Source: Roseivirga sp.
GTDB lineage: Bacteria; Bacteroidota; Bacteroidia; Cytophagales; Cyclobacteriaceae
DNA length: 64,000 nt
Reading direction: 5' to 3'
Assembly (NCBI GenBank): GCA_021404565.1
Contig: JAAWWF010000026.1
Span: forward strand, 372,001-436,000
This document shows positions 1 through 64,000 of this stretch, piece after piece. Numbering within the stretch: position 1 is the stretch's first letter; every line of letters begins with the position of its first letter. The notes under the pieces are model-generated. The model was given only the letters and a program-made list of their open reading frames with translations. It was not told the DNA's origin and ran no database searches. The position numbers and the translations under genes are program-made.

Positions 1-49
1 GTAAGATGATTGTTAGGCTTGCTAACCACTTCTATCAGAACTGAGGAAT

Positions 50-1210
50 ATGTTGCAGATAAACATCATAGGACTAAGCATTCTGGCTCTTTTTCTTTTG
101 GCCATTATCAGAAAGAAGAACAAGAGACAAAGCGACTATGCCCTTATGTCCACTATCCTTTTGATAGCCGGGGTATTTCTTAGCTATATGTGGGTAAATG
201 AGGGTGTAAATCTGGCAAATCTCATTCTACAAAACCTGGTTTCAGTATATATTCTACCCTCGTTTCTGGTGTATGCCATGCTGCTGATCAAAGGTGAAAT
301 GGGCATTCGAAAAAGCTGGTGGTGGTTTGGAAGTATTGCCATCACGTTTACAGCATTTATCATAATTGATTTCATCTTTCTCACAGATTATGGTCCAGAT
401 AAGATTGAAGGGCTCGCGAAGTCACCACCTATGATTTATCGCGTATTCTACCGTGTGAATCAGGGGTTCAGCATCATCTCACTCATATGGTTTTTAAAAC
501 AACTGAAGGAATATGACCAAAAATTAAAGGAGCAGTATTCCTCAATTGAGCCAATCAGACTTGGTTGGCTTAAGACGTTTACCTGGCTTTATCTTATACT
601 TAGTGCGCTCACCTTAGTCATTTTGTTGGCCTACAGTTTTGGAATTATAAATGATACAGGTACTAATTACTTTATTGTCTATGGAGCGATGATTCTGTCG
701 CTCTTTTATCTATGCTACCATGGAATCAGGCAATACACGATTGCTGAGTTTTATGAGAAAACGGAACGGCAAAAGGAAGATTTAAAAGCCTCAGAAGAGC
801 CTGAAACATCAAAGCCTTCCTTGAATGGCAATCAACCGAAATACAGTAGTTCTTCGTTGTCAGAGGAAGCAATGAAAGCCCTATATTCTCAAATCGAAAT
901 GCTTTTCGAGGAGGAGCAAATCTATCTGGAACCAGAACTTAAAATCAGACATATCGCTTCTGAACTGAAGGTCAACTCTCATAATGTTTCTCAAACACTC
1001 AATACAGTGGCGGGGAAATCATTCTACGATTATGTAAATAAGTATCGGGTTGAGCGTTTCAAGGAGTTATTATCAAATCCTGAAAATCGGAAGTTTACCA
1101 TCCTTGGCCTTGGTCTTGAAAGTGGATTTAACTCAAAGGCCTCCCTGAATCGTGTCTTCAAACAATACATAGGCGTTTCTCCAATAGAATTTCAAAAACA
1201 ATCGTCTTAG
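50..1210 (+). CDS. Membrane-anchored AraC-type transcriptional regulator
   Basis: The first ~230 residues are strongly hydrophobic, with about seven predicted membrane spans in the usual Bacteroidota arrangement of a membrane sensor module. A charged linker (residues ~240-280) follows, and the C-terminal ~100 residues form an AraC-type double helix-turn-helix containing HNVSQTLN and the family ending GVSPIEFQKQ. The protein probably senses a signal at the inner membrane and binds DNA with its tail. The ATG at 50 is preceded by a purine-rich GAGGAA. The gene stands alone, and its ligand and targets cannot be read from the sequence. Assignment to the regulator class is firm. Confidence 0.88.
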   Translation: MLQINIIGLSILALFLLAIIRKKNKRQSDYALMSTILLIAGVFLSYMWVNEGVNLANLILQNLVSVYILPSFLVYAMLLIKGEMGIRKSWWWFGSIAITFTAFIIIDFIFLTDYGPDKIEGLAKSPPMIYRVFYRVNQGFSIISLIWFLKQLKEYDQKLKEQYSSIEPIRLGWLKTFTWLYLILSALTLVILLAYSFGIINDTGTNYFIVYGAMILSLFYLCYHGIRQYTIAEFYEKTERQKEDLKASEEPETSKPSLNGNQPKYSSSSLSEEAMKALYSQIEMLFEEEQIYLEPELKIRHIASELKVNSHNVSQTLNTVAGKSFYDYVNKYRVERFKELLSNPENRKFTILGLGLESGFNSKASLNRVFKQYIGVSPIEFQKQSS

Positions 1211-1438
1211 ACCTTGCCGGCCTGAATGGCTTCCTATAACTATGCCCGGACTCAATGTCGTTGAGTTAGTCGAATAGAGATTCATAACACCAATTCACCC
1301 CAAGCCCTGAAGGGTGGTAAGAACTAATTAGCTACTCCATCCAGTACTCTTCAAAAACAGGACTCAAATCATTACCTGAGGCGCTTGAGATGATTTGCCT
1401 GAGCAATTTTGGGTATACAATCAAAAACTCAAATACTC

Positions 1439-2104
1439 ATGAAAAATCTAAAAGACAAAATCGTTGCATTCATTTCACTGTTTTTAATAATGCTATGTAC
1501 AGATCAGGTATATGCTCAGGATTCAGTTCCTGAGGAGCATTACAGGAAATTTGACGGACTCTACTTTGGAGCAGGAATTGGCACACAAAACATATTTGGG
1601 GGAGCCTTTATTAACGAGCTGGATGTACTGGCACAGAAACAGGGTTTTGTGCTTGAACTATCTACCGGGTATCGCAGGCAATTCTTAAATGATCAACTCT
1701 TGGTAGGACTAGAATTTCAGTATGGGATTACGGATGGTGATTTAAAGGCATTTGATGATCGATTCGACCTGGATATTTTCTATAGCAACAATAGCCAGTC
1801 TGGTTACGGACTTACACTTGGTATTACACCGGGGGTCAGGAAAAAGTATCTGATCTACACTTATGCAAAGATTACCGAGCGCTCGTTTGAAATAGAATTC
1901 ACCGAAACTAATGGTACAGACCACTTCCAGAGTGATGGTCAGCGCTTTTTACAATATGGTTTGGGTCTGGAATTGCATTTGACTAAAAAACTCAATCTGC
2001 GAACCTCTTTTGGCCGAGTGGATGTGGATTTTGGTGATATGATGACAAGTCAGGATGTTGAGGACCAATTTGATATTAACCTTGGTCTGGTGTTTCAGTT
2101 CTGA
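1439..2104 (+). CDS. Outer-membrane beta-barrel protein
   Basis: I start this at the ATG at 1439 because it gives a clean signal peptide (Lys-rich start, hydrophobic core, cleavage near VYAQD). An in-frame TTG at 1409 would add ten unlikely residues. The mature part of about 195 residues alternates polar and hydrophobic residues, with repeated Gly-Leu-x-Leu strands, and ends in ...LGLVFQF, the terminal Phe expected of barrels inserted by the BAM machinery. This resembles small OmpA/OmpX-like porin-type barrels of Bacteroidota. No ligand or transport role is visible. It is monocistronic between an AraC regulator and a convergent cysteine desulfurase. Confidence 0.75.
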   Translation: MKNLKDKIVAFISLFLIMLCTDQVYAQDSVPEEHYRKFDGLYFGAGIGTQNIFGGAFINELDVLAQKQGFVLELSTGYRRQFLNDQLLVGLEFQYGITDGDLKAFDDRFDLDIFYSNNSQSGYGLTLGITPGVRKKYLIYTYAKITERSFEIEFTETNGTDHFQSDGQRFLQYGLGLELHLTKKLNLRTSFGRVDVDFGDMMTSQDVEDQFDINLGLVFQF

Positions 2105-2166
2105 TTCAGTACATAAGGTGGTCACCGGCTAAGTATTCTTAAAGCTGAGAGCAATGGCCTCCGGAG

Positions 2167-3318
2167 TCATCGGGTACTGGCCATCTGTTGAACAGGCTTA
2201 CTCAATCTCTTAACCTGCCCTATGATCAAACGGGCAGCTTCATAAATCTCCTCTTTAGTATTGAATTTGCTAATACCAAAGCGAATGGACGATTGCTTTT
2301 CTTCATTGGTTAGCCCAATAGCTGACAGCACATGGCTAGGCTTTGGAGAATGGCTGGAGCAGGCGGAGCTGGTAGAAAACATTATGTTTTGGAGGCTTCC
2401 CTGTAGCTCTTCCCCACGCACTCCTGCTATGGATATGTTAAGGTTAGCAGGGTGCCTGTTATGGGGGCATCCGTTTAATTTTATGCTAAGCTCATTCTTC
2501 AATAATCGGTACAGCAAGTCTCGATTTGCCGCTAATTGCTGGGTATCAGAGTCACCCGCCTCTATGATTTCACAGGCCTTTCCAAACCCGACAATGCCTG
2601 GTGCATTATGAGTGCCGGGGCGTAAACCAGCTTCCTGCCCACCTCCAAAGAGAATGGGGCTGATATTGGAATTCTGAGGACCATTCTTCACATATAATGC
2701 ACCCACTCCTCTGGGGCCATAGATTTTATGTGATGAAAATGCGGCAAAGTCTATGGGGTAATGTTCCATGTCAATGAGGTGCCAGCCTACACCCTGGGTC
2801 AGGTCACTGAAAAACAGGGCTCCATTTTTGCGACACAGGTTTCCTATTCCCTTTACAGGCTGCACGGTACCGATCTCGTTATTCACCATCATGATGGAGA
2901 CCATAAACGTGTGTTCACCCAAGAGTTCTTCAAGATGGATAAGATCAATACGACCCAGGGCATCTACCTTGACGAAGGATACCTGGTAGCCTTTTGATTT
3001 AATTTGTTCAAGGCAACTAAGCACAGCGGGGTGTTCAGTAGGCTGGCTAATGATGTGCCTTCTATTGGTGGTGTTGGCCTCAACGGCACCAAGCATGGCT
3101 ATATTGATAGACTCTGTGGCACTGGCCGTGAATACAATTTCATTTGGCCGACAGCCTAATAATTGAGCAACATTAAAGCGGGCCGATTCAATGGCTGCTT
3201 TATTTTTCCAGCCCATTTTGTGATTTCCATTGCCATAATGATCGGTAAAATAGGGGAGCATAAATGCGAGTACTTCAGGAGCTACGGGTGTGGTAGCGTG
3301 GGAATCCAGGTAAATCAT
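2167..3318 (-). CDS. Cysteine desulfurase, NifS/IscS-type
   Basis: A PLP enzyme of 383 residues, close to the usual family length. It begins with the classic MIYLDSHATTPV and has the PLP lysine in the SSHKIYGP motif. The catalytic cysteine lies in STSSACSS, near residue 315. It removes sulfur from L-cysteine as a persulfide, used for Fe-S clusters or other sulfur transfer. It is the last gene of a minus-strand run (methyltransferase, DsrE, Dabb, this gene). A GC-rich hairpin of CAGCCC against GGGCTG lies just upstream at about 3356-3384. No scaffold gene (iscU) is adjacent, so a specialised sulfur-donor role is possible. Confidence 0.92.
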   Translation of the reverse strand: MIYLDSHATTPVAPEVLAFMLPYFTDHYGNGNHKMGWKNKAAIESARFNVAQLLGCRPNEIVFTASATESINIAMLGAVEANTTNRRHIISQPTEHPAVLSCLEQIKSKGYQVSFVKVDALGRIDLIHLEELLGEHTFMVSIMMVNNEIGTVQPVKGIGNLCRKNGALFFSDLTQGVGWHLIDMEHYPIDFAAFSSHKIYGPRGVGALYVKNGPQNSNISPILFGGGQEAGLRPGTHNAPGIVGFGKACEIIEAGDSDTQQLAANRDLLYRLLKNELSIKLNGCPHNRHPANLNISIAGVRGEELQGSLQNIMFSTSSACSSHSPKPSHVLSAIGLTNEEKQSSIRFGISKFNTKEEIYEAARLIIGQVKRLSKPVQQMASTR

Positions 3319-3399
3319 AATTTAGGAATTGACTGTTTGGTTTTGAAATACATCCAGCCCATAAAAGTGTTCTTACGGGCTGGAATGTGTGTAGGAGCT

Positions 3400-3780
3400 T
3401 CAGAGCTCCCAGTAATCGTATTCGGCAAAGTTGCTGATGATAACGGGAGCCAGTTTCTTTACCTTTTCATGGTCGGGGTGCTTGTCATAAGTTGCTAAGC
3501 CTTCCTGAGAAGAAAATTTAAAGACTAAGGCATTGTGAAAATCTCCTGAAGATTTCTCCACCTTTTTAATGCTAAAGCTTACCAGACCTTCCACTTTTTT
3601 CGGTAAACCTTCAAAGAGTTGGATGACTTCACTTTTAACTTGCTCATCGTGGCCTTGCGACCATTGGATGAGCAGCACATGATGTAGCGTCTTGCTCTTT
3701 GCTTCGCTCCTTTGTGCATCGATATTGGTGGTAATGCTGAAGAACAGCAGCACTAAGATGAGCCTTTTGAATGTATTCAT
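3400..3780 (-). CDS. Secreted Dabb (stress-responsive A/B barrel) domain protein
   Basis: A 126-residue protein with an N-terminal signal sequence (cleavage near IDAQR) followed by a ferredoxin-like Dabb fold. The recognisable features are HHVLLIQWSQG at the first strand, a pattern of short strands and helices, and the late DHEKVKKLAPVI helix. Dabb proteins form dimeric alpha/beta barrels and are mostly of unknown function. This one is exported, as is common in Bacteroidota. It sits in the middle of the minus-strand run between a DsrE protein and cysteine desulfurase. Its specific role is unknown. Confidence 0.8.
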   Translation of the reverse strand: MNTFKRLILVLLFFSITTNIDAQRSEAKSKTLHHVLLIQWSQGHDEQVKSEVIQLFEGLPKKVEGLVSFSIKKVEKSSGDFHNALVFKFSSQEGLATYDKHPDHEKVKKLAPVIISNFAEYDYWEL

Positions 3781-3808
3781 GGTTGTATGTTTTTGTTAGG
3801 ATTAATAT

Positions 3809-4174
3809 TTAGTAGGACAGCGTTTGTGCTCCGCTTCCTATCCATTGCAGCATAGGGCCGGCACCAGTTACAATCGTGCCTTCCACTGTTTCAGCGGCAT
3901 TCAGCCCTCTGTGGTTGAAGCATGGAGTACAAGCCCATAAAGTGCCACCATTGGCAACAAATGACTCGATCAGTTCACTTAGCTTTTTAAATGGCTGAAC
4001 ATGGGTGTATTCACAGGCTCCGGAACGGCTTAGTTCTACAGCATCAGAGGTTAAGAAGATGGCAACTTCCATATTTGAACCGAGTGCAGCATTGGCTACG
4101 GTTAAAGCCACGGTTGATTTGTCGTCCTTGGCATTTGAGCTAAGGTTTACGACTAGTTTATTCGCGTTTGTCAT
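3809..4174 (-). CDS. DsrE/DsrF-like sulfur-relay family protein
   Basis: A 121-residue cytoplasmic protein with the DsrE fold pattern: VVNLSSNAKDD at the first strand, AANAALGSNMEV at the helix that follows, and a conserved cysteine in LWACTPCFNHRG that matches the persulfide-carrying position of the family. DsrE relatives hand sulfur between enzymes or act on sulfur or thiol stress. The next gene but one downstream is a cysteine desulfurase and the gene upstream is a methyltransferase, so a small sulfur-handling operon is plausible. The two cysteines (C-T-P-C) are unusual and could form a redox pair. Confidence 0.82.
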   Translation of the reverse strand: MTNANKLVVNLSSNAKDDKSTVALTVANAALGSNMEVAIFLTSDAVELSRSGACEYTHVQPFKKLSELIESFVANGGTLWACTPCFNHRGLNAAETVEGTIVTGAGPMLQWIGSGAQTLSY

Positions 4175-4228
4175 GATTATGATTGTTGATGTGTTTGATT
4201 TAATTCGTTTGTTAATGTGTTGTGTGGC

Positions 4229-5008
4229 CTATTTTACCGCACAGATGGAGATGCTTTTGATGCCGAACTGGTCAGTTGCTCCCTGCGCATTTTCAGAGAT
4301 AAATCGATAAGGGTTTTCTTTGACCTGAACCACTTTTAATCCAGCAGATTCTATAAGGTTGATGTATTCTTTGAATTCTGCAGCTCCCCCGATACAGGCG
4401 GCCCACAGGGTGGCATCGCAGCTAATGTTTTCGGGCAATTCTACAGAGGTAACGATGTCTGCCAGAGCTAATCGTCCACCAGGTTTCAGTATCCTGGCCG
4501 CTTCCTCAAACACACTTTTTTTGTCGGCAGATAAGTTGACTACCCCATTGCTGATTACTGCATCTACGCTTTCATTTTCAATAGGGAGGAGCTCGATGTG
4601 AGCGTTTTGGAAATACACCTTTCCGTAGCTGTGGCTGTTGGCGAGGTTGATGGATTTAGTCAGCTGCTCTTCAGTCATATCAATGCCTATGACCTTGCCT
4701 GAATCGCCTGTCAGCTGAGCTGCGAAAAACACATCCATTCCTGAACCACTTCCAAGATCCAGGACGGTTTCTCCTGCTTTTAAATCTAACAGGTCAAAGT
4801 AATAACCTACCCCGGCAAAGGATTCAATTGACTCAGCGGGTATTTTATCCAGGATTACTGAAGGGTACCCCAGGCGCTCTGCCAGTGGTCTCCCCATTTC
4901 AAAGTGGTATTCGTTATGTGGGTTCAGAGCTACATCTCTATACATGCTTTTTACTTTACTTTCTAAAGCGTCTTTGTCCAGTTGTTTTTTGCTTACAATA
5001 GTTTCCAT
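4229..5008 (-). CDS. SAM-dependent methyltransferase, ArsM-like
   Basis: A 259-residue class I methyltransferase. Motif I is VLDLGSGSGMDVFFAA and the acidic motif II is GKVIGIDMTEEQL. The order ISNGVVNLS, then RILKPGGRLALADIV, then a short C-terminal domain with CDATLWAACIGG matches arsenite methyltransferase and its close relatives. The three conserved ArsM cysteines cannot all be assigned with confidence, so methylation of arsenite is only one option. It is the first gene of the minus-strand run with DsrE, Dabb and cysteine desulfurase, and is divergent from a response regulator gene. Confidence 0.82.
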   Translation of the reverse strand: METIVSKKQLDKDALESKVKSMYRDVALNPHNEYHFEMGRPLAERLGYPSVILDKIPAESIESFAGVGYYFDLLDLKAGETVLDLGSGSGMDVFFAAQLTGDSGKVIGIDMTEEQLTKSINLANSHSYGKVYFQNAHIELLPIENESVDAVISNGVVNLSADKKSVFEEAARILKPGGRLALADIVTSVELPENISCDATLWAACIGGAAEFKEYINLIESAGLKVVQVKENPYRFISENAQGATDQFGIKSISICAVK

Positions 5009-5190
5009 TTGATCCTTGTTGTTGGTTTGTAATTGATTGCGACTGCAAGTTGGCGGGGGATTGTTTGTAAGACTTAGAGAAATTTCCCAACTACTGGTAA
5101 TTTTTGTATAGGTCTTCAGTAAATTATTGCCTGTTGCACCGGGCTATTGCCTCAAACTTTGTATTCAAGTACACTCAAACCCTGGTTAAA

Positions 5191-5955
5191 GTGAGCCAAA
5201 ATGATATTAAGCCAAGTATCCTGATCGTGGAGGACAATGAAGAGCTCAGGGAGTTTATGGTTGAAAAACTGAGTGTCACCTATAATTGCTCGGCCACTGA
5301 AAATGGTACAGAGGGTGTAGAGATGGCCCAGAAGAGCATTCCCGATTTGGTTATTACAGACTGGATGATGCCTGGTTTGAAAGGCATAGAGCTCGTTGAA
5401 GTCCTAAAATCTGGCGAGGACACAAACCATATTCCCATTATCATGCTCACGGCCAAGGATAAAATGGAGGACAAGCTTAGCGGCCTATCACAAGGAGCAG
5501 ATGACTACCTCACCAAACCCTTTCATACCGGAGAGCTATTACTAAGGTGCAACAACATACTGCACAGCAGGGAGGTGCAGAAGAATAAATTGATTAAAGA
5601 ATTTCTCCTGAAACCACCTGCAATCGAGGTAGTCGATTCGGATCAGGCATTTTTAGATGAGCTAAAACAGACGATTGAAGCCCATATGGTTGATCCGGAT
5701 TTCAGCATTGTAAAACTGCAGGAGATGATGGGCATGAGCCGTATGGGGCTTAACAGAAGATTAAGGTCCTTGACCAATTTTTCTCCTGTAGAGCTCATAA
5801 GGGCTATGAAAATGGAAAGAGCCTTATCAGTCTTTAAAAGTAATAAAGGCATCTCGATCTCCGAAGTGGGTTACCAATTGGGCTTTTCTGATCCCTCCTA
5901 TTTTACGAAGTGTTTTAAGCAGTATTATGGCTACCCTCCGGGAGAGCTTAGTTGA
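5191..5955 (+). CDS. Response regulator with AraC-type DNA-binding domain
   Basis: A receiver domain with phosphoacceptor D57 in DLVITDWMMPG is followed by an AraC-type helix-turn-helix with ISEVGYQLGFSDPSYFTKCFKQYYG. I choose GTG at 5191 because it starts just before the receiver's first strand (SILIVEDNEEL). The frame stays open upstream to a TTG at 5104, but those 29 residues look unlike a domain. The reading frame ends inside the 3' end of the opposing sensor kinase gene, with an 8 bp overlap. The pair equals the parts of a one-piece hybrid two-component system, here split and convergent, so this regulator is the obvious target of that kinase. Confidence 0.87.
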   Translation: MSQNDIKPSILIVEDNEELREFMVEKLSVTYNCSATENGTEGVEMAQKSIPDLVITDWMMPGLKGIELVEVLKSGEDTNHIPIIMLTAKDKMEDKLSGLSQGADDYLTKPFHTGELLLRCNNILHSREVQKNKLIKEFLLKPPAIEVVDSDQAFLDELKQTIEAHMVDPDFSIVKLQEMMGMSRMGLNRRLRSLTNFSPVELIRAMKMERALSVFKSNKGISISEVGYQLGFSDPSYFTKCFKQYYGYPPGELS

Positions 5956-8900
5956 GGACTCGATCTTCTGTTATATGGTCAGCATCGGCCGATGCTATTA
6001 CTTTTCCAAGCCCTAAGCTGATGGTGAATTCGGTTCCTTTTCCATAAGTGCTCTTAAAGGAAATTGTCCCCTCCATTTTGTCAACCAGCATTTTCACAAT
6101 AAACAGCCCCAATCCGCTTGAGGGTTCGTCTGCTGTTGGGCGTGCACTCAGGGTTTTGAATTTCTGAAAGATCTCCTTTTGGTCTTCTGCCGTAAAACCA
6201 AGGCCATGATCTTTGATTTTGATCACACACATGTCTTTTAGAATATTCAGCGAGACCTCAATTTTCGTTTCTTGTTCAGAATATTTTATGGCATTGGATA
6301 AGAGGTTTCCAATCACCTGAACAAAGGCTGAACGATCAGCAAACATGCTGGTGGCATTTGAGTCAGATTCAAGTTCGATGGAGATGTTTTTCTCTAAACC
6401 CTTCGTTTGATACTCTTGTATTACATGTTGCGTGACTTTAACTACATCAAACTCACGCGCGGTTAACTTTAACCTGTTTGAGTCCAGCAATCCGGCTTTT
6501 AAGATGTTGTTGGTTAAGGATGAGATCCTCGAAGTATTGAATTCAATACGCCTGCAGGCTTTTTCTATTTCTTCGCCAGAAAAGGTGTAGACATTCGACT
6601 GAAGTCGATTGGCCAGCAATTCTATAGAGGTCAAAGGGTCGACAATGTCGTGTGTGAATATGTTCAGAAACTCTATGCGCTCTTTGTTTACTTCGTCCAG
6701 CTCATGGGTGCGTACCGCTACCAGTTTTTCCAACTGTTTGTTCTGCTTTCTGATCGCGTTTGTTCTCCATCTGTAGAGTCCAATAATGCTCAGGGCTACA
6801 GTTATGCCAAGCAGGCCTCTAAACCACCAGGTCATCCAGAATGGGGGTGTTATGATCAATTCGATCTGCTTTAGCTTGTCATTCCAGTAACCGTGACTAT
6901 TGGTGCTTTTTACCTCAAAAATGTAATGTCCGGGTTCAAGGTTAGTGTAGGTGGCGGTTCTGTGACTTGCATCCGCGGTAATCCAGTCGTCCTTAAAATT
7001 GTTGAGCCTGTAGTTATATACTATTTCCTCAGGATCGCTGAAGTCGATGGCGGCAAACTCAAAGCTCACTGCGTTTTGACGATAGGGCAAACGGATTTTA
7101 TGCTCATATTCTGTTGAGGTTTCTAAGTGGTCTCTCAGGTTCACGGGGTTATGCGCCACAAACAACTTGGTAATCACAACATCAGGATCATGCTCATTGC
7201 TAAACAGACCATCGGGGTGCACCACATTTAAACCTGCCTGACCTCCGAAATAGAAGTTGCCGTTTTCATCTTTTGTCGAGCTTATGGATGGGTTATAGGC
7301 TTGAAAATCGTAGCTCGGAAAGTTCTGGAAGCCGCCTTCTTCCAGATCAAATTTGACAACGCCATCTTTACTGGTAAACCAGATGTTTCCATCATCGTCC
7401 TCCATAATATTGAATATGGTGAGACTTGGAAAGCCCTGCTGCGAGGTATAGGTTTGTCCAATTCCATGCTCTATGTGGAAATTAACCAACCCGTCTCTTG
7501 TCGCTACCCAGATAATGCCCCGCTTATCTTCATAGATAAAATCCACAACTCCGGAAGAGTTTGTTTCTTTCAGTAGGGTTGAAAGTTGAGGCTTATATTC
7601 CTTTTCATTTAAATCATAAGCGATCAACCCATTACTGTGCGTACCAATCCAAAGTATGCCCTGCGAATCAGCATACAGGATATTGATATCCAGCTCTTCG
7701 CTGCTCAAAGTCGGGTGACTTATAAGCTCTGTTGATTTATCATGGATGTTAAAGCGCCTGAGGCCGCCATCCCAGGAGCCGATATAAAGTTCATTGGATT
7801 GATGAAGATATAGGTCTCTGATCAACAGATTGGAACCCTCAGCTTGCTTTAAGTCAGTATACTCAGACACAGTGCCTGTCTGTGGATTATAAGAATAGAG
7901 CCCGTTATAATTTGACAGCCACAAATTTCCCTGATTATCCTGTTGCATGTCGTTGACATTAATACCAATGTCGAGGACATCATAGGCCATGTTTTGTTTG
8001 TTGACTTTTACCAGCCCGGAGCCGGAGCCCAGCCAAATGGTGGATTCGTCATTATAAAAAGCGTTTATAGTATTAGAGGCCGCTTCTTTAATAGGATAGT
8101 AATTAATGCTGCTGTTGTTATTGAGATTGAGCTTGTTTATACCCTGACCCCAGAAGGCAATCCACAAATTCCCCGAGTTGTCTTGATATAAATCACGGAC
8201 CAACTTACTGCTGATACTGAGTGGGTCATTGCTGTCTGGTAAGAGCATATTTAATACTTTGCCACTTTCCACATCAAACCTGAGCAAGCCGCTGCTGGTA
8301 GCCAGCCAGAGTTCATTTTCGGTGGTTTTATAAATTTTAAAGATGCTATGGCCAGGTAGAAATCTGTCTATCTTGCCTGTTTTTGGATCTAATTTGTTGA
8401 GCCCTTTTTGATAGGAACAAGACCATACCATACCCTGATCATCGATGTATATGGAGGTAATATTGTCTCCGTAAATGCTGTTTTCCTCATTTGCATCATG
8501 CACATACCGGGTAAACTCATTTTTTGATACATCGAGTTTGTTAATGCCGCCATAGGTGGCCAGCCAAATGTTTCCATTCTGGTCCTCATCAATTCTATAA
8601 ACATCATTATTGCTCAGGCTCTTAGGGTCACCGGGATTATGCACGTATTGGATAAATGAATCTGTGTCAGGTTGATATACATTTAAACCACCATAAGTAG
8701 CCACCCACAAAACGCCTTTCTTATCAATGTGCAGGTCAAATACTCCATTGTCACTGAGCGTACCCGGTTGGTTGGCATCGAACTCGTAAAAAGTAAAGGT
8801 ATTTTTCCAGGTGTCGAATTTTATAAGGCCCTGGCCATAAGTACCAAGCCACAGGATGCCATTTTCTGCTTTTGCCATGCAGAGCAGATAATCCCTGGGT

Positions 8901-9178
8901 ACGCCTGCGGAATCAATCAGCTCCTTCTCATAAAGCTTAGCATCCAGGCCATCATACTTAATCAAACCATGCGTAGTAGCTATCCAAAGCAGGCCTTCGT
9001 CATCCTGAAGAATTTCTTTGACCTCTTTATTTTTAACCAATCGGTCCAGGCGATGGTCCTTTTCAAACCTGTATTTGTTAACCAAAGGGTACTGGGCTTT
9101 AGTCGCTATAGCATGAACGGTGAGCATTACCACTATCCATAGAATTGCATTACGAGAAGGCAGTGGCCAATAAGACAT
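5948..9178 (-). CDS. Propeller-type sensor histidine kinase (Reg_prop, Y_Y_Y, HisKA, HATPase)
   Basis: A 1076-residue sensor. After a signal sequence comes a long periplasmic region of about a dozen two-component propeller repeats carrying motifs such as GLLWIATTHGLIKYDG and GNIWLATYGGINKLD. A Y_Y_Y domain (residues ~690-755) and one membrane span (~760-785) follow. The HisKA dimerisation helix has phospho-acceptor H843 in FTHDIVDPLTS, and the ATPase domain has ASSGLGLFIVKML. It lacks the receiver and AraC parts that fused hybrid sensors of this class carry. Those are encoded by the convergent gene whose end it overlaps by 8 bp. Such sensors often detect glycans, but the ligand here is unknown. 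Confidence 0.92.
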   Translation of the reverse strand: MSYWPLPSRNAILWIVVMLTVHAIATKAQYPLVNKYRFEKDHRLDRLVKNKEVKEILQDDEGLLWIATTHGLIKYDGLDAKLYEKELIDSAGVPRDYLLCMAKAENGILWLGTYGQGLIKFDTWKNTFTFYEFDANQPGTLSDNGVFDLHIDKKGVLWVATYGGLNVYQPDTDSFIQYVHNPGDPKSLSNNDVYRIDEDQNGNIWLATYGGINKLDVSKNEFTRYVHDANEENSIYGDNITSIYIDDQGMVWSCSYQKGLNKLDPKTGKIDRFLPGHSIFKIYKTTENELWLATSSGLLRFDVESGKVLNMLLPDSNDPLSISSKLVRDLYQDNSGNLWIAFWGQGINKLNLNNNSSINYYPIKEAASNTINAFYNDESTIWLGSGSGLVKVNKQNMAYDVLDIGINVNDMQQDNQGNLWLSNYNGLYSYNPQTGTVSEYTDLKQAEGSNLLIRDLYLHQSNELYIGSWDGGLRRFNIHDKSTELISHPTLSSEELDINILYADSQGILWIGTHSNGLIAYDLNEKEYKPQLSTLLKETNSSGVVDFIYEDKRGIIWVATRDGLVNFHIEHGIGQTYTSQQGFPSLTIFNIMEDDDGNIWFTSKDGVVKFDLEEGGFQNFPSYDFQAYNPSISSTKDENGNFYFGGQAGLNVVHPDGLFSNEHDPDVVITKLFVAHNPVNLRDHLETSTEYEHKIRLPYRQNAVSFEFAAIDFSDPEEIVYNYRLNNFKDDWITADASHRTATYTNLEPGHYIFEVKSTNSHGYWNDKLKQIELIITPPFWMTWWFRGLLGITVALSIIGLYRWRTNAIRKQNKQLEKLVAVRTHELDEVNKERIEFLNIFTHDIVDPLTSIELLANRLQSNVYTFSGEEIEKACRRIEFNTSRISSLTNNILKAGLLDSNRLKLTAREFDVVKVTQHVIQEYQTKGLEKNISIELESDSNATSMFADRSAFVQVIGNLLSNAIKYSEQETKIEVSLNILKDMCVIKIKDHGLGFTAEDQKEIFQKFKTLSARPTADEPSSGLGLFIVKMLVDKMEGTISFKSTYGKGTEFTISLGLGKVIASADADHITEDRVLN

Positions 9179-9387
9179 TAATTATCAGGATGAGTTGCTA
9201 ACTAAATTTACTAAAGATAAAATTGGTATGAAAAGAATAGGGTATACCCTCTGGCCGGTCCATCCTGGGTGTACAGGCCTGACTATCTGTCGATTGAATT
9301 GCGGGCAGTATCAGATGGCATATTAGAATTTCGTATATTCTTCACATCATCTATCGCCTGGCCTAACCCAGTTAAGAAATCAACTTT

Positions 9388-10410
9388 ATGCAAAGGTTTT
9401 TCCGCGTTCTCCGCCAAGGTTTATTAAAAGAAAACAGGCTCCGTAAGTACCTTGCCTATGCAGTAGGTGAAGTGGCCCTGGTGATTGTAGGCATTCTGAT
9501 TGCGATTTATCTGAATAACTCAAATGAGCAGAGAAAAAAGCGATCCGAGATTCAGCTTATCCTCGAACAAATTCAATCAGAACTTGCCACAGATGTGATG
9601 CAGGCGGGTGAGCTTATCGAAAGTTACAGGCGCAAAGATTCACTGATATTCCTGGTGATGAATGACCGGGTAACGGCAGAGGACTATTATAAAGAAGAGA
9701 ACTATGAATTAAAGCGACTTACATCCAACTATGGCACATTCAATTTGCAAAACAATGGATTTTCCACATTGATGCAAAAGATAGACGATGTGCCGCCTAA
9801 GTACAATCCTTTAATCAAGCGGTTAAAAGAAATATATATCGACAACCACACGGAAATTAATCGCGCCAACCAGCAGCTGGTCGATTGCGTGATGGGGATT
9901 TTACTGGAGCAAAGGAATAGTCAGCCCTGGTACGCCAATTGGTCCTATCATGGAGAAACGACTGAGGAATTGGTCGACTATTTTCTTCAAAATCTCCAGT
10001 ATAAAAATGGTGTAGCGGACTATGCCAACTATGCCCTTGAAAACCTGGCACCCATGGTGATGATCTTGCGAGCGGACGCTATTGATTTGTATTTTACGAT
10101 CGGAAAGGCTCTGGGCGAATCCATGGAGGAGTTAATGATGGAAGCTCCTTTTTACATTGATCATAGCGGGCTCAAATCATGGGAAGGTACCTATATCAAT
10201 GCTGAGGCCCGGGATACCATGAAAATTGCAGTTTCCGACAAATCCATAGAATTGGACTGGGCCGGGGACAATTATGAAATCTATCCTCTCAGCGACCGGA
10301 CTTTTCATCTGTTCTCTCCGTATTTCTTTTCATTTGAAACCGACAGGCAGACCGGGCAGGTAAACCTTGTGGCTCACATTGCCAATGAAAAGATGGTCTA
10401 TAAGAAGTAG
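9388..10410 (+). CDS. DUF6090-type membrane-anchored protein
   Basis: The start MQRFFRVLRQGLLKENRLRKYLAYAVGE, followed by one hydrophobic segment (VALVIVGILIAIYLNN, residues ~30-45), is characteristic of the Bacteroidota DUF6090 family. The remaining ~295 residues are a soluble, largely helical region that should face the periplasm if the charged N-terminus stays in the cytoplasm. The last ~80 residues (KSWEGTYINAEARDTMKIAV onward) look like a small beta-rich module. No function is known for the family and there is no operon partner. The gene is divergent from the sensor kinase to its left. Confidence 0.7.
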   Translation: MQRFFRVLRQGLLKENRLRKYLAYAVGEVALVIVGILIAIYLNNSNEQRKKRSEIQLILEQIQSELATDVMQAGELIESYRRKDSLIFLVMNDRVTAEDYYKEENYELKRLTSNYGTFNLQNNGFSTLMQKIDDVPPKYNPLIKRLKEIYIDNHTEINRANQQLVDCVMGILLEQRNSQPWYANWSYHGETTEELVDYFLQNLQYKNGVADYANYALENLAPMVMILRADAIDLYFTIGKALGESMEELMMEAPFYIDHSGLKSWEGTYINAEARDTMKIAVSDKSIELDWAGDNYEIYPLSDRTFHLFSPYFFSFETDRQTGQVNLVAHIANEKMVYKK

Positions 10411-10476
10411 GCAAGTTTGCCTGTTGCACCAACGAAACCTGATGATGCAGGTTTGAATTCCACAGTGTTTTTTGAC

Positions 10477-11655
10477 CTATGGCTTTTTACCAAAAAACAG
10501 TAAATCCTGAGAGCCTCGATTGCTCAGGAACAGGTCTTTGATGTTATCTCCATTCAGATCTGCAAAGTCAATGTCAAAACCCCTGCCAGCTGCGCTTTCA
10601 GGCAGTAGATTGGTGGAAGCCTCAGTGAATTTGCCTTTGCCATCATTCAGGTAAACGCTGAAGGGTGTCATACCACCAAACCGGGCACCATTCGTATTGC
10701 CCGTCATAATATCAGCATCACCATCCTGATCTATGTCTAAGAAAGCTACGCCAAAGCAGCGGTTGTCATCCTTGGGCAAATGCGTATTGGTGATATCGGA
10801 GAAAAAGCCCTTGCCATCATTGAGAAGCAGCCTGTTTTGCCTCAGTGCATTGGGCACAAAGGCCTGCACATTGCCATATAATATATCCAGGTCACCATCG
10901 CCATCAATGTCTGCCACGTCTACTTCCCGTGTTTCTTCTGCCTGGCTGCGGTAGATCAGTCTGTCAGCAGATTGATCCTCAAAAAAGCCTTTTCCATTGT
11001 TGATTAATATGCGATTGGCATCTTCATTGGCTACCAATATATCTTCGTCACCATCATTGTCTATATCTGCCAGCGTCAGGTCCTGGGTTACATCCGTAAA
11101 CTTCCCAAAGCGCTGTATACTTTCATCCTTAAAGCGACCCTTACCATCATTGATCAATACATTGTTCTGGCCATTGTTACCGATCAGAATATCCGGAGCT
11201 CCATCCAGATTTAAATCATAGATCACTACCGAGTTTGAGGTGCCGGTTACCGGAATTCGGTCGCCAGCATCTGTAAAGGTGCCATCACCATTGTTCAGGT
11301 ACAGTTCGTTGGTTTTATCATCTTCACTTACGATGATAATGTCCGGGTCACCATCTCCATCGAAGTCAGCAATGCCTATGTCTTCGCTGTCATGGCTAAT
11401 CTGTGGTATGCGTGTGGCACTTTCATTGGTGAACTTGCCTTTGCCGTTATTAATGAGCAGAATGTTGGGTCTATGTTCATTGGCAATGATAATATCCATA
11501 TCTCCGTCCTGATCTAAATCGGCCACAGCGGCATCCATTGAGAGTTGCTGCAGGTCTTTATAAGGCAGGTGGCTGGTGGTCATGTCCTGGTATTGCTGGC
11601 AGTAGCCGGTTTGTAAAATGCCGACTGCCAGCAGTACGATAAGTCCTTTTCTCAT
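10477..11655 (-). CDS. Secreted FG-GAP/VCBS repeat protein
   Basis: A signal peptide (cleavage near GYCQQ) is followed by at least six tandem repeats. Each holds an Asp-rich calcium-binding loop of the type DLDQDGDMDI or DFDGDGDPDI and a following VLINDGKGRF-like strand. These repeats fold into a beta propeller of the integrin alpha type and bind calcium. The protein is 392 residues with no enzymatic module or C-terminal sorting domain visible, so it probably acts as an extracellular or outer-surface binding protein. It is monocistronic and convergent with the DUF6090 gene. Confidence 0.85.
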   Translation of the reverse strand: MRKGLIVLLAVGILQTGYCQQYQDMTTSHLPYKDLQQLSMDAAVADLDQDGDMDIIIANEHRPNILLINNGKGKFTNESATRIPQISHDSEDIGIADFDGDGDPDIIIVSEDDKTNELYLNNGDGTFTDAGDRIPVTGTSNSVVIYDLNLDGAPDILIGNNGQNNVLINDGKGRFKDESIQRFGKFTDVTQDLTLADIDNDGDEDILVANEDANRILINNGKGFFEDQSADRLIYRSQAEETREVDVADIDGDGDLDILYGNVQAFVPNALRQNRLLLNDGKGFFSDITNTHLPKDDNRCFGVAFLDIDQDGDADIMTGNTNGARFGGMTPFSVYLNDGKGKFTEASTNLLPESAAGRGFDIDFADLNGDNIKDLFLSNRGSQDLLFFGKKP

Positions 11656-11962
11656 GGGCTTGATTGATAAATGCAGAGCAAACTTAAGATACTTCGCAAC
11701 TCATGAATAGCTTGTATTATGTGGGTGGTAGGTTTTGAGGACTCGTATGTCACGGGCCTTTCAGTGTGCGAAATTTGGTTAAGAGCTGAGTTTCAAACCT
11801 TACGAATAAAAAGTAATCAAAATCTGACTTTAGTGACCTTTGCAGGTCTGATTTTACCGTATAAAGAGATTGGCATTCAGGACTAAAGCATTGTTTCAAT
11901 TTTTGAAGGTTATTTGAGTTATATTATCGGGTTATGGAAATGTCACTTCACATATCAGTTTT
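11656..11962. other. Intergenic region, divergent promoters expected
   Basis: This ~300 bp stretch separates two divergently transcribed exported-protein genes, so it should carry a promoter in each direction. I see no open frame with coding character, no clear terminator and no repeat. Short A+T-rich runs near 11880-11940 could hold the rightward promoter, but no unambiguous TAnnTTTG box stands out. Confidence 0.4.
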
Positions 11963-14890
11963 ATGATCAGGTCTGGTTTTTTTGTTGTCGGCAAGTCAAA
12001 GCCTGTCCTCCTATTGGTGCTTTTCATCTCATTGATTTACCCTGGTCACCCATCAATGGCCCAATCTTACAGAGATACCAATAAAATGCTGAGTAGTGCG
12101 AGGGCTGAAATGAAGAAGGGCAAGCTGGACTCTGCCCGGTATTTGGCGGATAGCGTGTTGCGTATTCATTTCCCGGGAGAAACAGAACGGGCATGGGAGA
12201 TTATCAAAGAGATACGAAAGGCCGAATATGAAGGAAGGGGAATACCTTTTGACCCTAAGGAATTGGATGTGTTTATCATCAGCGATAAAAAGTTTACCTC
12301 GGGCCGCTCTGATTGGGGCAATATTGCGGTAAGTCGGGACCTGCACGGATTAGAGGCAAAAGCCGGACATTACTTTGTTATATGGCAGATATCAATAAAG
12401 CCAAGCAGCTTCTGGAATATTGCCGACCTGGGATTATCTGATGGTAAAAATGTCTTCCCATTTATTTACAAGTTGCCTCCTGATGAGTATAAAAGTCCAT
12501 TCCAAATGAATATGGCAGGTTGGCACAATGGTCGTTTTGGAAAGCAACTAACGCGCGAAAGAGACTTGCCGAATCATCTGAATGTTTTCAGGGGCAAAGG
12601 CAGTCTGTATGTCTTTCAGGTACCCGATATTGTTACCGAATTGAAGGTGTATACCGGGAAAAAAAATTCCTTGGGCAGGGGTATACTGGGTGATTGGAAA
12701 AAGACACTCCTCGGGCTCAGTGATGGGGTTTCTACTTTAAACAATCGACCTGCCATCAGCAAGGTCAAAATATGGCTTGGCTTCAGAGAGTATATCCGCA
12801 GAACCGGAACAACCGGCTACCCGCTTGAAACAGAACATGAAGCCTATTTCAGAGCGCTCTTAGAGCAGAAGACGGAGGGTCAGATCTACAGGGAAGACAG
12901 TGTCATTAACCAGTACTTTCGGGAAATGCTCCGGGATGAAAGGCCCGCATACCAAACCAGGGCACTCAGGCACTTTTCCGGAGGAAAGACCCTGGATCAG
13001 GAGGTTATTGATTTGATTGTCAATAGGTTTCAACAGGACCTTGATCAGGACTATTTCAAACTATTAGTGCGTATTTCGGTCAAACATAAACTCAAAGAGA
13101 GCCTACCCTATCTGAGAGAGCGGTATAAGCAAAAACAGTCAGACACAGACTTGTTTCGGGCACTTAAGACCCTCGGAGACACCCTTTTTCTTGAAAGCAA
13201 TTCGCTCATAGCAGCCCAGTCAGCCGTTGACCAGTTTATTGAAGAAATGGACTGGCAAGCGAGGCACAACAAAAACGTCCATTTGTCATCAAAGGCTTCA
13301 AGGCTGCTGACCCTGATCAAAAACAATAATGGGGTTGGACTTCTCAAAAAGCATTACCCTGAAAAAGTGCTTTGTCTGGATGATTCGGTCAGAATTTCAT
13401 CGAAACATTTCGTTTATGCGGGAGATTCATTACACCTCGTATTCAAGCCTGACAAGCCCTCTGGCAGGGACGCCATGTTTATAGACCGAAATAACAATGT
13501 TGGTTGGATCAAAATGAGTCATTTTCATTGGGGGCCTGTTCCTGATCAATTGGCTCTACAGTTCACTTTAAACAAGCTATGGGCAGAGAAACGATATGTT
13601 GAAATGATGCCTTATCTCAAACTAATGAGAATATTCAGTGATAGATATAGCAGTACAGGCATCGTTCCTGATAAATACCTCACCGACTATTTGGCAAAAC
13701 TGAAGCTTTATGAACATAACGGCCGGGATGGTGAGGCCAGTTATGTCCGGGTTTTGGACTCACTGAACTTTCGGGGCATTGTAGGCGATTCAGCTCCTGA
13801 AGCCTTATTGCATATCACCCATGGCGGCTGGGAAGGATATGGCAAGGAATTGCAAATCATGAAGTACAATACTGACGAAAAAGAATTTCAAACCGTTTTG
13901 TCAACCTCATTGGGTGGAGGATATGAAGACTATTCTTACACCGAGTACATTCTGGAAGATTTGGAGGGCACAAAAGACCTGGAGCTTGTCACGATGAATG
14001 GCTATATGAATGGTTATAATAATCCGGCACTTGATCGTGAACCAGAACTATTTAACCTCAAATATTATCGATTCAGTAACCGTGAATATGTGGAGGATTC
14101 CATAACAGGGCCTGTCCTAAACTTCATGATTCAATACATCGATGACAAAGAAGATAAAAACAGAATTCTTCCTGTCTTGAGAGAGCTCGATAAGCAACGG
14201 CATAAGGACCTGAGGGGCATTTTAACAAAGTGCGTATCTCATAATGATTTGTGGGTAAGTGCCTATGCTATCGATGAGCTGAAAACGAAATTTGGAGACA
14301 GTTCTCAATTGGATCAGTTGATTAGCAGAGTCGATACAATTACTGATACCTCTACCAATCAAAGCGGACTATACAGGTATGTGCTTGGGGTTTTGGGCGA
14401 AAGCCAATCGCCCAGGGCATTGGCCGCCCTGAAAAGAAGGATGGACAAAACCACAGACAGGCAAACGGCATGGTTGAATGAAATCATAGCATCCATGGGT
14501 AAGATTGGCTCATTGGAAGCAGAGTCTGCCATTCTTTCCACCATGGAAGAACGCAAAGAGCGTTTTTATAAAACCTCAGTTATTTATTCGGTAATCCGGG
14601 CCATCAACTTTGATTCTTCTTTGGGTATCCTGGCAGAAATCGCCAATAAGGACACACAATATGTCCCCTCAGTAGCTTATAAACTGATTCAACTTAAGAC
14701 CGATAAATCATTGAATATGCTGCTGGATTTATATCAGAATAGCGGTGCTAAGACGCAGCAAAAAATTGCAAGCCAATGCAGCCGGGCTATGGGGCTTTAT
14801 GGTCGCCCGGTTAAAATGCAATCGGCACTAAACACCAACGACCTGTTGGTGTTGAAAGCGTTTATTCAAAAAGTCGAAGAGGAAAGGTGA
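11963..14890 (+). CDS. Large exported protein with C-terminal HEAT-like repeats, function unknown
   Basis: A 975-residue protein with a signal peptide ending near SMAQSYRD. The region after it (residues ~35-90) resembles a TPR-like helical pair (AEMKKGKLDSARYLADSVL). The middle contains a beta-rich section with MFIDRNNNVGWIKMSHF. The last ~250 residues are made of repeated helix pairs such as LGVLGESQSPRALAALKRRM and LIQLKTDKSLNMLLDLYQ, which look like HEAT or Armadillo repeats. I do not recognise the full-length family. It is monocistronic, and its 3' end touches a tRNA-like sequence that marks the left edge of the accessory region. Confidence 0.7.
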   Translation: MIRSGFFVVGKSKPVLLLVLFISLIYPGHPSMAQSYRDTNKMLSSARAEMKKGKLDSARYLADSVLRIHFPGETERAWEIIKEIRKAEYEGRGIPFDPKELDVFIISDKKFTSGRSDWGNIAVSRDLHGLEAKAGHYFVIWQISIKPSSFWNIADLGLSDGKNVFPFIYKLPPDEYKSPFQMNMAGWHNGRFGKQLTRERDLPNHLNVFRGKGSLYVFQVPDIVTELKVYTGKKNSLGRGILGDWKKTLLGLSDGVSTLNNRPAISKVKIWLGFREYIRRTGTTGYPLETEHEAYFRALLEQKTEGQIYREDSVINQYFREMLRDERPAYQTRALRHFSGGKTLDQEVIDLIVNRFQQDLDQDYFKLLVRISVKHKLKESLPYLRERYKQKQSDTDLFRALKTLGDTLFLESNSLIAAQSAVDQFIEEMDWQARHNKNVHLSSKASRLLTLIKNNNGVGLLKKHYPEKVLCLDDSVRISSKHFVYAGDSLHLVFKPDKPSGRDAMFIDRNNNVGWIKMSHFHWGPVPDQLALQFTLNKLWAEKRYVEMMPYLKLMRIFSDRYSSTGIVPDKYLTDYLAKLKLYEHNGRDGEASYVRVLDSLNFRGIVGDSAPEALLHITHGGWEGYGKELQIMKYNTDEKEFQTVLSTSLGGGYEDYSYTEYILEDLEGTKDLELVTMNGYMNGYNNPALDREPELFNLKYYRFSNREYVEDSITGPVLNFMIQYIDDKEDKNRILPVLRELDKQRHKDLRGILTKCVSHNDLWVSAYAIDELKTKFGDSSQLDQLISRVDTITDTSTNQSGLYRYVLGVLGESQSPRALAALKRRMDKTTDRQTAWLNEIIASMGKIGSLEAESAILSTMEERKERFYKTSVIYSVIRAINFDSSLGILAEIANKDTQYVPSVAYKLIQLKTDKSLNMLLDLYQNSGAKTQQKIASQCSRAMGLYGRPVKMQSALNTNDLLVLKAFIQKVEEER

Positions 14891-14959
14891 TGCTGTAAAT
14901 CTGGCGCCTCGACTGTGTAGCCAGCCTGCAAACGCAGGGGTCGAATCCTTCTATTTCCA
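14881..14959 (+). other. tRNA-like fragment, possible attachment site remnant
   Basis: Positions 14934-14959 read like the T arm and 3' acceptor strand of a tRNA: GTCGAAT as T loop, then TATTTCC plus a discriminator A. The bases GGAAAGG at 14881 would pair with five of the seven acceptor positions, and CTCGACT could be an anticodon loop (CGA, serine). But the D arm is not credible, the T stem has a mismatch, and the element would overlap the preceding stop codon. I read it as a decayed tRNA or a tRNA 3'-end copy left by an integrating element, not a working tRNA. Confidence 0.25.
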
Positions 14960-15070
14960 CAAATTACTTGAAAACAATATTCATAGATTTTCAACCGTTT
15001 GTGTTGTTTATCTCCTACGCTTTGCTTCGGTGATTAAAAGCATCAAAACTAATTATGAATCAAGCGCAGC

Positions 15071-15212
15071 TTGTTACATAATGTTCAAGTTTTATGTTAC
15101 ACAGCTTTGGGTTCTGCAGGGGTATTTTATTCTAAGCAGCGTCTGGCCATTTATACGAGCAGGAGGGGAGCAATGGCGCATGTGTGTGGCATTGAAGAGT
15201 GAGGACATGTCA
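15071..15212 (+). repeat. Dispersed noncoding repeat, left copy
   Basis: This segment matches 22167-22320 in order and spacing. Shared pieces are GTTAYATAATGTT, a TTTTATGTTA run, CAGCTTYGGGTT, ATTTTATTCTAAG, an AGGAGGG box, GCAATGGC and GCATGTGTGTGGCATT. It lies in the 500 bp gap before the SAMD9-like gene, which otherwise shows no coding frame. Together with the right copy it brackets the SAMD9-like gene, the 95-aa gene and the HEPN gene in direct orientation. The rest of the gap (15213-15461) is A+T-rich and should include the promoter of the large gene. Confidence 0.6.
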
Positions 15213-15461
15213 ATACATAGTAGAAAACACAATATTGTTCCGTTATGAGTTAATTTCAGAAAACCTTCTGGACTACATATTAGTCGATACTTTTTAAAAA
15301 TTTATTGTGTCAAACTAATATGCTTAATGAATATAAATATTATATAAATTTTCAAGCTATAATTGTGTAATTGATCACCTAGATTATTCATACTCTAAAT
15401 AGGTGAGCGAAGTAGTTCCATGCTTCAGAAGAATGTACTCTAAAAATAAAGGATCATAAGA

Positions 15462-18400
15462 ATGATAAACGAAGAGTTCTCAGAAATAGTCAATCATCTC
15501 GAATACCTTAATCAAGAGTTGGAGTTGGAATCAGGCACCGTAGCAGTCAGAGTCACTACAAGAATCCTAGAAGGTAAATCAGGGGCTGGGGTTTACAGGG
15601 TAGACGTAAAATCTAACATGTACTCTGGAGCGGCAATTCTTAAAATACAAAAAGCCATTAAATGGAGTGACGATACACTTCTAGAGCATGAGAGGTTCAA
15701 ACAACTCTCTGAAAAAGCTCCATCTTTTGTCAAGAGCTATTGTCCTGAATTGATATGGGCTGGTTGTTATGAAGAGGATCAAATGTATCTAATGAATCTT
15801 GCCGGACAATCTCTGCTGCAAATGGGGCCATTGAAAGGTGTAACTGGTGATAAAGACCGCAAGGGAGTTCTGCACCACATTGTCAATTGCATGCTATCGG
15901 ACTTCCAGGAGGGCGGGTTGAAAATTAAACACTTCAATAATCCGACTGTCGTATTGAAGAATTGGCTTGGTTATAGACTGGAAAAAGGTGGGACAATTGA
16001 AACATTTTTGAAGGCAAAAGGCATGGAATCAGATGCGACTAATTACACAATAGATGGTGTGATACTGCCTAACCCCCTTGCTTTTTGTCTGGAACCAAAG
16101 TTATGGCGAGCTCCGAGTTTGCCTAAAGTGGGGTTTGTTGGTCGTCTGCACGGTGATTTACATGAAGGCAATGTGTTGGTAAGGAAACAGCACGATGAGA
16201 CATGGCAGCTCTCGATTATTGACATGGCACTCTATGAAGAATCAAAATACTTGTTTTACGATACAGCATATTTGGAATACAGTATGCTATCTCGTTTTCT
16301 TGCGAACCATACTGAATCCACATGGCGCAAACTTCTACAACAAGTCACTGAAGGGGGGCTTGAAAAACAATTTGGGTATGATATGCTTGCTCCAGCTGAT
16401 GCCGGTATTGTAAAATCAGTTAGCGCTATTGGTGAGTCCATTGAAGAATTTGCAGCAACTAGTAAAGCCCTAAAAAATCGAGTTGACGAAAGGGTCTTTC
16501 AGGTAAACTTGGCAAGAGTAGCCGTAGGTCTGAACTTTATCAACAAAGCAGGATTGACGGATAAAGAAAGGTGTTTTGCTTTAATCTTCGCTTCAGTCTT
16601 TTTACAGAAAATTCTTGATCCCTTTTCTATTAAGTGGAATACACAAAAGCAAAGCCAGGGAGAGAATCCTCCAGCAATAATTACTAAGTCAAACGATAAT
16701 TGGAGCGATGCCTATGAGCGGCTTGACAGATTCCAAAACTACACCAATACATATGTTCTCATCAGTGATGGGCACGATATTGAGAATATTACAGATGTAG
16801 CTTTTAGCGCTCTTGGCAAGGTTCCATGGCATTTAATAATTGATTTTGATGTTGATTCCGCTACCTCCGGAAGGCTCGAGAATTCCTTATCACCACACTT
16901 AAAGAATAATAGGTCTTTACACCTCCTAATGCCTGAAAACGAGAGGGAACTTCGGTCAATCAATTATGAAAATGCGACCCTGTGGTTATTGGCTAACGGA
17001 CGAGTTGATATTCCAAATACCATTTGCCATACTTTCAAAAGCTGGCGACAGAAGTACAAGGAGTTTATTCGTGAAGCGGCTCAGAGAGTTCTACAAGGTC
17101 ATAAGTTCGAGCCAATCAAATTACTCTGTGTTGTTAATAATATTGATCAACAACGTCTCATTCGTACATTAGAAGTTTTTGAAGAACTATATGATGAATA
17201 TTTCGAGATTATTGTGCTAAGCAGTGATATCTCTGTTAAAGACGCGTTTGAAGAATTTGAAAAGGTCCATTTTAGCAATTGTAGCTTCAGTGCTTTTTGT
17301 GAAGGGCTTTTGGAAACATACGGACCTGAAGGAGCTTCCGATGAGGTGCTAGTGCCATTCAGAAAGACTAAGATTGACGCTAATGAGGGTGGTCAGACAA
17401 GGACAGTCATACAACTAGATATTTCAAAGGTAAAATGGATGGAAGAGGATTTTCAGATAGTTCATTCCGGATTATTGGACCAGGAAAATCCCGATCAAGT
17501 ATTACAGACCAATTTTTTGAAGGGACATGAAATTACCTGGAACGACATAAATAGAAATCATGACATAAAAAGAGAAATAACAAATGATTTAAAACAGGAG
17601 CTATTAATCAAGCTTAGTGAGTCAAGTAATGTAACTAAAAGCTTCTACCACAATGCGGGAGCTGGTGGAACCACGGTAGCCAAGCGCATTGCATGGGAAG
17701 TCAAAGGACGATTTCCTACTGTCATGCTTAAAAAGTACTCTGTTTATACTACCGCACGACTTGGCTACCTTTTTTCACAGACAAACTTGCCTATTTTTGT
17801 TGTGATTGACACATCTGTGGTATCACCTTCCGAAAGGGAAATCTTACACAACAGTCTTAAACAGGACAATACCAGGGCGGTACTTTTAAACGTACAGCGC
17901 ATAAGCAAACAGAGGAGTGCCAAGAGCCATGTGTTGACTGATTCCATGACATATGAAGAAGCAAAGAGCTTTTTAGCAGAGTTTTCTACGCTTGCTCCGA
18001 CAAAAGAGCGGATACTTCGAAACCTATTGAACAGTGAGAATGCACATTTAAGGAGTCCTTTCTTTTTCGGTCTATTCTCTTACGAAGATAAATATCAGAG
18101 ACTTCCGGACTACGTCAAATTGCACTTAGTAGATCTAAAACCAGAACTCAAATCAGCATTGATATATACCGCAATGGTCACACGGTTTACACAATCTTTA
18201 GTGCCTGAATGGCTGTTTCGTTTGTTGATTGGCATTAAAAGTCCTAATAGCAGAGAGCCTACATTGCAAAGGCTGGACTCAAAGGTGAAGAAACTCATCA
18301 AGAAGGAGAAGTTGGGGATTCGAATTGTTCACCCAAAGATTGGCGAACAAATCCTCAAAGAGTATTTAGAACCCAGAGTAGGAAATAGTAATGAAAAATG

Positions 18401-19925
18401 GACACTGTTTCTACATGATTATGCTGTAGAATTCATAGAGTTCCTGGATGGTCTTGCTGAAAGTACAGGTATTGATATTCTGGATCAAAACGATTTGTTG
18501 GAGTTAATACAAAGCTTGTTCATTACCAGAGATGTGGTACAGGACGATGATCATAAGTCCAAGTTTTCAGACCTGGTAACCACAATTAATAGTGAAGAAA
18601 CGCAGTTAGAATTGTTCAATAAACTGACTGAGTTGATCCCGAATGAGGCTCATCTATGGAACCATAAAGCAAGATTATTGACCTATGTAATCAAAGAACC
18701 ATATCATAACTCCATAGAATGCCTGGAGAAAGCCATCGACTTAGAGCCAGATAATCACCTTCACTATCATATGATGGGTATGGTTTACAGGGTAGAGATC
18801 AAAGATCAGATTATCGTTCTTAAGCAAGATAAAAGAGCTGAGGGAGAGCAATCGGAAATCAATGAATTGACCGTTTTCGAGGAATTACAGGGGTTGTATG
18901 AACAAGCTGATATATGTTTCAATCAAGCTCGTGATATTAACCAGGACAATGAATACGGCTACATTACACACATCCAACTTACTCTAGAGTTAATTGAAGG
19001 AATGCGAGGCCTGTCGGGTGTTGAGCATTTTGAAGACTTCCTTAAAAAAGACAATAAAGCGGTAAAGTGGAGCACTGAACTATATTCTAAAGCTCATGAA
19101 TTATTGGAAAAAGTCAAGTTAGTTCAACGTTATGAAGACTTTTCTACCTACACATCTATTTGTGAACAGTCTCTACTGAAATTAGGACGTAATCATGATG
19201 CATTGATTTCTATATTAGAATCCGCTTTGGTCAGGCATGATGATAAAAAGGAATTCATTAGAAGATCAATGTCAAGTACCTTAATGCACTCTTTTGGGAG
19301 GTCCTGGCAAAACGTAACAGAAGATAAGCTGGCCCAAGTTTTGGAATGGACTTCCTCCAACCACAGAGCTGGACTAGCCTCAGACTATGACTATCAAATG
19401 TGGGTCAAAGCCTATTTGAGGCATTCGGGGTTTACTTTTTCAGAAGCACTGATCAGACTCGAAAAATGGAAGATACTTCATGAATCTATTGAAGCATATT
19501 ACTTTCAATTCATCCTTTACTTTTTACAATACCATAGGGGAGATGTTGCCACTCCAGAACGTGCCCTTGCAAACCTTCAGGTATGTAGGGAGCGTAACAG
19601 AATGGAGTCGAGAGGAAATTATTCATTCTATTGGTACTCCAGGACGCCTGGATGGTGTAATCTGAAGCACCGATCTGAACTCGGAAAGTGGGATAAAATC
19701 AAAGAATTTTATCAAAGCGATGAAAAACTTAAGAAGGTAAGTGGCGTCATTAAATCAATTAATGGTCGTCAAAGTGGGTCAATCACAATTGGTCCATTTG
19801 AAGCCTTTTTTGTTCCAAAAGACAAATTCTTGCCGGGTAGTGATCTCAACCGCAAGGTGCTGTTTTATTTGGGGTTTAGTTATGATGGTCTTAGGGCATG
19901 GAATGTCGAGCCTGATGAAAGTTAA
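15462..19925 (+). CDS. SAMD9-like STAND NTPase with N-terminal kinase-like domain, predicted immune protein
   Basis: A 1487-residue multidomain protein. Residues ~30-300 form a protein-kinase/aminoglycoside-phosphotransferase-like fold, with a Gly-rich loop (GKSGAGVYRVDV), a lysine strand (AAILKIQ), a catalytic loop HGDLHEGN (H230, D232, N237) and a metal aspartate in IIDMA (D254). An unassigned alpha/beta region follows to ~700. The NTPase core has an NAGAGGTTVAKRIAW P-loop (G733-T738) and a Walker B-like FVVIDTS (D783). This GGTT type of P-loop is that of the SAMD9 family. Helical repeats, including a TPR-like stretch ~1060-1200, and a C-terminal OB-like domain (~1423-1480) complete the SAMD9-like order. 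It is probably an antiviral sensor whose kinase domain is the effector. It stands alone in the accessory region. Confidence 0.75.
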   Translation: MINEEFSEIVNHLEYLNQELELESGTVAVRVTTRILEGKSGAGVYRVDVKSNMYSGAAILKIQKAIKWSDDTLLEHERFKQLSEKAPSFVKSYCPELIWAGCYEEDQMYLMNLAGQSLLQMGPLKGVTGDKDRKGVLHHIVNCMLSDFQEGGLKIKHFNNPTVVLKNWLGYRLEKGGTIETFLKAKGMESDATNYTIDGVILPNPLAFCLEPKLWRAPSLPKVGFVGRLHGDLHEGNVLVRKQHDETWQLSIIDMALYEESKYLFYDTAYLEYSMLSRFLANHTESTWRKLLQQVTEGGLEKQFGYDMLAPADAGIVKSVSAIGESIEEFAATSKALKNRVDERVFQVNLARVAVGLNFINKAGLTDKERCFALIFASVFLQKILDPFSIKWNTQKQSQGENPPAIITKSNDNWSDAYERLDRFQNYTNTYVLISDGHDIENITDVAFSALGKVPWHLIIDFDVDSATSGRLENSLSPHLKNNRSLHLLMPENERELRSINYENATLWLLANGRVDIPNTICHTFKSWRQKYKEFIREAAQRVLQGHKFEPIKLLCVVNNIDQQRLIRTLEVFEELYDEYFEIIVLSSDISVKDAFEEFEKVHFSNCSFSAFCEGLLETYGPEGASDEVLVPFRKTKIDANEGGQTRTVIQLDISKVKWMEEDFQIVHSGLLDQENPDQVLQTNFLKGHEITWNDINRNHDIKREITNDLKQELLIKLSESSNVTKSFYHNAGAGGTTVAKRIAWEVKGRFPTVMLKKYSVYTTARLGYLFSQTNLPIFVVIDTSVVSPSEREILHNSLKQDNTRAVLLNVQRISKQRSAKSHVLTDSMTYEEAKSFLAEFSTLAPTKERILRNLLNSENAHLRSPFFFGLFSYEDKYQRLPDYVKLHLVDLKPELKSALIYTAMVTRFTQSLVPEWLFRLLIGIKSPNSREPTLQRLDSKVKKLIKKEKLGIRIVHPKIGEQILKEYLEPRVGNSNEKWTLFLHDYAVEFIEFLDGLAESTGIDILDQNDLLELIQSLFITRDVVQDDDHKSKFSDLVTTINSEETQLELFNKLTELIPNEAHLWNHKARLLTYVIKEPYHNSIECLEKAIDLEPDNHLHYHMMGMVYRVEIKDQIIVLKQDKRAEGEQSEINELTVFEELQGLYEQADICFNQARDINQDNEYGYITHIQLTLELIEGMRGLSGVEHFEDFLKKDNKAVKWSTELYSKAHELLEKVKLVQRYEDFSTYTSICEQSLLKLGRNHDALISILESALVRHDDKKEFIRRSMSSTLMHSFGRSWQNVTEDKLAQVLEWTSSNHRAGLASDYDYQMWVKAYLRHSGFTFSEALIRLEKWKILHESIEAYYFQFILYFLQYHRGDVATPERALANLQVCRERNRMESRGNYSFYWYSRTPGWCNLKHRSELGKWDKIKEFYQSDEKLKKVSGVIKSINGRQSGSITIGPFEAFFVPKDKFLPGSDLNRKVLFYLGFSYDGLRAWNVEPDES

Positions 19926-19997
19926 TTAGGAGACTCTTAAAATCATTCTTAGCTGTCTAACTTAACTTTTAGGTATGGATTCTCTTTTCGTTGCAAA

Positions 19998-20025
19998 GAT
20001 GAGGTTAAATCATTTTAACCCCATC
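19998..20025 (-). terminator. Rho-independent-like terminator of the 95-aa gene (copy 1)
   Basis: On the minus strand GATGGGGTTAAA pairs with TTTAACCTCATC, 12 bp with one G-U, around an ATGA loop. A short T run follows. It lies just downstream of the 95-aa gene stop at 20039. The paralogous gene has its own hairpin in the same place, which supports a single-gene transcript at both loci. Confidence 0.6.
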
Positions 20026-20038
20026 TCTAATTCAAAGA

Positions 20039-20326
20039 CTACGATTCTTTAATCCTTTTAAGGCTTTTAGACAAAGTAATCACATCATAAAGAGAATTCT
20101 TTTCAATATCATCAATCGGAAAATCCGAATGATATAGCGCAATATGATGTACAAGCTTTAGCGACTTGGCCATCTCTTTGGCACCATGAAAATAGATGAG
20201 TTTTAATAGCTCAATTTGAGGCTGTGTCCAGTCTTGGGAATCAATAGTCTCTTCACTGATTTCAGATTGATTTTCGCTTGCCTTGCACTTACAATCGCAA
20301 GGACTTTGACCTTCATGTGTTAGCAT
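20039..20326 (-). CDS. Small conserved protein, copy 1, unknown function (structured leader)
   Basis: A 95-residue acidic protein I do not recognise. It has a clustered cysteine motif SPCDCKCKASENQ (residues ~8-20), then DWTQPQIELLKLIYFHG and a helical C-terminal half. A close paralogue lies at 30104-30391. The two are nearly identical from residue 6 to ~60 and diverge more toward the end, while the first codons differ in a way that follows the leader RNA. The cluster of cysteines could bind metal. The gene is preceded by a 165-nt leader with conserved structure and followed by its own terminator. It might be a small regulator or a toxin/antitoxin partner, but neither is shown. Confidence 0.72.
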   Translation of the reverse strand: MLTHEGQSPCDCKCKASENQSEISEETIDSQDWTQPQIELLKLIYFHGAKEMAKSLKLVHHIALYHSDFPIDDIEKNSLYDVITLSKSLKRIKES

Positions 20327-20491
20327 AATATGAATGGTTTAGAAATGAATAAATAGGAGAGGTCACCGCTAACACATTCCAAGCAGTGCTCAGATAGGTC
20401 TCGGGACTCGCACCCGTATGCCTCTCCGTTATCTTTGTTTAAAACCGATCAAATAGTATTAGCACTTTGATTAAAAATGAAATGTGTTAGC
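20327..20491 (-). ncRNA. Structured leader RNA of the 95-aa gene, copy 1
   Basis: The predicted leader starts with GCTAACACATT (minus strand of 20481-20491). A domain at 20356-20427 is closed by GGAGAGG/CCTCTCC. It holds a hairpin CGGG-TGCGAGT-CCCG followed by GAGACCTAT, then a stem CACTGC/GCGGTG. The loop of that stem includes AATGTGTTAGC (20368-20378 on plus), the exact complement of both the leader's 5' end and the start-codon region ATGCTAACACAT. The copy at 30392-30558 keeps the domain with a changed closing pair (A-U to G-C). It keeps the triple complementarity with a different sequence, so the pairing is conserved although the bases are not. It is likely a switch that exposes or hides the start codon. 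Confidence 0.7.
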
Positions 20492-20495
20492 ACTA

Positions 20496-20503
20496 CAAAT
20501 ATA
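20496..20503 (-). promoter_or_regulatory. Candidate -7 box for the 95-aa gene leader, copy 1
   Basis: The minus strand reads TATATTTG, a perfect Bacteroidota TAnnTTTG box, followed by four bases and then the first complementary segment of the leader. That would put the transcript start inside or at this segment. The paralogous locus has TATCTTTA at the same offset. I see no clear -33 TTTG. Confidence 0.55.
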
Positions 20504-20580
20504 AATTTTTCGATCGAGGAATTAAGCTGTTTTAGCATAATGTGACTGATAGAGGTCGACTATTATTATATTTATTAAAT

Positions 20581-21372
20581 ATGGAACCTGATTTTATAGA
20601 TATAGAAGACTACCAGTTAGAGGCTAAAAAGATAGACCAATCAATAGCATTGATAAACTCAAAAATGCAGAGCCTTGTATTCGATTATATCAATATGATT
20701 TCAGGTTCAATGGGTAATAATGACTTGTATGATTTAAGAAGCAGCTTAGAGTACAGACTGAGCTGTTGTACTTTTTTAAATGAGCTATCCGAGAATTTTC
20801 GCTTTCAATTGGAGAAATCTCATATTCCTAACCCGTTAGCAATTCACCCAACAATGTTTAGAGTACATTGTACTACAGACAGTCTAATTTTCAACCTAGC
20901 ATCTGTTTTTGATTATTTGAGCAGTTTGATTGGCTATATTATAGAAGGAGAGAAAAGGAAATGGAATTCGCTGTTTAAGTCAATAAAGAATTCCGCATAT
21001 AAAGGATCAGAAATTGCAGATATAGTTCAAAGAACCCACAGAGAATATACTGACGTCTTATTCAGATATCGATCCGAATTAATCCATTATAAATCAGATA
21101 GGGGGGCATTTTTGCATAAACATTATCCCAAGTCTGAAAAAGTTGAATTACACTTGTTCTGCAGCGAAAGGTTCTTGAGTCATTTTAAGAGTCTTAAAAG
21201 AATCTACCCTGATAAAAGGATAACCATTAGACACGCTAACTTTTGGTTGATAGGAAATGCATTGAAGTATTGCCTTGAGTTATTATCAAGTCTTAGAATA
21301 CATATAGAAGCAAACCGCATAATTGAACCGGGAAAAGAAGTGATTACGTTTAAGAAGCCAGACGGAAATTGA
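20581..21372 (+). CDS. HEPN-like protein, possible RNase
   Basis: A 263-residue, mostly helical protein. I choose the ATG at 20581 over an upstream GTG at 20542 because the extra 13 residues add nothing and the region before 20581 is A+T-rich like other Bacteroidota leaders. The key feature is RYRSELIHYKS, where R164 and H169 form the Rx4H signature of HEPN domains, in the usual place near the end of a long helix. Many HEPN proteins are RNases in toxin-antitoxin or antiviral systems. It lies between the 95-aa gene and a structured repeat, 650 bp after the SAMD9-like gene. Function is inferred from the motif only. Confidence 0.55.
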   Translation: MEPDFIDIEDYQLEAKKIDQSIALINSKMQSLVFDYINMISGSMGNNDLYDLRSSLEYRLSCCTFLNELSENFRFQLEKSHIPNPLAIHPTMFRVHCTTDSLIFNLASVFDYLSSLIGYIIEGEKRKWNSLFKSIKNSAYKGSEIADIVQRTHREYTDVLFRYRSELIHYKSDRGAFLHKHYPKSEKVELHLFCSERFLSHFKSLKRIYPDKRITIRHANFWLIGNALKYCLELLSSLRIHIEANRIIEPGKEVITFKKPDGN

Positions 21373-21380
21373 GCGTTAAA

Positions 21381-22197
21381 CTAATTTATTAGGTAGAAGG
21401 GAAGTTAAATTTTTTCCACGCAGGAGGGCTGTCCGACAAAATAGCGAGGTGTGCGATGGCCAGTGGGCAGCAGCTTTATTTTGTCTAGATTTTTTGCATT
21501 CTTTTTTATCAATGAAAAAAGAATGAGCCCAGCGGCTTGAGCGTTCACAGAAGCTACTGAACAACAACGGATCGACCCATAGGCCACCAAAGGCAAGTAC
21601 AGCGTACACAGCAAAAAGAAAAGCCACAGATTAGCACACAGCTCAGCTAAGGGCTATAGTCCAGGACAGCACCAAACAGAGCGATGGCTCACATGTGTTT
21701 TGACAGGCAAATTCTTAACGCCTGAGAATTGAATATTTGAAAGCAATCAGTACCACAGGACGTACATGAGAAAATAGCGCATCAGCTTTGCCTGGCAAAT
21801 CTTATGTGAAGGGCTGGCAATTGACGGGGACCGGCACAGCGGGCGGGTAGAATAAAATAGCAGCTTTGGAACAGGGCGGCCGCGGGTATGCAAATTGGTG
21901 CGCAAGAGTTTTTGCTAACAAGGCAAAAAGCTCTCGTAGCCAATAGCGCTGGCCGAAGCGGCTATTTAAAATAAAACTAATTATATAACAGGCTGCTAAA
22001 GTCAAGCGCCAACTTGCTGCACTTAAATGGTAAACGAGAACTTAGACACCCGCGAGTCCTTCGCGGTTTACATAATATCATTATACAACAGGCGCTGACG
22101 CGCCACAGATTCTGCCATAGGCTAATACAGCCAGAAACAGCCCTACAGCCGTAAATGCCAGAGCATTGTTATATAATGTTTACAGTTTTATGTTAAG
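21381..22197 (+). repeat. Structured noncoding repeat, copy A (~0.8 kb)
   Basis: This is the homologue of 30798-31575 in the same orientation. The match runs from TAGGTAGAAGGG through AAAAGAATGAGCCCAGCGGC, CACAGAAGCTACTGAACAAC, GTCCAGGACAGC, CCTGAGAAT and GGCTATTTAAAATAAAAC to the final GTTATATAAT. Stretches of near identity alternate with stretches that differ in length. Open frames exist in it, but the two copies do not keep the same frame, so I call it noncoding. Within it, GTAAAC (22030) and GTTTAC (22066) enclose the hairpin CCGCGA/TCGCGG. Copy B has another base-paired sequence there (CCAGC/GCTGG), which argues for a selected fold. Confidence 0.75.
22081..22176 (+). repeat. attC-like element in copy A
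   Basis: The 96-bp segment is bounded by TTATACAAC and its near inverse GTTATATAA, with an inner GGCGCTGACGCGCC palindrome. Copy B has the same pair of boundaries 91 bp apart. Size, inverted ends and foldable interior resemble integron attC sites, but the standard GTTRRRY core is absent and there is no integrase in view. A second TTATATAAC lies at 21981. Confidence 0.35.
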
Positions 22198-22320
22198 CAG
22201 CTTCGGGTTTAGCAGTCAGCATTTTATTCTAAGGGTGTTGGCCTTTTCTAACCATCTAGGAGGGAGGCAATGGCACACTTATGTGACACGCTTTGCTGGC
22301 GCATGTGTGTGGCATTTAGG
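22167..22320 (+). repeat. Dispersed noncoding repeat, right copy
   Basis: This is the right-hand partner of 15071-15212, starting with TTGTTATATAATGTT and continuing to GGCGCATGTGTGTGGCATT. Compared with the left copy it carries a partial duplication of the CAATGGC...ATGTGTG end. The AGGAGGGAGGCAATGGC core is also detectable near 23940-23985 and, more weakly, at 43620-43660. It overlaps the end of copy A and reaches the stop of the next minus-strand gene. Confidence 0.55.
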
Positions 22321-22325
22321 GTAGG

Positions 22326-22775
22326 TTAAGAATGAACGTTTCGCTCGCACCAGTCAATTGGAGAAAACAGTAGACAAGCTAAATGGGTATGCCTTCCAGT
22401 GAAGACAGCCGGAATCGTCATTACTTCACAACCAGAGTCTCCCCGGATAGCGGCCAGTAAAAGTGAAATTGATAAAAATGTTAACGCTCCTGTTGCAGCA
22501 GGTCCACCATAACCCAACAAGTAAACCGCCAAGAAAGGGCCAAATGCCAAGAATGCGCCTAACACAGGATTGATCTTAGGGGCAAACCTGAGAATAATGA
22601 AATGAAGGCCTGAATAAAATAGGACAAGGCCCAACGCCCAACCTAGCCTTATCAGAGCACCTTCTAACTCCACATCTCGATAAACAGGGATTACTTCAAA
22701 CAGAAAGTATATACCTAAAGCCAAACGTAACAAACGACCGACAGGTAAAGGTTTAGATTGAGGGTTCGAGTCCAT
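22326..22775 (-). CDS. Small integral membrane protein with conserved Cys-Glu-Val C-terminus
   Basis: 149 residues with about four hydrophobic spans (residues ~15-30, 42-62, 70-92, 95-110). A conserved-looking tail follows, with GDSGCEVMTIPAVFTGRHTH and LFSPIDWCERN. I have the impression of a family of small membrane proteins ending in this GCEVMTIP/SPIDW pattern but cannot name it. It is the third gene of a minus-strand run with ArsR and the GDCCVxC protein (3-bp gap), so a role in handling a soft metal or thiol stress is likely. The cysteine in GCEV may be functional. Confidence 0.6.
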   Translation of the reverse strand: MDSNPQSKPLPVGRLLRLALGIYFLFEVIPVYRDVELEGALIRLGWALGLVLFYSGLHFIILRFAPKINPVLGAFLAFGPFLAVYLLGYGGPAATGALTFLSISLLLAAIRGDSGCEVMTIPAVFTGRHTHLACLLFSPIDWCERNVHS

Positions 22776-22778
22776 AGC

Positions 22779-22991
22779 CTAACATTTATATTTTCCTTGT
22801 TGAATTGGAGGGCACTTAACAGTCCCATAAGAGCAATAAACACAACAGTCTCCAGGAAGTGGTTTTAGTACCTTATTGCAATTTCCACACTGATAAAAAA
22901 ATTGACAGGAATCCGTTGGCATCACCTCTTCGCTAGCATGTCCACAACTTGGGCAAGTGATCACAGAGTGTAATGTAATTTCCATTTCCAT
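22779..22991 (-). CDS. GDCCVxC-domain small zinc-ribbon-like protein
   Basis: A 70-residue cysteine-rich protein. A CPSCG knuckle near residue 14 and QCGNCNKV near 35 form a probable zinc ribbon. The defining GDCCVYCSYGT motif at ~48-58 is followed by KCPPIQ. Members of this family are often next to mercury- or arsenic-responsive genes and in some bacteria carry selenocysteine in the CC pair. Here both positions are cysteine codons. It lies in one operon with ArsR upstream and a membrane protein downstream. The biochemical role of the family is not established. Confidence 0.85.
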   Translation of the reverse strand: MEMEITLHSVITCPSCGHASEEVMPTDSCQFFYQCGNCNKVLKPLPGDCCVYCSYGTVKCPPIQQGKYKC

Positions 22992-23010
22992 TCTCCTTCA
23001 GTGTTGTTGC

Positions 23011-23397
23011 TCAAACTTGGACTTCTTCTAATTGTCCCTTTTGAGATTGATCTGTAAGCAGTTTTAGAATCGGTTTGAGTATAGTAATGCTCTCAGGAAC
23101 CAATTCGTAAAAGACAGTTTGTCCTATTTTGTGATCTATTACCAGTTGGCTGTCCTTTAGCTTCCTCAAATGTTGAGAAATGGCGGGAACCGACATATTT
23201 AAGACATCACTCAAATCACAAGGGCACATTTTCTGTTCGGAATCAAGTAGGTATAAGATTTTCAATCTCACCTCATTTCCAGATAGATTCAGGATTTTGG
23301 CAATTTCAGAGATCGGACTTTTTAAATGCTCAATTCTAGCCCTGCAGTTTTTGATTTGAACAGGATCAGCCAGAACTCTAATACAACTTTCAGACAT
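23011..23397 (-). CDS. ArsR-family metalloregulator
   Basis: A 128-residue winged-helix repressor. The metal-binding element KMCPCDLSD lies on the helix before the recognition helix and matches the CxC type of ArsR/SmtB arsenic- or mercury-sensing proteins. The recognition helix VPAISQHLRKLKDSQLV is typical. Two more cysteines (C5 and C18) lie near the N-terminus and may join in binding. It is the first gene of the minus-strand metal operon (this gene, GDCCVxC protein, membrane protein). The A+T-rich region just upstream (23400-23470) contains repeated TTAAGTG/CACTTAA-type half sites that could be its operator. Confidence 0.9.
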   Translation of the reverse strand: MSESCIRVLADPVQIKNCRARIEHLKSPISEIAKILNLSGNEVRLKILYLLDSEQKMCPCDLSDVLNMSVPAISQHLRKLKDSQLVIDHKIGQTVFYELVPESITILKPILKLLTDQSQKGQLEEVQV

Positions 23398-23402
23398 TAT
23401 CG

Positions 23403-23471
23403 TTTATTTAAGCAATCACTTAAATACCAAGATAGAGTTTTTATTTAAGTGTTTTCTTAAATACTTAAATA
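23403..23471 (-). promoter_or_regulatory. Likely ArsR operator region (TTAAGTG/CACTTAA repeats)
   Basis: Within about 65 bp upstream of the ArsR start there are several TTTAAGT/ACTTAAAT half sites, such as TTTAAGCAATCACTTAAAT at 23405 and TTTAAGTGTTTTCTTAAAT at 23444. They form two inverted repeats with an 8-bp gap. ArsR-family dimers bind such A+T-rich inverted repeats next to their own promoter. The repeats are seen directly and binding is inferred. Confidence 0.6.
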
Positions 23472-23505
23472 CAACCTACCAACTCTTCAAGAAAAGTGGG
23501 TGATG

Positions 23506-23859
23506 CTATGATTTAGATTCAGTGAAGTTTAGTTTATTACCGAAAGGGTCCACCAAATCCATGCACAGTGCTTTCCATGGTGCTTTGGTAATTCCGGGAT
23601 TCAGATATTTATACTTTTTGGCCTTGAGCTCTTTATGGTAGGCTTTTAACCCTTTGTACTCAATCAAAATTTTTGACCCTGGGGTGCCATCTCCGTAGTG
23701 TTCCGACAGATGAAATTTCAAATCACCTCGGGAGACCTGAAGATAAATGGGTGCGTTGTCATGAAAAGTATGTTCCCAATCTACTTGGAAACCCAAGTAG
23801 CCCACATAAAACTCAATGGCCTTGTCGTAATCGAAGATTCTTAGAATGGGAGTAATCAT
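23506..23859 (-). CDS. VOC-superfamily protein (glyoxalase/bleomycin-resistance-like)
   Basis: A 117-residue protein with the paired beta-alpha-beta-beta-beta pattern of the VOC fold. The first module has ILRIFDYDKAIEFYVGYLGF and the second ends in DLVDPFGNKLNFTES. The length and the MxxPFGN-like ending fit bleomycin-resistance-type or glyoxalase-superfamily proteins, which usually act as dimers and may simply bind hydrophobic drugs. It is upstream of and co-oriented with the ArsR operon, but a 108-bp gap with the operator-like repeats suggests separate transcription. Substrate unknown. Confidence 0.8.
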   Translation of the reverse strand: MITPILRIFDYDKAIEFYVGYLGFQVDWEHTFHDNAPIYLQVSRGDLKFHLSEHYGDGTPGSKILIEYKGLKAYHKELKAKKYKYLNPGITKAPWKALCMDLVDPFGNKLNFTESKS

Positions 23860-24038
23860 AACTCAATTTAGTGAAAAACCGACCCAACTTAGTAGTCCTG
23901 GATTCAGTTTAAGGCATTTTATAAAGAAGGTACATCTCCTCTCTAGCTTGTAGAAGGAAAGGCAATGGCAAATGTATGTGACAATTAAGTAGGCAACCCT
24001 GTCCAGTCTATATCGTTTCCTTTTTTATCTTTGCTAAG

Positions 24039-24455
24039 CTGAAACGAGGACTCTCCATATTACTTGCTTTTATCTACCTAACCACATCGGGAGGAGTAAT
24101 CATTGGTGAGCACATCTGTATGGGTGAGGTAAAGGAAAGAGCACTTTTCAAAAAAGCCTCCGAAGATTGCGAAATGATGATGATGGAGCATCATCAAAAA
24201 GGAGATTGCTGCGAAGATGAATGGCACCTTCAAAAGGTGGAAAATGACCATCAAGTAAGCTATACGGTTAATGCGCCTAACGGTGTCTTTTATTTGCTAT
24301 ATGACGTATCAACAGTAGAACTCCCTCAGAATTTAGCTGAAACAAACCAATGGACAGAGACTAATATTAATGGTCCACCTGACATACAGGAACCTCCGCT
24401 ATTTATACTTTTTCATTCCCTCAAGATTCCTACCGAACCAGTCGCATTGTCTTGA
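24039..24455 (+). CDS. HYC_CC_PP-family secreted protein, non-ATG start
   Basis: The part from the ATG at 24120 onward lacks a signal peptide. The frame is open upstream, and from a CTG at 24039 it encodes LKRGLSILLAFIYLTTSGG, a good signal peptide, followed by GEHICMGEVKE. This gives the order of the Bacteroidota HYC_CC_PP family: H-x-C after the signal, the GDCCEDEW cysteine pair, and a late PP (GPPDIQEPP). The expected ATG is a CTG here, so translation may start at CTG or the gene may be weakened. A TAnnTTTG-type TATCTTTG at 24026-24033 sits so close that a leaderless message is possible. Such proteins accompany metal-uptake or metal-stress genes. Confidence 0.62.
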   Translation: MKRGLSILLAFIYLTTSGGVIIGEHICMGEVKERALFKKASEDCEMMMMEHHQKGDCCEDEWHLQKVENDHQVSYTVNAPNGVFYLLYDVSTVELPQNLAETNQWTETNINGPPDIQEPPLFILFHSLKIPTEPVALS

Positions 24456-24540
24456 TCTAATAAGGCGATCGAATCCCTTGTGCTGTATTCAGCACCCTAT
24501 AAATTCTATTGTTAATGGCCAATGGCCTAAATCGACTAAA

Positions 24541-25125
24541 ATGAAAAAGTTTATTACTCGGTATATTCTACCATCACTTATAATTATTGCAATTGCCGCT
24601 TGCTCAGGAGAAAAGAAAAGTAGCGAAGAGCATGACCATGCTGCAACGCCTCAGACCGCAGCCTCTGGCAATTCAAAAAGCCCTGCAAGCCAGGCAATGA
24701 CTAACATTGGTCAAACTCATGTACATATAGAGTATCATGCTCCAAGTGTAAGGGGTCGGCAAATTTTTGGAGGCCTTGTAGCCTACAATGAAGTTTGGGT
24801 TACCGGAGCTCACAGTGCAACCTCCATTAATTTCCCTAATGATGTAAGCCTCAATGGCAACAAAGTACCCAAAGGAAAATATGCATTATTCACCATTCCG
24901 GGAGAGTCAGAATGGACGGTTATCATCAATGAAAACTACGAACAGCATCTGGCAGATGATTATGATGAAAAACTAGATGTTGCAAGATTGAAAGTGAGGC
25001 CCGAGAAACTAGCAGAAACACAAGAACAACTTCTGTATAAAGTTGAAGAGACAGCAACAGGCAAGGGTATCATCTCCATTTCTTGGGCTGATGTAAAAAT
25101 CTCATTTGAGGTGACAGAACTATGA
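24541..25125 (+). CDS. DUF2911 lipoprotein
   Basis: I start at the ATG at 24541, which gives a lipoprotein signal (MKKFITRYILPSLI..., lipobox IAAC). A longer frame opens upstream but is not convincing. After a His/Ala-rich linker, the ~150-residue DUF2911 domain shows IEYHAPSVRGRQIFGGLV, TGAHSATSINFPNDVSLNG and KGKYALFTIPGESEWTVIIN, all family hallmarks. DUF2911 proteins are exported Bacteroidota proteins of unknown function. The stop overlaps the next start by 4 bp (ATGA), so it is translationally coupled to the thioredoxin-like gene. Confidence 0.88.
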   Translation: MKKFITRYILPSLIIIAIAACSGEKKSSEEHDHAATPQTAASGNSKSPASQAMTNIGQTHVHIEYHAPSVRGRQIFGGLVAYNEVWVTGAHSATSINFPNDVSLNGNKVPKGKYALFTIPGESEWTVIINENYEQHLADDYDEKLDVARLKVRPEKLAETQEQLLYKVEETATGKGIISISWADVKISFEVTEL

Positions 25126-25610
25126 AACTGGAGGCAATTTTATCGTCTCTCCTCCTTGTAACACTTTTGAGCTGTTCCACTGATAAGGAAGAATCGTTTT
25201 TTGAGAAACTTGATCTAAAAGACATGGATGGAAATGCTATCACCTTGAAAGAGATAGAGGGCAAGATGGCTTTCATCAATCTGTGGTCAACAACATGTAA
25301 GCCATGCTTAAAGGAAATGCCGTCTATAGAAAGAGCTCAATCCATACTGGAAAAGGAAGGCTATGTCTTTCTAGCGGTTTCAGATGAAGAAGCAGAACGT
25401 ATTGACCGTTTTACCAATCGATTCGACTATAGCTTTCAAATTGCTCGTTACGGTTTGAGCATGGCAGCCTTAGAGGTTTATGCGTTACCAGCGTCATATA
25501 TCGTAAATGACAAAGGGGAAATGTTGTACAAGCATGTAGGAGCGAGAGAATGGGATGATAAAGAAAGCCTTTCCCTCTTCAGGTCCTATCTGAAAACCAA
25601 TAATCAGTAA
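25122..25610 (+). CDS. TlpA/ResA-like lipoprotein thiol-disulfide oxidoreductase
   Basis: 162 residues with a lipobox (LLSC, Cys18) and a thioredoxin fold. The active site is C59-K-P-C62 in NLWSTTCKPCLKEMPS, and the cis-Pro region is YALPASYIVND. It should sit in the periplasm, anchored by lipid, and reduce or exchange disulfides, in line with ResA/TlpA relatives. It is coupled to the DUF2911 gene by a 4-bp overlap and followed by an HMA-AraC regulator. In this context it may keep metal-binding thiols reduced. The CKPC motif is slightly unusual compared with CxPC of TlpA. Confidence 0.9.
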   Translation: MKLEAILSSLLLVTLLSCSTDKEESFFEKLDLKDMDGNAITLKEIEGKMAFINLWSTTCKPCLKEMPSIERAQSILEKEGYVFLAVSDEEAERIDRFTNRFDYSFQIARYGLSMAALEVYALPASYIVNDKGEMLYKHVGAREWDDKESLSLFRSYLKTNNQ

Positions 25611-25666
25611 GAACGAGAATGAATGGGGATTAGTCAAAGGTCACCATTCATTCTTTACTTGTCTCT

Positions 25667-26230
25667 ATGAAATTATCAGTAAAATATATGGTTTGTGATC
25701 GCTGCATTCGAGTGGTGGAACAAGTTGTTGCTGAATTGAAGGGTGTAAATGCCAAGCAGATTGGATTGGGGTTTATGGAACTTGAAGAACCCATTGATTC
25801 GGTTCAGCGAGTTCAACTAAACCAGGCACTTGCTACAGAGGGTTTCGAGTTGTTGGATGATGAAAAAGAGCAAAGGGTAGAACAAATAAAAAACCTGATC
25901 GTCAAAGAGGTGCATCATACAGCTAACAAGAAAGGTGAAAACCAAAACTATTCGTCATTCCTCACTAAGAAAATAGGTATGGATTATTCTTACCTGAATG
26001 ACCTTTTCTCTGCTACTGAGGGGAAAACCATTGGTCAGTTCATTACGCTTCAGAAAATTGAAAGGGCAAAAGAATTGTTGATATATGACCAGCTGAGTTT
26101 GGCAGAAATTGCAGACCAACTAGAATATAATAGTGGTCAATACCTCTCAGCACAATTCAAGAGAGTGACCGGAATGACTCCTTCGGTATTTAAGAAAATA
26201 GGGAGTCGCCAAGCCATTGATAAACTATAG
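25667..26230 (+). CDS. AraC-type regulator with N-terminal HMA-like metal-binding domain
   Basis: The first ~65 residues have the ferredoxin-like pattern of heavy-metal-associated domains. VKYMVCDRCIRVVEQVV corresponds to the MxCxxC loop (Cys10 and Cys13) and GFELLDDE to the last strand. Residues ~80-187 form an AraC-type DNA-binding domain with LAEIADQLEYNSGQYLSAQFKRVTGMTPSVFK. This fusion makes it a plausible direct sensor of a soft metal (Cu, Hg or similar) that regulates the surrounding cluster. It lies between the TlpA-like gene and the HMA-membrane protein gene, all in the same direction. Confidence 0.83.
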   Translation: MKLSVKYMVCDRCIRVVEQVVAELKGVNAKQIGLGFMELEEPIDSVQRVQLNQALATEGFELLDDEKEQRVEQIKNLIVKEVHHTANKKGENQNYSSFLTKKIGMDYSYLNDLFSATEGKTIGQFITLQKIERAKELLIYDQLSLAEIADQLEYNSGQYLSAQFKRVTGMTPSVFKKIGSRQAIDKL

Positions 26231-26318
26231 TCGGAAAAATTGTACAAGCAGTTAGGGATTGTGTAAGGACATAATTAAGTGAAGCCAACAATTTTGCCTT
26301 ATATAATTTGAGAACAAG

Positions 26319-27038
26319 ATGAATCATACATATAACATCGAAGGGATGACCTGTGAAGATTGTAAGGCAAAAGTGACAAGAACATTGGAAGGCTTTCCAG
26401 AAATAGATCGGGTAGACATCAATTTGTCAACAGGCAAAGCCCGGGTAACTATGAACAAGCATATATCCACATCAGCGCTGCAATCTGAGCTAACTGGAAA
26501 AGGTAACTACACAATCACCGAAGAGGTACACCAAGGTCATGTCCGACATGAAGAGAATAAAAGCTTCATAGTTACTTACAAACCATTATTGATGATTGTA
26601 GGGTTCATAGCCGGAACGAGTTTGCTCGTTCAGTACCCTTATAAAGAGTTTTCAGGAATACTTTGGATGCGTCATTTTATGGCTGGTTTTTTCATTGTCT
26701 TTTCATTCTTTAAACTCTTGAATCTAAGGGGTTTTGTTGATTCTTATCGTATGTACGATATAGTAGCCGAAAGATGGAAATCATGGGGCTACATATATCC
26801 ATTCGTAGAACTCGCATTGGGCATGGCATACCTTGTAAGCTGGAACCCATGGGTGACTAATATCACCACTGTAATCGTGCTAGGTATAAGTACTATCGGA
26901 GTTGTAAAGAGTAATCTCGACAAGAGAAAAATTCAATGTGCCTGCCTTGGTGATGTCTTTGATCTTCCAATGAGTAAAGTCACAATAATAGAAGATGTAT
27001 CTATGGTAATGATGGCCGCACTAATGTTGGCCGTTTAG
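26319..27038 (+). CDS. HMA-domain protein fused to MauE/DoxX-like membrane domain
   Basis: 239 residues. An N-terminal heavy-metal-associated domain has the canonical IEGMTCEDCKAKV loop (Cys12 and Cys15). About four membrane spans follow (residues ~95-112, 122-140, 160-178, 180-200), with a MauE/DoxX-like arrangement and a conserved CACLGDVFDLPMSKVTIIED segment near the end. The protein probably passes a soft metal from a cytosolic domain to the membrane or couples it to thiol chemistry. It closes the plus-strand metal cluster after the HMA-AraC regulator. No metal P-type ATPase or merA is present in the island, so transport direction is open. Confidence 0.82.
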   Translation: MNHTYNIEGMTCEDCKAKVTRTLEGFPEIDRVDINLSTGKARVTMNKHISTSALQSELTGKGNYTITEEVHQGHVRHEENKSFIVTYKPLLMIVGFIAGTSLLVQYPYKEFSGILWMRHFMAGFFIVFSFFKLLNLRGFVDSYRMYDIVAERWKSWGYIYPFVELALGMAYLVSWNPWVTNITTVIVLGISTIGVVKSNLDKRKIQCACLGDVFDLPMSKVTIIEDVSMVMMAALMLAV

Positions 27039-27072
27039 ATCAGTAAATTTTACACAAAAAAATCAAAACACT

Positions 27073-27249
27073 ATGAAGAAAGTGTATTTAAGTCTAATTA
27101 TCCTGGTGACAATATTGATGAGCGCATTCGACTTTAAGACTAGCCCTGAAAATTCAGTGGATGGAGTTGTATCGCTATTCCTAAAGTCAGTTAATGTCAA
27201 AAATCTTGAGCCACTTAATATTCACCCTGTCGTTTCCTGTCCAAATTGA
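27073..27249 (+). pseudogene. Short exported ORF, probably truncated
   Basis: A 58-codon frame with a start like a secreted protein (MKKVYLSLIILVTILMSAF) preceded by ACAAAA-rich leader sequence 34 bp after the HMA-membrane gene. The remainder contains a single VVSCPN-type cysteine and then a stop that lies inside the 3' end of the opposing VOC gene. The length and abrupt end suggest the 5' part of a longer secreted protein, cut when the minus-strand VOC-permease block was inserted. A genuine short metal-cluster peptide is the alternative. Confidence 0.35.
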
Positions 27250-27587
27250 ATCATGTATCCATTGTTATCATAGATTGCAAATTCAGTCATACCATAGTCA
27301 AATGTCTCCAAAGGATAACAAACCTTTACCTTGTCCTTAAGGTTATCCCAATCCTGGTTGACATCATCCGAAAAAAGGTAAATGGAACCTGTAAATTGAG
27401 CTCCATTGAATTGAACATGATCTGTTGGTAAAGCTAACATTATGCTCACTTCATCTCTTTTTAAATTCGCCCATCCATATTCGAGCTCCAAGGACTCACA
27501 GGTAAAGCCAAGTATCGAAACATAGAAATCGACCGTCTCTTTGATATCTTCTGTCCAAAAAGTCGGAACCAGTTTAGTTAATGCCAT
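27222..27587 (-). CDS. VOC-superfamily protein (glyoxalase-like)
   Basis: 121 residues with two VOC modules: LVPTFWTEDIKETVDFYVSILGF and, in the second half, FAIYDNNGYMIQFGQE. The ending GYMIQFGQE is typical of bleomycin-resistance-like VOC proteins. It is co-oriented with the large permease gene located just upstream (10-bp gap), so both may be in one transcript with this gene second. Its 3' end overlaps a short plus-strand ORF. The substrate is unknown. Confidence 0.82.
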   Translation of the reverse strand: MALTKLVPTFWTEDIKETVDFYVSILGFTCESLELEYGWANLKRDEVSIMLALPTDHVQFNGAQFTGSIYLFSDDVNQDWDNLKDKVKVCYPLETFDYGMTEFAIYDNNGYMIQFGQETTG

Positions 27588-27597
27588 GCCTCACAAT

Positions 27598-29973
27598 TTA
27601 CTCATATTTCAGAATCTTTGCTGGATTCACTCTCGAAGCTCTGAATATCTGAAGTCCAACAAAAAGTAAAATTGAGATTGTCATAATCAATATCGCCCCG
27701 ATGAATAATTCGACCCCAATGTTTATTCTGAAAGTAAAGGAATTAAGCCATTCATTCATGAGATAGTATCCGACAGGTATGGCAATCAAAGAGGCAATTG
27801 CTATCAGGATCATAAGATCCTTAGAGAATAGATAAATGATACTTCTCACTGGGCTTCCAAGTACTTTACGGATACCAATTTCTTTCATTTTTCGATTGAT
27901 TGTGAAGATGGTCAGACTCATTAATCCCAAGCCCGCAATGACAATGGCAACCATTGAGAAGAATCCAAAAATGGTGTTTAACCTTTCTTCAGATTCATAA
28001 AATTTAGCAAGACTGTTATCAAGAAAACTGTATTCAACAGGAAAGCCTGCGTAAAACTGTTGCCAAACCTTATCTAAATGATCGATGGCTGATTGGTAAT
28101 TCTGACCGTCAATTTTAACGGCTACAAAGCGATACCAACGCGGCTCATAGGAAATGATCACTGGATCAATGCCGTTGTGTAATGACTTAGTATTAAAATC
28201 ATTCGTAACTCCAATGATCTTATTTCGATTTCCGCCATTCACAAATGATCCAACTGGATTTTCGAGTGAAAAAGCGTCAACAAAGGCCTGATTTACAAAT
28301 ACATGGTGAATCGTGTCTTCCAATTGGTCTAAGTCGGTTGGAATTTTGTCTTTCACATCAATCCCGAAAGCTGATGTGAAATTATTATCAGTTAAAATGG
28401 AAGAGACCCGTTGCGATGGAAGGTCAGTACCTTCAACCTGATAGTCAAAAGACAGGGTATTGTTGGACCCCGGTATGGTTGAAGTATAGGTGACCTCCTT
28501 GACAAATGCACTTTCTTTCATAGCATTAGTCACAGCCTCATGGCCGTCATTTTTACTTCTGTCTTTAATTGGGATTACGATTGTGAAGTCTTTATCAAAT
28601 CCCATTTCGGCACCTCTCACAAATTCAAGTTGCCGAGCTACAATTAATGTGGCAACAATCAATATGAGTGAAATACTGATTTGCAATGTGACTAAGATGC
28701 TTCTTAAGCTGAATGCTGACTTGGTCTTGATCATTGATCCTTTCAAAGCATTGATGGGTCTCAACCCGCTGAGATAAAGGGCAGGATAACTTCCTGCTAT
28801 CAACCCAGTAATCAATACGGCAATAGTCATGATGACAAAGAGGCTGATATTTGCTTGACTGAATAGTAAAACTGACTTGTCAGCTAGTTGATTAAAAGTA
28901 GGAAGCGCCAACATCGTCAATCCCAAAGCCAGTACGAATGAACCAAAGGTCAGCAAGACAGCTTCGAACAAATACTGTTTTGTCAACTGGGTTCTATGTG
29001 CACCAAAAACCTTTCTTATGCCTATTTCTAACGACCTTTTTGTAAAGTTTGCAGTCGTAAGGTTTATGAAGTTGATGCAGGCCATCAGAAGAATAAACAC
29101 GGCCGTTGTAATCAAAATATAGGAGGTGCTTTCACTACTATTTACTTCTAATTCATCTCTTAGGTCCGAATTCAAATGAATGTCGGTGACAGGTTGTAAG
29201 AAGTAATTGAACTTTGGGGCATGCTCCTCAGGAAGTTTACGCCCCATCAACTCACCGATTTTCTCTTCTAGAAGCGTTGGGTTTGTGCCCTCGTTGACAA
29301 GGATATATGTCTGAAGGTCAAACCAGAACCAATTCGTAGTTCTGCGTTCTCCAAGCACTTCTTTGACAGTTTCGAAGTCGGCTAAAAAATCAAAGTGGAA
29401 ATGAGAATTAGCGGGCACTTCCTCTAATATCCCGGTGACTTTCAGGTCATAAGTATTATTGTACTTTAGCACCTTTCCAATTGGGTTGTCGTTGCCAAAA
29501 TACTTCTCGGCCATTCTTCGAGTCAGCACAATTGAATACTTGTCTTTAAGGGCTGTTTCCGGATTCCCCACCTCTAATCCAAATGAGAAAATCTTAAAAA
29601 CATCAGCGTCCGCAAAGTATAAGCTGTTCTCGTAGAACTTGTCTTCATTATATGCCAAGAGATCAGTTCTGGGGTTTTTGCGGACTCTGACAGCCTCCAT
29701 TATCTCGGCATATTCTGCTTCCAATGCCGGTGCAAGTGGGGTAGAAGTCCTAGCCCAAGGCGTAGTGTTATCACCACTCTTCCAATTGTTTGCTACCCTA
29801 TATATCCGATCTGCGTTGTCATGGTATTTATCATAACTGAACTCATCCTGAACAAAAAGCGCAATGATTATGCTCACACCAATACCAACTGTCAGTCCAA
29901 AAATGCTGATAAAGGCTTGAAGTTTATTTTTATAAATATTGCGAAGGGCTGACTTGAAGTAATTGTAGAACAT
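27598..29973 (-). CDS. ABC transporter permease, MacB/FtsX type
   Basis: I start at the ATG at 29973 (MFYNYFKSALRNIYKNKLQ), the usual beginning of Bacteroidota permeases of this class. A frame extends nine codons further. The ~790 residues contain two FtsX halves. Each has a large extracytoplasmic MacB-type region and membrane spans, with FTKRSLEIGIRKVFGAHRTQL and NRKMKEIGIRKVLGSPVRS as the two EIGIRKVxG signatures and the closing ILKYE. The partner ATPase is not adjacent, which is common for these orphan permeases. It may export peptides or drugs, or transmit force across the envelope. Confidence 0.9.
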   Translation of the reverse strand: MFYNYFKSALRNIYKNKLQAFISIFGLTVGIGVSIIIALFVQDEFSYDKYHDNADRIYRVANNWKSGDNTTPWARTSTPLAPALEAEYAEIMEAVRVRKNPRTDLLAYNEDKFYENSLYFADADVFKIFSFGLEVGNPETALKDKYSIVLTRRMAEKYFGNDNPIGKVLKYNNTYDLKVTGILEEVPANSHFHFDFLADFETVKEVLGERRTTNWFWFDLQTYILVNEGTNPTLLEEKIGELMGRKLPEEHAPKFNYFLQPVTDIHLNSDLRDELEVNSSESTSYILITTAVFILLMACINFINLTTANFTKRSLEIGIRKVFGAHRTQLTKQYLFEAVLLTFGSFVLALGLTMLALPTFNQLADKSVLLFSQANISLFVIMTIAVLITGLIAGSYPALYLSGLRPINALKGSMIKTKSAFSLRSILVTLQISISLILIVATLIVARQLEFVRGAEMGFDKDFTIVIPIKDRSKNDGHEAVTNAMKESAFVKEVTYTSTIPGSNNTLSFDYQVEGTDLPSQRVSSILTDNNFTSAFGIDVKDKIPTDLDQLEDTIHHVFVNQAFVDAFSLENPVGSFVNGGNRNKIIGVTNDFNTKSLHNGIDPVIISYEPRWYRFVAVKIDGQNYQSAIDHLDKVWQQFYAGFPVEYSFLDNSLAKFYESEERLNTIFGFFSMVAIVIAGLGLMSLTIFTINRKMKEIGIRKVLGSPVRSIIYLFSKDLMILIAIASLIAIPVGYYLMNEWLNSFTFRINIGVELFIGAILIMTISILLFVGLQIFRASRVNPAKILKYE

Positions 29974-30055
29974 AGTCAAGGTAGATTGATAAGGCTTCAA
30001 ACGAGACGATATGATCTAAGTTCGTGAATCTAAGTTTCAAATCCTTATTAATTAA

Positions 30056-30082
30056 AAAGGTCAGCACATTAGCCGACCTTTT
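30056..30082 (-). terminator. Terminator of the 95-aa gene, copy 2
   Basis: On the minus strand AAAAGGTC-GGC pairs with GCT-GACCTTTT around a TAATGT loop and is followed by a T run. It lies 22 bp downstream of the stop of the second 95-aa gene. Its position matches the hairpin at 19998-20025 in the first copy although the sequence differs. Confidence 0.65.
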
Positions 30083-30103
30083 CGAATCAATATTATGTCA
30101 GTC

Positions 30104-30391
30104 TCAAGAGCTCTCAACTCGTTCTAATGCCTCAGCGAGTGATTTCAAATCATAAAGTGAATCCTTTTCTAAGCGGTCTAAAGGCTCTTCTGACTGATAA
30201 AGGGCCAAATCATGAATTACTCTTATGGATTTCGCCATTTCTTGAGGACCATGAAAATAGATGAGTTTTAACAGCTCAATTTGAGGCTGTGTCCAATCTC
30301 CGGAATCAATTGTTTCTTCTGAAATAGGAGACTGATTTTCGCTTGCCTTGCACTTACAATCGCAAGGACTTTGACCATCTGAAGTTCGCAT
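30104..30391 (-). CDS. Small conserved protein, copy 2, unknown function (structured leader)
   Basis: A 95-residue paralogue of the protein at 20039-20326. They share GQSPCDCKCKASENQ, ISEETIDS and DWTQPQIELLKLIYFHG, then drift (EMAKSIRVIHDLALYQSEEP here). The opening codons encode MRTSDGQ where copy 1 has MLTHEGQ. This difference follows the change in the base-pairing site of the leader. Like copy 1 it has a TAnnTTT-type promoter, a 167-nt leader with a three-way-junction domain, its own terminator, and a ~0.8 kb structured repeat nearby. The product is unidentified, and a metal-binding or DNA/RNA-binding regulator is possible. Confidence 0.72.
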   Translation of the reverse strand: MRTSDGQSPCDCKCKASENQSPISEETIDSGDWTQPQIELLKLIYFHGPQEMAKSIRVIHDLALYQSEEPLDRLEKDSLYDLKSLAEALERVESS

Positions 30392-30558
30392 AATAATGGG
30401 TTTTAAAGAATGAATAAAGTAGGGGAGTCACTGCGAACTTCATCAAAGCGGTGCCTTGAATAGGTCTCGGGACTTTCACCCGTATGCTCCCCAATAACTT
30501 AGGTTTAAACCAATTGTGAGTAATTGACACCATGTGAATAATAATTGATAAAGTTCGC
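30392..30558 (-). ncRNA. Structured leader RNA of the 95-aa gene, copy 2
   Basis: The leader begins at about 30558 with GCGAACTT. A domain (30422-30492) is closed by GGGGAG/CTCCCC and has the hairpin CGGG-TGAAAGT-CCCG followed by GAGACCTAT. The stem CACCGC/GCAGTG holds one C-A mismatch where copy 1 has U-G. The loop carries TGAAGTTCGC (30433-30442 on plus), the complement of both the leader's 5' end (8 nt) and the start region ATGCGAACTTCA (10 nt). The spacing between loop site and start-codon site is 44 bases in both loci. The same contacts are made with different bases. Confidence 0.7.
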
Positions 30559-30562
30559 GCCA

Positions 30563-30570
30563 TAAAGATA
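30563..30570 (-). promoter_or_regulatory. Candidate -7 box for the 95-aa gene leader, copy 2
   Basis: The minus strand reads TATCTTTA, one base from the TAnnTTTG consensus. It is four bases before the first pairing segment of the leader, as in copy 1. Conservation of this offset while the surrounding bases differ supports a shared transcription start. Confidence 0.5.
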
Positions 30571-30636
30571 GGACTTTTCCGTCATAAAAATCGAGTAGAG
30601 GAGTCAACAACTAAAAAACGACCACACCCGGGCAAT

Positions 30637-30757
30637 GCTGGCTATATCGGATGATACGAGGCAAATGCAAGGGTTCAGGCCGTTTACGGAGCGTTGGGCG
30701 GTGCCTAGCTAAAAAGGACTGAGTTTACTTGCCCTTGCAATTCCCGATATGATCAGC
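30637..30757. repeat. Long imperfect palindrome
   Basis: GCTG...TATATCGG (30637-30650) and GCAAGGG (30667-30673) on the left mirror CCCTTGC (30732-30738) and CCGATATGATCAGC on the right. An inner GTTGGGCGGTGCCTAGC makes another small hairpin. The whole 120 bp could fold as a single strand. It lies between the 95-aa leader and structured repeat copy B in a gene-free area and has no counterpart at copy A, where the HEPN gene is found instead. Confidence 0.45.
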
Positions 30758-30797
30758 CGGATATTTGCTATTGACTGGGAGTGGTAAAACAATATAA

Positions 30798-31575
30798 CTA
30801 GATTTTTAGGTAGAAGGGAGGTTGAGTTTTTGAAGGCGGGTGGCCTGAGAGAATAGCGGGGATGCGTCCGCTTTGCGTGGCTGGCCGGTTTATTCTCTCT
30901 AGATTTTTGCATTCTTTTCATCAATGGAAAAGAATGAGCCCAGCGGCTTGAGCGTTCACAGAAGCTACTGAACAACAACAAATCGACCCACAGGCCACCA
31001 AAGGCAAATACACGAACCACAGCAAAAAGAAAAGCCTCAGACCAACCAGCTCAGGTAAACAATCAACAGTCCAGGACAGCGCCAACAAAGCGCAGGCAAG
31101 CATGTGTTTTAAAGGCTGAGAATCCTAACGCCTGAGAATCGCATATTTAGGAGCAATTCGTACAATCGTACAGTACACGCGAAAATAGACAGCCTTTAAA
31201 TCTCTTGCTTAGCGTAGGGAACTGCCGGCACGGCACAGCGGGTGGGTAGAATAAAATCCGGGGCAGGAACAGCGTGGCCGTGGGTTGGATTGGAGCGCGG
31301 AAATTTTTGCTATCAAAAGCAAAAACTTTCTGTAGCCAATAGGCGCTTGGCAGATGCGGCTATTTAAAATAAAACTAATTATATAACACTTGCACAAAGC
31401 GCTTAGTGGAAGTTCTACAATGGTAAACGAAAGCGTTCGGTCCAGCTTTGCTGGTTTACATAATATCATTATATAACCGCGCTGCTGTCAATATACAGCC
31501 CAAACGTAACCAGGCCTGAAATGGCCACAATGCCATAAATGGCAATAAGTGTTATATAATTCGACTTATGTTAAA
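30798..31575 (+). repeat. Structured noncoding repeat, copy B (~0.8 kb)
   Basis: Homologue of 21381-22197, same strand, with the same order of blocks from TAGGTAGAAGGG to GTTATATAAT. Here GTAAAC and GTTTAC (near 31424-31459) enclose CCAGC-TTT-GCTGG where copy A has another stem. The terminal TTATATAAC/GTTATATAA pair is at 31469-31559. No conserved reading frame is present. With copy A it flanks about 8.6 kb (the metal cluster, VOC, permease and second 95-aa gene), so recombination between copies could delete or excise that segment. Confidence 0.75.
31469..31559 (+). repeat. attC-like element in copy B
   Basis: A 91-bp segment bounded by TTATATAAC and GTTATATAA, exact inverse ends, with inner GCC/GGC hairpins (CCAGGCCTGAAATGGCC and GCCATAAATGGC). 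It is the counterpart of 22081-22176. The inverted ends and size are like an integron recombination site, but the core does not match GTTRRRY and no integrase is visible. Confidence 0.35.
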
Positions 31576-31673
31576 CCGAGATATAAGGTATTGTGAATCA
31601 GCTGATTGAAAATGATTAATAATTTTTGAAAGCAGAATTAATTTTTGCCAAGCCCTTTAACACATCACCCATC

Positions 31674-33002
31674 TCAAATCACCACCCTCACCCTAAACAT
31701 CCCCTCTCCCTCTTCCTTTTCAAAGCCAAAACCATGCTTCTCCACAATCTTGCGGGCAATCTGAAGGCCGAGGCCCATCCCCTTCTGGATGAGGGCCAAA
31801 TCGGCTGCCAGGGCATTTTGTATGCTTAGTGAAAGCTGGTCATCGGCCTCTGTGATTTGCACGGTGATGGGCCGGGCATTGGTGCCATATTTACGGGCAT
31901 TGTCAAAGAGGTTCACCAATACGCCTTCCAGCTTTTCCCTGTCGGCATGAAGCTCAAGTTTTTCAGGAGCCACATTGATGGAGAGCTTTAGCTCAAAGGT
32001 GCTTTTGGTCAGGGCGGGGCGCATGCGCTCCAGGGTATCGTAGAGCAGGTCATCCAGGCGGAAGTGAGATTTGCGCAGCACGAGGGTCTCCGATTTCAGC
32101 TGGCTCATCAGCAGAAAATCCTGCACGATGTTTTTAAGGCGAATGACCTCCTCACGCAGGCTGGTCAGAGTTTCGGGGCTTACTTCTTTCTCGCCAGTGC
32201 TCATGCGATACTCCAGCTCCGACTGCATATTGGCCAGAGGCGTGCGCAGCTCATGGGCGGCCATGGCAAAGAACTGATTCTGGTTTTTGATGGAAGATTC
32301 TATCCGCTCTATCATCTCATTGATGGTCAAAGAGAGCTCTCCGATTTCGTCCTTTACCTTGGCCACAGGCAGCCGCTCCATCTGCTCTGAGGCCTGGATC
32401 ACCTGTGCCTTGGCGATCACCTTTTGTATGGGCTTAAGGGAAAGCCCGGAGACAATATAGGCCAGTACCGTAGACAGCAGAATAGAAAGTGCATTGGCCC
32501 AGATCAGGTTGGTGCGGATGCTGTCTATCTGGCTATAAATGGCCTGGTTGTCCTGAGAAAGGAGGAGGCGAATCGTGCCGTTATCTGCATCGAACAGCGC
32601 CCTTTCTACCATGATGATATCGAGGGTATCCAGGGTCAGGGTCTTACTGAACGCAAACTCATCTACCCCTGCTGTTTCCACAGAGGCGTCCTGAAAAAAG
32701 GGTAGGACCTGGGCGGGAAAACCACTCTTCTCATAAACGGGATAGCTGGCGCTGAAAGACTCATACCACACGTAAATCAGCTGCTCTTCATCGGTAATAG
32801 GAATCTGGACAGGATCTACCCGTACATCATTGACAATGCCGGTCGCCTCCTGGAAGAGGAAACGCATGTGGGTGTCCAGCAAGTTTTCGCGCAGGTAGGT
32901 GAAAATGAGAAAATTGGTGATAAAGGCGATGGCGATAAATACCAGCGAGAAAGCCGCTGCTATTTTAAATCGAATACTGCTGAAGATGCCCGGAAAACGC
33001 AA
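31674..33002 (-). CDS. Sensor histidine kinase (HAMP-type)
   Basis: 442 residues with two membrane spans (residues ~12-32 and ~168-190) around a periplasmic sensor region. A HAMP linker (LKPIQKVIAKAQVI) follows. The HisKA helix has phospho-acceptor H250 in AAHELRTPLANMQ, and the ATPase domain shows VLVNLFDNARKYG and MGLGLQIARKIV. It is the last gene of a minus-strand locus that contains its response regulator 200 bp upstream and two paralogous exported proteins before that. The signal is unknown, and the two exported proteins could be what it monitors or controls. Confidence 0.93.
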   Translation of the reverse strand: MRFPGIFSSIRFKIAAAFSLVFIAIAFITNFLIFTYLRENLLDTHMRFLFQEATGIVNDVRVDPVQIPITDEEQLIYVWYESFSASYPVYEKSGFPAQVLPFFQDASVETAGVDEFAFSKTLTLDTLDIIMVERALFDADNGTIRLLLSQDNQAIYSQIDSIRTNLIWANALSILLSTVLAYIVSGLSLKPIQKVIAKAQVIQASEQMERLPVAKVKDEIGELSLTINEMIERIESSIKNQNQFFAMAAHELRTPLANMQSELEYRMSTGEKEVSPETLTSLREEVIRLKNIVQDFLLMSQLKSETLVLRKSHFRLDDLLYDTLERMRPALTKSTFELKLSINVAPEKLELHADREKLEGVLVNLFDNARKYGTNARPITVQITEADDQLSLSIQNALAADLALIQKGMGLGLQIARKIVEKHGFGFEKEEGEGMFRVRVVI

Positions 33003-33133
33003 GTTGGTGTAGTGATTAGTTAATTGGTTAATCGTTATCGGTTGTTTTATCCTTCAGTCTTCGAGGCTGTGTCATATCAATCCCCTGCCACACTGAATTT
33101 TTTCAGGGTTTTTGTCTTTTGGCCTTAGTATCA

Positions 33134-33156
33134 GATGCTGAAACGAGTTCAGCATG
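33134..33156. repeat. REP-like palindrome
   Basis: GATGCTGAAACGAGTTCAGCATG forms a 9-bp inverted repeat (ATGCTGAAC against GTTCAGCAT, nearly perfect) in the gap between the response regulator and its kinase. Short palindromes of this kind recur between genes in many Bacteroidota genomes. I see only one copy in this window. Confidence 0.45.
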
Positions 33157-33205
33157 ACGGCTTTTAACTAGTAAGTCACAACCTAACTAATGAGAGTTCT
33201 GATGA

Positions 33206-33892
33206 TTACTTTTCAGTCAGAACCCCCTGAATCTTATAACCAAAACCTACCTGGGTTTGAATTAACTTATTTTCCTGCGTTCCATCAACCTTTTTGCGCA
33301 ACTGGTGCATATGTACCTCGATAACATTGCTGCCCATATCGAAATCGATGTTCCAGATCTTTTGTGTAATCTCCATTTTAGAGAGCACCCGGTTCGCATT
33401 GCGCATCAGCAGCTCCAGCATAGAAAACTCCCGCTTGCTGAGCTCAATCAGCTCTCCCTTGCGGTTTACCTCACGTTTTACCAAGTCGATGGAGAGGTCT
33501 TCCACCTCCAGAATGGTCGTTCGGCTCTTGCTGAATTTACGTCCTACATTTCTGATTCGCGCCTTAAGCTCTTCAAAGTCAAAGGGTTTTTTAATATAGT
33601 CAACCGCCCCCAGGTCCAGGCCCTGGATCACATGCTGGCTTTCGTTGAGCGCACTGACAAAGATCACCGGAGTTTCCACTCCGAAGGCACGGAGGTTTTT
33701 CAGTACCTCGAAGCCGTTTTGACCGGGGAGCATAATGTCCAGCAATATGAGGTCAAAATCGTTGGTGGCGGCCAGCTCAGTCGCCTCACTTCCGGTTACA
33801 CAGGCGCTTATGGTATGTCCCTCATCAGAAAGTCCTTTTTCGATGAAGTTAGCCAGTTTGGGTTCGTCTTCTACCAGTAGAATCTTCATCAT
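33206..33892 (-). CDS. OmpR-family response regulator
   Basis: 228 residues. The receiver domain begins KILLVEDEPKLANFI, with the phosphoacceptor D52 in DLILLDIMLPG and the switch lysine in VDYIKKPF. The winged-helix DNA-binding domain has IELSKREFSMLELLMRNANRVLSKMEI and ends with VGFGYKI. It overlaps the preceding 782-residue protein gene by 4 bp (ATGA) and lies 203 bp before the sensor kinase. The coupling says that the exported protein and the regulator are made together. Confidence 0.94.
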   Translation of the reverse strand: MMKILLVEDEPKLANFIEKGLSDEGHTISACVTGSEATELAATNDFDLILLDIMLPGQNGFEVLKNLRAFGVETPVIFVSALNESQHVIQGLDLGAVDYIKKPFDFEELKARIRNVGRKFSKSRTTILEVEDLSIDLVKREVNRKGELIELSKREFSMLELLMRNANRVLSKMEITQKIWNIDFDMGSNVIEVHMHQLRKKVDGTQENKLIQTQVGFGYKIQGVLTEK

Positions 33893-36237
33893 TCGCTGAT
33901 TTTAAATTCTACATTGCCGGCCTTCAGAAAGCTGGGTTTGATAAGCTTATAGTCTTTGTCTTTCAGCACTTCTCCCTGCCTGGGAATAAAGGGCTTTCCC
34001 TTTAAAGTAAGGGAGGCACCTACCAGGGCATTGGCCTCTATACTGCGGAAAGTGTCGTTGTTTACCGAAAAGACAAACCCATTTTCCAGCACGATGGTGG
34101 TATTCCGATAGGTGTACAAATCGCTGTGCTTTACAATTTCTTTTACTTTGGAAGTAAAAAGGGTATCCACCTCATAATGCTGCGGCTCCCGTACATGGTC
34201 GTCAAAAACCAATTCACCTTGTGGGTTAGTGAGGCCTACAAAGAAATAGAAAGTTGGCATGCGCTTAGAAATGTCGAATTGATTGCAGAGCAGTGTCAGG
34301 TCCTTGTTCCTGTTGAGGCTGATGTATTCGTTGACCTCTTTGCCCATGTCCGTAGCCAGCCTGATCAGCCCCTTTTTGCCGGCTATTTTTCCTTCATATC
34401 CGTAGAGCCTCATCCAGTCATCATAGATCGGGGTCAGGGCTCCAATGCGTCTTTTATCCACCCATACGGTCTGCAATACCCTGTCCTGGTATTCGGGGTC
34501 ATCATAGGCCTGACCATTGGCCACAATGGGATGAATACGTGTATAGGAAACACGCTTTCCTTTTTTCAGGCCATTGGCTGTATTCATGTAGAGCGTATCT
34601 CCGTTTTCCATGTAAAAGCGTGTATCCCGCTTTTTCTTATCAATGCCCAGGATTTTTACATCCAGTTTGATTTCGGTAGGCGTATATTCTTTCTCGGGGC
34701 TTGTGTAGTCTGGCTTAATATTGAGGCTCAAGTTTCCCTTCGATAGCTTTGTGGCGTAATAGGGCCTTTTCTTAAACTGCTTCTTTTTCAAATCATAATT
34801 GGGGTCGCCCTTCAGTGGCGATAGCCAGGGGTAGTGGACATAAAAATTCATTGATGAGCGGCCCTTGGGGTTGAAAAAAGTAGTCATATCTACCTGCCTG
34901 TTATCAAATTGTTCGTTAATGATCTGCCTGGTGGAGATATATTCATAGCCTACTTCAACTTCTTCTCCTTCCCTGAAGTTATTCAGCACCTTTTTTCCAT
35001 GGGTGTTCCAAAGGCGAAAGGTCAATGTATCCAATGACTCGTTTACCAGTAAAAAACCAGCATAGAGACCACCCGGGGTGGCTAGAAACCTCAGCAGGGT
35101 CCCTTTCACAGGATTGGGAATAGTGCTTTCCGGTTGTTCTATTGGTCTGTCAAGATTATAGGGCTCCTCTTTTTGTTTTTGGGATTCCTCAATGTCATTC
35201 AAATCATTCGATTCGTTGAGGATCACCCTTTTCCCTCCTTTTTGTATAGCATAGAGATAGTTGACTCTGGGTTTTTCGAGACTGCGATAAAATAGCGTCA
35301 GGTTTTCCTTCCCCTGCTCCTCGAGAAACTCGTTAAACCTGCGCTCATTATTCACAGCGAAGCTCATTCTGGATTCTTCGCCGTTTTCGTCTCTCAGATT
35401 GGCCACGACAACCATGCCTTTTGCCGACTTGCTGAGACTCACAAAGCTCATTCCCTCATCTCTGTCCAGAAAGGTAGATCGTTGCCCGACTGTTTTTAAC
35501 TTCAAATCACGGGCAGATGGCAGTATCTTGGTTCTGGAATAAGGAGATACCATGTGGAAGGTCCGGCTTGTTCGGTAATGCGCCCCGGGAAAAAGTTTCA
35601 AGGGCCTTACATAGCTCACTTTACCATCCAGATAGTGAGCTTTGGCAATATCAGTTTCATAAGTATTGATGCTATCTCCGTTGTTTAGTATCAGCTGTAT
35701 GCTGTTTCGTTTGCCCCGGTTGTATGCCCGAATATTGGCATTGACGATGACCTCGAATCGAGGTACATTTAAAATTCCGGATCGGTCGAAAGTAGGGACA
35801 TCAAAAGTACCCTGGCTTGAGGTGATCGTACGCAGGTGTGCAAGCCCTGTGAGTTTCAGGTTGAGTGATCGCTCCGCCTTTTTATCCTCCTCAGATTTAT
35901 AGAGCATTTTTTTAAGCAAATCATCGTCTCCTCTGACCACTACTTTCACCTCTTCGCCTGTTTTCAAATATGGCTTAAGGTTATGTCCCACAAAGTAGTA
36001 AGACTCTACTTTGAACGCTTTGCCATCTTCTGTTTCCAGGATAAAGCCATTCAGGTATTCATAAGCGAACTCATAGAGCAGTTGTCTAATCGTTCCTGTC
36101 AGCTCCATCTCAGTATGCAGGTTTACCCTGGAATGCTTCTTTCTTTGCTCCAACTGCTCGCGGGTAAACCCGTATTGCGCCATAAGCCCCGTTTGAAGAA
36201 GTATGAATATGAGCAGAAAGGCCGTTCGTTTTAACAT
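33889..36237 (-). CDS. Large exported protein, paralogue of its upstream neighbour, unknown function
   Basis: 782 residues with a signal peptide (cleavage near GLMAQYG). The sequence shows repeated beta-rich modules. The N-terminal one (residues ~40-160, from GFILETEDGKAFKVESYYFVG to LNLKLTGLAHLRTI) is clearly related to the first domain of the 449-residue protein encoded just upstream. I do not recognise the family. Its stop overlaps the start of the response regulator gene by 4 bp, so it belongs to the two-component locus. Abundant Asp/Lys and Tyr suggest an extracytoplasmic, perhaps surface-associated, role. Confidence 0.7.
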   Translation of the reverse strand: MLKRTAFLLIFILLQTGLMAQYGFTREQLEQRKKHSRVNLHTEMELTGTIRQLLYEFAYEYLNGFILETEDGKAFKVESYYFVGHNLKPYLKTGEEVKVVVRGDDDLLKKMLYKSEEDKKAERSLNLKLTGLAHLRTITSSQGTFDVPTFDRSGILNVPRFEVIVNANIRAYNRGKRNSIQLILNNGDSINTYETDIAKAHYLDGKVSYVRPLKLFPGAHYRTSRTFHMVSPYSRTKILPSARDLKLKTVGQRSTFLDRDEGMSFVSLSKSAKGMVVVANLRDENGEESRMSFAVNNERRFNEFLEEQGKENLTLFYRSLEKPRVNYLYAIQKGGKRVILNESNDLNDIEESQKQKEEPYNLDRPIEQPESTIPNPVKGTLLRFLATPGGLYAGFLLVNESLDTLTFRLWNTHGKKVLNNFREGEEVEVGYEYISTRQIINEQFDNRQVDMTTFFNPKGRSSMNFYVHYPWLSPLKGDPNYDLKKKQFKKRPYYATKLSKGNLSLNIKPDYTSPEKEYTPTEIKLDVKILGIDKKKRDTRFYMENGDTLYMNTANGLKKGKRVSYTRIHPIVANGQAYDDPEYQDRVLQTVWVDKRRIGALTPIYDDWMRLYGYEGKIAGKKGLIRLATDMGKEVNEYISLNRNKDLTLLCNQFDISKRMPTFYFFVGLTNPQGELVFDDHVREPQHYEVDTLFTSKVKEIVKHSDLYTYRNTTIVLENGFVFSVNNDTFRSIEANALVGASLTLKGKPFIPRQGEVLKDKDYKLIKPSFLKAGNVEFKISE

Positions 36238-36372
36238 AGCTTTGGTAATTTAATCACAAGGGACAGATGACTGTTTAAAATGGCGGAAAGAGTAAATTAA
36301 TTTTTCTTAAGACTGTTTTAATGAGCTTTGGGTCAAGATAATGAGGCCTGAAACGACCAGCACACAAAGGGG

Positions 36373-37701
36373 CTAAAGCACCTTCGTTAAGTCGTGTATG
36401 GTTTGATTAAAGGTCTTTCCATTGATCACAATCTCCGACATGGCCATAATAGAGAGGCCTTGTTCATTTACTTCTCCGGGGACCTCTTTTCTTATCCAGC
36501 CTGTTATAGATACCTTTTTACCCTCTTTGATCATTTTCTGAATGTTCAGCGCCACTACTTCATTGACGGAAACATAGATAGAGTCATTTACAATAAAGCT
36601 CTTCAACTTGGCAGATTGGGGGCCTTCTTTAAGGTGTGTTTCGGTGATATCTCCGGTAAAGGTCACCTTGTTGGGCTCATAATGATTTTTGGTAGTAAAG
36701 GGTACGTCACTGTTGTCATAAAAAGCCCAGCCATCGTTGTTTTTTATCGCATAGAGCATCATCGCGTTGTCTCCTGCTTTTTTGTAGTAGCCCTCAAACG
36801 ACTGGTTTTTTTTGAGCGCATTGAGCATGCTCTCTCCGTTTCTTGCATTGAAGTAGAGTGTACCGTTTTTTACCTTAAAACCATTGAGCAGCCCTCTCGA
36901 GTCCAGATTGCTACCCAATACTTTAAATCGGTCTTTTTCAAGAATATTGGCCGATCTGCCTGCCATCATCCAATCGGAAATCGATTCTTTTTCAGGGTCA
37001 TATGGAGCCTTGCCTAAAAAGTTATAGGTATTGGGTGCTTTAAAATAACCACCATTGACCAATGGAGATTCTGAAGTAAAATAGGTCAATCTCTTTTTCC
37101 CTTTGAGCTGATCATCGTCTTCGTATCTAACGATAATTGTGTCCTTATTTTCCAGGGCATAGGCCCATGCATTGCCGGGTACTTTCTTTTTCGATAAAAT
37201 GGCTACACTCTCGTGAAATTTGTCTGGTTGGCGGGTCATGGTGAGCCGACCACCAGATGTGTTCTTGTTATACGCTCCAGTAGTCGATTTCAGCGCTTCG
37301 AAATGAGCCAGACCTTTGAGCCTGATATCCATGGTGTTTTCTATTCTCAGGTACTCGTTTTTGTAATGCATTACCTCTTCAAGTAGCACAGGATCTCCTG
37401 ATACTGTCAATGTCATAGGATCGTTGATTTTTAAATAAGGCATGATCTTCTTGCCTTCCCAGCCCTTGAGGCTCACATGGTAGTACTCGTCTCTGTCTGA
37501 TTTAAAAATAAAGCCGTAGAGGCTTTTGCTTCTTCCTTTGAACAGGTTCTTTACGATCTGTCCATTCATTGTTTTTTGAATGTGATTGTTTTTCCTGATG
37601 GTGCGTTTCATTTGCTCGGTGGCCTCAGGGTTGTAAAACTGCGCGCTCATAGAGGTACCGATGAACAGGGCAATGGATAAGAAGAGAAGAAGTCGTTTCA
37701 T
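36373..37701 (-). CDS. Exported protein, paralogue of downstream gene, unknown function
   Basis: I start at the ATG at 37701, which opens a clean signal peptide (MKRLLLFLSIALFIG..., cleavage near SMSAQ). Seven codons upstream are in frame but carry no ATG-like context. The mature protein is ~425 residues. Residues ~30-130 (GQIVKNLFKGRSKSLYGFIF, YHVSLKGWEGKKIMPYLK, IRLKGLAHFEAL) match the corresponding region of the 782-residue protein downstream, pointing to gene duplication. It is the first gene of the minus-strand locus that ends in the response regulator and sensor kinase. Function unknown. Confidence 0.7.
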   Translation of the reverse strand: MKRLLLFLSIALFIGTSMSAQFYNPEATEQMKRTIRKNNHIQKTMNGQIVKNLFKGRSKSLYGFIFKSDRDEYYHVSLKGWEGKKIMPYLKINDPMTLTVSGDPVLLEEVMHYKNEYLRIENTMDIRLKGLAHFEALKSTTGAYNKNTSGGRLTMTRQPDKFHESVAILSKKKVPGNAWAYALENKDTIIVRYEDDDQLKGKKRLTYFTSESPLVNGGYFKAPNTYNFLGKAPYDPEKESISDWMMAGRSANILEKDRFKVLGSNLDSRGLLNGFKVKNGTLYFNARNGESMLNALKKNQSFEGYYKKAGDNAMMLYAIKNNDGWAFYDNSDVPFTTKNHYEPNKVTFTGDITETHLKEGPQSAKLKSFIVNDSIYVSVNEVVALNIQKMIKEGKKVSITGWIRKEVPGEVNEQGLSIMAMSEIVINGKTFNQTIHDLTKVL

Positions 37702-37918
37702 GTGCATGTCATTTTTTGACAACCTAACGACAGGGTATTAAAACGGGCTTAAGACGAGATTAAATTTTCTTAAGAGTCGGGTATGAGCTCGAAAACAGGA
37801 TGGCTCTCACAATGACTATGTGAGTGAAAAACTCCATTCGAATAGAGCCGGTAAGTTTTTGAAGGATTTTTTTAGTATTATTATAAGACAAGAATTATCA
37901 ACCTAACCCTAACTAATA

Positions 37919-38197
37919 ATGGAACAACAACCCCAAAGGCCACCTAATTATCTGGCGGTAGCAATTATCACGACCATACTTTGCTGTCTCCCGGCTGGAA
38001 TTGTGAGTATCGTTTATTCAACTAAAGTGAACACTGAGTACGACAGTGGTAACTACAATGCTGCTGAAAGTGCCTCAAAGAGCGCTAAAACCTGGGCTAT
38101 TGTATCTGCTGCGGTAGCAGGATTATTATATGTTATAATAATAGCCATTTATGGTTTTGCCATTTTTGGTATGATAGCCAGCGGGAATTTCGGTTGA
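37919..38197 (+). CDS. CD225/dispanin-family small membrane protein
   Basis: 92 residues with a Pro-rich cytoplasmic N-terminus (QQPQRPPNYLAVAI) and two membrane spans separated by a short loop (residues ~14-35 and ~60-88). The loop sequence IVSIVYSTKVNTEYDSGNYNAAESASKSAKTW is the CD225 signature (IVaLvYSxKVnxxyxxGdxxxAxxaSkxAk). The family includes the vertebrate IFITM antiviral membrane proteins. Bacterial members have no firm function. The stop overlaps the start of the following DUF2752 gene by 4 bp. Confidence 0.9.
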   Translation: MEQQPQRPPNYLAVAIITTILCCLPAGIVSIVYSTKVNTEYDSGNYNAAESASKSAKTWAIVSAAVAGLLYVIIIAIYGFAIFGMIASGNFG

Positions 38198-38589
38198 AAA
38201 AGATATTATATCTAATATTGGGGATAGTGGCCGTAGCGCTGCTATCCCTTTATTTTATTTATGACCCCACGGATTTCGATTTCTTTCCGAAATGCCCGTT
38301 ACATGTCATGACAGGTATTTATTGCCCGGGATGTGGTAGCCAAAGGGCGCTGCATAGCTTGTTGCATCTGAATATTGCCGGCACCATCGGCTACAACGCG
38401 CTCTTCTTACCTGCGCTCCTGCTGGTGGGGCAACACTATATAATGCGCTTTGTCGAGTACCGGCAAGGTCGTCAGCGCAAGCTGCTGCTCTATCACCCTA
38501 AAGCACCCTGGATTATTCTAACCGTAGTCCTCGTTTTTTGGCTATTGCGCAATTTGACCGTTTACCCTTTTGAATTATTGGCACCCTAG
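38194..38589 (+). CDS. DUF2752 membrane protein
   Basis: 131 residues starting at a TTG that overlaps the previous stop, so translation is coupled to the CD225 gene. The signature PLHVMTGIYCPGCGSQRALHSLLHL is the DUF2752 motif and holds two cysteines (CPGC), which may bind metal. There are about three membrane spans. DUF2752 genes often lie next to CD225 genes in Bacteroidota, which suggests a shared role at the membrane that is not known. Confidence 0.9.
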   Translation: MKKILYLILGIVAVALLSLYFIYDPTDFDFFPKCPLHVMTGIYCPGCGSQRALHSLLHLNIAGTIGYNALFLPALLLVGQHYIMRFVEYRQGRQRKLLLYHPKAPWIILTVVLVFWLLRNLTVYPFELLAP

Positions 38590-38713
38590 TTGCTAACCTG
38601 GTGTACTAATTGATCGGTAGGTGGAATGAGAATCACTTACTCGGCTCATGAATGATCGAGGAATCAGCATAAATTGCCGTCCTCTATTTTTACACTAAAG
38701 ACCTTCTGAACTA

Positions 38714-39277
38714 ATGAAAACAAGATGCACCTGGAGCCTCGATAGCTTCGAAGCTTATGAGAAGTACCATGATGAAGAATGGGGGGTGCCCGTGCACGAT
38801 GACCGGGTTCATTTCGAGTTTCTTATCCTGGAAGGAGCCCAGGCAGGCCTGAATTGGGCAACAATTGTAAAAAAGCGAGAAGGTTACCGTAGCTGCTTTG
38901 CCGACTTTGATCCGGAAATAGTCGCTCAATACGTCCAGGCTAAAATTGAAGAGTTGTTACAAAACCCTGCTATTATCAGGAATAAGCTCAAGGTAAATGG
39001 GGCGGTGATCAATGCACAAAAGTTTCTGGAGGTTCAGGCAGAATTTGGCACCTTCGATAAATATGTATGGTCTTTTGTCAATGACAAACCAATTGTAAAT
39101 ACCTGGAAAAACTCAAGTGAGGTACCGGCTACTACCGCAGTGTCAGATGCTTTGAGTAAAGACCTGAAAAAGAGAGGCTTTAAGTTTGTAGGCAGCACCA
39201 TTATGTATGCCTATATGCAAGCCTGCGGCCTTGTGAATGACCACACTACCGATTGCTTTCGGTATAAGGAAGTCTGA
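38714..39277 (+). CDS. tag: DNA-3-methyladenine glycosylase I
   Basis: 187 residues, the typical length. The start RCTWSLDSFEAYEKYHDEEWGVP is diagnostic: the early Cys and the His of YHDEEWG, together with His/Cys near the end (VNDHTTDCF), make up the HhH-GPD-related Tag zinc snap. The substrate pocket segment FEFLILEGAQAGLNWATI is also standard. It removes 3-methyladenine from alkylated DNA at the start of base excision repair. It stands alone on this strand. Confidence 0.96.
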   Translation: MKTRCTWSLDSFEAYEKYHDEEWGVPVHDDRVHFEFLILEGAQAGLNWATIVKKREGYRSCFADFDPEIVAQYVQAKIEELLQNPAIIRNKLKVNGAVINAQKFLEVQAEFGTFDKYVWSFVNDKPIVNTWKNSSEVPATTAVSDALSKDLKKRGFKFVGSTIMYAYMQACGLVNDHTTDCFRYKEV

Positions 39278-39555
39278 TGATTCCGCTTGTCCACGTCCTG
39301 CAGTTATAATAAGCAGCACAAGTCTGGTATAACGCTTTTTTTCGAACCCCTCCGTCCAACCTTGGTCACTATGGCGTTTTGAGTTCAACGGGTAAATCGT
39401 CTTCCACAAAAGGATAATAATTTGCTTTTGGGTTTACCGGTACTGACGGGGATATTGTACGGGCTGAGGCTAAGCCCGATTTCTGTATTTCTGATTAACT
39501 GATTACTCATCGATTGAACCCGTACTCTACATGTTCCTATGAATGTAACTAAAGA

Positions 39556-40032
39556 TTACTCTTCGATGGATAGTATTATATACTTGCGGGGAAGCTTGAT
39601 GGACCACATGCCTTTAAGCTGATCCTCTTCCATAAAAGGGGCATTATAAACCATAATCTCACCGGGTAAGCGCTGTATATTGGGCTCGGCTTTTTGCTTG
39701 TTTTTCGCACTATAGCGGTAAGCATCGAAAACCTGTTTTTCTTTCTCCTCCATATTATAAAACGTCTTTAGGAAATAGATAGAGCAATCAATCCCAATGT
39801 CCTCAATATCCCAGTGATGGAATACCCCCGAGGTTTTACTCAGACCTATGGATGGATCAAGTGTACTTAGCAGGCTGTCTCCAAGTTCAAATGCACGTTC
39901 GAGTATTTTGGCTTCGGGTATCACCTTAACTTCCCGTGCCTTCATTTCGGCCTGTACCTTTGAGGTATCTACCTTACCATCAGAGCAGGCAAGGAGTATC
40001 AGAAGAGTGAAAATAAAGAAGCTACCTTTCAT
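39556..40032 (-). CDS. Small lipoprotein, unknown function
   Basis: 158 residues with a lipoprotein signal (MKGSFFIFTLLILLACSDGK, lipobox LLAC). After a polar linker come a helix rich in charged residues and a compact alpha/beta stretch with IEDIGIDCSIYFLKTFYNMEE. A YSAKNKQKAEPN stretch near residue 110 is also present. I do not recognise a family. It is divergent from the release factor 1 gene with about 90 bp between them, and no operon partner is present. Confidence 0.6.
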   Translation of the reverse strand: MKGSFFIFTLLILLACSDGKVDTSKVQAEMKAREVKVIPEAKILERAFELGDSLLSTLDPSIGLSKTSGVFHHWDIEDIGIDCSIYFLKTFYNMEEKEKQVFDAYRYSAKNKQKAEPNIQRLPGEIMVYNAPFMEEDQLKGMWSIKLPRKYIILSIEE

Positions 40033-40122
40033 AAGACAAATGCGATTAACCTAAGGCACAAAGTTAATCTTGTTTGTTAATTTTACTTGCTAATAACCGA
40101 ACTCAGGTTAATAACGGAAACC

Positions 40123-41196
40123 ATGCTCGAAAAACTTGCAGCGATAAAAGACAGATTTGAAGAAGTAGGACAACTCATCGTTCAGCCAGACGCTATGTCT
40201 GATATGAAGGTCTACTCTAAGTTGAATAAAGAGTACAAGGACCTGGAGAAAATTGTCCTCGTCTATGATGACTACAAAAATGTGCTTGATAATATCGAGT
40301 CATCAAAGGAGATTCTCAAAACTGAGAAAGATGAGGAGTTTCGTGATATGGCCAAGATGGAGCTGGATGAGTTGAACGGTAGACAGACCACTCTGGAAGA
40401 AGAGCTTAAGGTGCTACTGATCCCTAAGGATCCGGATGACTCAAAGGATGTAATTATGGAAATCAGGGCAGGTGCCGGTGGCGATGAGGCCGGAATTTTT
40501 GCAGGTGACCTGTACCGTATGTATACGCGCTTTATCGAAGGTCAGGGTTGGAAGAAAGAGCTGATCAGCCTCAATGAAGCAAGCTCAGGAGGCTTTAAGG
40601 AGGTAGTTTTCAGTGTAGTAGGCGAAGATGTCTACGGCTCTTTAAAATTTGAATCTGGAGTACATCGTGTGCAGCGGGTGCCTGTTACCGAATCACAAGG
40701 CAGGGTACATACCTCTGCCGCCTCGGTGGCAGTAATGCCGGAAGTAGAGGATGTTGATGTAGACCTGAACCTGAAGGATGTCAAGAAAGATACCTATCGA
40801 AGTTCCGGAGCGGGTGGTCAGCACGTAAACAAGACTGAATCTGCTGTGAGGCTCACACACTTGCCTACGGGAATCGTGGTGGAGTGCCAGGACGGACGTT
40901 CACAACATAAAAACTACGATAAGGCTCTTTCGGTACTCAGGTCGAGACTATATGAGCAGGAGCTGAAAAAGCAGCAAGACGAAGTAGCCGACCACCGTAA
41001 ATCACTGGTGGGCAGTGGCGATCGTTCTGACAAGATCAGAACCTATAACTATCCTCAGGGTCGTGTAACGGATCACCGCATAGGCTATTCGGTGCATAAC
41101 CTGCCCTCTGTAATGGATGGTCAGCTTATCGATTTTGTGGAGAACCTGCGAATTGCAGAAAATGCCGATCGTCTACAGGATGGTACGGATGGGTGA
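40123..41196 (+). CDS. prfA: Peptide chain release factor 1
   Basis: 357 residues from the ATG at 40123 (MLEKLAAIKDRFEEVGQ). An upstream in-frame TTG adds 12 residues not seen in the family. Domain II carries the stop-codon reading tripeptide P187-V188-T189 (RF1 has PxT, RF2 has SPF), and the catalytic G231-G232-Q233 loop is in SSGAGGQHVNKTES. It reads UAA and UAG and triggers peptide release on the ribosome. The stop TGA overlaps the start of the YjbQ gene by one base, so both genes are in one transcript. Confidence 0.97.
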   Translation: MLEKLAAIKDRFEEVGQLIVQPDAMSDMKVYSKLNKEYKDLEKIVLVYDDYKNVLDNIESSKEILKTEKDEEFRDMAKMELDELNGRQTTLEEELKVLLIPKDPDDSKDVIMEIRAGAGGDEAGIFAGDLYRMYTRFIEGQGWKKELISLNEASSGGFKEVVFSVVGEDVYGSLKFESGVHRVQRVPVTESQGRVHTSAASVAVMPEVEDVDVDLNLKDVKKDTYRSSGAGGQHVNKTESAVRLTHLPTGIVVECQDGRSQHKNYDKALSVLRSRLYEQELKKQQDEVADHRKSLVGSGDRSDKIRTYNYPQGRVTDHRIGYSVHNLPSVMDGQLIDFVENLRIAENADRLQDGTDG

Positions 41197-41624
41197 TGCA
41201 GACCTTCCAGAATGAAATACGGCTTCCTGCTTTCTCCCGGGGCTTTCATCTCATTACAAATGAAATACTGAGTGGGCTTCCGGAAATCAGGCAAATCAAT
41301 GCGGGCCTGCTTCAGGTATTTATCAAGCACACCTCTGCCAGTCTGACCATCAATGAAAACGCTGACCCGACTGTACGCGAAGACTTTGAATCGCATTTCA
41401 ATGTGCTTGTACCTGAATCAGCTACCTATTTCAAGCATACTTTTGAGGGTCCGGATGATATGACGTCCCATATTAAATCTTCCTTGTTGGGCAGTTCAGT
41501 TTCTGTACCCATTACGAATGGTCGGTTAAATATAGGCACATGGCAGGGGATTTATCTTTGCGAGCATCGGAATTTCGGAGGAAACCGAAAGCTGGTACTC
41601 ACTGCCTTTGGTACTGTGGATTAG
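41196..41624 (+). CDS. yjbQ: YjbQ-family protein (UPF0047)
   Basis: 142 residues. The family motifs are visible: RGFHLITNEI near the start, GLLQVFIKHTSASLTINENADPTV in the centre, and GTWQGIYLCEHRNFGGNRKLVLT at the end. His residues in this region bind metal in structures of the family. YjbQ-like proteins have thiamine-phosphate synthase activity in vitro, but the in vivo role is uncertain. The start ATG overlaps the stop of prfA by one base. A GTG three bases upstream is an alternative start. Confidence 0.93.
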   Translation: MQTFQNEIRLPAFSRGFHLITNEILSGLPEIRQINAGLLQVFIKHTSASLTINENADPTVREDFESHFNVLVPESATYFKHTFEGPDDMTSHIKSSLLGSSVSVPITNGRLNIGTWQGIYLCEHRNFGGNRKLVLTAFGTVD

Positions 41625-41650
41625 GAAGTTCCGGAATGCTCCTCAGAGGC

Positions 41651-41884
41651 TTAACTGAGCTGTTCTACTCCGTTTTTTCTCTTGTGATCAAGAGGTTCCA
41701 GCTCGAATAAACTGTTAACTGTAGTATTGAAGATTTCGGAGATTTTGAGCGCCAGCACAGTGGAAGGAGTGTATTTTCCCCTTTCAATGGCGTTTATGCT
41801 CTGACGAGATACACCTACCAAACCGGCAAGTTGTTCTTGCGTGATCTTTTTTCTTTTACGTTCGTGTCTTAGAGTGTTCTTCAT
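41651..41884 (-). CDS. Xre-type helix-turn-helix regulator
   Basis: 77 residues. The Xre fold occupies nearly the whole chain, with RKRKKITQEQLAGLVGVSRQSINAIERGKYTPS as the classic two-helix pair and VNSLFEL in the fifth helix. The short C-terminal basic tail (KRKNGVEQ) is not a domain. No antitoxin or metabolic partner is adjacent. It is convergent with yjbQ. It probably regulates itself or one distant gene. Confidence 0.9.
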   Translation of the reverse strand: MKNTLRHERKRKKITQEQLAGLVGVSRQSINAIERGKYTPSTVLALKISEIFNTTVNSLFELEPLDHKRKNGVEQLS

Positions 41885-42040
41885 TCGAGTACCAATCGTA
41901 TGCCCGAAATTAGAATGAAGTAAGCCGGTTTTTGACCAACAAATAGTTAAGTTATTATTACATTTTGGGCCCAGTTTGACCTGATTATTACAGACCTGTT
42001 AAAAAAATGTGAACAGTTTCTTAACATAGGGTTTTTGTAA

Positions 42041-42048
42041 TATCTTTG
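42041..42048 (+). promoter_or_regulatory. Promoter -7 box for the 44-aa gene
   Basis: TATCTTTG fits the Bacteroidota TAnnTTTG box exactly, 22 bp before the ATG at 42071. About 20 bases upstream there is TTTC as a weak -33 match. It is one of the clearest promoters in the window. Confidence 0.7.
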
Positions 42049-42070
42049 CCCTCGCTAAAAGACAACAACA

Positions 42071-42205
42071 ATGTTATTTGATCCTCCAATAGGCGGTGGC
42101 GCCAATACCTTTATCTGGATTGTAGTAGTACTTATCGCTGCTGTCAGTGCTGTAAGTCAACATGACGTGTTCTTCAAGGGTAAGAAGAAGAAAGAAGAGC
42201 ACTAA
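42071..42205 (+). CDS. Short single-span membrane peptide
   Basis: A 44-codon gene too short for most gene finders. It encodes a Gly-rich start (MLFDPPIGGGA), one hydrophobic helix (NTFIWIVVVLIAAVSAV) and a Lys-rich tail ending KKKKEEH. A strong TAnnTTTG promoter lies 22 bp before the start and the leader has ACAACAACA, as in well-expressed Bacteroidota genes. The charge pattern suggests a membrane peptide with a cytoplasmic basic tail. Function unknown. Confidence 0.6.
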   Translation: MLFDPPIGGGANTFIWIVVVLIAAVSAVSQHDVFFKGKKKKEEH

Positions 42206-42363
42206 TTATAGTCGCTGTACCAGGCGATAATAATCCAACACTGTGATCCTGAAGGCTTCTTTTTCTTCAGAGGTTGCAAATATTCCTACACTTGTTTTAC
42301 CAAACGCAATGGTAAAATTGGCTCTTTGATGAATAAGCATTCTTCATACCCTTTTGAACGGTT

Positions 42364-43458
42364 CTATGATGGCTCATTATGATTTCTTAATATGAAATTT
42401 AAAATGTGCTCAGCCCTGTGGCTCCAGGTAAAGTTGCTTTCAAGCCTTCTGCAGGCGTTTTCTCCCATGGATTGACGTACCTCTTTGTTAGCTAATTGCC
42501 TGATGGCGAAAGCCCAACGGTCAAGGTCCTTATGATCGACTAAAAGCGCTATCTCTGTATCTAGCACCTCTTTCAGAACCTGCAAATCTGATGCGATAAT
42601 TGGTTTGCTAAAAGCCATATATTCAAACAATTTCATTGGAGAAGTGTATGAACCAATATTTGACTTTTTACCAGTATAAACATTTGGTTGGTTTGGTAAA
42701 AGGCAAATGTCAATGTCTTCCATTTTTTGCCAGAGTAAGTCATGATCGATATAGCCTAGGAGTTTAATATTATCAGAAATTTTTCTCTCTTCCAGTTTCT
42801 TTATTTCGTCCATTGAACCTCCTATAATTGTGAAATCATGTTCGGGTACTTTTTCAGCGAGGAGGAGCACCAACTCGACCCCTTTGCCTGGAAAGAAGGA
42901 CCCAACGTACGCAATATTCAGACGTTTTTTTTCCGTAAAACTGGGCTTGTATTGACTGGGGGCAGGGTTAGAGGCATCTGCGATTACCTGAATCTCTTTT
43001 ATCGCTTTTGGAAATGTCTTTTGAAAATCGTCCTTGATAGCCTTGGTTATGCATGTGAAGCCAAGACAGTTTTTTTGAGCTAGTGCTTTTCGAATGGCTC
43101 TGTTAAACAAAAAGCCTTTATTCCAGGGAGCATCGTGTAATTCTATTATATAAGGCCTTTTTCCTGCAATCCAGGGTACGAAAATAAAGCGACTATAAAT
43201 TATGGTAGGTGACAATGGCCTTGCCAATTTTCGAAAACTAATGGTCATCCATAAAAGCCCTCCTTTCAGGTTAGGTAGTTGAATAGTCTGAAATTTGACA
43301 TTATTTGGTAGACTTGGCCATACACCGATTTTTCCCTTTGTTGTCAGGACGTCTATTTTATCGAATTTTTGTGCTAGGGCAGGTATAAGATTCCTTAAAT
43401 GTACCGCAGATGCACGATTTGACGGTATAGGAGTATCTGTAAGGAAGAGTAATTTCAT
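42364..43458 (-). CDS. Family 4 glycosyltransferase (GT-B fold)
   Basis: 364 residues. The N-terminal half begins KLLFLTDTPIPSNRASAVHLRNLIP, as in many GT-B enzymes, and the second half begins NIAYVGSFFPGKGVELVLLLAEKVPE. The donor-binding segment SYTSPMKLFEYMAFSKPIIASD contains the E-x7-E-like acidic pair of GT4 enzymes. It transfers a sugar from an activated donor, probably to a surface polysaccharide or glycan, but no other polysaccharide gene is near. It is monocistronic on the minus strand. Confidence 0.85.
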   Translation of the reverse strand: MKLLFLTDTPIPSNRASAVHLRNLIPALAQKFDKIDVLTTKGKIGVWPSLPNNVKFQTIQLPNLKGGLLWMTISFRKLARPLSPTIIYSRFIFVPWIAGKRPYIIELHDAPWNKGFLFNRAIRKALAQKNCLGFTCITKAIKDDFQKTFPKAIKEIQVIADASNPAPSQYKPSFTEKKRLNIAYVGSFFPGKGVELVLLLAEKVPEHDFTIIGGSMDEIKKLEERKISDNIKLLGYIDHDLLWQKMEDIDICLLPNQPNVYTGKKSNIGSYTSPMKLFEYMAFSKPIIASDLQVLKEVLDTEIALLVDHKDLDRWAFAIRQLANKEVRQSMGENACRRLESNFTWSHRAEHILNFILRNHNEPS

Positions 43459-43975
43459 AAATCAGGTGGTTATTTAGATTATCCATAGATTAGACTCCCG
43501 CCTGAAAGATGATCTGGAATTTGGATATAAATATTGATAAAAATCAATATATTCAAACCAGGTAATTGATTAACTATTAGTTATATTTGATGAAATGTTA
43601 GATATATTTGATGCGGCTCTGTTGCCGTTTAACCAATGTAGGAGGGAGGTCGCCACTGTGAACCCAGATTGTGCTTGACTGGGCATATTTAACGAAGCAA
43701 GGCTTATCGCTGGCAATTGAATGCCCTTATATAAACCTCATACGGCCATAATGATGTGTTGACCGAGCCTTGGATATATTGAATATGGGCTCAGAGCTAA
43801 TAGAGGAAACATGTGGATTCTGGGTTATAATCTTGTCCTTGTCTTTCCTGTCTTAACGGGTAGATTCCTGCTAAACTTGTCGGGGTAAGCTCGTAATAGA
43901 GCATAGGCTCATGGTCATTAATGTAGCCAGACCTTACCTGAGTAAGCAGGTAAATAAATACTTTGAAGTAGAGTG
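43459..43975. other. Gene-free region with one dispersed-repeat relic
   Basis: About 500 bp without a convincing reading frame on either strand. At 43620-43660 a piece with GTTGCCGTTTAACC and AGGAGGGAGGTCGCC resembles the AGGAGGG core of the accessory repeats at 15071 and 22167. Further on, GAGCATAGGCTCATGG and TACCTGAGTAAGCAGGTA form two small palindromes before the decarboxylase gene end. I see no RNA gene or clear terminator. Confidence 0.35.
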
Positions 43976-45409
43976 TCAGGTTTGTTTTTTGAACCTCCCA
44001 TAAACACTTTCAGCCTCTTCCTGAATCAACTTCCAGGCATTTTCCACGTGTCTCTTTTCTAATTCAGTACCTCCAAAGGCCAGCCTTAAGGCAAAGCGGC
44101 CTTCCAGTACATTTTGCACAAAGAAAAGCTTCCCGGACTTATTCACATTGTCCATGATTTGCTTGTTAAGACTGTTTAGGGTGCCATCAGGTTCATCCAC
44201 CTTAAAACGGAAGTTCAGGGTATTTAGAACTACCGGAGCCAGTAATTCAAAATCTGGATGAGCTTCTATTTCAGCCTTGAGCCATTGGCCGTAGGCAATA
44301 TGACTGCGAATTTTTTCCTGGATACCGCTTACTCCCATTTCCCTGATCACAAACCATAGCTTGAGTGCCCGGAACCTGCGCCCGAGTGGTATCCCCCAGT
44401 CTCTGTAGTTCTTTACCTCATTGTCTACATCCGTTTTCAGAATGTCCAGTGAAATAGCAAAGGTATTTACCAGGGCAGCAGGGTCCTTCACAAAATAGGC
44501 CGTACAGTCAAAGTTGGTAAACATCCACTTATGGGGGTTAAACACAAAGCTGTCTGCTCGTTCTACCCCTTCAGACATCCAGCGCATTTCAGGTAATACC
44601 AACACGGTACCTGCATAGGCAGCATCTACATGGTGCCAGATTCTGAACTCCTCACAAATGTCGCTAATGGCCGCGATGGGGTCTACCGCTGTAGTCCCTG
44701 TGGTGCCAATGGCCGAAACCACGCAGAGTGGCCTGAAGGCATTCGCGATGTCCTCTTCAATCTGCTTCCTGAGCATATCCGCTTTCAGGGCGTATAGCGC
44801 ATCGGTAGGTATTTTCCTTACCTGCTCAAGCCCCAGCCCGGCAATTTTGGCCCCCTTGTCTATTGAAGAGTGAATTTGTTCTGAACAGTAAATGGTGAAT
44901 TTCTCATCACCACTAAAGCCACGTTGATTTATGTCATAGGTGGTAGCTCTTTCCCTGGCGGTCAGAATGGCGCATAGGGTTGAGGTGGAGGCTGTATCCT
45001 GGATAGAGCCGGTAAAATGAGAAGGAAGACCCAGCATATCACGGAGCCAGTTCATCATTTGCTCTTCCAGCTCTGCAGCAGCCGGAGAGGTCAGCCACAT
45101 CATGCATTGCGCGCCCATTGTTGACATGAGCATTTCTGCCAGTACGGAGGCTTTGCTCTTGTTGGCAGGGAAATAGGCCATAAAATTGGGGCTCTCCCAA
45201 TGGGTCATGCCAGGAAGAATCTTCTCTTTAAAGTCACTGAAAATGGTTTCAAAAGACTCCGCTTGTGCCGGAGCCTTCGGAGGTATTTGTTTTATGATGT
45301 CTCCTGGGGTTACATCCGGCAACACCGGGTAGGATTCAACATCCCGAAAGTAGTCTGCCATCCAGTCTACCAGCTCATGACCGTATTTCCGAAATTCCTC
45401 GTTATTCAT
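43976..45409 (-). CDS. Group II pyridoxal-dependent decarboxylase (aromatic amino acid type)
   Basis: 477 residues, the length of aromatic-L-amino-acid decarboxylases. The N-terminus EFRKYGHELVDWMADYFRDVESYPV matches the family. The PLP lysine is in SFVFNPHKWMFTNFDCTA, and the substrate-binding HVDAAYAGT comes before it. It decarboxylates an aromatic amino acid such as Phe, Tyr, Trp or DOPA to the amine. The exact substrate needs the residues around the active site and cannot be settled here. The gene is divergent from the VOC gene and has no close partner. Confidence 0.92.
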   Translation of the reverse strand: MNNEEFRKYGHELVDWMADYFRDVESYPVLPDVTPGDIIKQIPPKAPAQAESFETIFSDFKEKILPGMTHWESPNFMAYFPANKSKASVLAEMLMSTMGAQCMMWLTSPAAAELEEQMMNWLRDMLGLPSHFTGSIQDTASTSTLCAILTARERATTYDINQRGFSGDEKFTIYCSEQIHSSIDKGAKIAGLGLEQVRKIPTDALYALKADMLRKQIEEDIANAFRPLCVVSAIGTTGTTAVDPIAAISDICEEFRIWHHVDAAYAGTVLVLPEMRWMSEGVERADSFVFNPHKWMFTNFDCTAYFVKDPAALVNTFAISLDILKTDVDNEVKNYRDWGIPLGRRFRALKLWFVIREMGVSGIQEKIRSHIAYGQWLKAEIEAHPDFELLAPVVLNTLNFRFKVDEPDGTLNSLNKQIMDNVNKSGKLFFVQNVLEGRFALRLAFGGTELEKRHVENAWKLIQEEAESVYGRFKKQT

Positions 45410-45587
45410 ATTCAGCTCTTTGTAAAGGCGAATTTAGCAAACAAATCAGCACTTCTGTGTTCCAATGCCGGTATTCGGTACTAAGGTTTACAGTGCTTTA
45501 TAATCGATGCTACGGTGGGAGCCAGTCAATCTAAAAATAGGTTGTGGAAGAATAGAGAATTGACCATTTTGTTGAAAAATTATCAAT

Positions 45588-46004
45588 ATGAGTACTCCTT
45601 TTCATTTGGCTTTTCCTGTAAAAGATATTGCCAGCACCAGGGCCTTTTTTGGCGACCTGTTGGGTTGCGAGATTGGCCGTTCGACAGATAAATGGATCGA
45701 TTTTAACTTTTTCGGGCATCAGCTAAGTGCTCATGTGAAACCTGAAGAGCTCTCGCAAGCGCATGCCAATCAGGTAGATGGCAAGAATGTGCCGGTAAGA
45801 CACTTTGGTGCCATTCTGGAATGGAAGCAATGGCATACACTGGCAGATAAACTCAAAGCAAATAACACTGACTTTGTGATTGAGCCCTACATCCGTTTTG
45901 AAGGGGAGGTAGGGGAGCAAGCCACCATGTTTTTTCTTGACCCGAGCGGGAACGCACTGGAGTTCAAGTCTTTCAAAGATCCGTCTCAAATCTTCGCATC
46001 ATGA
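45588..46004 (+). CDS. VOC-superfamily protein (glyoxalase-like)
   Basis: 138 residues. The first module begins [23 protein letters not shown], the second ends [20 protein letters not shown], and a His/Glu pair in each half fits a metal-binding VOC enzyme. [10 protein letters not shown] is the standard ending. It overlaps the following amidohydrolase gene by 4 bp (ATGA), so they are co-translated, and it may process a small metabolite or detoxify an electrophile. The substrate is unknown. Confidence 0.87.
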
Positions 46005-47260
46005 GGATAACTTTATTAAATGTATTGTTTGCTTGTCTTTTTTGCTGTTCTCTTATAGGGCAAGACAGGCATTACCAACTAAAAGCAGATCGCGTTTTTG
46101 ACGGACAGGACTTCCATGACGGTTGGGTTGTTGAGGTAAAAGGAAATGAGATTGTCTACGCAGGTCCGGAGCGAAGAGGCAACTTTGATCAGGTGATTAA
46201 GCTCAAAGGACATACGCTTATGCCTGGTCTGATTGAAGGGCATTCACACATTCTGTTGCACCCCTACAACGAGGTGGGCTGGAATGATCAGGTATTGAAA
46301 GAGTCAGTGGCTGAGCGTTCGGCCAGAGCCGTAAATCACCTGAAGGCCTCTTTGATGGCAGGGGTCACCACCATGCGTGATCTTGGTTCAGAAGGTGCCG
46401 GTTATGCCGATGTGGGTATGAAGCAAGCCGTGGAAAAGGGAGTAATTCCCGGACCAAGGCTTCTTGTGGCTGGTAAGGCCATTGTTACTACCGGTAGTTA
46501 TGGGCCAAAAGGTTTTCACGAAGGAGTAAAGGTACCATTGGGAGCAGAGCCTGCTGATGGGTATGACGACCTCATTCGCGTTACCCGGGACCAGATTGGT
46601 CATGGGGCAGATTTTATCAAAGTATATGCGGATTATCGCTGGAGTCCCGACAGAAAAGCGGCACCAACTTTTACTGTGGCAGAGCTAAAGACCATCGTGG
46701 AAATTGCTGAAAGCAGTGGACGATATGTAGTGGCGCATGCATCATCGGCCGAAGGAATGCGCAGAGCCATAGAAGCAGGGGTTGAAACCATAGAACATGG
46801 TGATGGTGGTACCCGCGAAATCTTTGAGCTTATGAAAAGAGAAGGTGTGGCTTTTTGCCCAACCGTGGCAGCAGGTGATGCTATTTCTCAATATACAGGC
46901 TGGAATAAGGGCACCGACCCTGAGCCGGAACGGATCCGTCAAAAGAGAGCTTCCGTAGCCTTGGCCCTTGAAGTAGGTGTGAAAATGGTTTTCGGAGGTG
47001 ATGTGGGGGTTTTCCCACATGGCGAGAACGTGATCGAGCTGGAGATGATGGTGGACTATGGTATGGATGCGATGTCAGCCCTTAGAATTGCTACAGCTCA
47101 GAATGCAGAGCAATTTCACATGGACAAGTTGGGCCAGCTGAAAACGGGCTTTTGGGCTGATATTATTGCCGTTGAGGGAGACCCTTCCAAGGCCATATCG
47201 AACCTCAGGAAAGTAGGCTTTGTGATGAAAGACGGGGTAATCTATAAACATGTAAAATAA
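46001..47260 (+). CDS. Secreted amidohydrolase-family metal-dependent hydrolase
   Basis: 419 residues with a signal peptide (cleavage near GQDRHY). Metal-binding motifs of the amidohydrolase superfamily are present: GHSHILLHP (HxH), a later His in YVVAHASS and IEHGDGG, and the metal Asp in [13 protein letters not shown]. The composition fits the Xaa-Pro dipeptidase/imidazolonepropionase-like group. It is probably periplasmic and hydrolyses an amide or cyclic imide. It is part of the co-transcribed set VOC, this gene, DJ-1-like, TPR-PRMT (4-bp and 1-bp overlaps). Confidence 0.9.
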
Positions 47261-47994
47261 TGAGAAATATCCTGATCCCCCTGCTAAGCCTGGCCCTGTT
47301 CTGTGGCTGTCAGCCACCAAAAGAAGAGCAGGAAGTTGTGCGCGCAAGTGTTGAAGTGTACAAAACAGAAAACCAGCCGACTGAAACACTTAACATTGGC
47401 ATACTGGCCATTAATGGGGTTTACAACTCAGAACTCATGGCACCTTACGATATCTTTCAGCACACAATCTTTCATACAGAGAAGGGGATGAAAGTATTCA
47501 TTGTCTCACCAACGGAGGAGGCAATCAAAACCTTTGAAGGCATAAGAATCCTGCCTGATTATGATTTTGAAAATGTACCGGAGATAGATGTGCTGGTGGT
47601 ACCGAGTGCGGAACACAACATGGACACCGACCTGGAGGATGAAACGCTGATCAATTTTGTGAAAGAGAAAGGAGAGGCTGCTAAATTCATCATGTCTTTA
47701 TGCGATGGTGCTTTCATCCTTGCTCAGGCCGGCTTGCTCGATGGTCTTCGGTGTACGACATTCCCAAGTGATATCGATCGCTTTAAAGAGACTTTCCCGC
47801 ATCTCGATGTGCGGAGAGACATCAGCTTTGTGCATGATGGAAAAGCCATCACCTCAGCCGGGGGAGCGAAATCGTATGACCCTGCGCTCTACCTGGTAGA
47901 ATACTTATATGGTAAAAAAGCCGCAGTTGGTGTCGGCAAAGGCCTGGTGATTGACTGGAAACTGGAAGAGATTGAATTTGTAATTCCCCAATAA
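47260..47994 (+). CDS. Lipoprotein of the DJ-1/PfpI family
   Basis: 244 residues with a lipobox (LFCGC) and a DJ-1/PfpI fold. The nucleophile elbow is in FIMSLCDGAFILAQAG (C148), and the acidic partner is in DVLVVPSAEHNM. DJ-1/PfpI relatives include amidases, isocyanide hydratase and stress-linked enzymes. The signal and lipobox put this one in the periplasm, where it may act on the product of the amidohydrolase encoded just before it (1-bp overlap). The substrate is unknown. Confidence 0.88.
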   Translation: MRNILIPLLSLALFCGCQPPKEEQEVVRASVEVYKTENQPTETLNIGILAINGVYNSELMAPYDIFQHTIFHTEKGMKVFIVSPTEEAIKTFEGIRILPDYDFENVPEIDVLVVPSAEHNMDTDLEDETLINFVKEKGEAAKFIMSLCDGAFILAQAGLLDGLRCTTFPSDIDRFKETFPHLDVRRDISFVHDGKAITSAGGAKSYDPALYLVEYLYGKKAAVGVGKGLVIDWKLEEIEFVIPQ

Positions 47995-47996
47995 AT

Positions 47997-49724
47997 ATGG
48001 ATGATGCTATGCAGGCCCAGCAGCGACTGATGCAGGCCATACAAACCTATCAGATGGGTGATCTGATGAAGGCTGAAACGGAGCTGAGATCGTTGCTCAA
48101 TAATTTTCCTAAATCTGATCAGATCATGTCAGTTTTAGGAGCAGTTCTGTTTGGTCAGAAAAAATACAAAGAGGCCTACAGGCACTACAGGGATGCGCTG
48201 AAGGTAAACCCAAAAAATGCGGATGCTGCCATGGGGATAGCCTCTGCTGAACATGCCAGGGGCAATGTGGAGAATGCAATAAGCCTTATGACCAAGGCAT
48301 TAGCCGAGTTTCCCAATAGAATTGAGGCCCATTTTAACCTGGGAACCTTCTATATCGCCCAGGATGATATGCTGAAGGCCGAAGCTTGCTTTCTCAAGTG
48401 CCTCGAACTGGAACCAAAGCTTGCGCAAGCCGACCTGCATCTCGTAAATGTCTACAAAGAACTTAACCAGCTTGACAAGGTGGAGCATCACCTGAAAAAG
48501 GTGATTGCTGTAAACCCCGACCCTCAACTCAAGCAAAAGCTACAGGAAATCACTGAACTGAGAGGAGAAGACTCTGTTGGAGAGGTGATAACTGAAGAGA
48601 AGCAAATACCAGAAGAAGAGAAACAACCCGGGACTCTAAGTGAAGAAGAGCCGGAGTCCGCAATGGAGGCTCTGGGCATAGAGGAAGGCGATTTAAAGGG
48701 TTTGTTGTCTATGGCCTCAGCCTTTTTTGAACGTCATCAGTACAACGAGGCGGCCAAGTACTATGAGCAGGTACTTGGCATAGACCCTGAAAATGGTATT
48801 GCGAGATTTGCCTTGCAAAAAATCAAAGCTTCCAGCGTGCCCTTATGGCACTTTGAAATGCTGGCAGATCAGGACAGAAATGATGCATACCAGGAGGCCA
48901 TCGAAAGAGCCCTTGGCAAGCAACCCGGTGCTCGTGTGTTGGATATAGGGACGGGTTCAGGTCTTCTGGCCATGATGGCGGCCAGGGCCGGAGCTTCGGA
49001 GGTGCTGGCCTGCGAGATGAATTCCGAACTGGCAAAGGTGGCAGAGGAGATAGTTGAACGGAATGGGTTCAAAGATCGGATTACTGTATTGAACAGAAAA
49101 TCCTCAGACCTGAAGCAGGGGGTGAATTATGAAGGCAAATATGACATTGTGGTTTCGGAAATTCTGGATGTGGCAGGTATCGGGGAAGGTGTTTTACCCT
49201 CATTACGGCACGCTTACCAGTCACTACTGAAACCAGGGGCCATAACGGTACCCTCTGGTATGACCATGTATGCCCGACTGATTTCTCTACCCGCCTTTTA
49301 CAAGGTAAACCCCATTAAAGAGATTTCAGGTTTCGATCTGAGTCCCTTTAATGTATTTAGATCCCCTGATGAATACCTGCCGGTAAAATTGAATAACCTT
49401 GAATATGAATGGTTGTCAGAACCAGTCGCTTATTATTCATTTGACCTATCCGCAATTCCTGAAGAACGAGATGTTTCGAGTCCGCATACAGCCAATGTTG
49501 AGTTTAAGGCAACGCATGAAGGAAAAGTGCAGGCTGTAGCCTTTTGGTTTGACCTTCACCTGGATGATGAACTCACACTCTCTTCCGGGCTCGGAGGTAA
49601 GCTAAAACACTGGGGTCAGGCGGTTTGCTTTATGAAGGAAGAAATTGCTGTAGTGCCTGGTGATAAGGTACCCATGACGGCTAAATTTCTTGACCTGAAT
49701 ATGTGGTTTGAGCCAAAACTCTAA
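47997..49724 (+). CDS. TPR protein with PRMT7/9-like methyltransferase domain
   Basis: 575 residues. The first ~190 carry at least four TPR motifs (for example DLMKAETELRSLLNNFPKSD and KAEACFLKCLELEPKLAQAD). A Glu-rich linker (190-215) follows, then another TPR (~240-275). The last ~300 residues are a PRMT: MLADQDRNDAYQEAI, SAM motif VLDIGTGSGLLAMMAARAGA, a double-E loop VSEILDVAGIGEGVLPS, and a beta-barrel end. The match to animal PRMT7/PRMT9 is striking, since those also use TPRs (PRMT9) and this loop. It likely methylates arginines of a protein partner. It is co-oriented with DJ-1, but no substrate is apparent. Confidence 0.82.
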   Translation: MDDAMQAQQRLMQAIQTYQMGDLMKAETELRSLLNNFPKSDQIMSVLGAVLFGQKKYKEAYRHYRDALKVNPKNADAAMGIASAEHARGNVENAISLMTKALAEFPNRIEAHFNLGTFYIAQDDMLKAEACFLKCLELEPKLAQADLHLVNVYKELNQLDKVEHHLKKVIAVNPDPQLKQKLQEITELRGEDSVGEVITEEKQIPEEEKQPGTLSEEEPESAMEALGIEEGDLKGLLSMASAFFERHQYNEAAKYYEQVLGIDPENGIARFALQKIKASSVPLWHFEMLADQDRNDAYQEAIERALGKQPGARVLDIGTGSGLLAMMAARAGASEVLACEMNSELAKVAEEIVERNGFKDRITVLNRKSSDLKQGVNYEGKYDIVVSEILDVAGIGEGVLPSLRHAYQSLLKPGAITVPSGMTMYARLISLPAFYKVNPIKEISGFDLSPFNVFRSPDEYLPVKLNNLEYEWLSEPVAYYSFDLSAIPEERDVSSPHTANVEFKATHEGKVQAVAFWFDLHLDDELTLSSGLGGKLKHWGQAVCFMKEEIAVVPGDKVPMTAKFLDLNMWFEPKL

Positions 49725-50416
49725 ATGGTAAAGTACTCTTCAAGGTCTTTCAGTGTGCTTTCGCTCGTTTGAATGTCCTCCTGAATTATTCCTTTGTCTA
49801 ATACCACAATCCTCTCACAAACCTCAGTTACATGGTTGAGGTCGTGACTGGAGATGAGCATGGTGAGCTGTTTGTTTTCTTTCAGATCTTTAAGCAGCCC
49901 TTTCAACCTTATTTGTGTGGTAGGATCAAGGTTTGCGAATGGTTCATCCAGAATAAGAATTTCCGGCTCGCCCATCAGTGCTGATACGATGCCCACTTTT
50001 TTCTGATTTCCCTTCGACAGATCGCGGATATATTTATTTCTACCCAGAATTTCATCGTTAAAGAGGTCAGTAAACTGATCGAGGAATTCTCTTAAATCTC
50101 CTTTTGAGTAGTTGTGGAGCGAGGCCAGGAAATCGAAGTATTCTTCAGGGGTGAGATAATCAATCAGAAAGGATTCATCCAGAAAAGAACCGGTATAGAA
50201 CTTCCAGTCTTCTGTGCTGTTTACGGCTATGCCTTTGCTAAGTACTGCTCCTTCGCTGGGTCGGATCAGGTCCAGTATCATCCGGAAGAAGGTTGTTTTA
50301 CCCGCCCCGTTGTTTCCTACCAGGCCAAAACTCTCGCCCTTTTCTATGTTGAGGTCTGGAATGTTGACCACTTCGATGCCTTTGTATTTTTTGGAAAGTC
50401 CCTGTACGCTAATCAT
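49721..50416 (-). CDS. ABC transporter ATP-binding protein
   Basis: 231 residues. Walker A is GLVGNNGAGKTTFFRM, the signature is RDLSKGNQKKVGIVSALMG (LSKGN instead of the common LSGGQ), Walker B is ILILDEPFANLD, and the switch His is in ISSHDLNHV. It energises the membrane protein encoded immediately upstream (6-bp gap). Its 3' end overlaps the TPR-PRMT gene by 4 bp on the other strand. The class suggests a bacteriocin- or multidrug-type exporter of the CcmA/NatA group. Confidence 0.93.
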   Translation of the reverse strand: MISVQGLSKKYKGIEVVNIPDLNIEKGESFGLVGNNGAGKTTFFRMILDLIRPSEGAVLSKGIAVNSTEDWKFYTGSFLDESFLIDYLTPEEYFDFLASLHNYSKGDLREFLDQFTDLFNDEILGRNKYIRDLSKGNQKKVGIVSALMGEPEILILDEPFANLDPTTQIRLKGLLKDLKENKQLTMLISSHDLNHVTEVCERIVVLDKGIIQEDIQTSESTLKDLEEYFTI

Positions 50417-50422
50417 ATTTCT

Positions 50423-51913
50423 CTATTGTGCCCTGAATCCGGCAGCGATTTTATGTCTTCTTTTAATAAAGGCCTCAGTCAGCAGGCCTAGTACATATTT
50501 GTGAAAGGCGAAGCCTATAATGCCCCCGACTCCCACAGCCATGATGCCATAATTTTCATACCCGGCAAGGGTGAATGGCAGGTATAGCACATAGGGCAGG
50601 AGCAATACGGGAATGCCTATCAGCCATTGGGCTGCGCCCATTCCTTCGTAGTTAAAGGCAGCTCCCCGGTTTAAATCAATCTTTTTTGGATTGAACATGG
50701 ACAACCGCATGACAATGGGAATATTGATGCCTATGTTGAAAAGGCATGCGGCAAAGTTGATTGCCACGATCTTCCAACCAAAGTATACATAACCGATAGA
50801 AAGTACGAAGGCGATGCAGGAAACCGCTACAAAAAGCCAATACTTCGATTCCAGATATTGTCTGAAGCTTACATTTCTGGTGAGCAGAAAATCAAAATCA
50901 CCACTTTGCCAGCTTAGTAAAAACTGTCCGTGATTGATGAAAAAGGCACCTGTGACGAAGATACCGGCAAAAATGAAAATGAATGACATTTCGGTGAAGT
51001 CGTCCTGTGTATAGAAAAAGAGTCCATACAACAGCAAAATTCCACTGAAAACCAGTGTCATCCTTGGTCGCTTATGTCTCAATATCATCTTGAGCTCCAG
51101 GGCTACCATCTCACCGATCTTACCAAAGCGTCTGAGAAAGGCAAAATCTCCTGAGAATTTAGACCTGGAGGCCTTCCTGGAGGATATTTCGTCAGGATAG
51201 GTATTGTTTTTCAGATAAAGAAAATTGAGCTGGTAAAAGCCAATGGCTAGTACTACGGGTATGAGCGACAGAGCCGGAACCTCCAGAAACTGTGCGAAAA
51301 TCCAGACTGAAACGGCACTGAATTCGAAAATGTTAAAGTACTCTACGATAGTCACTCCCAGCATTACAGAGATCAGTATCAGCATAAGATTGGGCTGATC
51401 GTTGAGTTTCTTTTTGAAGTAAATACCCAGAAAGTGATTGAATAGCGACAATCCAAAAACCGCAGCTGTCCACCCGAAGAAGGCTCCTATACCCATTTCA
51501 GGGTAGACAACGATGAGACCAAAAGGAATGAGCAGTAAAAGTGAGAGCAGGTTGAATACACTGACCATGCTTTTTCGTAACATGAAGTGTATGATTTTAC
51601 CCTTCTTCAGGGGTAAATGCAGGTAGGGCTGGATAAAAAGTACCGGTGTATTCTGCAGAAAAAAACGGATGATAAACTCAAACCCGAAGTAGTAGACCAA
51701 AAACCTGGTGATGATCTCTATTCGGCCTGAGCCGGGAAAAAACTCTCCTTCGAGCCCATCTGCCACCTTGTGGAGAAATACCCCCAGCAATAGCATATAT
51801 ATCACCATCATCAGCCCAAAGAGGCCTAACATAAGGTTGGTAATAAGGCTCTTGGCCCATACAGGAGAGCGTCTGACCTGCAGAAACCCATGGGATAAGA
51901 AGTCTTTGATCAT
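50423..51913 (-). CDS. DUF5687 ABC transporter permease
   Basis: I start at the ATG at 51913 (MIKDFLSHGFLQVRRSPVWAKS), which is the family's usual N-terminus. Nine codons upstream are open but not needed. The protein has ~11 membrane spans in ~496 residues, with FLRRFGKIGEMVALELKMILRHKRPR in the central cytoplasmic loop as expected for DUF5687. It should form the channel for the ATPase encoded 6 bp downstream. The cargo is unknown. The 5' end (51913) lies 8 bp before the stop of the M28 gene upstream, so the three genes are probably one operon. Confidence 0.88.
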   Translation of the reverse strand: MIKDFLSHGFLQVRRSPVWAKSLITNLMLGLFGLMMVIYMLLLGVFLHKVADGLEGEFFPGSGRIEIITRFLVYYFGFEFIIRFFLQNTPVLFIQPYLHLPLKKGKIIHFMLRKSMVSVFNLLSLLLLIPFGLIVVYPEMGIGAFFGWTAAVFGLSLFNHFLGIYFKKKLNDQPNLMLILISVMLGVTIVEYFNIFEFSAVSVWIFAQFLEVPALSLIPVVLAIGFYQLNFLYLKNNTYPDEISSRKASRSKFSGDFAFLRRFGKIGEMVALELKMILRHKRPRMTLVFSGILLLYGLFFYTQDDFTEMSFIFIFAGIFVTGAFFINHGQFLLSWQSGDFDFLLTRNVSFRQYLESKYWLFVAVSCIAFVLSIGYVYFGWKIVAINFAACLFNIGINIPIVMRLSMFNPKKIDLNRGAAFNYEGMGAAQWLIGIPVLLLPYVLYLPFTLAGYENYGIMAVGVGGIIGFAFHKYVLGLLTEAFIKRRHKIAAGFRAQ

Positions 51914-51920
51914 ATAAACT

Positions 51921-52823
51921 CTAGTTGATGGCCTTGTCAAGCGCGAGAACGCAGGACAGAATGGCCTCGGTTGATTTCAGGTAAAAGGCCTGGTTAATAT
52001 TTTCAAAAGTATCGGTGTCTTTATGGTAATTCTCATGATCTTCTACACCAAAGTATACAAAGGGAATCCCCTTGGCATGGAATGCAGCGTGGTCTGAAGA
52101 GTTCGTCCAGTCATTATAACCCAGGTCGGGTGTATCATGTCCGAAAAGCAATCGCAAAGGCGCTGTTTTCACTCCTTCCAGAATCGCTTTGAATCTTGGC
52201 GTGTGGTGTGTTCCTGCCACGTATAGTTCGTTTTTATCATTTTTACTGATCATGTCCATATTCACATTGAGTACAACCAGTTCCATTGGCACATTTGGAT
52301 CCTCAACAAAAGCCCTGGCTCCTCTAAGCCCCATCTCCTCAGCATCCAACGCGGCAAACACGATGGTATGGTTGGGCTTATTGTTCTTAAAATACTCCGC
52401 CATGGCCAGCAATGCTGCCACGCCTGAAGCATTATCATCTGCTCCGTTATAAATTTTGTCATCAATCACACCCAGGTGATCATAATGTGCCGTAATTACG
52501 ATCGCTTTCTGCTGGCGTCCACGAACATAAGCCACCACGTTTTCGCCTTGAATAGTATCATTGCTATTATTCACAAAGCTGAATGGATGCCTGTATCCTT
52601 TATTCAGGCTTTTGGCCTTCATGGTAGTAAACTGCCTGATAATAAATCTCCTGGCAGCTTCTGCCCCTTTAGTCCCGGTTTTTCTGCCCTGAGCCGCATC
52701 ATGACTGAGTTTTCTGAAGTCTTCCAGCATGTACTGAGCATCGAGTCTTTCCTGTGTCTGAGCTACACCAGCCGTAGAAAGGCACAGGAATAAGATGATT
52801 GATGAGAGAAAGTGCTTTTTCAC
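51921..52823 (-). CDS. Secreted M28-family metallopeptidase (aminopeptidase-like)
   Basis: I choose a GTG start at 52823 because it gives a signal peptide beginning VKKHFLSSIILFLCL with cleavage near GVAQTQ. An upstream ATG (52865) would add 14 polar residues that spoil it. The zinc-dependent catalytic domain shows VITAHYDHLGV, then NGADDNASGVAALLAMAEYF, ALDAEEMGLRGA and a final His in SSDHAAFHAKGIPFVYFG. This is the M28 pattern with both zinc ligand sets. It removes N-terminal residues or small peptides outside the cytoplasm. It lies upstream of and in line with the ABC transporter genes. Confidence 0.9.
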   Translation of the reverse strand: MKKHFLSSIILFLCLSTAGVAQTQERLDAQYMLEDFRKLSHDAAQGRKTGTKGAEAARRFIIRQFTTMKAKSLNKGYRHPFSFVNNSNDTIQGENVVAYVRGRQQKAIVITAHYDHLGVIDDKIYNGADDNASGVAALLAMAEYFKNNKPNHTIVFAALDAEEMGLRGARAFVEDPNVPMELVVLNVNMDMISKNDKNELYVAGTHHTPRFKAILEGVKTAPLRLLFGHDTPDLGYNDWTNSSDHAAFHAKGIPFVYFGVEDHENYHKDTDTFENINQAFYLKSTEAILSCVLALDKAIN

Positions 52824-52912
52824 TTTGAATTGGTTAGTTTCGAAATTTGGTTGAGTTAAGGCCAATAATCCCGGCCTTTAGCTGTTAAACTTAATGAATA
52901 GAATAGTAAGTT

Positions 52913-53977
52913 TTGTCTACTCACATTCATAAAATTTTCATCGCAACCCTCTGTTTGTTAGTGTTTAACACCTTGCAAATGGCGGGCCAGTCTGGTTTAT
53001 CAGCTTATTTGGACAAATTAGAGCTCAATCAAGCCCTGGATCCACCTCAAGATATACTGAGTAGTAAATCTTTGGTACTGATTTCTGCACCAGTGGAAGC
53101 TGCTCCCGGTGAATGGAAAAAAAGAGCAGAAGAAATGCAGGCCTTTTTTGGAGAGGCAGGAATAGATGCAGTGGCCTATTTTAATCTGAATAGAAAATTC
53201 ACCATCCCGGGTTTTGAGGCAGAAGTTCCTAAAATTATAGCCGATCGAAAAATTACAAACCTGATTTTTCTGATCGTAGGAGACGAAGAGCAGGAATCCA
53301 TCATAGGTTTTGGTCCCTATAACGGAAAGCCCGGTTTATACGATCGGAGTACACCTTTCTGGGCGCGCAGCTTTACTGATATGGAGACAGTGTTTGAAGA
53401 GATGTCTTTGCGTTTCAAGACGGGAGCTTTTCCAAGAACGAATTTGCTTGTAAATGACAGTCCGGAGTTTTTTGACTTCACCAGGCCCCCTTTCACTGCC
53501 AATTATGCCTCTTTTCCCCCTGAGCTTGGCAAAAAAATAATCGGTATCCCCATGCTCAGGTCGCAATCAGCGGCACCAGGAGCCCAGCTGCTTACAGCAA
53601 ATGTTTTTGATGACTCTGCCGAACCAGGTCTGACCTTTGAAGAAAGAAATGGTGCTCTTGGTGCAGTAGTGCTGGATAGCCTGATGGAAATGCGCAGAAT
53701 TGATCTTACAGGTACCACGGAGGCCCTGCTAAGAAGAGATGGGGTGACCCACCTGCTCTACTATGTGGCTGGAGACAGCGAATATGTCTACAACCTTTTC
53801 CGCTTCAAGGGAAGAGAAGATGTGCCCGCCAGCTTCCTGGTCAAGTTCTTTTTAAAAGACCTGCGAAACCAAAATATTTTCCTTGGCAGAAGCTGGGATG
53901 CCAACTCAGACTGGCAATCGGCACTTGACTCCTTTATGGCTCAAATTGAGAAAGAGTTGGTCAATCAGGCTAATTAA
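52913..53977 (+). CDS. Exported protein of unknown function
   Basis: 354 residues with a signal peptide (start TTG at 52913; cleavage near QMAGQSG). No clear ATG is close, so TTG is my best start. The mature part shows an alpha/beta arrangement: LVLISAPVEAAPGEWKKR near residue 50, ITNLIFLIVGDEEQESIIG near 110, and ASFLVKFFLKDLRNQNIFLGRSW near the end. The first half has a loose resemblance to Rossmann-like folds. I do not recognise the family. It is co-oriented with the M28 gene that follows, with an 80-bp gap. Confidence 0.6.
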   Translation: MSTHIHKIFIATLCLLVFNTLQMAGQSGLSAYLDKLELNQALDPPQDILSSKSLVLISAPVEAAPGEWKKRAEEMQAFFGEAGIDAVAYFNLNRKFTIPGFEAEVPKIIADRKITNLIFLIVGDEEQESIIGFGPYNGKPGLYDRSTPFWARSFTDMETVFEEMSLRFKTGAFPRTNLLVNDSPEFFDFTRPPFTANYASFPPELGKKIIGIPMLRSQSAAPGAQLLTANVFDDSAEPGLTFEERNGALGAVVLDSLMEMRRIDLTGTTEALLRRDGVTHLLYYVAGDSEYVYNLFRFKGREDVPASFLVKFFLKDLRNQNIFLGRSWDANSDWQSALDSFMAQIEKELVNQAN

Positions 53978-54056
53978 TCCCTTCTATTAGCCTTATACAT
54001 ATTTTTAGGTCGCCCTTTGACCACCAATCCCTATATTCTTGAAATTTTTTGAAGCT

Positions 54057-55595
54057 ATGAGAAAGAAACTATCTATAGTGGCGATTGCCTTATTTACAGT
54101 CAGCCAGGCAATGGCCTTCCAGAATGCCGGAGTGGACTATGAGGGCATCTACAAAATAAAAGATGAGGGTTTTAATAACTCAGAGGTGATGGACATCGCC
54201 TGGAACCTGACAGACCGCATTGGCCCACGCCTTACCGGTTCCACTGGTCTTAAGAATGCTTATAACTGGACCTCGCAACAATTTAAGGACTGGGGCCTCA
54301 CCAATGTAAAAGTGCTTCCCTGGGGAGAATTTGGCAAAGGTTGGGATGTAGAGAAGTCTTATGTGGCGATGAAGGCTCCGTATTACCAGGCAATTATCGG
54401 TATACCGAAAGCCTGGACCCCCGGTACGAATGGACTGATTTCGGCTGAGGTGGTTTATGTAAATATTCAGGAAGAAGCCGATCTTTCTAAGTTCAAGGGA
54501 AAGCTTGGGGGAAAAGTGGTAATGCTACCAACTACCATTGAAGCCACAACCACCTTTGAGGCAGATGCCCGTAGGTTTACCGATGAAGAGCTGGAGGGTA
54601 TGACCAGCCGCAGAGTAAGCGGAGCAGGAAATTTCACTACAAGAAGAATTTCGGAATTCAGAAGGCGTGCTGCCCTGAGAAATGCGGCCTATGCCATGTT
54701 TAAAGATGAAGGCGCTTTGATGGTGCTTAATACACACAGAGGAGGAGGTCAGGGTACTTTCTTTACTTCTAACGGTGCCCGCAGAGATCCAAATCCATTA
54801 CCAGAAATGGAGATTGCCCCTGAGCACTATAACCGCATGGTAAGGCTAGCCACTAAAGGCGAGAAGGTGATGATAGAAGCAGATACGAAAACCCGCTTTT
54901 TGGAAGATGACCTGAAGGGTTACAATGTAGTAGCTGAGATTGAAGGTTCTGACCCAAACCTGAAAGATGAGGTAGTGATGCTGGGTGCCCACCTTGATTC
55001 ATGGTTTGCGGGTACAGGTGCTACCGACAATGCGGCAGGTTCTGCTGCCATGATGGAGGCAATCAGAATCTTGAAGGAATCTGGTGTAAAGCTTAAGCGT
55101 ACTGTAAGAATTGCCCTTTGGAGTGGTGAAGAGCAGGGGATTTACGGATCCAGAAACTACGTGCAGAATACCTTTATGAAGAACAAAAAGCCAAGCAAGG
55201 CACATGAAAAGCTTTCAGCTTACTATAACATGGATAATGGAACTGGTGCCATTCGCGGGATTTACCTGCAGAGCAATGAAGCCGCCAGACCTTTATTTGA
55301 AGAGTGGTTCAGACCTTTTCATGAGCTGGATGCCAAGACCATCACCTCCAGGAACACGAGCGGCACCGACCACCTGGCATTTGATGGAGTAGGCCTTCCC
55401 GGTTTTCAGTTTATTCAGGATCCTATCGACTACAGAACCCGAACGCATCATACAAACATGGATATGTTTGAGCGTCTTCAGGCGGCTGACCTTAGAAAAA
55501 ATGCAGTGATCATTGCTGCTATGGTAATGCAGACGGCCAATATGGATCAGAAAATGCCAAGGAAACCCAAAGATTTTGACGCACTGGGTCGTTAA
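54057..55595 (+). CDS. Secreted M28-family peptidase
   Basis: 512 residues from the ATG at 54057 (MRKKLSIVAIALFTVSQAMA, signal cleavage near AFQ). An upstream in-frame TTG at 54039 is less likely. The PA-type insert and the M28 zinc sites are visible: MLGAHLDSWFAGTGATDNAAGSAAMMEA, ALWSGEEQGIYGSRNYV and TSGTDHLAFDGVGLPGFQFIQD, and the final HHTNMD helps complete the site. It acts as an extracellular or periplasmic aminopeptidase or carboxypeptidase, common in protein-degrading Bacteroidota. A good terminator follows directly. Confidence 0.93.
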   Translation: MRKKLSIVAIALFTVSQAMAFQNAGVDYEGIYKIKDEGFNNSEVMDIAWNLTDRIGPRLTGSTGLKNAYNWTSQQFKDWGLTNVKVLPWGEFGKGWDVEKSYVAMKAPYYQAIIGIPKAWTPGTNGLISAEVVYVNIQEEADLSKFKGKLGGKVVMLPTTIEATTTFEADARRFTDEELEGMTSRRVSGAGNFTTRRISEFRRRAALRNAAYAMFKDEGALMVLNTHRGGGQGTFFTSNGARRDPNPLPEMEIAPEHYNRMVRLATKGEKVMIEADTKTRFLEDDLKGYNVVAEIEGSDPNLKDEVVMLGAHLDSWFAGTGATDNAAGSAAMMEAIRILKESGVKLKRTVRIALWSGEEQGIYGSRNYVQNTFMKNKKPSKAHEKLSAYYNMDNGTGAIRGIYLQSNEAARPLFEEWFRPFHELDAKTITSRNTSGTDHLAFDGVGLPGFQFIQDPIDYRTRTHHTNMDMFERLQAADLRKNAVIIAAMVMQTANMDQKMPRKPKDFDALGR

Positions 55596-55616
55596 TATTA
55601 CCCGGAAAATATAGGG

Positions 55617-55647
55617 AGCTCCTGCTGATAAGGCGGGAGCTTTTTTT
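55617..55647 (+). terminator. Rho-independent terminator after the M28 peptidase
   Basis: AGCTCCTGC pairs with GCGGGAGCT around a seven-base loop and is followed by TTTTTTT at 55641-55647. It lies 22 bp after the peptidase stop and overlaps by one or two bases the end of the convergent yjjX gene. Confidence 0.85.
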
Positions 55648-56176
55648 ATGGATAAAGCCCTTCGTTCAGAAAAGGAATCAGGGCCAATATCACGGCTGGT
55701 TCGTAGTAGCTTACCCGATCGATCAAGTCGTTGGTGAGAATCCCTACCGCTCCGTTTTTCTGCTTTGAATTATCGCGCTTGAAAACTACATCATCTGCAT
55801 GGCCCAGTTCCATGCCCTGATCAATCAATTCTACTACGGCAGGAGGGAGCTGAAAGCTGGCTGTTCTGGCCTTCCCGCTTTTATCAGAAGACATCACCAC
55901 TACCCAGGCAAAGGCTTCCATTTCAGAACCGTTTTTTTGAATGCCTCCTTCTACACCAGCCCAAAAATCAGCTTCGGGCTGAGCCTTACTGGCGTTAATG
56001 GCCCGGTTGCGCGCCCCGGCATAGGTCTCCTCATCTGTCATAGGCTGCTCGCTCACACCGGATGGTACACTGATACCTGTAAAATGGAAATCCTGTTGGG
56101 GAAATACCTTTTCAAAAGCCTGTTTGACACATTGGATTTTCACAGGGTTTTTTGAGGCAATGATTACTTGTTTCAT
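55646..56176 (-). CDS. yjjX: Inosine/xanthosine triphosphatase (YjjX family)
   Basis: 176 residues. The start KQVIIASKNPVKIQCVKQAFEKVFP and the SGVSEQPMTDEETYAGARNRA loop are YjjX signatures. ADFWAGVEGGIQ and MEAFAWVVV lie in the substrate pocket. The enzyme hydrolyses non-canonical ITP/XTP and so keeps them out of DNA and RNA. The start overlaps the TPR gene's stop by 4 bp, so the two are in one operon. The 3' end meets the terminator of the convergent peptidase gene. Confidence 0.93.
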   Translation of the reverse strand: MKQVIIASKNPVKIQCVKQAFEKVFPQQDFHFTGISVPSGVSEQPMTDEETYAGARNRAINASKAQPEADFWAGVEGGIQKNGSEMEAFAWVVVMSSDKSGKARTASFQLPPAVVELIDQGMELGHADDVVFKRDNSKQKNGAVGILTNDLIDRVSYYEPAVILALIPFLNEGLYP

Positions 56177-57354
56177 CGATTATTCAGAAGGGCTAATTTC
56201 TCGTCTAATTTAAGCCTTTGGTAAAATGCCCGGAGCGCCTTAAGAGCATCTTTATCATTCGGGTTTATGGACAAGGCTCTTTCCATATAGGGTAGTGCTT
56301 TACGGGTCCATTTATGACCCAACTCTTCTGTCTCCTTGCCACTGATCTGATACTCTTCCTCGTTGAGCAGGTTGGCTCTCACATAGTAGCGATTGGCCCG
56401 CTCATTGATCATTACAGCATAGTTATGGTTCGCCTTAAAGTGAGTAGGAAAAGCCTCTATAAACAGCTCATAGTCTATTGAGGCCAGGTCGAAGTACTCA
56501 ATCGATCTTTCCGGGCGACCATTCATATATGCCTCCCGAAACATGCGGTCATAAAGGTCGGCCTTGAGCAGCCGAAGGTCATGAGCCTTTGGGTTTCGAT
56601 TTACTACTGTTTTCAGTCGCGATTCAGCTTCTTCAAAGCGCCCCTGACGTACAAGTATCCGACTCTCCTCTATGATGTAGGGAACATGATCGGGGTAATT
56701 AAAAATAGCATCTTCTACCACATCCAGCTGGGTCTCCAAAGTACTTCTTTTGGCCTGATGACAAATGATCATAGAGCGATAAACGTTTCTGCTTAGAGGA
56801 GTAAGCTTCTTCATGGCCGTATAGTTGTCTATCGCAACCTGGTAAAAGCCGGCTTGCTGAGCGCTCACACCGGCATAAAGGAGTGCCGTGGTATCCCGGG
56901 GCTGCACTATCTTGGCAATATCAAACGACCTGACCGCCTCAGGGTATTTCTGGTTTTGAAAGTGATCGTAGCCCTTATTCATACTCTCGGCCCACAGCAA
57001 TTGCTTTTGATTGTTGGCCAGAATAAACAGGTTATTACCTCGGCCCGTCAAGCTTTGTGTTTTGTCATAGGCTTCTATGATCTGATTTACAAACTGGTCT
57101 ATCCTGACTTTGAACTTGTCCAGATCCGGAGCGTCATTTTTTAGTATCTCATGATAAATACGCCCTTTAGTATACCATGCACGCGCATTTTCGGCCATTT
57201 CAGGCTTGAGAAAAACCTCATCTATGGCTTCCTTGGCTTCATGATAATTCTTATCATTTAAGAAACTATTGGCAACAGAAATCAGGTCCTGAGGATACCC
57301 AGAGTTAAATAGTGTGGTGAGAAGTATGGCTATGACGTACCGCAAGGTTTTCAC
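56173..57354 (-). CDS. Exported TPR-repeat protein
   Basis: 393 residues with a signal sequence (cleavage near SGYPQDL). TPR-like helix pairs occur throughout, for instance YHEAKEAIDEVFLKPEMA (~35), KYPEAVRSFDIAKIVQP (~135), GFYQVAIDNYTAMKKLTP (~170) and ERALSINPNDKDALKALRAFYQ near the end. It most likely scaffolds protein complexes in the periplasm or at the outer membrane. It is the first gene of a two-gene operon with yjjX, with a 4-bp overlap. Confidence 0.78.
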   Translation of the reverse strand: MKTLRYVIAILLTTLFNSGYPQDLISVANSFLNDKNYHEAKEAIDEVFLKPEMAENARAWYTKGRIYHEILKNDAPDLDKFKVRIDQFVNQIIEAYDKTQSLTGRGNNLFILANNQKQLLWAESMNKGYDHFQNQKYPEAVRSFDIAKIVQPRDTTALLYAGVSAQQAGFYQVAIDNYTAMKKLTPLSRNVYRSMIICHQAKRSTLETQLDVVEDAIFNYPDHVPYIIEESRILVRQGRFEEAESRLKTVVNRNPKAHDLRLLKADLYDRMFREAYMNGRPERSIEYFDLASIDYELFIEAFPTHFKANHNYAVMINERANRYYVRANLLNEEEYQISGKETEELGHKWTRKALPYMERALSINPNDKDALKALRAFYQRLKLDEKLALLNNR

Positions 57355-57562
57355 TTTGCTTCAAGCAAATTAATAAAATTAGGAAGATTTTGAGGTATTG
57401 TTGAGGTAGTATTAAGTCGAAGATACAATGCTTTTTTCAACAAACACATACATTATTCTGTTGATCACATAATATTTTCCGCAGGAATGCGTTCGCAAAG
57501 GCTTTGGGAAAAAGAACCATTGTCAAAAGACGATTGTCAATTGAAATCATGATATGGGTTAT

Positions 57563-57595
57563 AAAAAAAGGAGGCTATTCCATCGAATAACCCCC
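57563..57595 (-). terminator. Terminator downstream of the sortilin-like gene
   Basis: On the minus strand GGGGGTTATTC pairs with GAATAGCCTCC, 11 bp with two G-U, around GATG. It is followed by TTTTTTT. It lies 34 bp past the stop at 57629 and is among the strongest hairpins in the window. Confidence 0.85.
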
Positions 57596-57628
57596 TGATC
57601 CATATGTATCCATACGCTATTTTGATCT

Positions 57629-60600
57629 CTATTCTTTTCTCCAGTCAGGAAGTCGGCCTGGGGTTAATGGAGCGCCCATTTGACCAAGTTTATTGTCCAT
57701 GCTTCTGAAGTCGCTCATCAGTGCTTTGACTGCGGAGAGTATCGGGCCAAACTCGTCAGCCGCAATGTCATAGCCGGTCAGTGAGGTTCCGGTTACATTG
57801 GAGGTAGATCCAAATACATCGAAAATGGCATTTTGAGCCCTCTGACTTGTGCTGTATTCTCCGTCAATGTCCAGTCGGTTATAGTCCCGATCTCCGCTAA
57901 GCTGAATGTTCACTGCTCTTACCTTAGCTTCCAGGCCTCGCACCTCTTTCATAAGGTTATTGGCCTCTGCAGCGGGGAAGGCTTTGGTGGCGGCTTTGTA
58001 AGCTCCAAGTTTGGTGTTCATTTGATTAATGGCATTGCGGGTGGCTCCCACAGCGTTCATCAGCTTTACAGCCTTTTTCTTAAAGTCAGCCATGGCCGTC
58101 CAACTGTCTGCCGGGATGGTACGATTGTCCAGATCGCGAACCTTGAATGAAACCGGGCCAGCCAGCTCACTCAACTCGCCTTTGATGTTTTGCGAAAGTG
58201 AAACGGTATAGTTACCGGGAACCACATAGACATTAGAAGAAGGCAGGCTTGAGGTTTCGCTGGCCTGTCTGCCCGAAACCGTTCCGACACCAGCATAGGT
58301 CAGATCCCAGTTAATGCGGTTCATTCCCTTTTTCATAGAGCTGCGCAGCTCAGAGACGATATCCCCCCGCTGATCCTTAATGGTAAAGATCAGATAAGAA
58401 GGCAATTCACTGTCTTCCGCTTTGATCTGTTCCACGGTGGGGTAAGGAATGGCATCTCCGTTTTTGAAGGCTTCTTTCTCTTTTTTGGTACGTTCTGATT
58501 TCAGGCTCGTCACTCCATCTTTTACCCAATAGGTAAAGGTGGCACCGCTGGCGGGATTAGGGGCAGCAAAGAACATTTCTCCCTGAAATCCTTTTTCCCG
58601 GCTTCCCAAAGAGCCTAAGGGTAACCATTTGTTAAAAATAATGGCCTCTTTCACTGCGAAGATATGACCAGCCTTATCTGTGGTAGCCGGAACCAGCTCT
58701 CTGAGTGGTGCATAATTATCCATCACATAGAAGCCTCTGCCAAAGGTACCCAGCACCAGGTCATTTTCTCTTTCCTGGATGGCCATATCACGCACATTGA
58801 TGGTGGGCAGACCTGCGCTGAATTTCTTCCAGTTCTGGCCTTCGTTCACAGATACATAAACACCATATTCTGTTCCTGCAAAGAGAATATTGGCATTCAC
58901 ATGATCCTGCTCCAGTGCATACACAGCTCCGGTAGGGAGATTTGATGATATGTTGGTCCAGGTACGACCCATGTCATTACTCTTGTATACATAGGGTGTG
59001 AAATCGCCACTCTTGTGATTGTTAAAAGCAGCATACACAACATTCTCATCATGCTTTGAAGCGATTAGGTCATACACGTAGGTGGTTGCCGGTACACCGG
59101 TAAAGCTATTGATCTGGCGCCAGTTTTGACCACCATCTTCTGTAATGCTGATTTGTCCATCGTCACTGCCTACATAAATCAACCCTTTTTTGATACGAGA
59201 TTCATCCAGGGATACACCAGCTCCATAGCGTGAGGTGCTGCCATTTTTGGCTACGGCATCCATTGGCCATATTTTGCCCATGATAGGCAGGGTATTTCTG
59301 TCGATATCCTGATCGAGCTCACCGCTGATTACCGTCCAGGAATCTCCGCGATCGGTACTGCGGAAAAGCTTATTGGCAGCGTAGTAAAGTGTTTTATGAT
59401 CATGAGGGCTTACCATGAGAGGCGAGTCCCAGTTAAAGTTGTAGGCTCTTTCTCCCTTTCCGGGCTTTGGCTGAATAGAGACATTTTCACCGCTTTGTCG
59501 GTCGAAACGGGTCAGGCCGCCATTCTGATATTGTGCGTAAACAATATTATCGTCCACCGGATCGGGAACGGATTCAAAACCATCGCCACCTTGTGTTACA
59601 ATCCAGTCGCTACTAACGATACCATGGTTACTAATGGTCTGTGAAGGTCCGTGAAGGCTGTAATTATCCTGCGTTCCTCCCATTACATTGTAAAACGGTT
59701 CTGCATTATCCACGGAAACCTTATAGAACTGTGTAACAGGCAGGTTGGTAAAGAACTTCCAGTTTTGGCCCTGATCGAAAGACTCATAAACGCCACCATC
59801 ACAGCCCTGGCGGATATGATGATTGTTGGCAGGGTTGATCCACATGGCGTGATTATCCCAGTGCTTGCTCTTCTCTCCCAGGTTGTTGAATGTTTTACCA
59901 CCATCTACAGTTACCTGTGTGAAGGTGTTGAGCAGGTACACTCGATTTACATCCACCGGATCGGCTACAAGTTCCTGATAGTAATTACCGCTTGAAGAGG
60001 TGCTGCTCATTTTCTGCCATGAGGCACCCCGGTTTGTACTTTTATAAAAACCTCCCTGACCGCGCTTGGCTTCCACTACTGCATAGATTACTTCCGGGTC
60101 AACAGGTGAAATGGCCATTCCGATTCGGCCCTTATCGCCACCGGGGAGTCCTTTGTTGATTTTTGTCCAGCTTTCACCCGCATCGGTTGATTTGTAAACA
60201 CCTGACTCAGGCCCACCTCCCAGGTAGGTCCATTGTCTTCTTCTGCGCTGATGCGCGGTAGCATAAAGAATATCCGGGTTACGAGGGTCAAAGTGTACTT
60301 CGTTCACTCCCGTATGCTCACTTATTTCTAATGACTTTGTCCAGGTGGCACCACCATCGGTAGTCTTGAAGAGGCCTCTGTCTCCGCCTGCACTCCAAAG
60401 TGGGCCAACAGCAGCAACATAAACTACATCTGAGTTGCGAGGGTCTATTTTAATCATTCCGATATGTTCGGATTTACCCAGGCCCACTTTTTTAAAACTG
60501 GCACCTCCATCATTGGACTTATAAAGTCCATCGCCATAAGAGACACTACGCTGGTTATTGTTTTCTCCTGTACCCACCCAGATCACGTTGTGGTTGTTGG

Positions 60601-60946
60601 GGTCCATGGCAAGTGAGCCGATGGAATAAGAGCCCTGCCCATCGAAGATTGGTTTGAAGGTGGTACCCGCATTGGTGGTTTTCCATACACCGCCTGCCGC
60701 AGCAGCTACATAAAATTCACTTGGGTTGTCTGGATTTACGGCCAGGTCGGCAATTCTTCCTGAAGTCAGGGCCGGGCCAATACTTCTGAATTTGAGCGAA
60801 CTAAGCCCTATATCACTTAGTGGGCCTTTTTCTTCTTTTTTGTCGTCTTCTTTCTTTTTCTTCTTACGCTGAGCCTGTGCCTCTGTAGAAAAAATCAGAG
60901 TGCAGATTATGAGGCAGCTAACCAGTAAAAAACGGGAGATCTTCAT
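57629..60946 (-). CDS. Secreted sortilin/BNR-repeat beta-propeller protein
   Basis: 1105 residues with a signal peptide (cleavage near AQAQR) and then a short Lys-rich stretch. The first ~740 residues hold many BNR/Asp-box elements such as SNDGGASFKKV, STDAGESWTKI and TTDGGATWTKS, building two beta propellers of the VPS10/sortilin and sialidase kind. The last ~350 residues are a beta-rich region and a helical tail. In other Bacteroidota such proteins often sit next to peptidases or glycan-use loci, but their function is unsettled. Downstream is a strong terminator, and upstream is the S9 peptidase gene with its own terminator, so it is monocistronic. Confidence 0.9.
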   Translation of the reverse strand: MKISRFLLVSCLIICTLIFSTEAQAQRKKKKKEDDKKEEKGPLSDIGLSSLKFRSIGPALTSGRIADLAVNPDNPSEFYVAAAAGGVWKTTNAGTTFKPIFDGQGSYSIGSLAMDPNNHNVIWVGTGENNNQRSVSYGDGLYKSNDGGASFKKVGLGKSEHIGMIKIDPRNSDVVYVAAVGPLWSAGGDRGLFKTTDGGATWTKSLEISEHTGVNEVHFDPRNPDILYATAHQRRRRQWTYLGGGPESGVYKSTDAGESWTKINKGLPGGDKGRIGMAISPVDPEVIYAVVEAKRGQGGFYKSTNRGASWQKMSSTSSSGNYYQELVADPVDVNRVYLLNTFTQVTVDGGKTFNNLGEKSKHWDNHAMWINPANNHHIRQGCDGGVYESFDQGQNWKFFTNLPVTQFYKVSVDNAEPFYNVMGGTQDNYSLHGPSQTISNHGIVSSDWIVTQGGDGFESVPDPVDDNIVYAQYQNGGLTRFDRQSGENVSIQPKPGKGERAYNFNWDSPLMVSPHDHKTLYYAANKLFRSTDRGDSWTVISGELDQDIDRNTLPIMGKIWPMDAVAKNGSTSRYGAGVSLDESRIKKGLIYVGSDDGQISITEDGGQNWRQINSFTGVPATTYVYDLIASKHDENVVYAAFNNHKSGDFTPYVYKSNDMGRTWTNISSNLPTGAVYALEQDHVNANILFAGTEYGVYVSVNEGQNWKKFSAGLPTINVRDMAIQERENDLVLGTFGRGFYVMDNYAPLRELVPATTDKAGHIFAVKEAIIFNKWLPLGSLGSREKGFQGEMFFAAPNPASGATFTYWVKDGVTSLKSERTKKEKEAFKNGDAIPYPTVEQIKAEDSELPSYLIFTIKDQRGDIVSELRSSMKKGMNRINWDLTYAGVGTVSGRQASETSSLPSSNVYVVPGNYTVSLSQNIKGELSELAGPVSFKVRDLDNRTIPADSWTAMADFKKKAVKLMNAVGATRNAINQMNTKLGAYKAATKAFPAAEANNLMKEVRGLEAKVRAVNIQLSGDRDYNRLDIDGEYSTSQRAQNAIFDVFGSTSNVTGTSLTGYDIAADEFGPILSAVKALMSDFRSMDNKLGQMGAPLTPGRLPDWRKE

Positions 60947-61020
60947 AGAGTTTTCATTTGAGTTGGTTGGAAATTACGCTATTGCATTACAAAGCCCAAC
61001 GGTGATACTGTGAATGGACA

Positions 61021-61044
61021 AAAAAAAAGCGCCCAAAGGCGCTT
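61021..61044 (-). terminator. Terminator of the S9 peptidase gene
   Basis: On the minus strand AAGCGCC pairs with GGCGCTT around TTTG and is followed by TTTTTTTT (61021-61028 on plus as A run). It lies 28 bp beyond the peptidase stop. Confidence 0.85.
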
Positions 61045-61071
61045 CAATTAATTTTTCGCAAGATTTAAAGG

Positions 61072-63543
61072 CTATTTGTCTTTTGTATCCAGGCTTGCTG
61101 GCTCAGGCTTCGTGGTAGCATTCTTTACATGCTTTTCCAGCCAGGTATCCATTTCCCATAGCATATGCATAATCGACTCTTTGGCTCTGTAGCCATGGCT
61201 TTCGTTAGGGAGCATCACCAGTCTGGCGGTACCGCCATGCCCTTTTACGGCATTGTAAAAGCGAATACTCTGAATTGGGAAGGTACCGGAGTTATTATCG
61301 GCTTCTCCGTGAATCAGGAGCAAAGGTTCGTTTACCTTATCAGCATGCATAAAGGGCGACATATAATTGTAAAGCTCTGGAGCTTCCCAATAGGTGCGCT
61401 CCTCTCTCTGGAAGCCAAAGGGTGTTAAGGTTCGGTTATAAGCACCACTTCTGGCAATACCGGCAGCGAAGATATCGGAGTGCGCCAGCAGGTTGGCCGT
61501 CATAAAGGCGCCATAGGAGTGCCCTCCTACACCAACCTTGTTACGATCGCCCACCCCTAATGCTACCACGGCATCTATGGCCGCCTCAGCATTCATTACC
61601 AGTTGCTCTCTGAAGCTGTCATTGGGTTCCTTATCGTCTTCTCCGATAATGGGCATTTCGGTATTGGCCATTACAGCATAACCCCTGAGTGCCCAAAACA
61701 AAGGTGAACCTGAACTCACACGGGTGAAGGAATAGGGAGTGCCTCTTACCTGAGCAGCATTTTTCGCTGATTTATATTCACGTGGATAGGCCCAGATTAA
61801 AACCGGCAGTCGCCCATCCTTGGCCTTATCATATCCCGCAGGAGTATAAAGCACCGCTGTCAGGTCCACGCCATCGGCTCTTTTGTATTTGATCACTTCC
61901 TTGTTTACGGCCATCATTTCAGGCTGTGGATGAGGAAAATCAGTGATTTTTTTCATACTACCCTTTTTCAGATCCCTCACATAATAGTTGGGTGGCTCTT
62001 TCTCTGACTCTCTCAGGGTAATGATCTTATCTCCTTTTTTCGAGATGATGTCTATGGGCCGTTCGTAGTAAGGTGCCTCCGAGCGGAAAAGCATCTCAGT
62101 CTTCTTGCTCTTCAGATTATACTTACTCAGAAAAGGCCTGTCTCCCTCCGGAGAACCTCCTACACTGGAAAGGAACAAATTGTCTTTATCCATCATCAGC
62201 ACATTCCAGCCATAATTATTTTTGACTGTCATGGGCGAACCCGGATCGGTATAGCGGTCTGAGGTAGAACGATTGACAATCACCTGACCGCCTGTTCCGG
62301 GCTTGGAAGGATTGATCATAGTACGCTTGTCCAACCTTTTCGCCCACCAGCGTTCGTGTACCAGGGCTCTGTTATCATCTCCCCAGAGTATGTAAGAGTA
62401 GCGAAGTTCGGTGGAGGCCAGTTTGGTTGGCTGTGCCGTAAAGGGAGCGTCCTGAATGTAAACCACATCACGCTCTTTGGTGTCTTTTTTCGGATCTCCA
62501 CCATCTTTGGCTTCAGCCCAATATAAGCTTGCGGGCTTATCGGCTCTCCAGGTCATGCTGCGTGCACCCAGGCGGGTAGCATCAAAACCTTTAGGTCTTA
62601 CCTCATCCAGGTCGATTTCTGCCATCAGCTTTACAAGCTTGCCTCCTGTATCCCAGACCTCATAGTTGAAAGGGAACCTGCTGCCGGGTACCAGGTAAGA
62701 AAAGGGCTTTTGAATGGTTTGTACCAGAAGGTAATTGCCATCGGGTGAGGCGGTAAACCCTTTGATGATTTGTGGATCACCTACCTTAGTACTGTTGCCA
62801 TTCAGGTCTACCATACGTAGTTGAACAGTGGTAAAATGCTCGAACAGCTCTTCGTCATAGGGGTTTTTGAGCAGATCCTGGTAGGTTCTTGAAGGCGCTA
62901 CGGCTCCGGCAGTTTCCTGCAAAACTGGTCCCTTGGGAGCTGCGGGCCTTTCCGGCATAGCACCCCTGCCATCTTTAACAGTGCTCACAATCAGTCTCTG
63001 GTTATCCGGCATCCAGTCAAAGGCTGATACATAGGCATTATTCACAATGGCACCGGTAAGCTTTTTTGCACGCTTGCTGCTTACATCTGCCACCCAGAGC
63101 TCTATGCCGGTTGAGGTAGTGTTGGTAAAGGCAATTTTAGTTTCATCATTAGACCAGCTTACATTGCCAAGCTGTGGTTTTGAGGGCATTCCTGAAAAAG
63201 TGAATTCATCACCCGTAGCTACATTCCTCATGCGCAAGCCCGCCATGTGGCGTTGTCGGCTGCGGCCATTTGTAGCAGGGTTGATACGGCTACCGGCTAT
63301 TCTGAGTTCAGGGGCCGAGACCTCGTCTATACTCGGATATCCGGGACGCTCCATCAGCAGCATCCATTCGGCTTTAGAGTCTATACTCACTGATGGCGTA
63401 GAGGGCGCATCAATCAATTTGGCAATTACTTCCGGAGGTCTTTGGTAGCCTCCGTTGTCTTGCGCATATACATTCGTGGTCAGCAAAAACAGCACGAGTG
63501 CAGACGACAAGAGCAAACGGGAAATGTTCTTAGGGCTTGTCAT
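61072..63543 (-). CDS. Secreted S9-family prolyl oligopeptidase
   Basis: 823 residues with a signal peptide (cleavage near VYAQDNG). The N-terminal propeller domain is recognisable by repeated blade-like segments such as GNVSWSNDETKIAFTNTT and SPDGNYLLVQT. The C-terminal alpha/beta hydrolase domain has nucleophile S676 in GVGGHSYGAF, an acidic residue in HGEADNNSGTFP, and the His in NESHGYRA, completing the triad. It degrades oligopeptides outside the cytoplasm. It is the last gene before the Kir channel and has its own terminator. Confidence 0.95.
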   Translation of the reverse strand: MTSPKNISRLLLSSALVLFLLTTNVYAQDNGGYQRPPEVIAKLIDAPSTPSVSIDSKAEWMLLMERPGYPSIDEVSAPELRIAGSRINPATNGRSRQRHMAGLRMRNVATGDEFTFSGMPSKPQLGNVSWSNDETKIAFTNTTSTGIELWVADVSSKRAKKLTGAIVNNAYVSAFDWMPDNQRLIVSTVKDGRGAMPERPAAPKGPVLQETAGAVAPSRTYQDLLKNPYDEELFEHFTTVQLRMVDLNGNSTKVGDPQIIKGFTASPDGNYLLVQTIQKPFSYLVPGSRFPFNYEVWDTGGKLVKLMAEIDLDEVRPKGFDATRLGARSMTWRADKPASLYWAEAKDGGDPKKDTKERDVVYIQDAPFTAQPTKLASTELRYSYILWGDDNRALVHERWWAKRLDKRTMINPSKPGTGGQVIVNRSTSDRYTDPGSPMTVKNNYGWNVLMMDKDNLFLSSVGGSPEGDRPFLSKYNLKSKKTEMLFRSEAPYYERPIDIISKKGDKIITLRESEKEPPNYYVRDLKKGSMKKITDFPHPQPEMMAVNKEVIKYKRADGVDLTAVLYTPAGYDKAKDGRLPVLIWAYPREYKSAKNAAQVRGTPYSFTRVSSGSPLFWALRGYAVMANTEMPIIGEDDKEPNDSFREQLVMNAEAAIDAVVALGVGDRNKVGVGGHSYGAFMTANLLAHSDIFAAGIARSGAYNRTLTPFGFQREERTYWEAPELYNYMSPFMHADKVNEPLLLIHGEADNNSGTFPIQSIRFYNAVKGHGGTARLVMLPNESHGYRAKESIMHMLWEMDTWLEKHVKNATTKPEPASLDTKDK

Positions 63544-63638
63544 AGCTTTCAGTTTTATGAAGTACTGTGGAATCTATTTATACATGCCCGCAAATGCACC
63601 CTGAAATGAGAGGAGTGCTGCATTGAAGGGATGAAAGG

Positions 63639-64000
63639 TCAATTGAGGACAACATCCTGATAGTCACCAATCTTCTCCATGTCGATATGAATCATGTCAT
63701 CGCCCTTGTCTTCATAAATGGGAAGAAACTTCTTACCAAACACAATCTCTGAGTGAGTGTAGCTTGTGCGGTCATAAACATGCCGGGCATAGGTATCGTC
63801 AAAAGCCTTGAACATAGCAATGATTTCTACATCCTGAGCCTTCATGTCTTCGAGCGTCATGGCGTACAGGGGGCTGTTCTTTTCCAGAGGGTGTACGATG
63901 GTCCAACTCATAGAAAAGAAATTGATCTTATTGCGTTCCAGTTTAAGCCGCTCAAACACTCTTTTGTTTTCTTTATCCACCCACATGGAGGCAATCAAAT
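63639..64000 (-). CDS. Inward-rectifier K+ channel, cytoplasmic domain, 5' end outside window
   Basis: The visible ~120 residues (stop at 63639, 5' end beyond 64000) match the C-terminal immunoglobulin-like domain of prokaryotic Kir channels. The markers are FSMSWTIVHPLEKNSPLY, then EDMKAQDVEIIAMFKAFDDTYARHVYDRTSYTHSEIVFGKKF. The pore with its selectivity filter and the two membrane helices lie outside. In these channels this domain gates the pore in response to lipids or ligands. The gene is partial because of the window edge, not by mutation. Confidence 0.85.
   Translation of the reverse strand, partial: LIASMWVDKENKRVFERLKLERNKINFFSMSWTIVHPLEKNSPLYAMTLEDMKAQDVEIIAMFKAFDDTYARHVYDRTSYTHSEIVFGKKFLPIYEDKGDDMIHIDMEKIGDYQDVVLN

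What the first reader, a model, noticed from the sequence alone, without database searches (positions are those of the whole stretch)
20315..20503. Leader RNA with three matching segments that could switch start-codon access, with a sequence-divergent twin
On the minus strand, GCTAACACATT begins the predicted transcript, its exact complement AATGTGTTAGC sits inside the structured domain, and GCTAACACAT recurs at the ATG of the 95-aa gene. In the twin at 30380-30570 the three places read GCGAACTT, TGAAGTTCGC and GCGAACTTCA. The sequences differ but the complementarity is kept, as are the 44-base spacing between the middle and start-codon sites and the position of the -7 box four bases before the first segment. 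This within-locus covariation is strong evidence of real pairing. The simplest reading is a mutually exclusive switch, where 5' end with middle frees the start codon and middle with start hides it. It could instead be a locus-specific guide or a set of operators recognised by the divergent proteins. I know no described system with this plan.
Basis: partly seen in the sequence, partly recalled or inferred. Interest (0 to 1): 0.85.

Follow-up and report, generated by a model that had tools for sequence, protein, structure and literature searches.

The report
C4-like phage antisense RNA in Bacteroidota
This leader is a structured RNA that carries the complement of its own gene's start codon, laid out like the antisense RNA with which phage P1 silences its antirepressor, and it occurs in Bacteroidota phages and chromosomes with dozens of different matching codes.

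Summary
Confirmed and extended. Both leaders contain segment a at the predicted 5' end, its complement a' inside a structured domain, and a'' starting at the G of the ATG. Of 85 scored copies (Bacteroidota genomes and 12 viral contigs), 78 keep both complementarities, with 43 different 10-nt codes overall. In a 31-sequence alignment a:a' is 99.7% paired with 9 of 11 pairs changed on both sides; a':a'' is 97.1% paired with 8 of 10. The P3 hairpin loop also covaries with an upstream site. This is the plan of phage P1 C4 antisense RNA: promoter, a1, b1, RNA carrying b' and a', a2, small ORF, antirepressor. In 6 of 12 viral contigs the leader's ORF, or one of the next two, matches an antirepressor family (Rha, AntA, Bro-N; one below cut-off). 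It does not match Rfam C4, and no downstream b2 site was found. Most likely it is a Bacteroidota counterpart of C4/CI RNA that blocks its own code-matched start codon. Trans action, processing and the 95-aa protein's role are inferred. The plan is known; the family seems undescribed.

The parts
20496..20503 (-). Predicted -7 box TATATTTG of the leader promoter
   Evidence: Sequence; a TAnnTTT-type box lies within 16 nt upstream of a in 68 of 82 copies against 3.7% of random places
20478..20491 (-). Segment a (a1-like), predicted 5' end of the transcript
   Evidence: 14 bp with a', one G-U; covariation
20461..20466 (-). Segment b (AGTGCT), complement of the P3 loop
20356..20427 (-). Structured RNA domain of about 72 nt: P1 20427-20421 with 20362-20356, P2 20416-20413 with 20405-20402, P3 20393-20388 with 20384-20379
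   Evidence: Covariation of the three helices
20385..20390 (-). b' (AGCACT), in and beside the P3 loop
20368..20381 (-). a', the complement of a and a''
20315..20324 (-). a'', from the G of the ATG into codons 2-4
   Evidence: its 12-nt start sequence occurs once in the genome
20039..20326 (-). 95-aa ORF: variable N-terminus, conserved three-helix C-terminal domain
30563..30570 (-). Twin: predicted -7 box TATCTTTA
30545..30558 (-). Twin: segment a
   Evidence: 14 bp with a', one G-U
30526..30531 (-). Twin: segment b (GGTGTC), pairing b' GGCACC at 30455-30450
30422..30492 (-). Twin: structured domain, P1 30492-30487 with 30427-30422
30433..30446 (-). Twin: a'
30380..30389 (-). Twin: a'' from the G of the ATG
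   Evidence: its 12-nt start sequence occurs once in the genome
30104..30391 (-). Twin: 95-aa ORF, 68% identical to the first

Best explanation
The leader encodes a C4/CI-type antisense RNA that belongs to the operon it controls. One promoter makes a transcript a - b - [about 73-nt three-helix RNA with b' in the P3 loop and a' before the closing P1 strand] - a'' (AUG) - ORF. Shown here: the fold, the a:a', b:b' and a':a'' pairings kept through compensatory change, the position of a'' on the start codon, and the presence of the same leader in phage contigs at antirepressor genes. Inferred: the RNA is released (RNase P at the P1 5' end as for C4, and/or termination at the U-rich stretch after P1); its a' then pairs with a'' of transcripts of the same code and blocks start-codon access; the upstream a is a second target or a sink for a'. 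In phages this would keep the antirepressor operon silent in the lysogen and the code would set immunity specificity. The window copies are cassettes without a recognised phage gene beside them that use the same RNA on an unknown small helical protein.
For: Covariation of a:a', a':a'' and b:b' and of P1-P3; 78 of 85 scored copies keep both complements, 43 codes; the downstream site starts at the G of the start codon in 78. Same order as phage P1 immI with identical a1 and a2, and the same order of helices as C4. 12 viral contigs with the leader; an antirepressor-family ORF is the leader's ORF or one of the next two in 6 of the 12, and an integrase lies near it in L124 and L133; bacterial copy L089 has Rha as its ORF. 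Unrelated proteins follow the same leader. Each window start sequence (12 nt) is unique in its genome. T makes up 0.80-0.87 of positions 14-17 after the start of the GTGAC-type motif, just after P1. C4 precedent for RNase P release and a' specificity: passages of PMC5320573.
Against: No transcript, processing or repression data. No match to the Rfam C4 model in the window at gathering score or in 8 loci at E up to 5, and no b2-like downstream site (matched 4.7, mismatched 4.5 pairs). a' is only moderately free in the predicted mature RNA (0.47 against 0.33 overall; above 0.5 in 30 of 78). a:a' is predicted stronger than a'':a' in 49 of 78, so a' could stay sequestered in cis. 7 of 85 copies lack a complement. 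Different codes within a genome: 1 of 64 pairs identical against 5.4 expected, P 0.015 combined but 0.15 and 0.06 for the two families apart, and orthology confounds it. The window ORFs are not antirepressors.
Confidence: 0.72

Rival explanations
1. Purely cis-acting switch: a:a' leaves the start codon free, a':a'' hides it, and a ligand, a protein or temperature acting on the conserved core decides. No RNA is released.
For: The two duplexes exclude each other and have similar predicted energy. The 5' site often has U where the start site has C, so a:a' is longer but carries G-U pairs, as in a tuned competition. The scaffold is strongly conserved.
Against: Many unrelated downstream proteins and no shared pathway; antirepressor operons in phages and the P1 precedent; 43 codes, which a cis switch does not need.
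Confidence: 0.2
2. Type I toxin-antitoxin-like mRNA (hok type, recalled): metastable 5' pairing delays translation of a harmful small protein.
For: Small ORFs, many dispersed and tandem copies, and several broken ORFs.
Against: The 95-aa family is a soluble-looking three-helix protein with dN/dS about 0.13, not a short hydrophobic peptide; phage copies precede antirepressors.
Confidence: 0.05
3. DNA-level function: a and a'' are target repeats, or operators, of a guide-directed mobile element or a binding protein.
For: Near-identical direct repeats flank the RNA domain and the copies are dispersed.
Against: Promoter, RNA and start codon keep a fixed layout; G-U pairs are tolerated in a:a', which suits RNA; no recombinase is part of the unit in the loci read.
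Confidence: 0.03

Closest known systems
C4 antisense RNA of phages P1/P7 (Rfam RF01695, with c4-a1b1 RF03163)
   Same: Order promoter, a1, b1, RNA (77 nt in P1), a2, small ORF, antirepressor; P1-P2-P3 order with a single strand before the closing P1 strand; identical a1 and a2; specificity in a' (passages of PMC5320573)
   Different: No match to the Rfam model; no b2 site found; a2 covers the AUG and the next codons; a:a' is up to 14 bp; table in PMC2864571 lists C4 for Proteobacteria and phages
CI RNA of satellite phage P4 (seqA, CI, seqC)
   Same: An antisense RNA processed from its own leader pairs with sites upstream and downstream of itself (passage of PMC4825925)
   Different: P4 acts by transcription termination on replication genes; here the downstream site is a start codon. 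Termination is possible (U-rich stretch after P1) but untested
C4-like sRNA group of Acinetobacter baumannii
   Same: Many chromosomal copies of a conserved RNA that vary mainly in the a' loop (passages of PMC5320573)
   Different: Those match the Rfam C4 motif and are described as sRNAs; here each copy stands before an ORF whose start carries the matching code

Membership tests
C4 antisense RNA (RF01695) | Match to the Rfam covariance model | tested here: not met
   Window at gathering score and 8 loci at E up to 5: none; the P1 control scores 68.8 bits. One search is no evidence, as nothing rang in its controls
C4 antisense RNA (RF01695) | P1 enclosing two hairpins and a single-stranded a', with b' in the P3 loop | tested here: met
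C4 antisense RNA (RF01695) | a' complementary to a site upstream and to a site at the downstream start | tested here: met
   78 of 85
C4 antisense RNA (RF01695) | b' complementary to a downstream b2 site | tested here: not met
   Matched 4.7 against mismatched 4.5 after a'', 3.6 against 3.6 in the linker, 79 copies
C4 antisense RNA (RF01695) | Controls an antirepressor operon | tested here: inconclusive
   Seen in 6 of 12 viral contigs and in bacterial copy L089 (ten chosen proteins scanned); not in the window copies
C4 antisense RNA (RF01695) | Released by RNase P at the 5' end of P1 | not testable with these tools
   Only a hint: T before the predicted P1 start in 63 of 78
P4 CI RNA | Pairing causes premature transcription termination | not testable with these tools
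   U-rich stretch after P1
Riboswitch (ligand-controlled cis switch) | Match to a known riboswitch family | tested here: not met
   No Rfam family for the leader
Riboswitch (ligand-controlled cis switch) | Binds a ligand that changes the fold | not testable with these tools
   -

The most novel reading that the evidence does not exclude
Outside phages, Bacteroidota keep repertoires of these cassettes (up to six leaders in one genome, nearly always with different codes) as RNA-coded immunity or addiction units: each RNA silences its own small protein and also any incoming phage transcript that bears the same start-codon code, so that selection acts on the spread of codes. No chromosomal code of the window's family matched a phage code in the small set seen, so this is unproven.
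Probability: 0.17. Interest if true: 0.88.

Novelty: new variant of a known kind. Interest (0 to 1): 0.74.

Why it matters
C4-type RNA immunity is listed for Proteobacteria and phages (table in PMC2864571). A second family with the same plan but no detectable sequence match, in another phylum, would make antisense control of antirepressors a general phage strategy, perhaps evolved twice. It gives 43 natural codes with near-perfect covariation for studying how antisense specificity diverges, points to a lysogeny control element in Bacteroidota phages, and marks an uncharacterised protein family under purifying selection.

Tried and rejected
Rfam on the window and on 8 loci at E up to 5: nothing for the leader; the hits were a tRNA in L091 and low-scoring matches elsewhere. 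Pfam, PHROGs, NCBIfam and PADLOC for the 95-aa family and the ORFs of two divergent copies: no match below E 0.09. AlphaFold without an alignment was poor (pLDDT 45.6). With 30 relatives the C-terminal domain is confident, but there was no match at E up to 0.001 in PDB or viral structures and none below E 0.4 by profile. Small ORFs of six phage contigs are not related to the 95-aa family beyond the coded N-terminus. Three viral patterns found nothing; two others found mostly contigs already held. DNA and protein searches of the phage and plasmid collections gave only weak short matches or none. Phylum search: 3 of 296 genomes, all seen before. Cobalamin riboswitch, twister-sister, group I/II intron, bridge RNA and hok-type ideas were considered from recalled motifs and dropped.

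Rows dropped: of 93 candidate places, 2 had no recognised core (L044, L080; L044 is the same place as L026, whose three sites are visible), 5 had no GTGAC-type end (L093, L095, L121, L128, L132), and L131 was left out as a false match, leaving 85. Some copies are near-duplicates (for example L125, L126 and L134).

Full report
OBSERVATION. The 5' segment pairs with the middle for 14 bp with one G-U, the middle pairs with the start region for 10 bp, and that pairing begins at the G of the ATG. A third relative in the same genome has an 87% identical protein and a deleted leader (C34:123885).

RELATED COPIES. Eleven leaders, ten from the window's genome and other genomes of its family and one from a Roseivirga record, gave a scaffold model without segments a and a''. 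Its three helices covary: 96.8% of cells paired, 7 of 17 pairs changed on both sides, no shuffle of 500 as high on four of five measures and 4 of 500 on the fifth. This model found leaders in 15 of 390 genomes of the family and 13 of 291 of the order; a broader model found 13 of 395 of the class, 6 of 15 in one genus and 3 of 296 of the phylum. These draws overlap and all but include the window's genome. One genome has six leaders; tandem pairs occur. The only named bacterial records are two Roseivirga MAGs: L006 carries the leader, L007 shows only the start region.

THREE-WAY COMPLEMENTARITY. Of 93 candidate places 85 were scored. 82 have at least 8 bp between a' and the upstream region, 79 with the downstream region, 78 both, and in 78 the downstream site starts at the G of the start codon. 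There are 43 different 10-nt codes. Mismatched controls reach 8 bp in 27% and 17% of 5,900 pairs, partly because many codes share their ends. On 31 aligned leaders a:a' has 99.7% of cells paired and 9 of 11 pairs with double changes, a':a'' 97.1% and 8 of 10; slid controls give 23-51%. In many copies the 5' site has U where the start site has C, so a' makes G-U pairs upstream and Watson-Crick pairs at the start. The helix b:b' is paired in 99.4% of cells with 3 of 5 pairs changed on both sides (on two measures, number of such pairs and pair types, it does not exceed its shuffles). In the wider set 54% of 82 reach 6 Watson-Crick pairs against 15% of mismatched controls. A further upstream pairing with the strand between P2 and P3 was seen by eye and not counted.

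PHAGE CONTEXT. A pattern of the P2 hairpin found 16 viral contigs; 12 have the whole leader, 4 are false. In L126 the next ORF is Rha and in L134 AntA; in L125 (Rha) and L130 (AntA) a further small ORF lies between; in L122 the ORF itself is Bro-N, in L123 a below-cut-off Bro-N; L124 and L133 lie near a phage integrase. A bacterial copy, L089, has Rha as its ORF. Pfam was run on ten chosen proteins only; neighbours of the other contigs were listed but not scanned.

COMPARISON WITH C4. The P1 record lists promoter, a1, b1, C4 RNA (77 nt), a2, b2, icd and ant in this order; a1 and a2 are identical. The Rfam alignment shows P1, P2 hairpin, P3 hairpin and a single strand before the closing P1 strand. 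The Bacteroidota leader has the same order of helices, its P3 loop and its strand before P1 pair as b' and a' do, and the operon plan is the same. It does not match the C4 model, has no detectable b2 site and places a2 over the AUG. So it works like C4 in plan, but membership of RF01695 fails; common ancestry is open.

MECHANISM. Step 1, one transcript from a TAnnTTTG-type promoter beginning at or near a: predicted from a box in 68 of 82 copies against 3.7% of random places. Step 2, release of an RNA of 67-78 nt: inferred from C4 and from the U-rich stretch after P1. Step 3, a' on a'' blocks initiation: inferred from position and covariation. Step 4, a as sink or second target: inferred. Predicted energies of the two duplexes are close, which a cis switch would also need. 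a' is only moderately free in the predicted mature RNA (0.47 against 0.33). Within genomes of the two best-sampled families 1 of 64 pairs of copies shares a code with 5.4 expected; P is 0.015 combined but 0.15 and 0.06 apart, and orthologous copies confound the test. Each window start sequence (12 nt) has no second exact site in its genome, where about one would be expected by chance.

THE PROTEIN. The 95-aa family has a variable, low-confidence N-terminus whose first codons are set by the code, and a confident three-helix C-terminal domain. dN/dS of the conserved part is 0.125 (15 sequences of one family) and 0.135 (26 of others), so it is a working gene, although several copies are broken. 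No family or fold match was found. It sits where icd sits in P1; no relation is claimed.

NOVELTY. Searches of the paper library listed no description of this RNA. I saw passages of PMC2864571, PMC5320573, PMC4825925, PMC8201110, PMC8040213 and PMC12710915; other papers only as listings. Supplementary motif lists (for example of PMC8040213) could not be searched, so an unnamed listing may exist.

Noticed in passing
L032, L031, L048, L036, L046, L096, 45-52 nt upstream of segment a: An attC-like end (GTTATCGGCTTTTT-type) precedes the unit in 6 of 40 copies against 1 of 1,262 random stretches; these cassettes may travel in integron-like arrays.
   Followed up: partly
ORFs of L023, L028, L051, L100 and f11 copies such as L058, about codons 18-26: A small hairpin in the coding sequence (GATAC...GTATC or GATGC...GCATC), and in f11 dS is low in codons 12-32 (0.228 against 0.961 in codons 33-95); perhaps a further RNA element.
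   Followed up: no
Window genome contig C34, about 122.6, 123.9, 392 and 402 kb: All four matches to the 95-aa protein in an 8.57-Mb genome lie on one 545-kb contig; two lack the leader.
   Followed up: no
window 15462-19925 (+): A 1,487-aa protein with an nSTAND NTPase domain, a below-cut-off TCAD9 match and weak TPR matches lies next to the first leader's ORF; it looks like a conflict-system protein.
   Followed up: no
L073, L079, L081, L082: In these four the start-codon complement fills the whole 14-nt a' tested and by eye runs on to about 19 nt into the 3' arm of P3.
   Followed up: no
L067 and L092: Leaders with 12-13 bp a:a' and a 10-12 bp b:b' helix but no start-codon site within about 110 nt; the target may lie elsewhere.
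   Followed up: no
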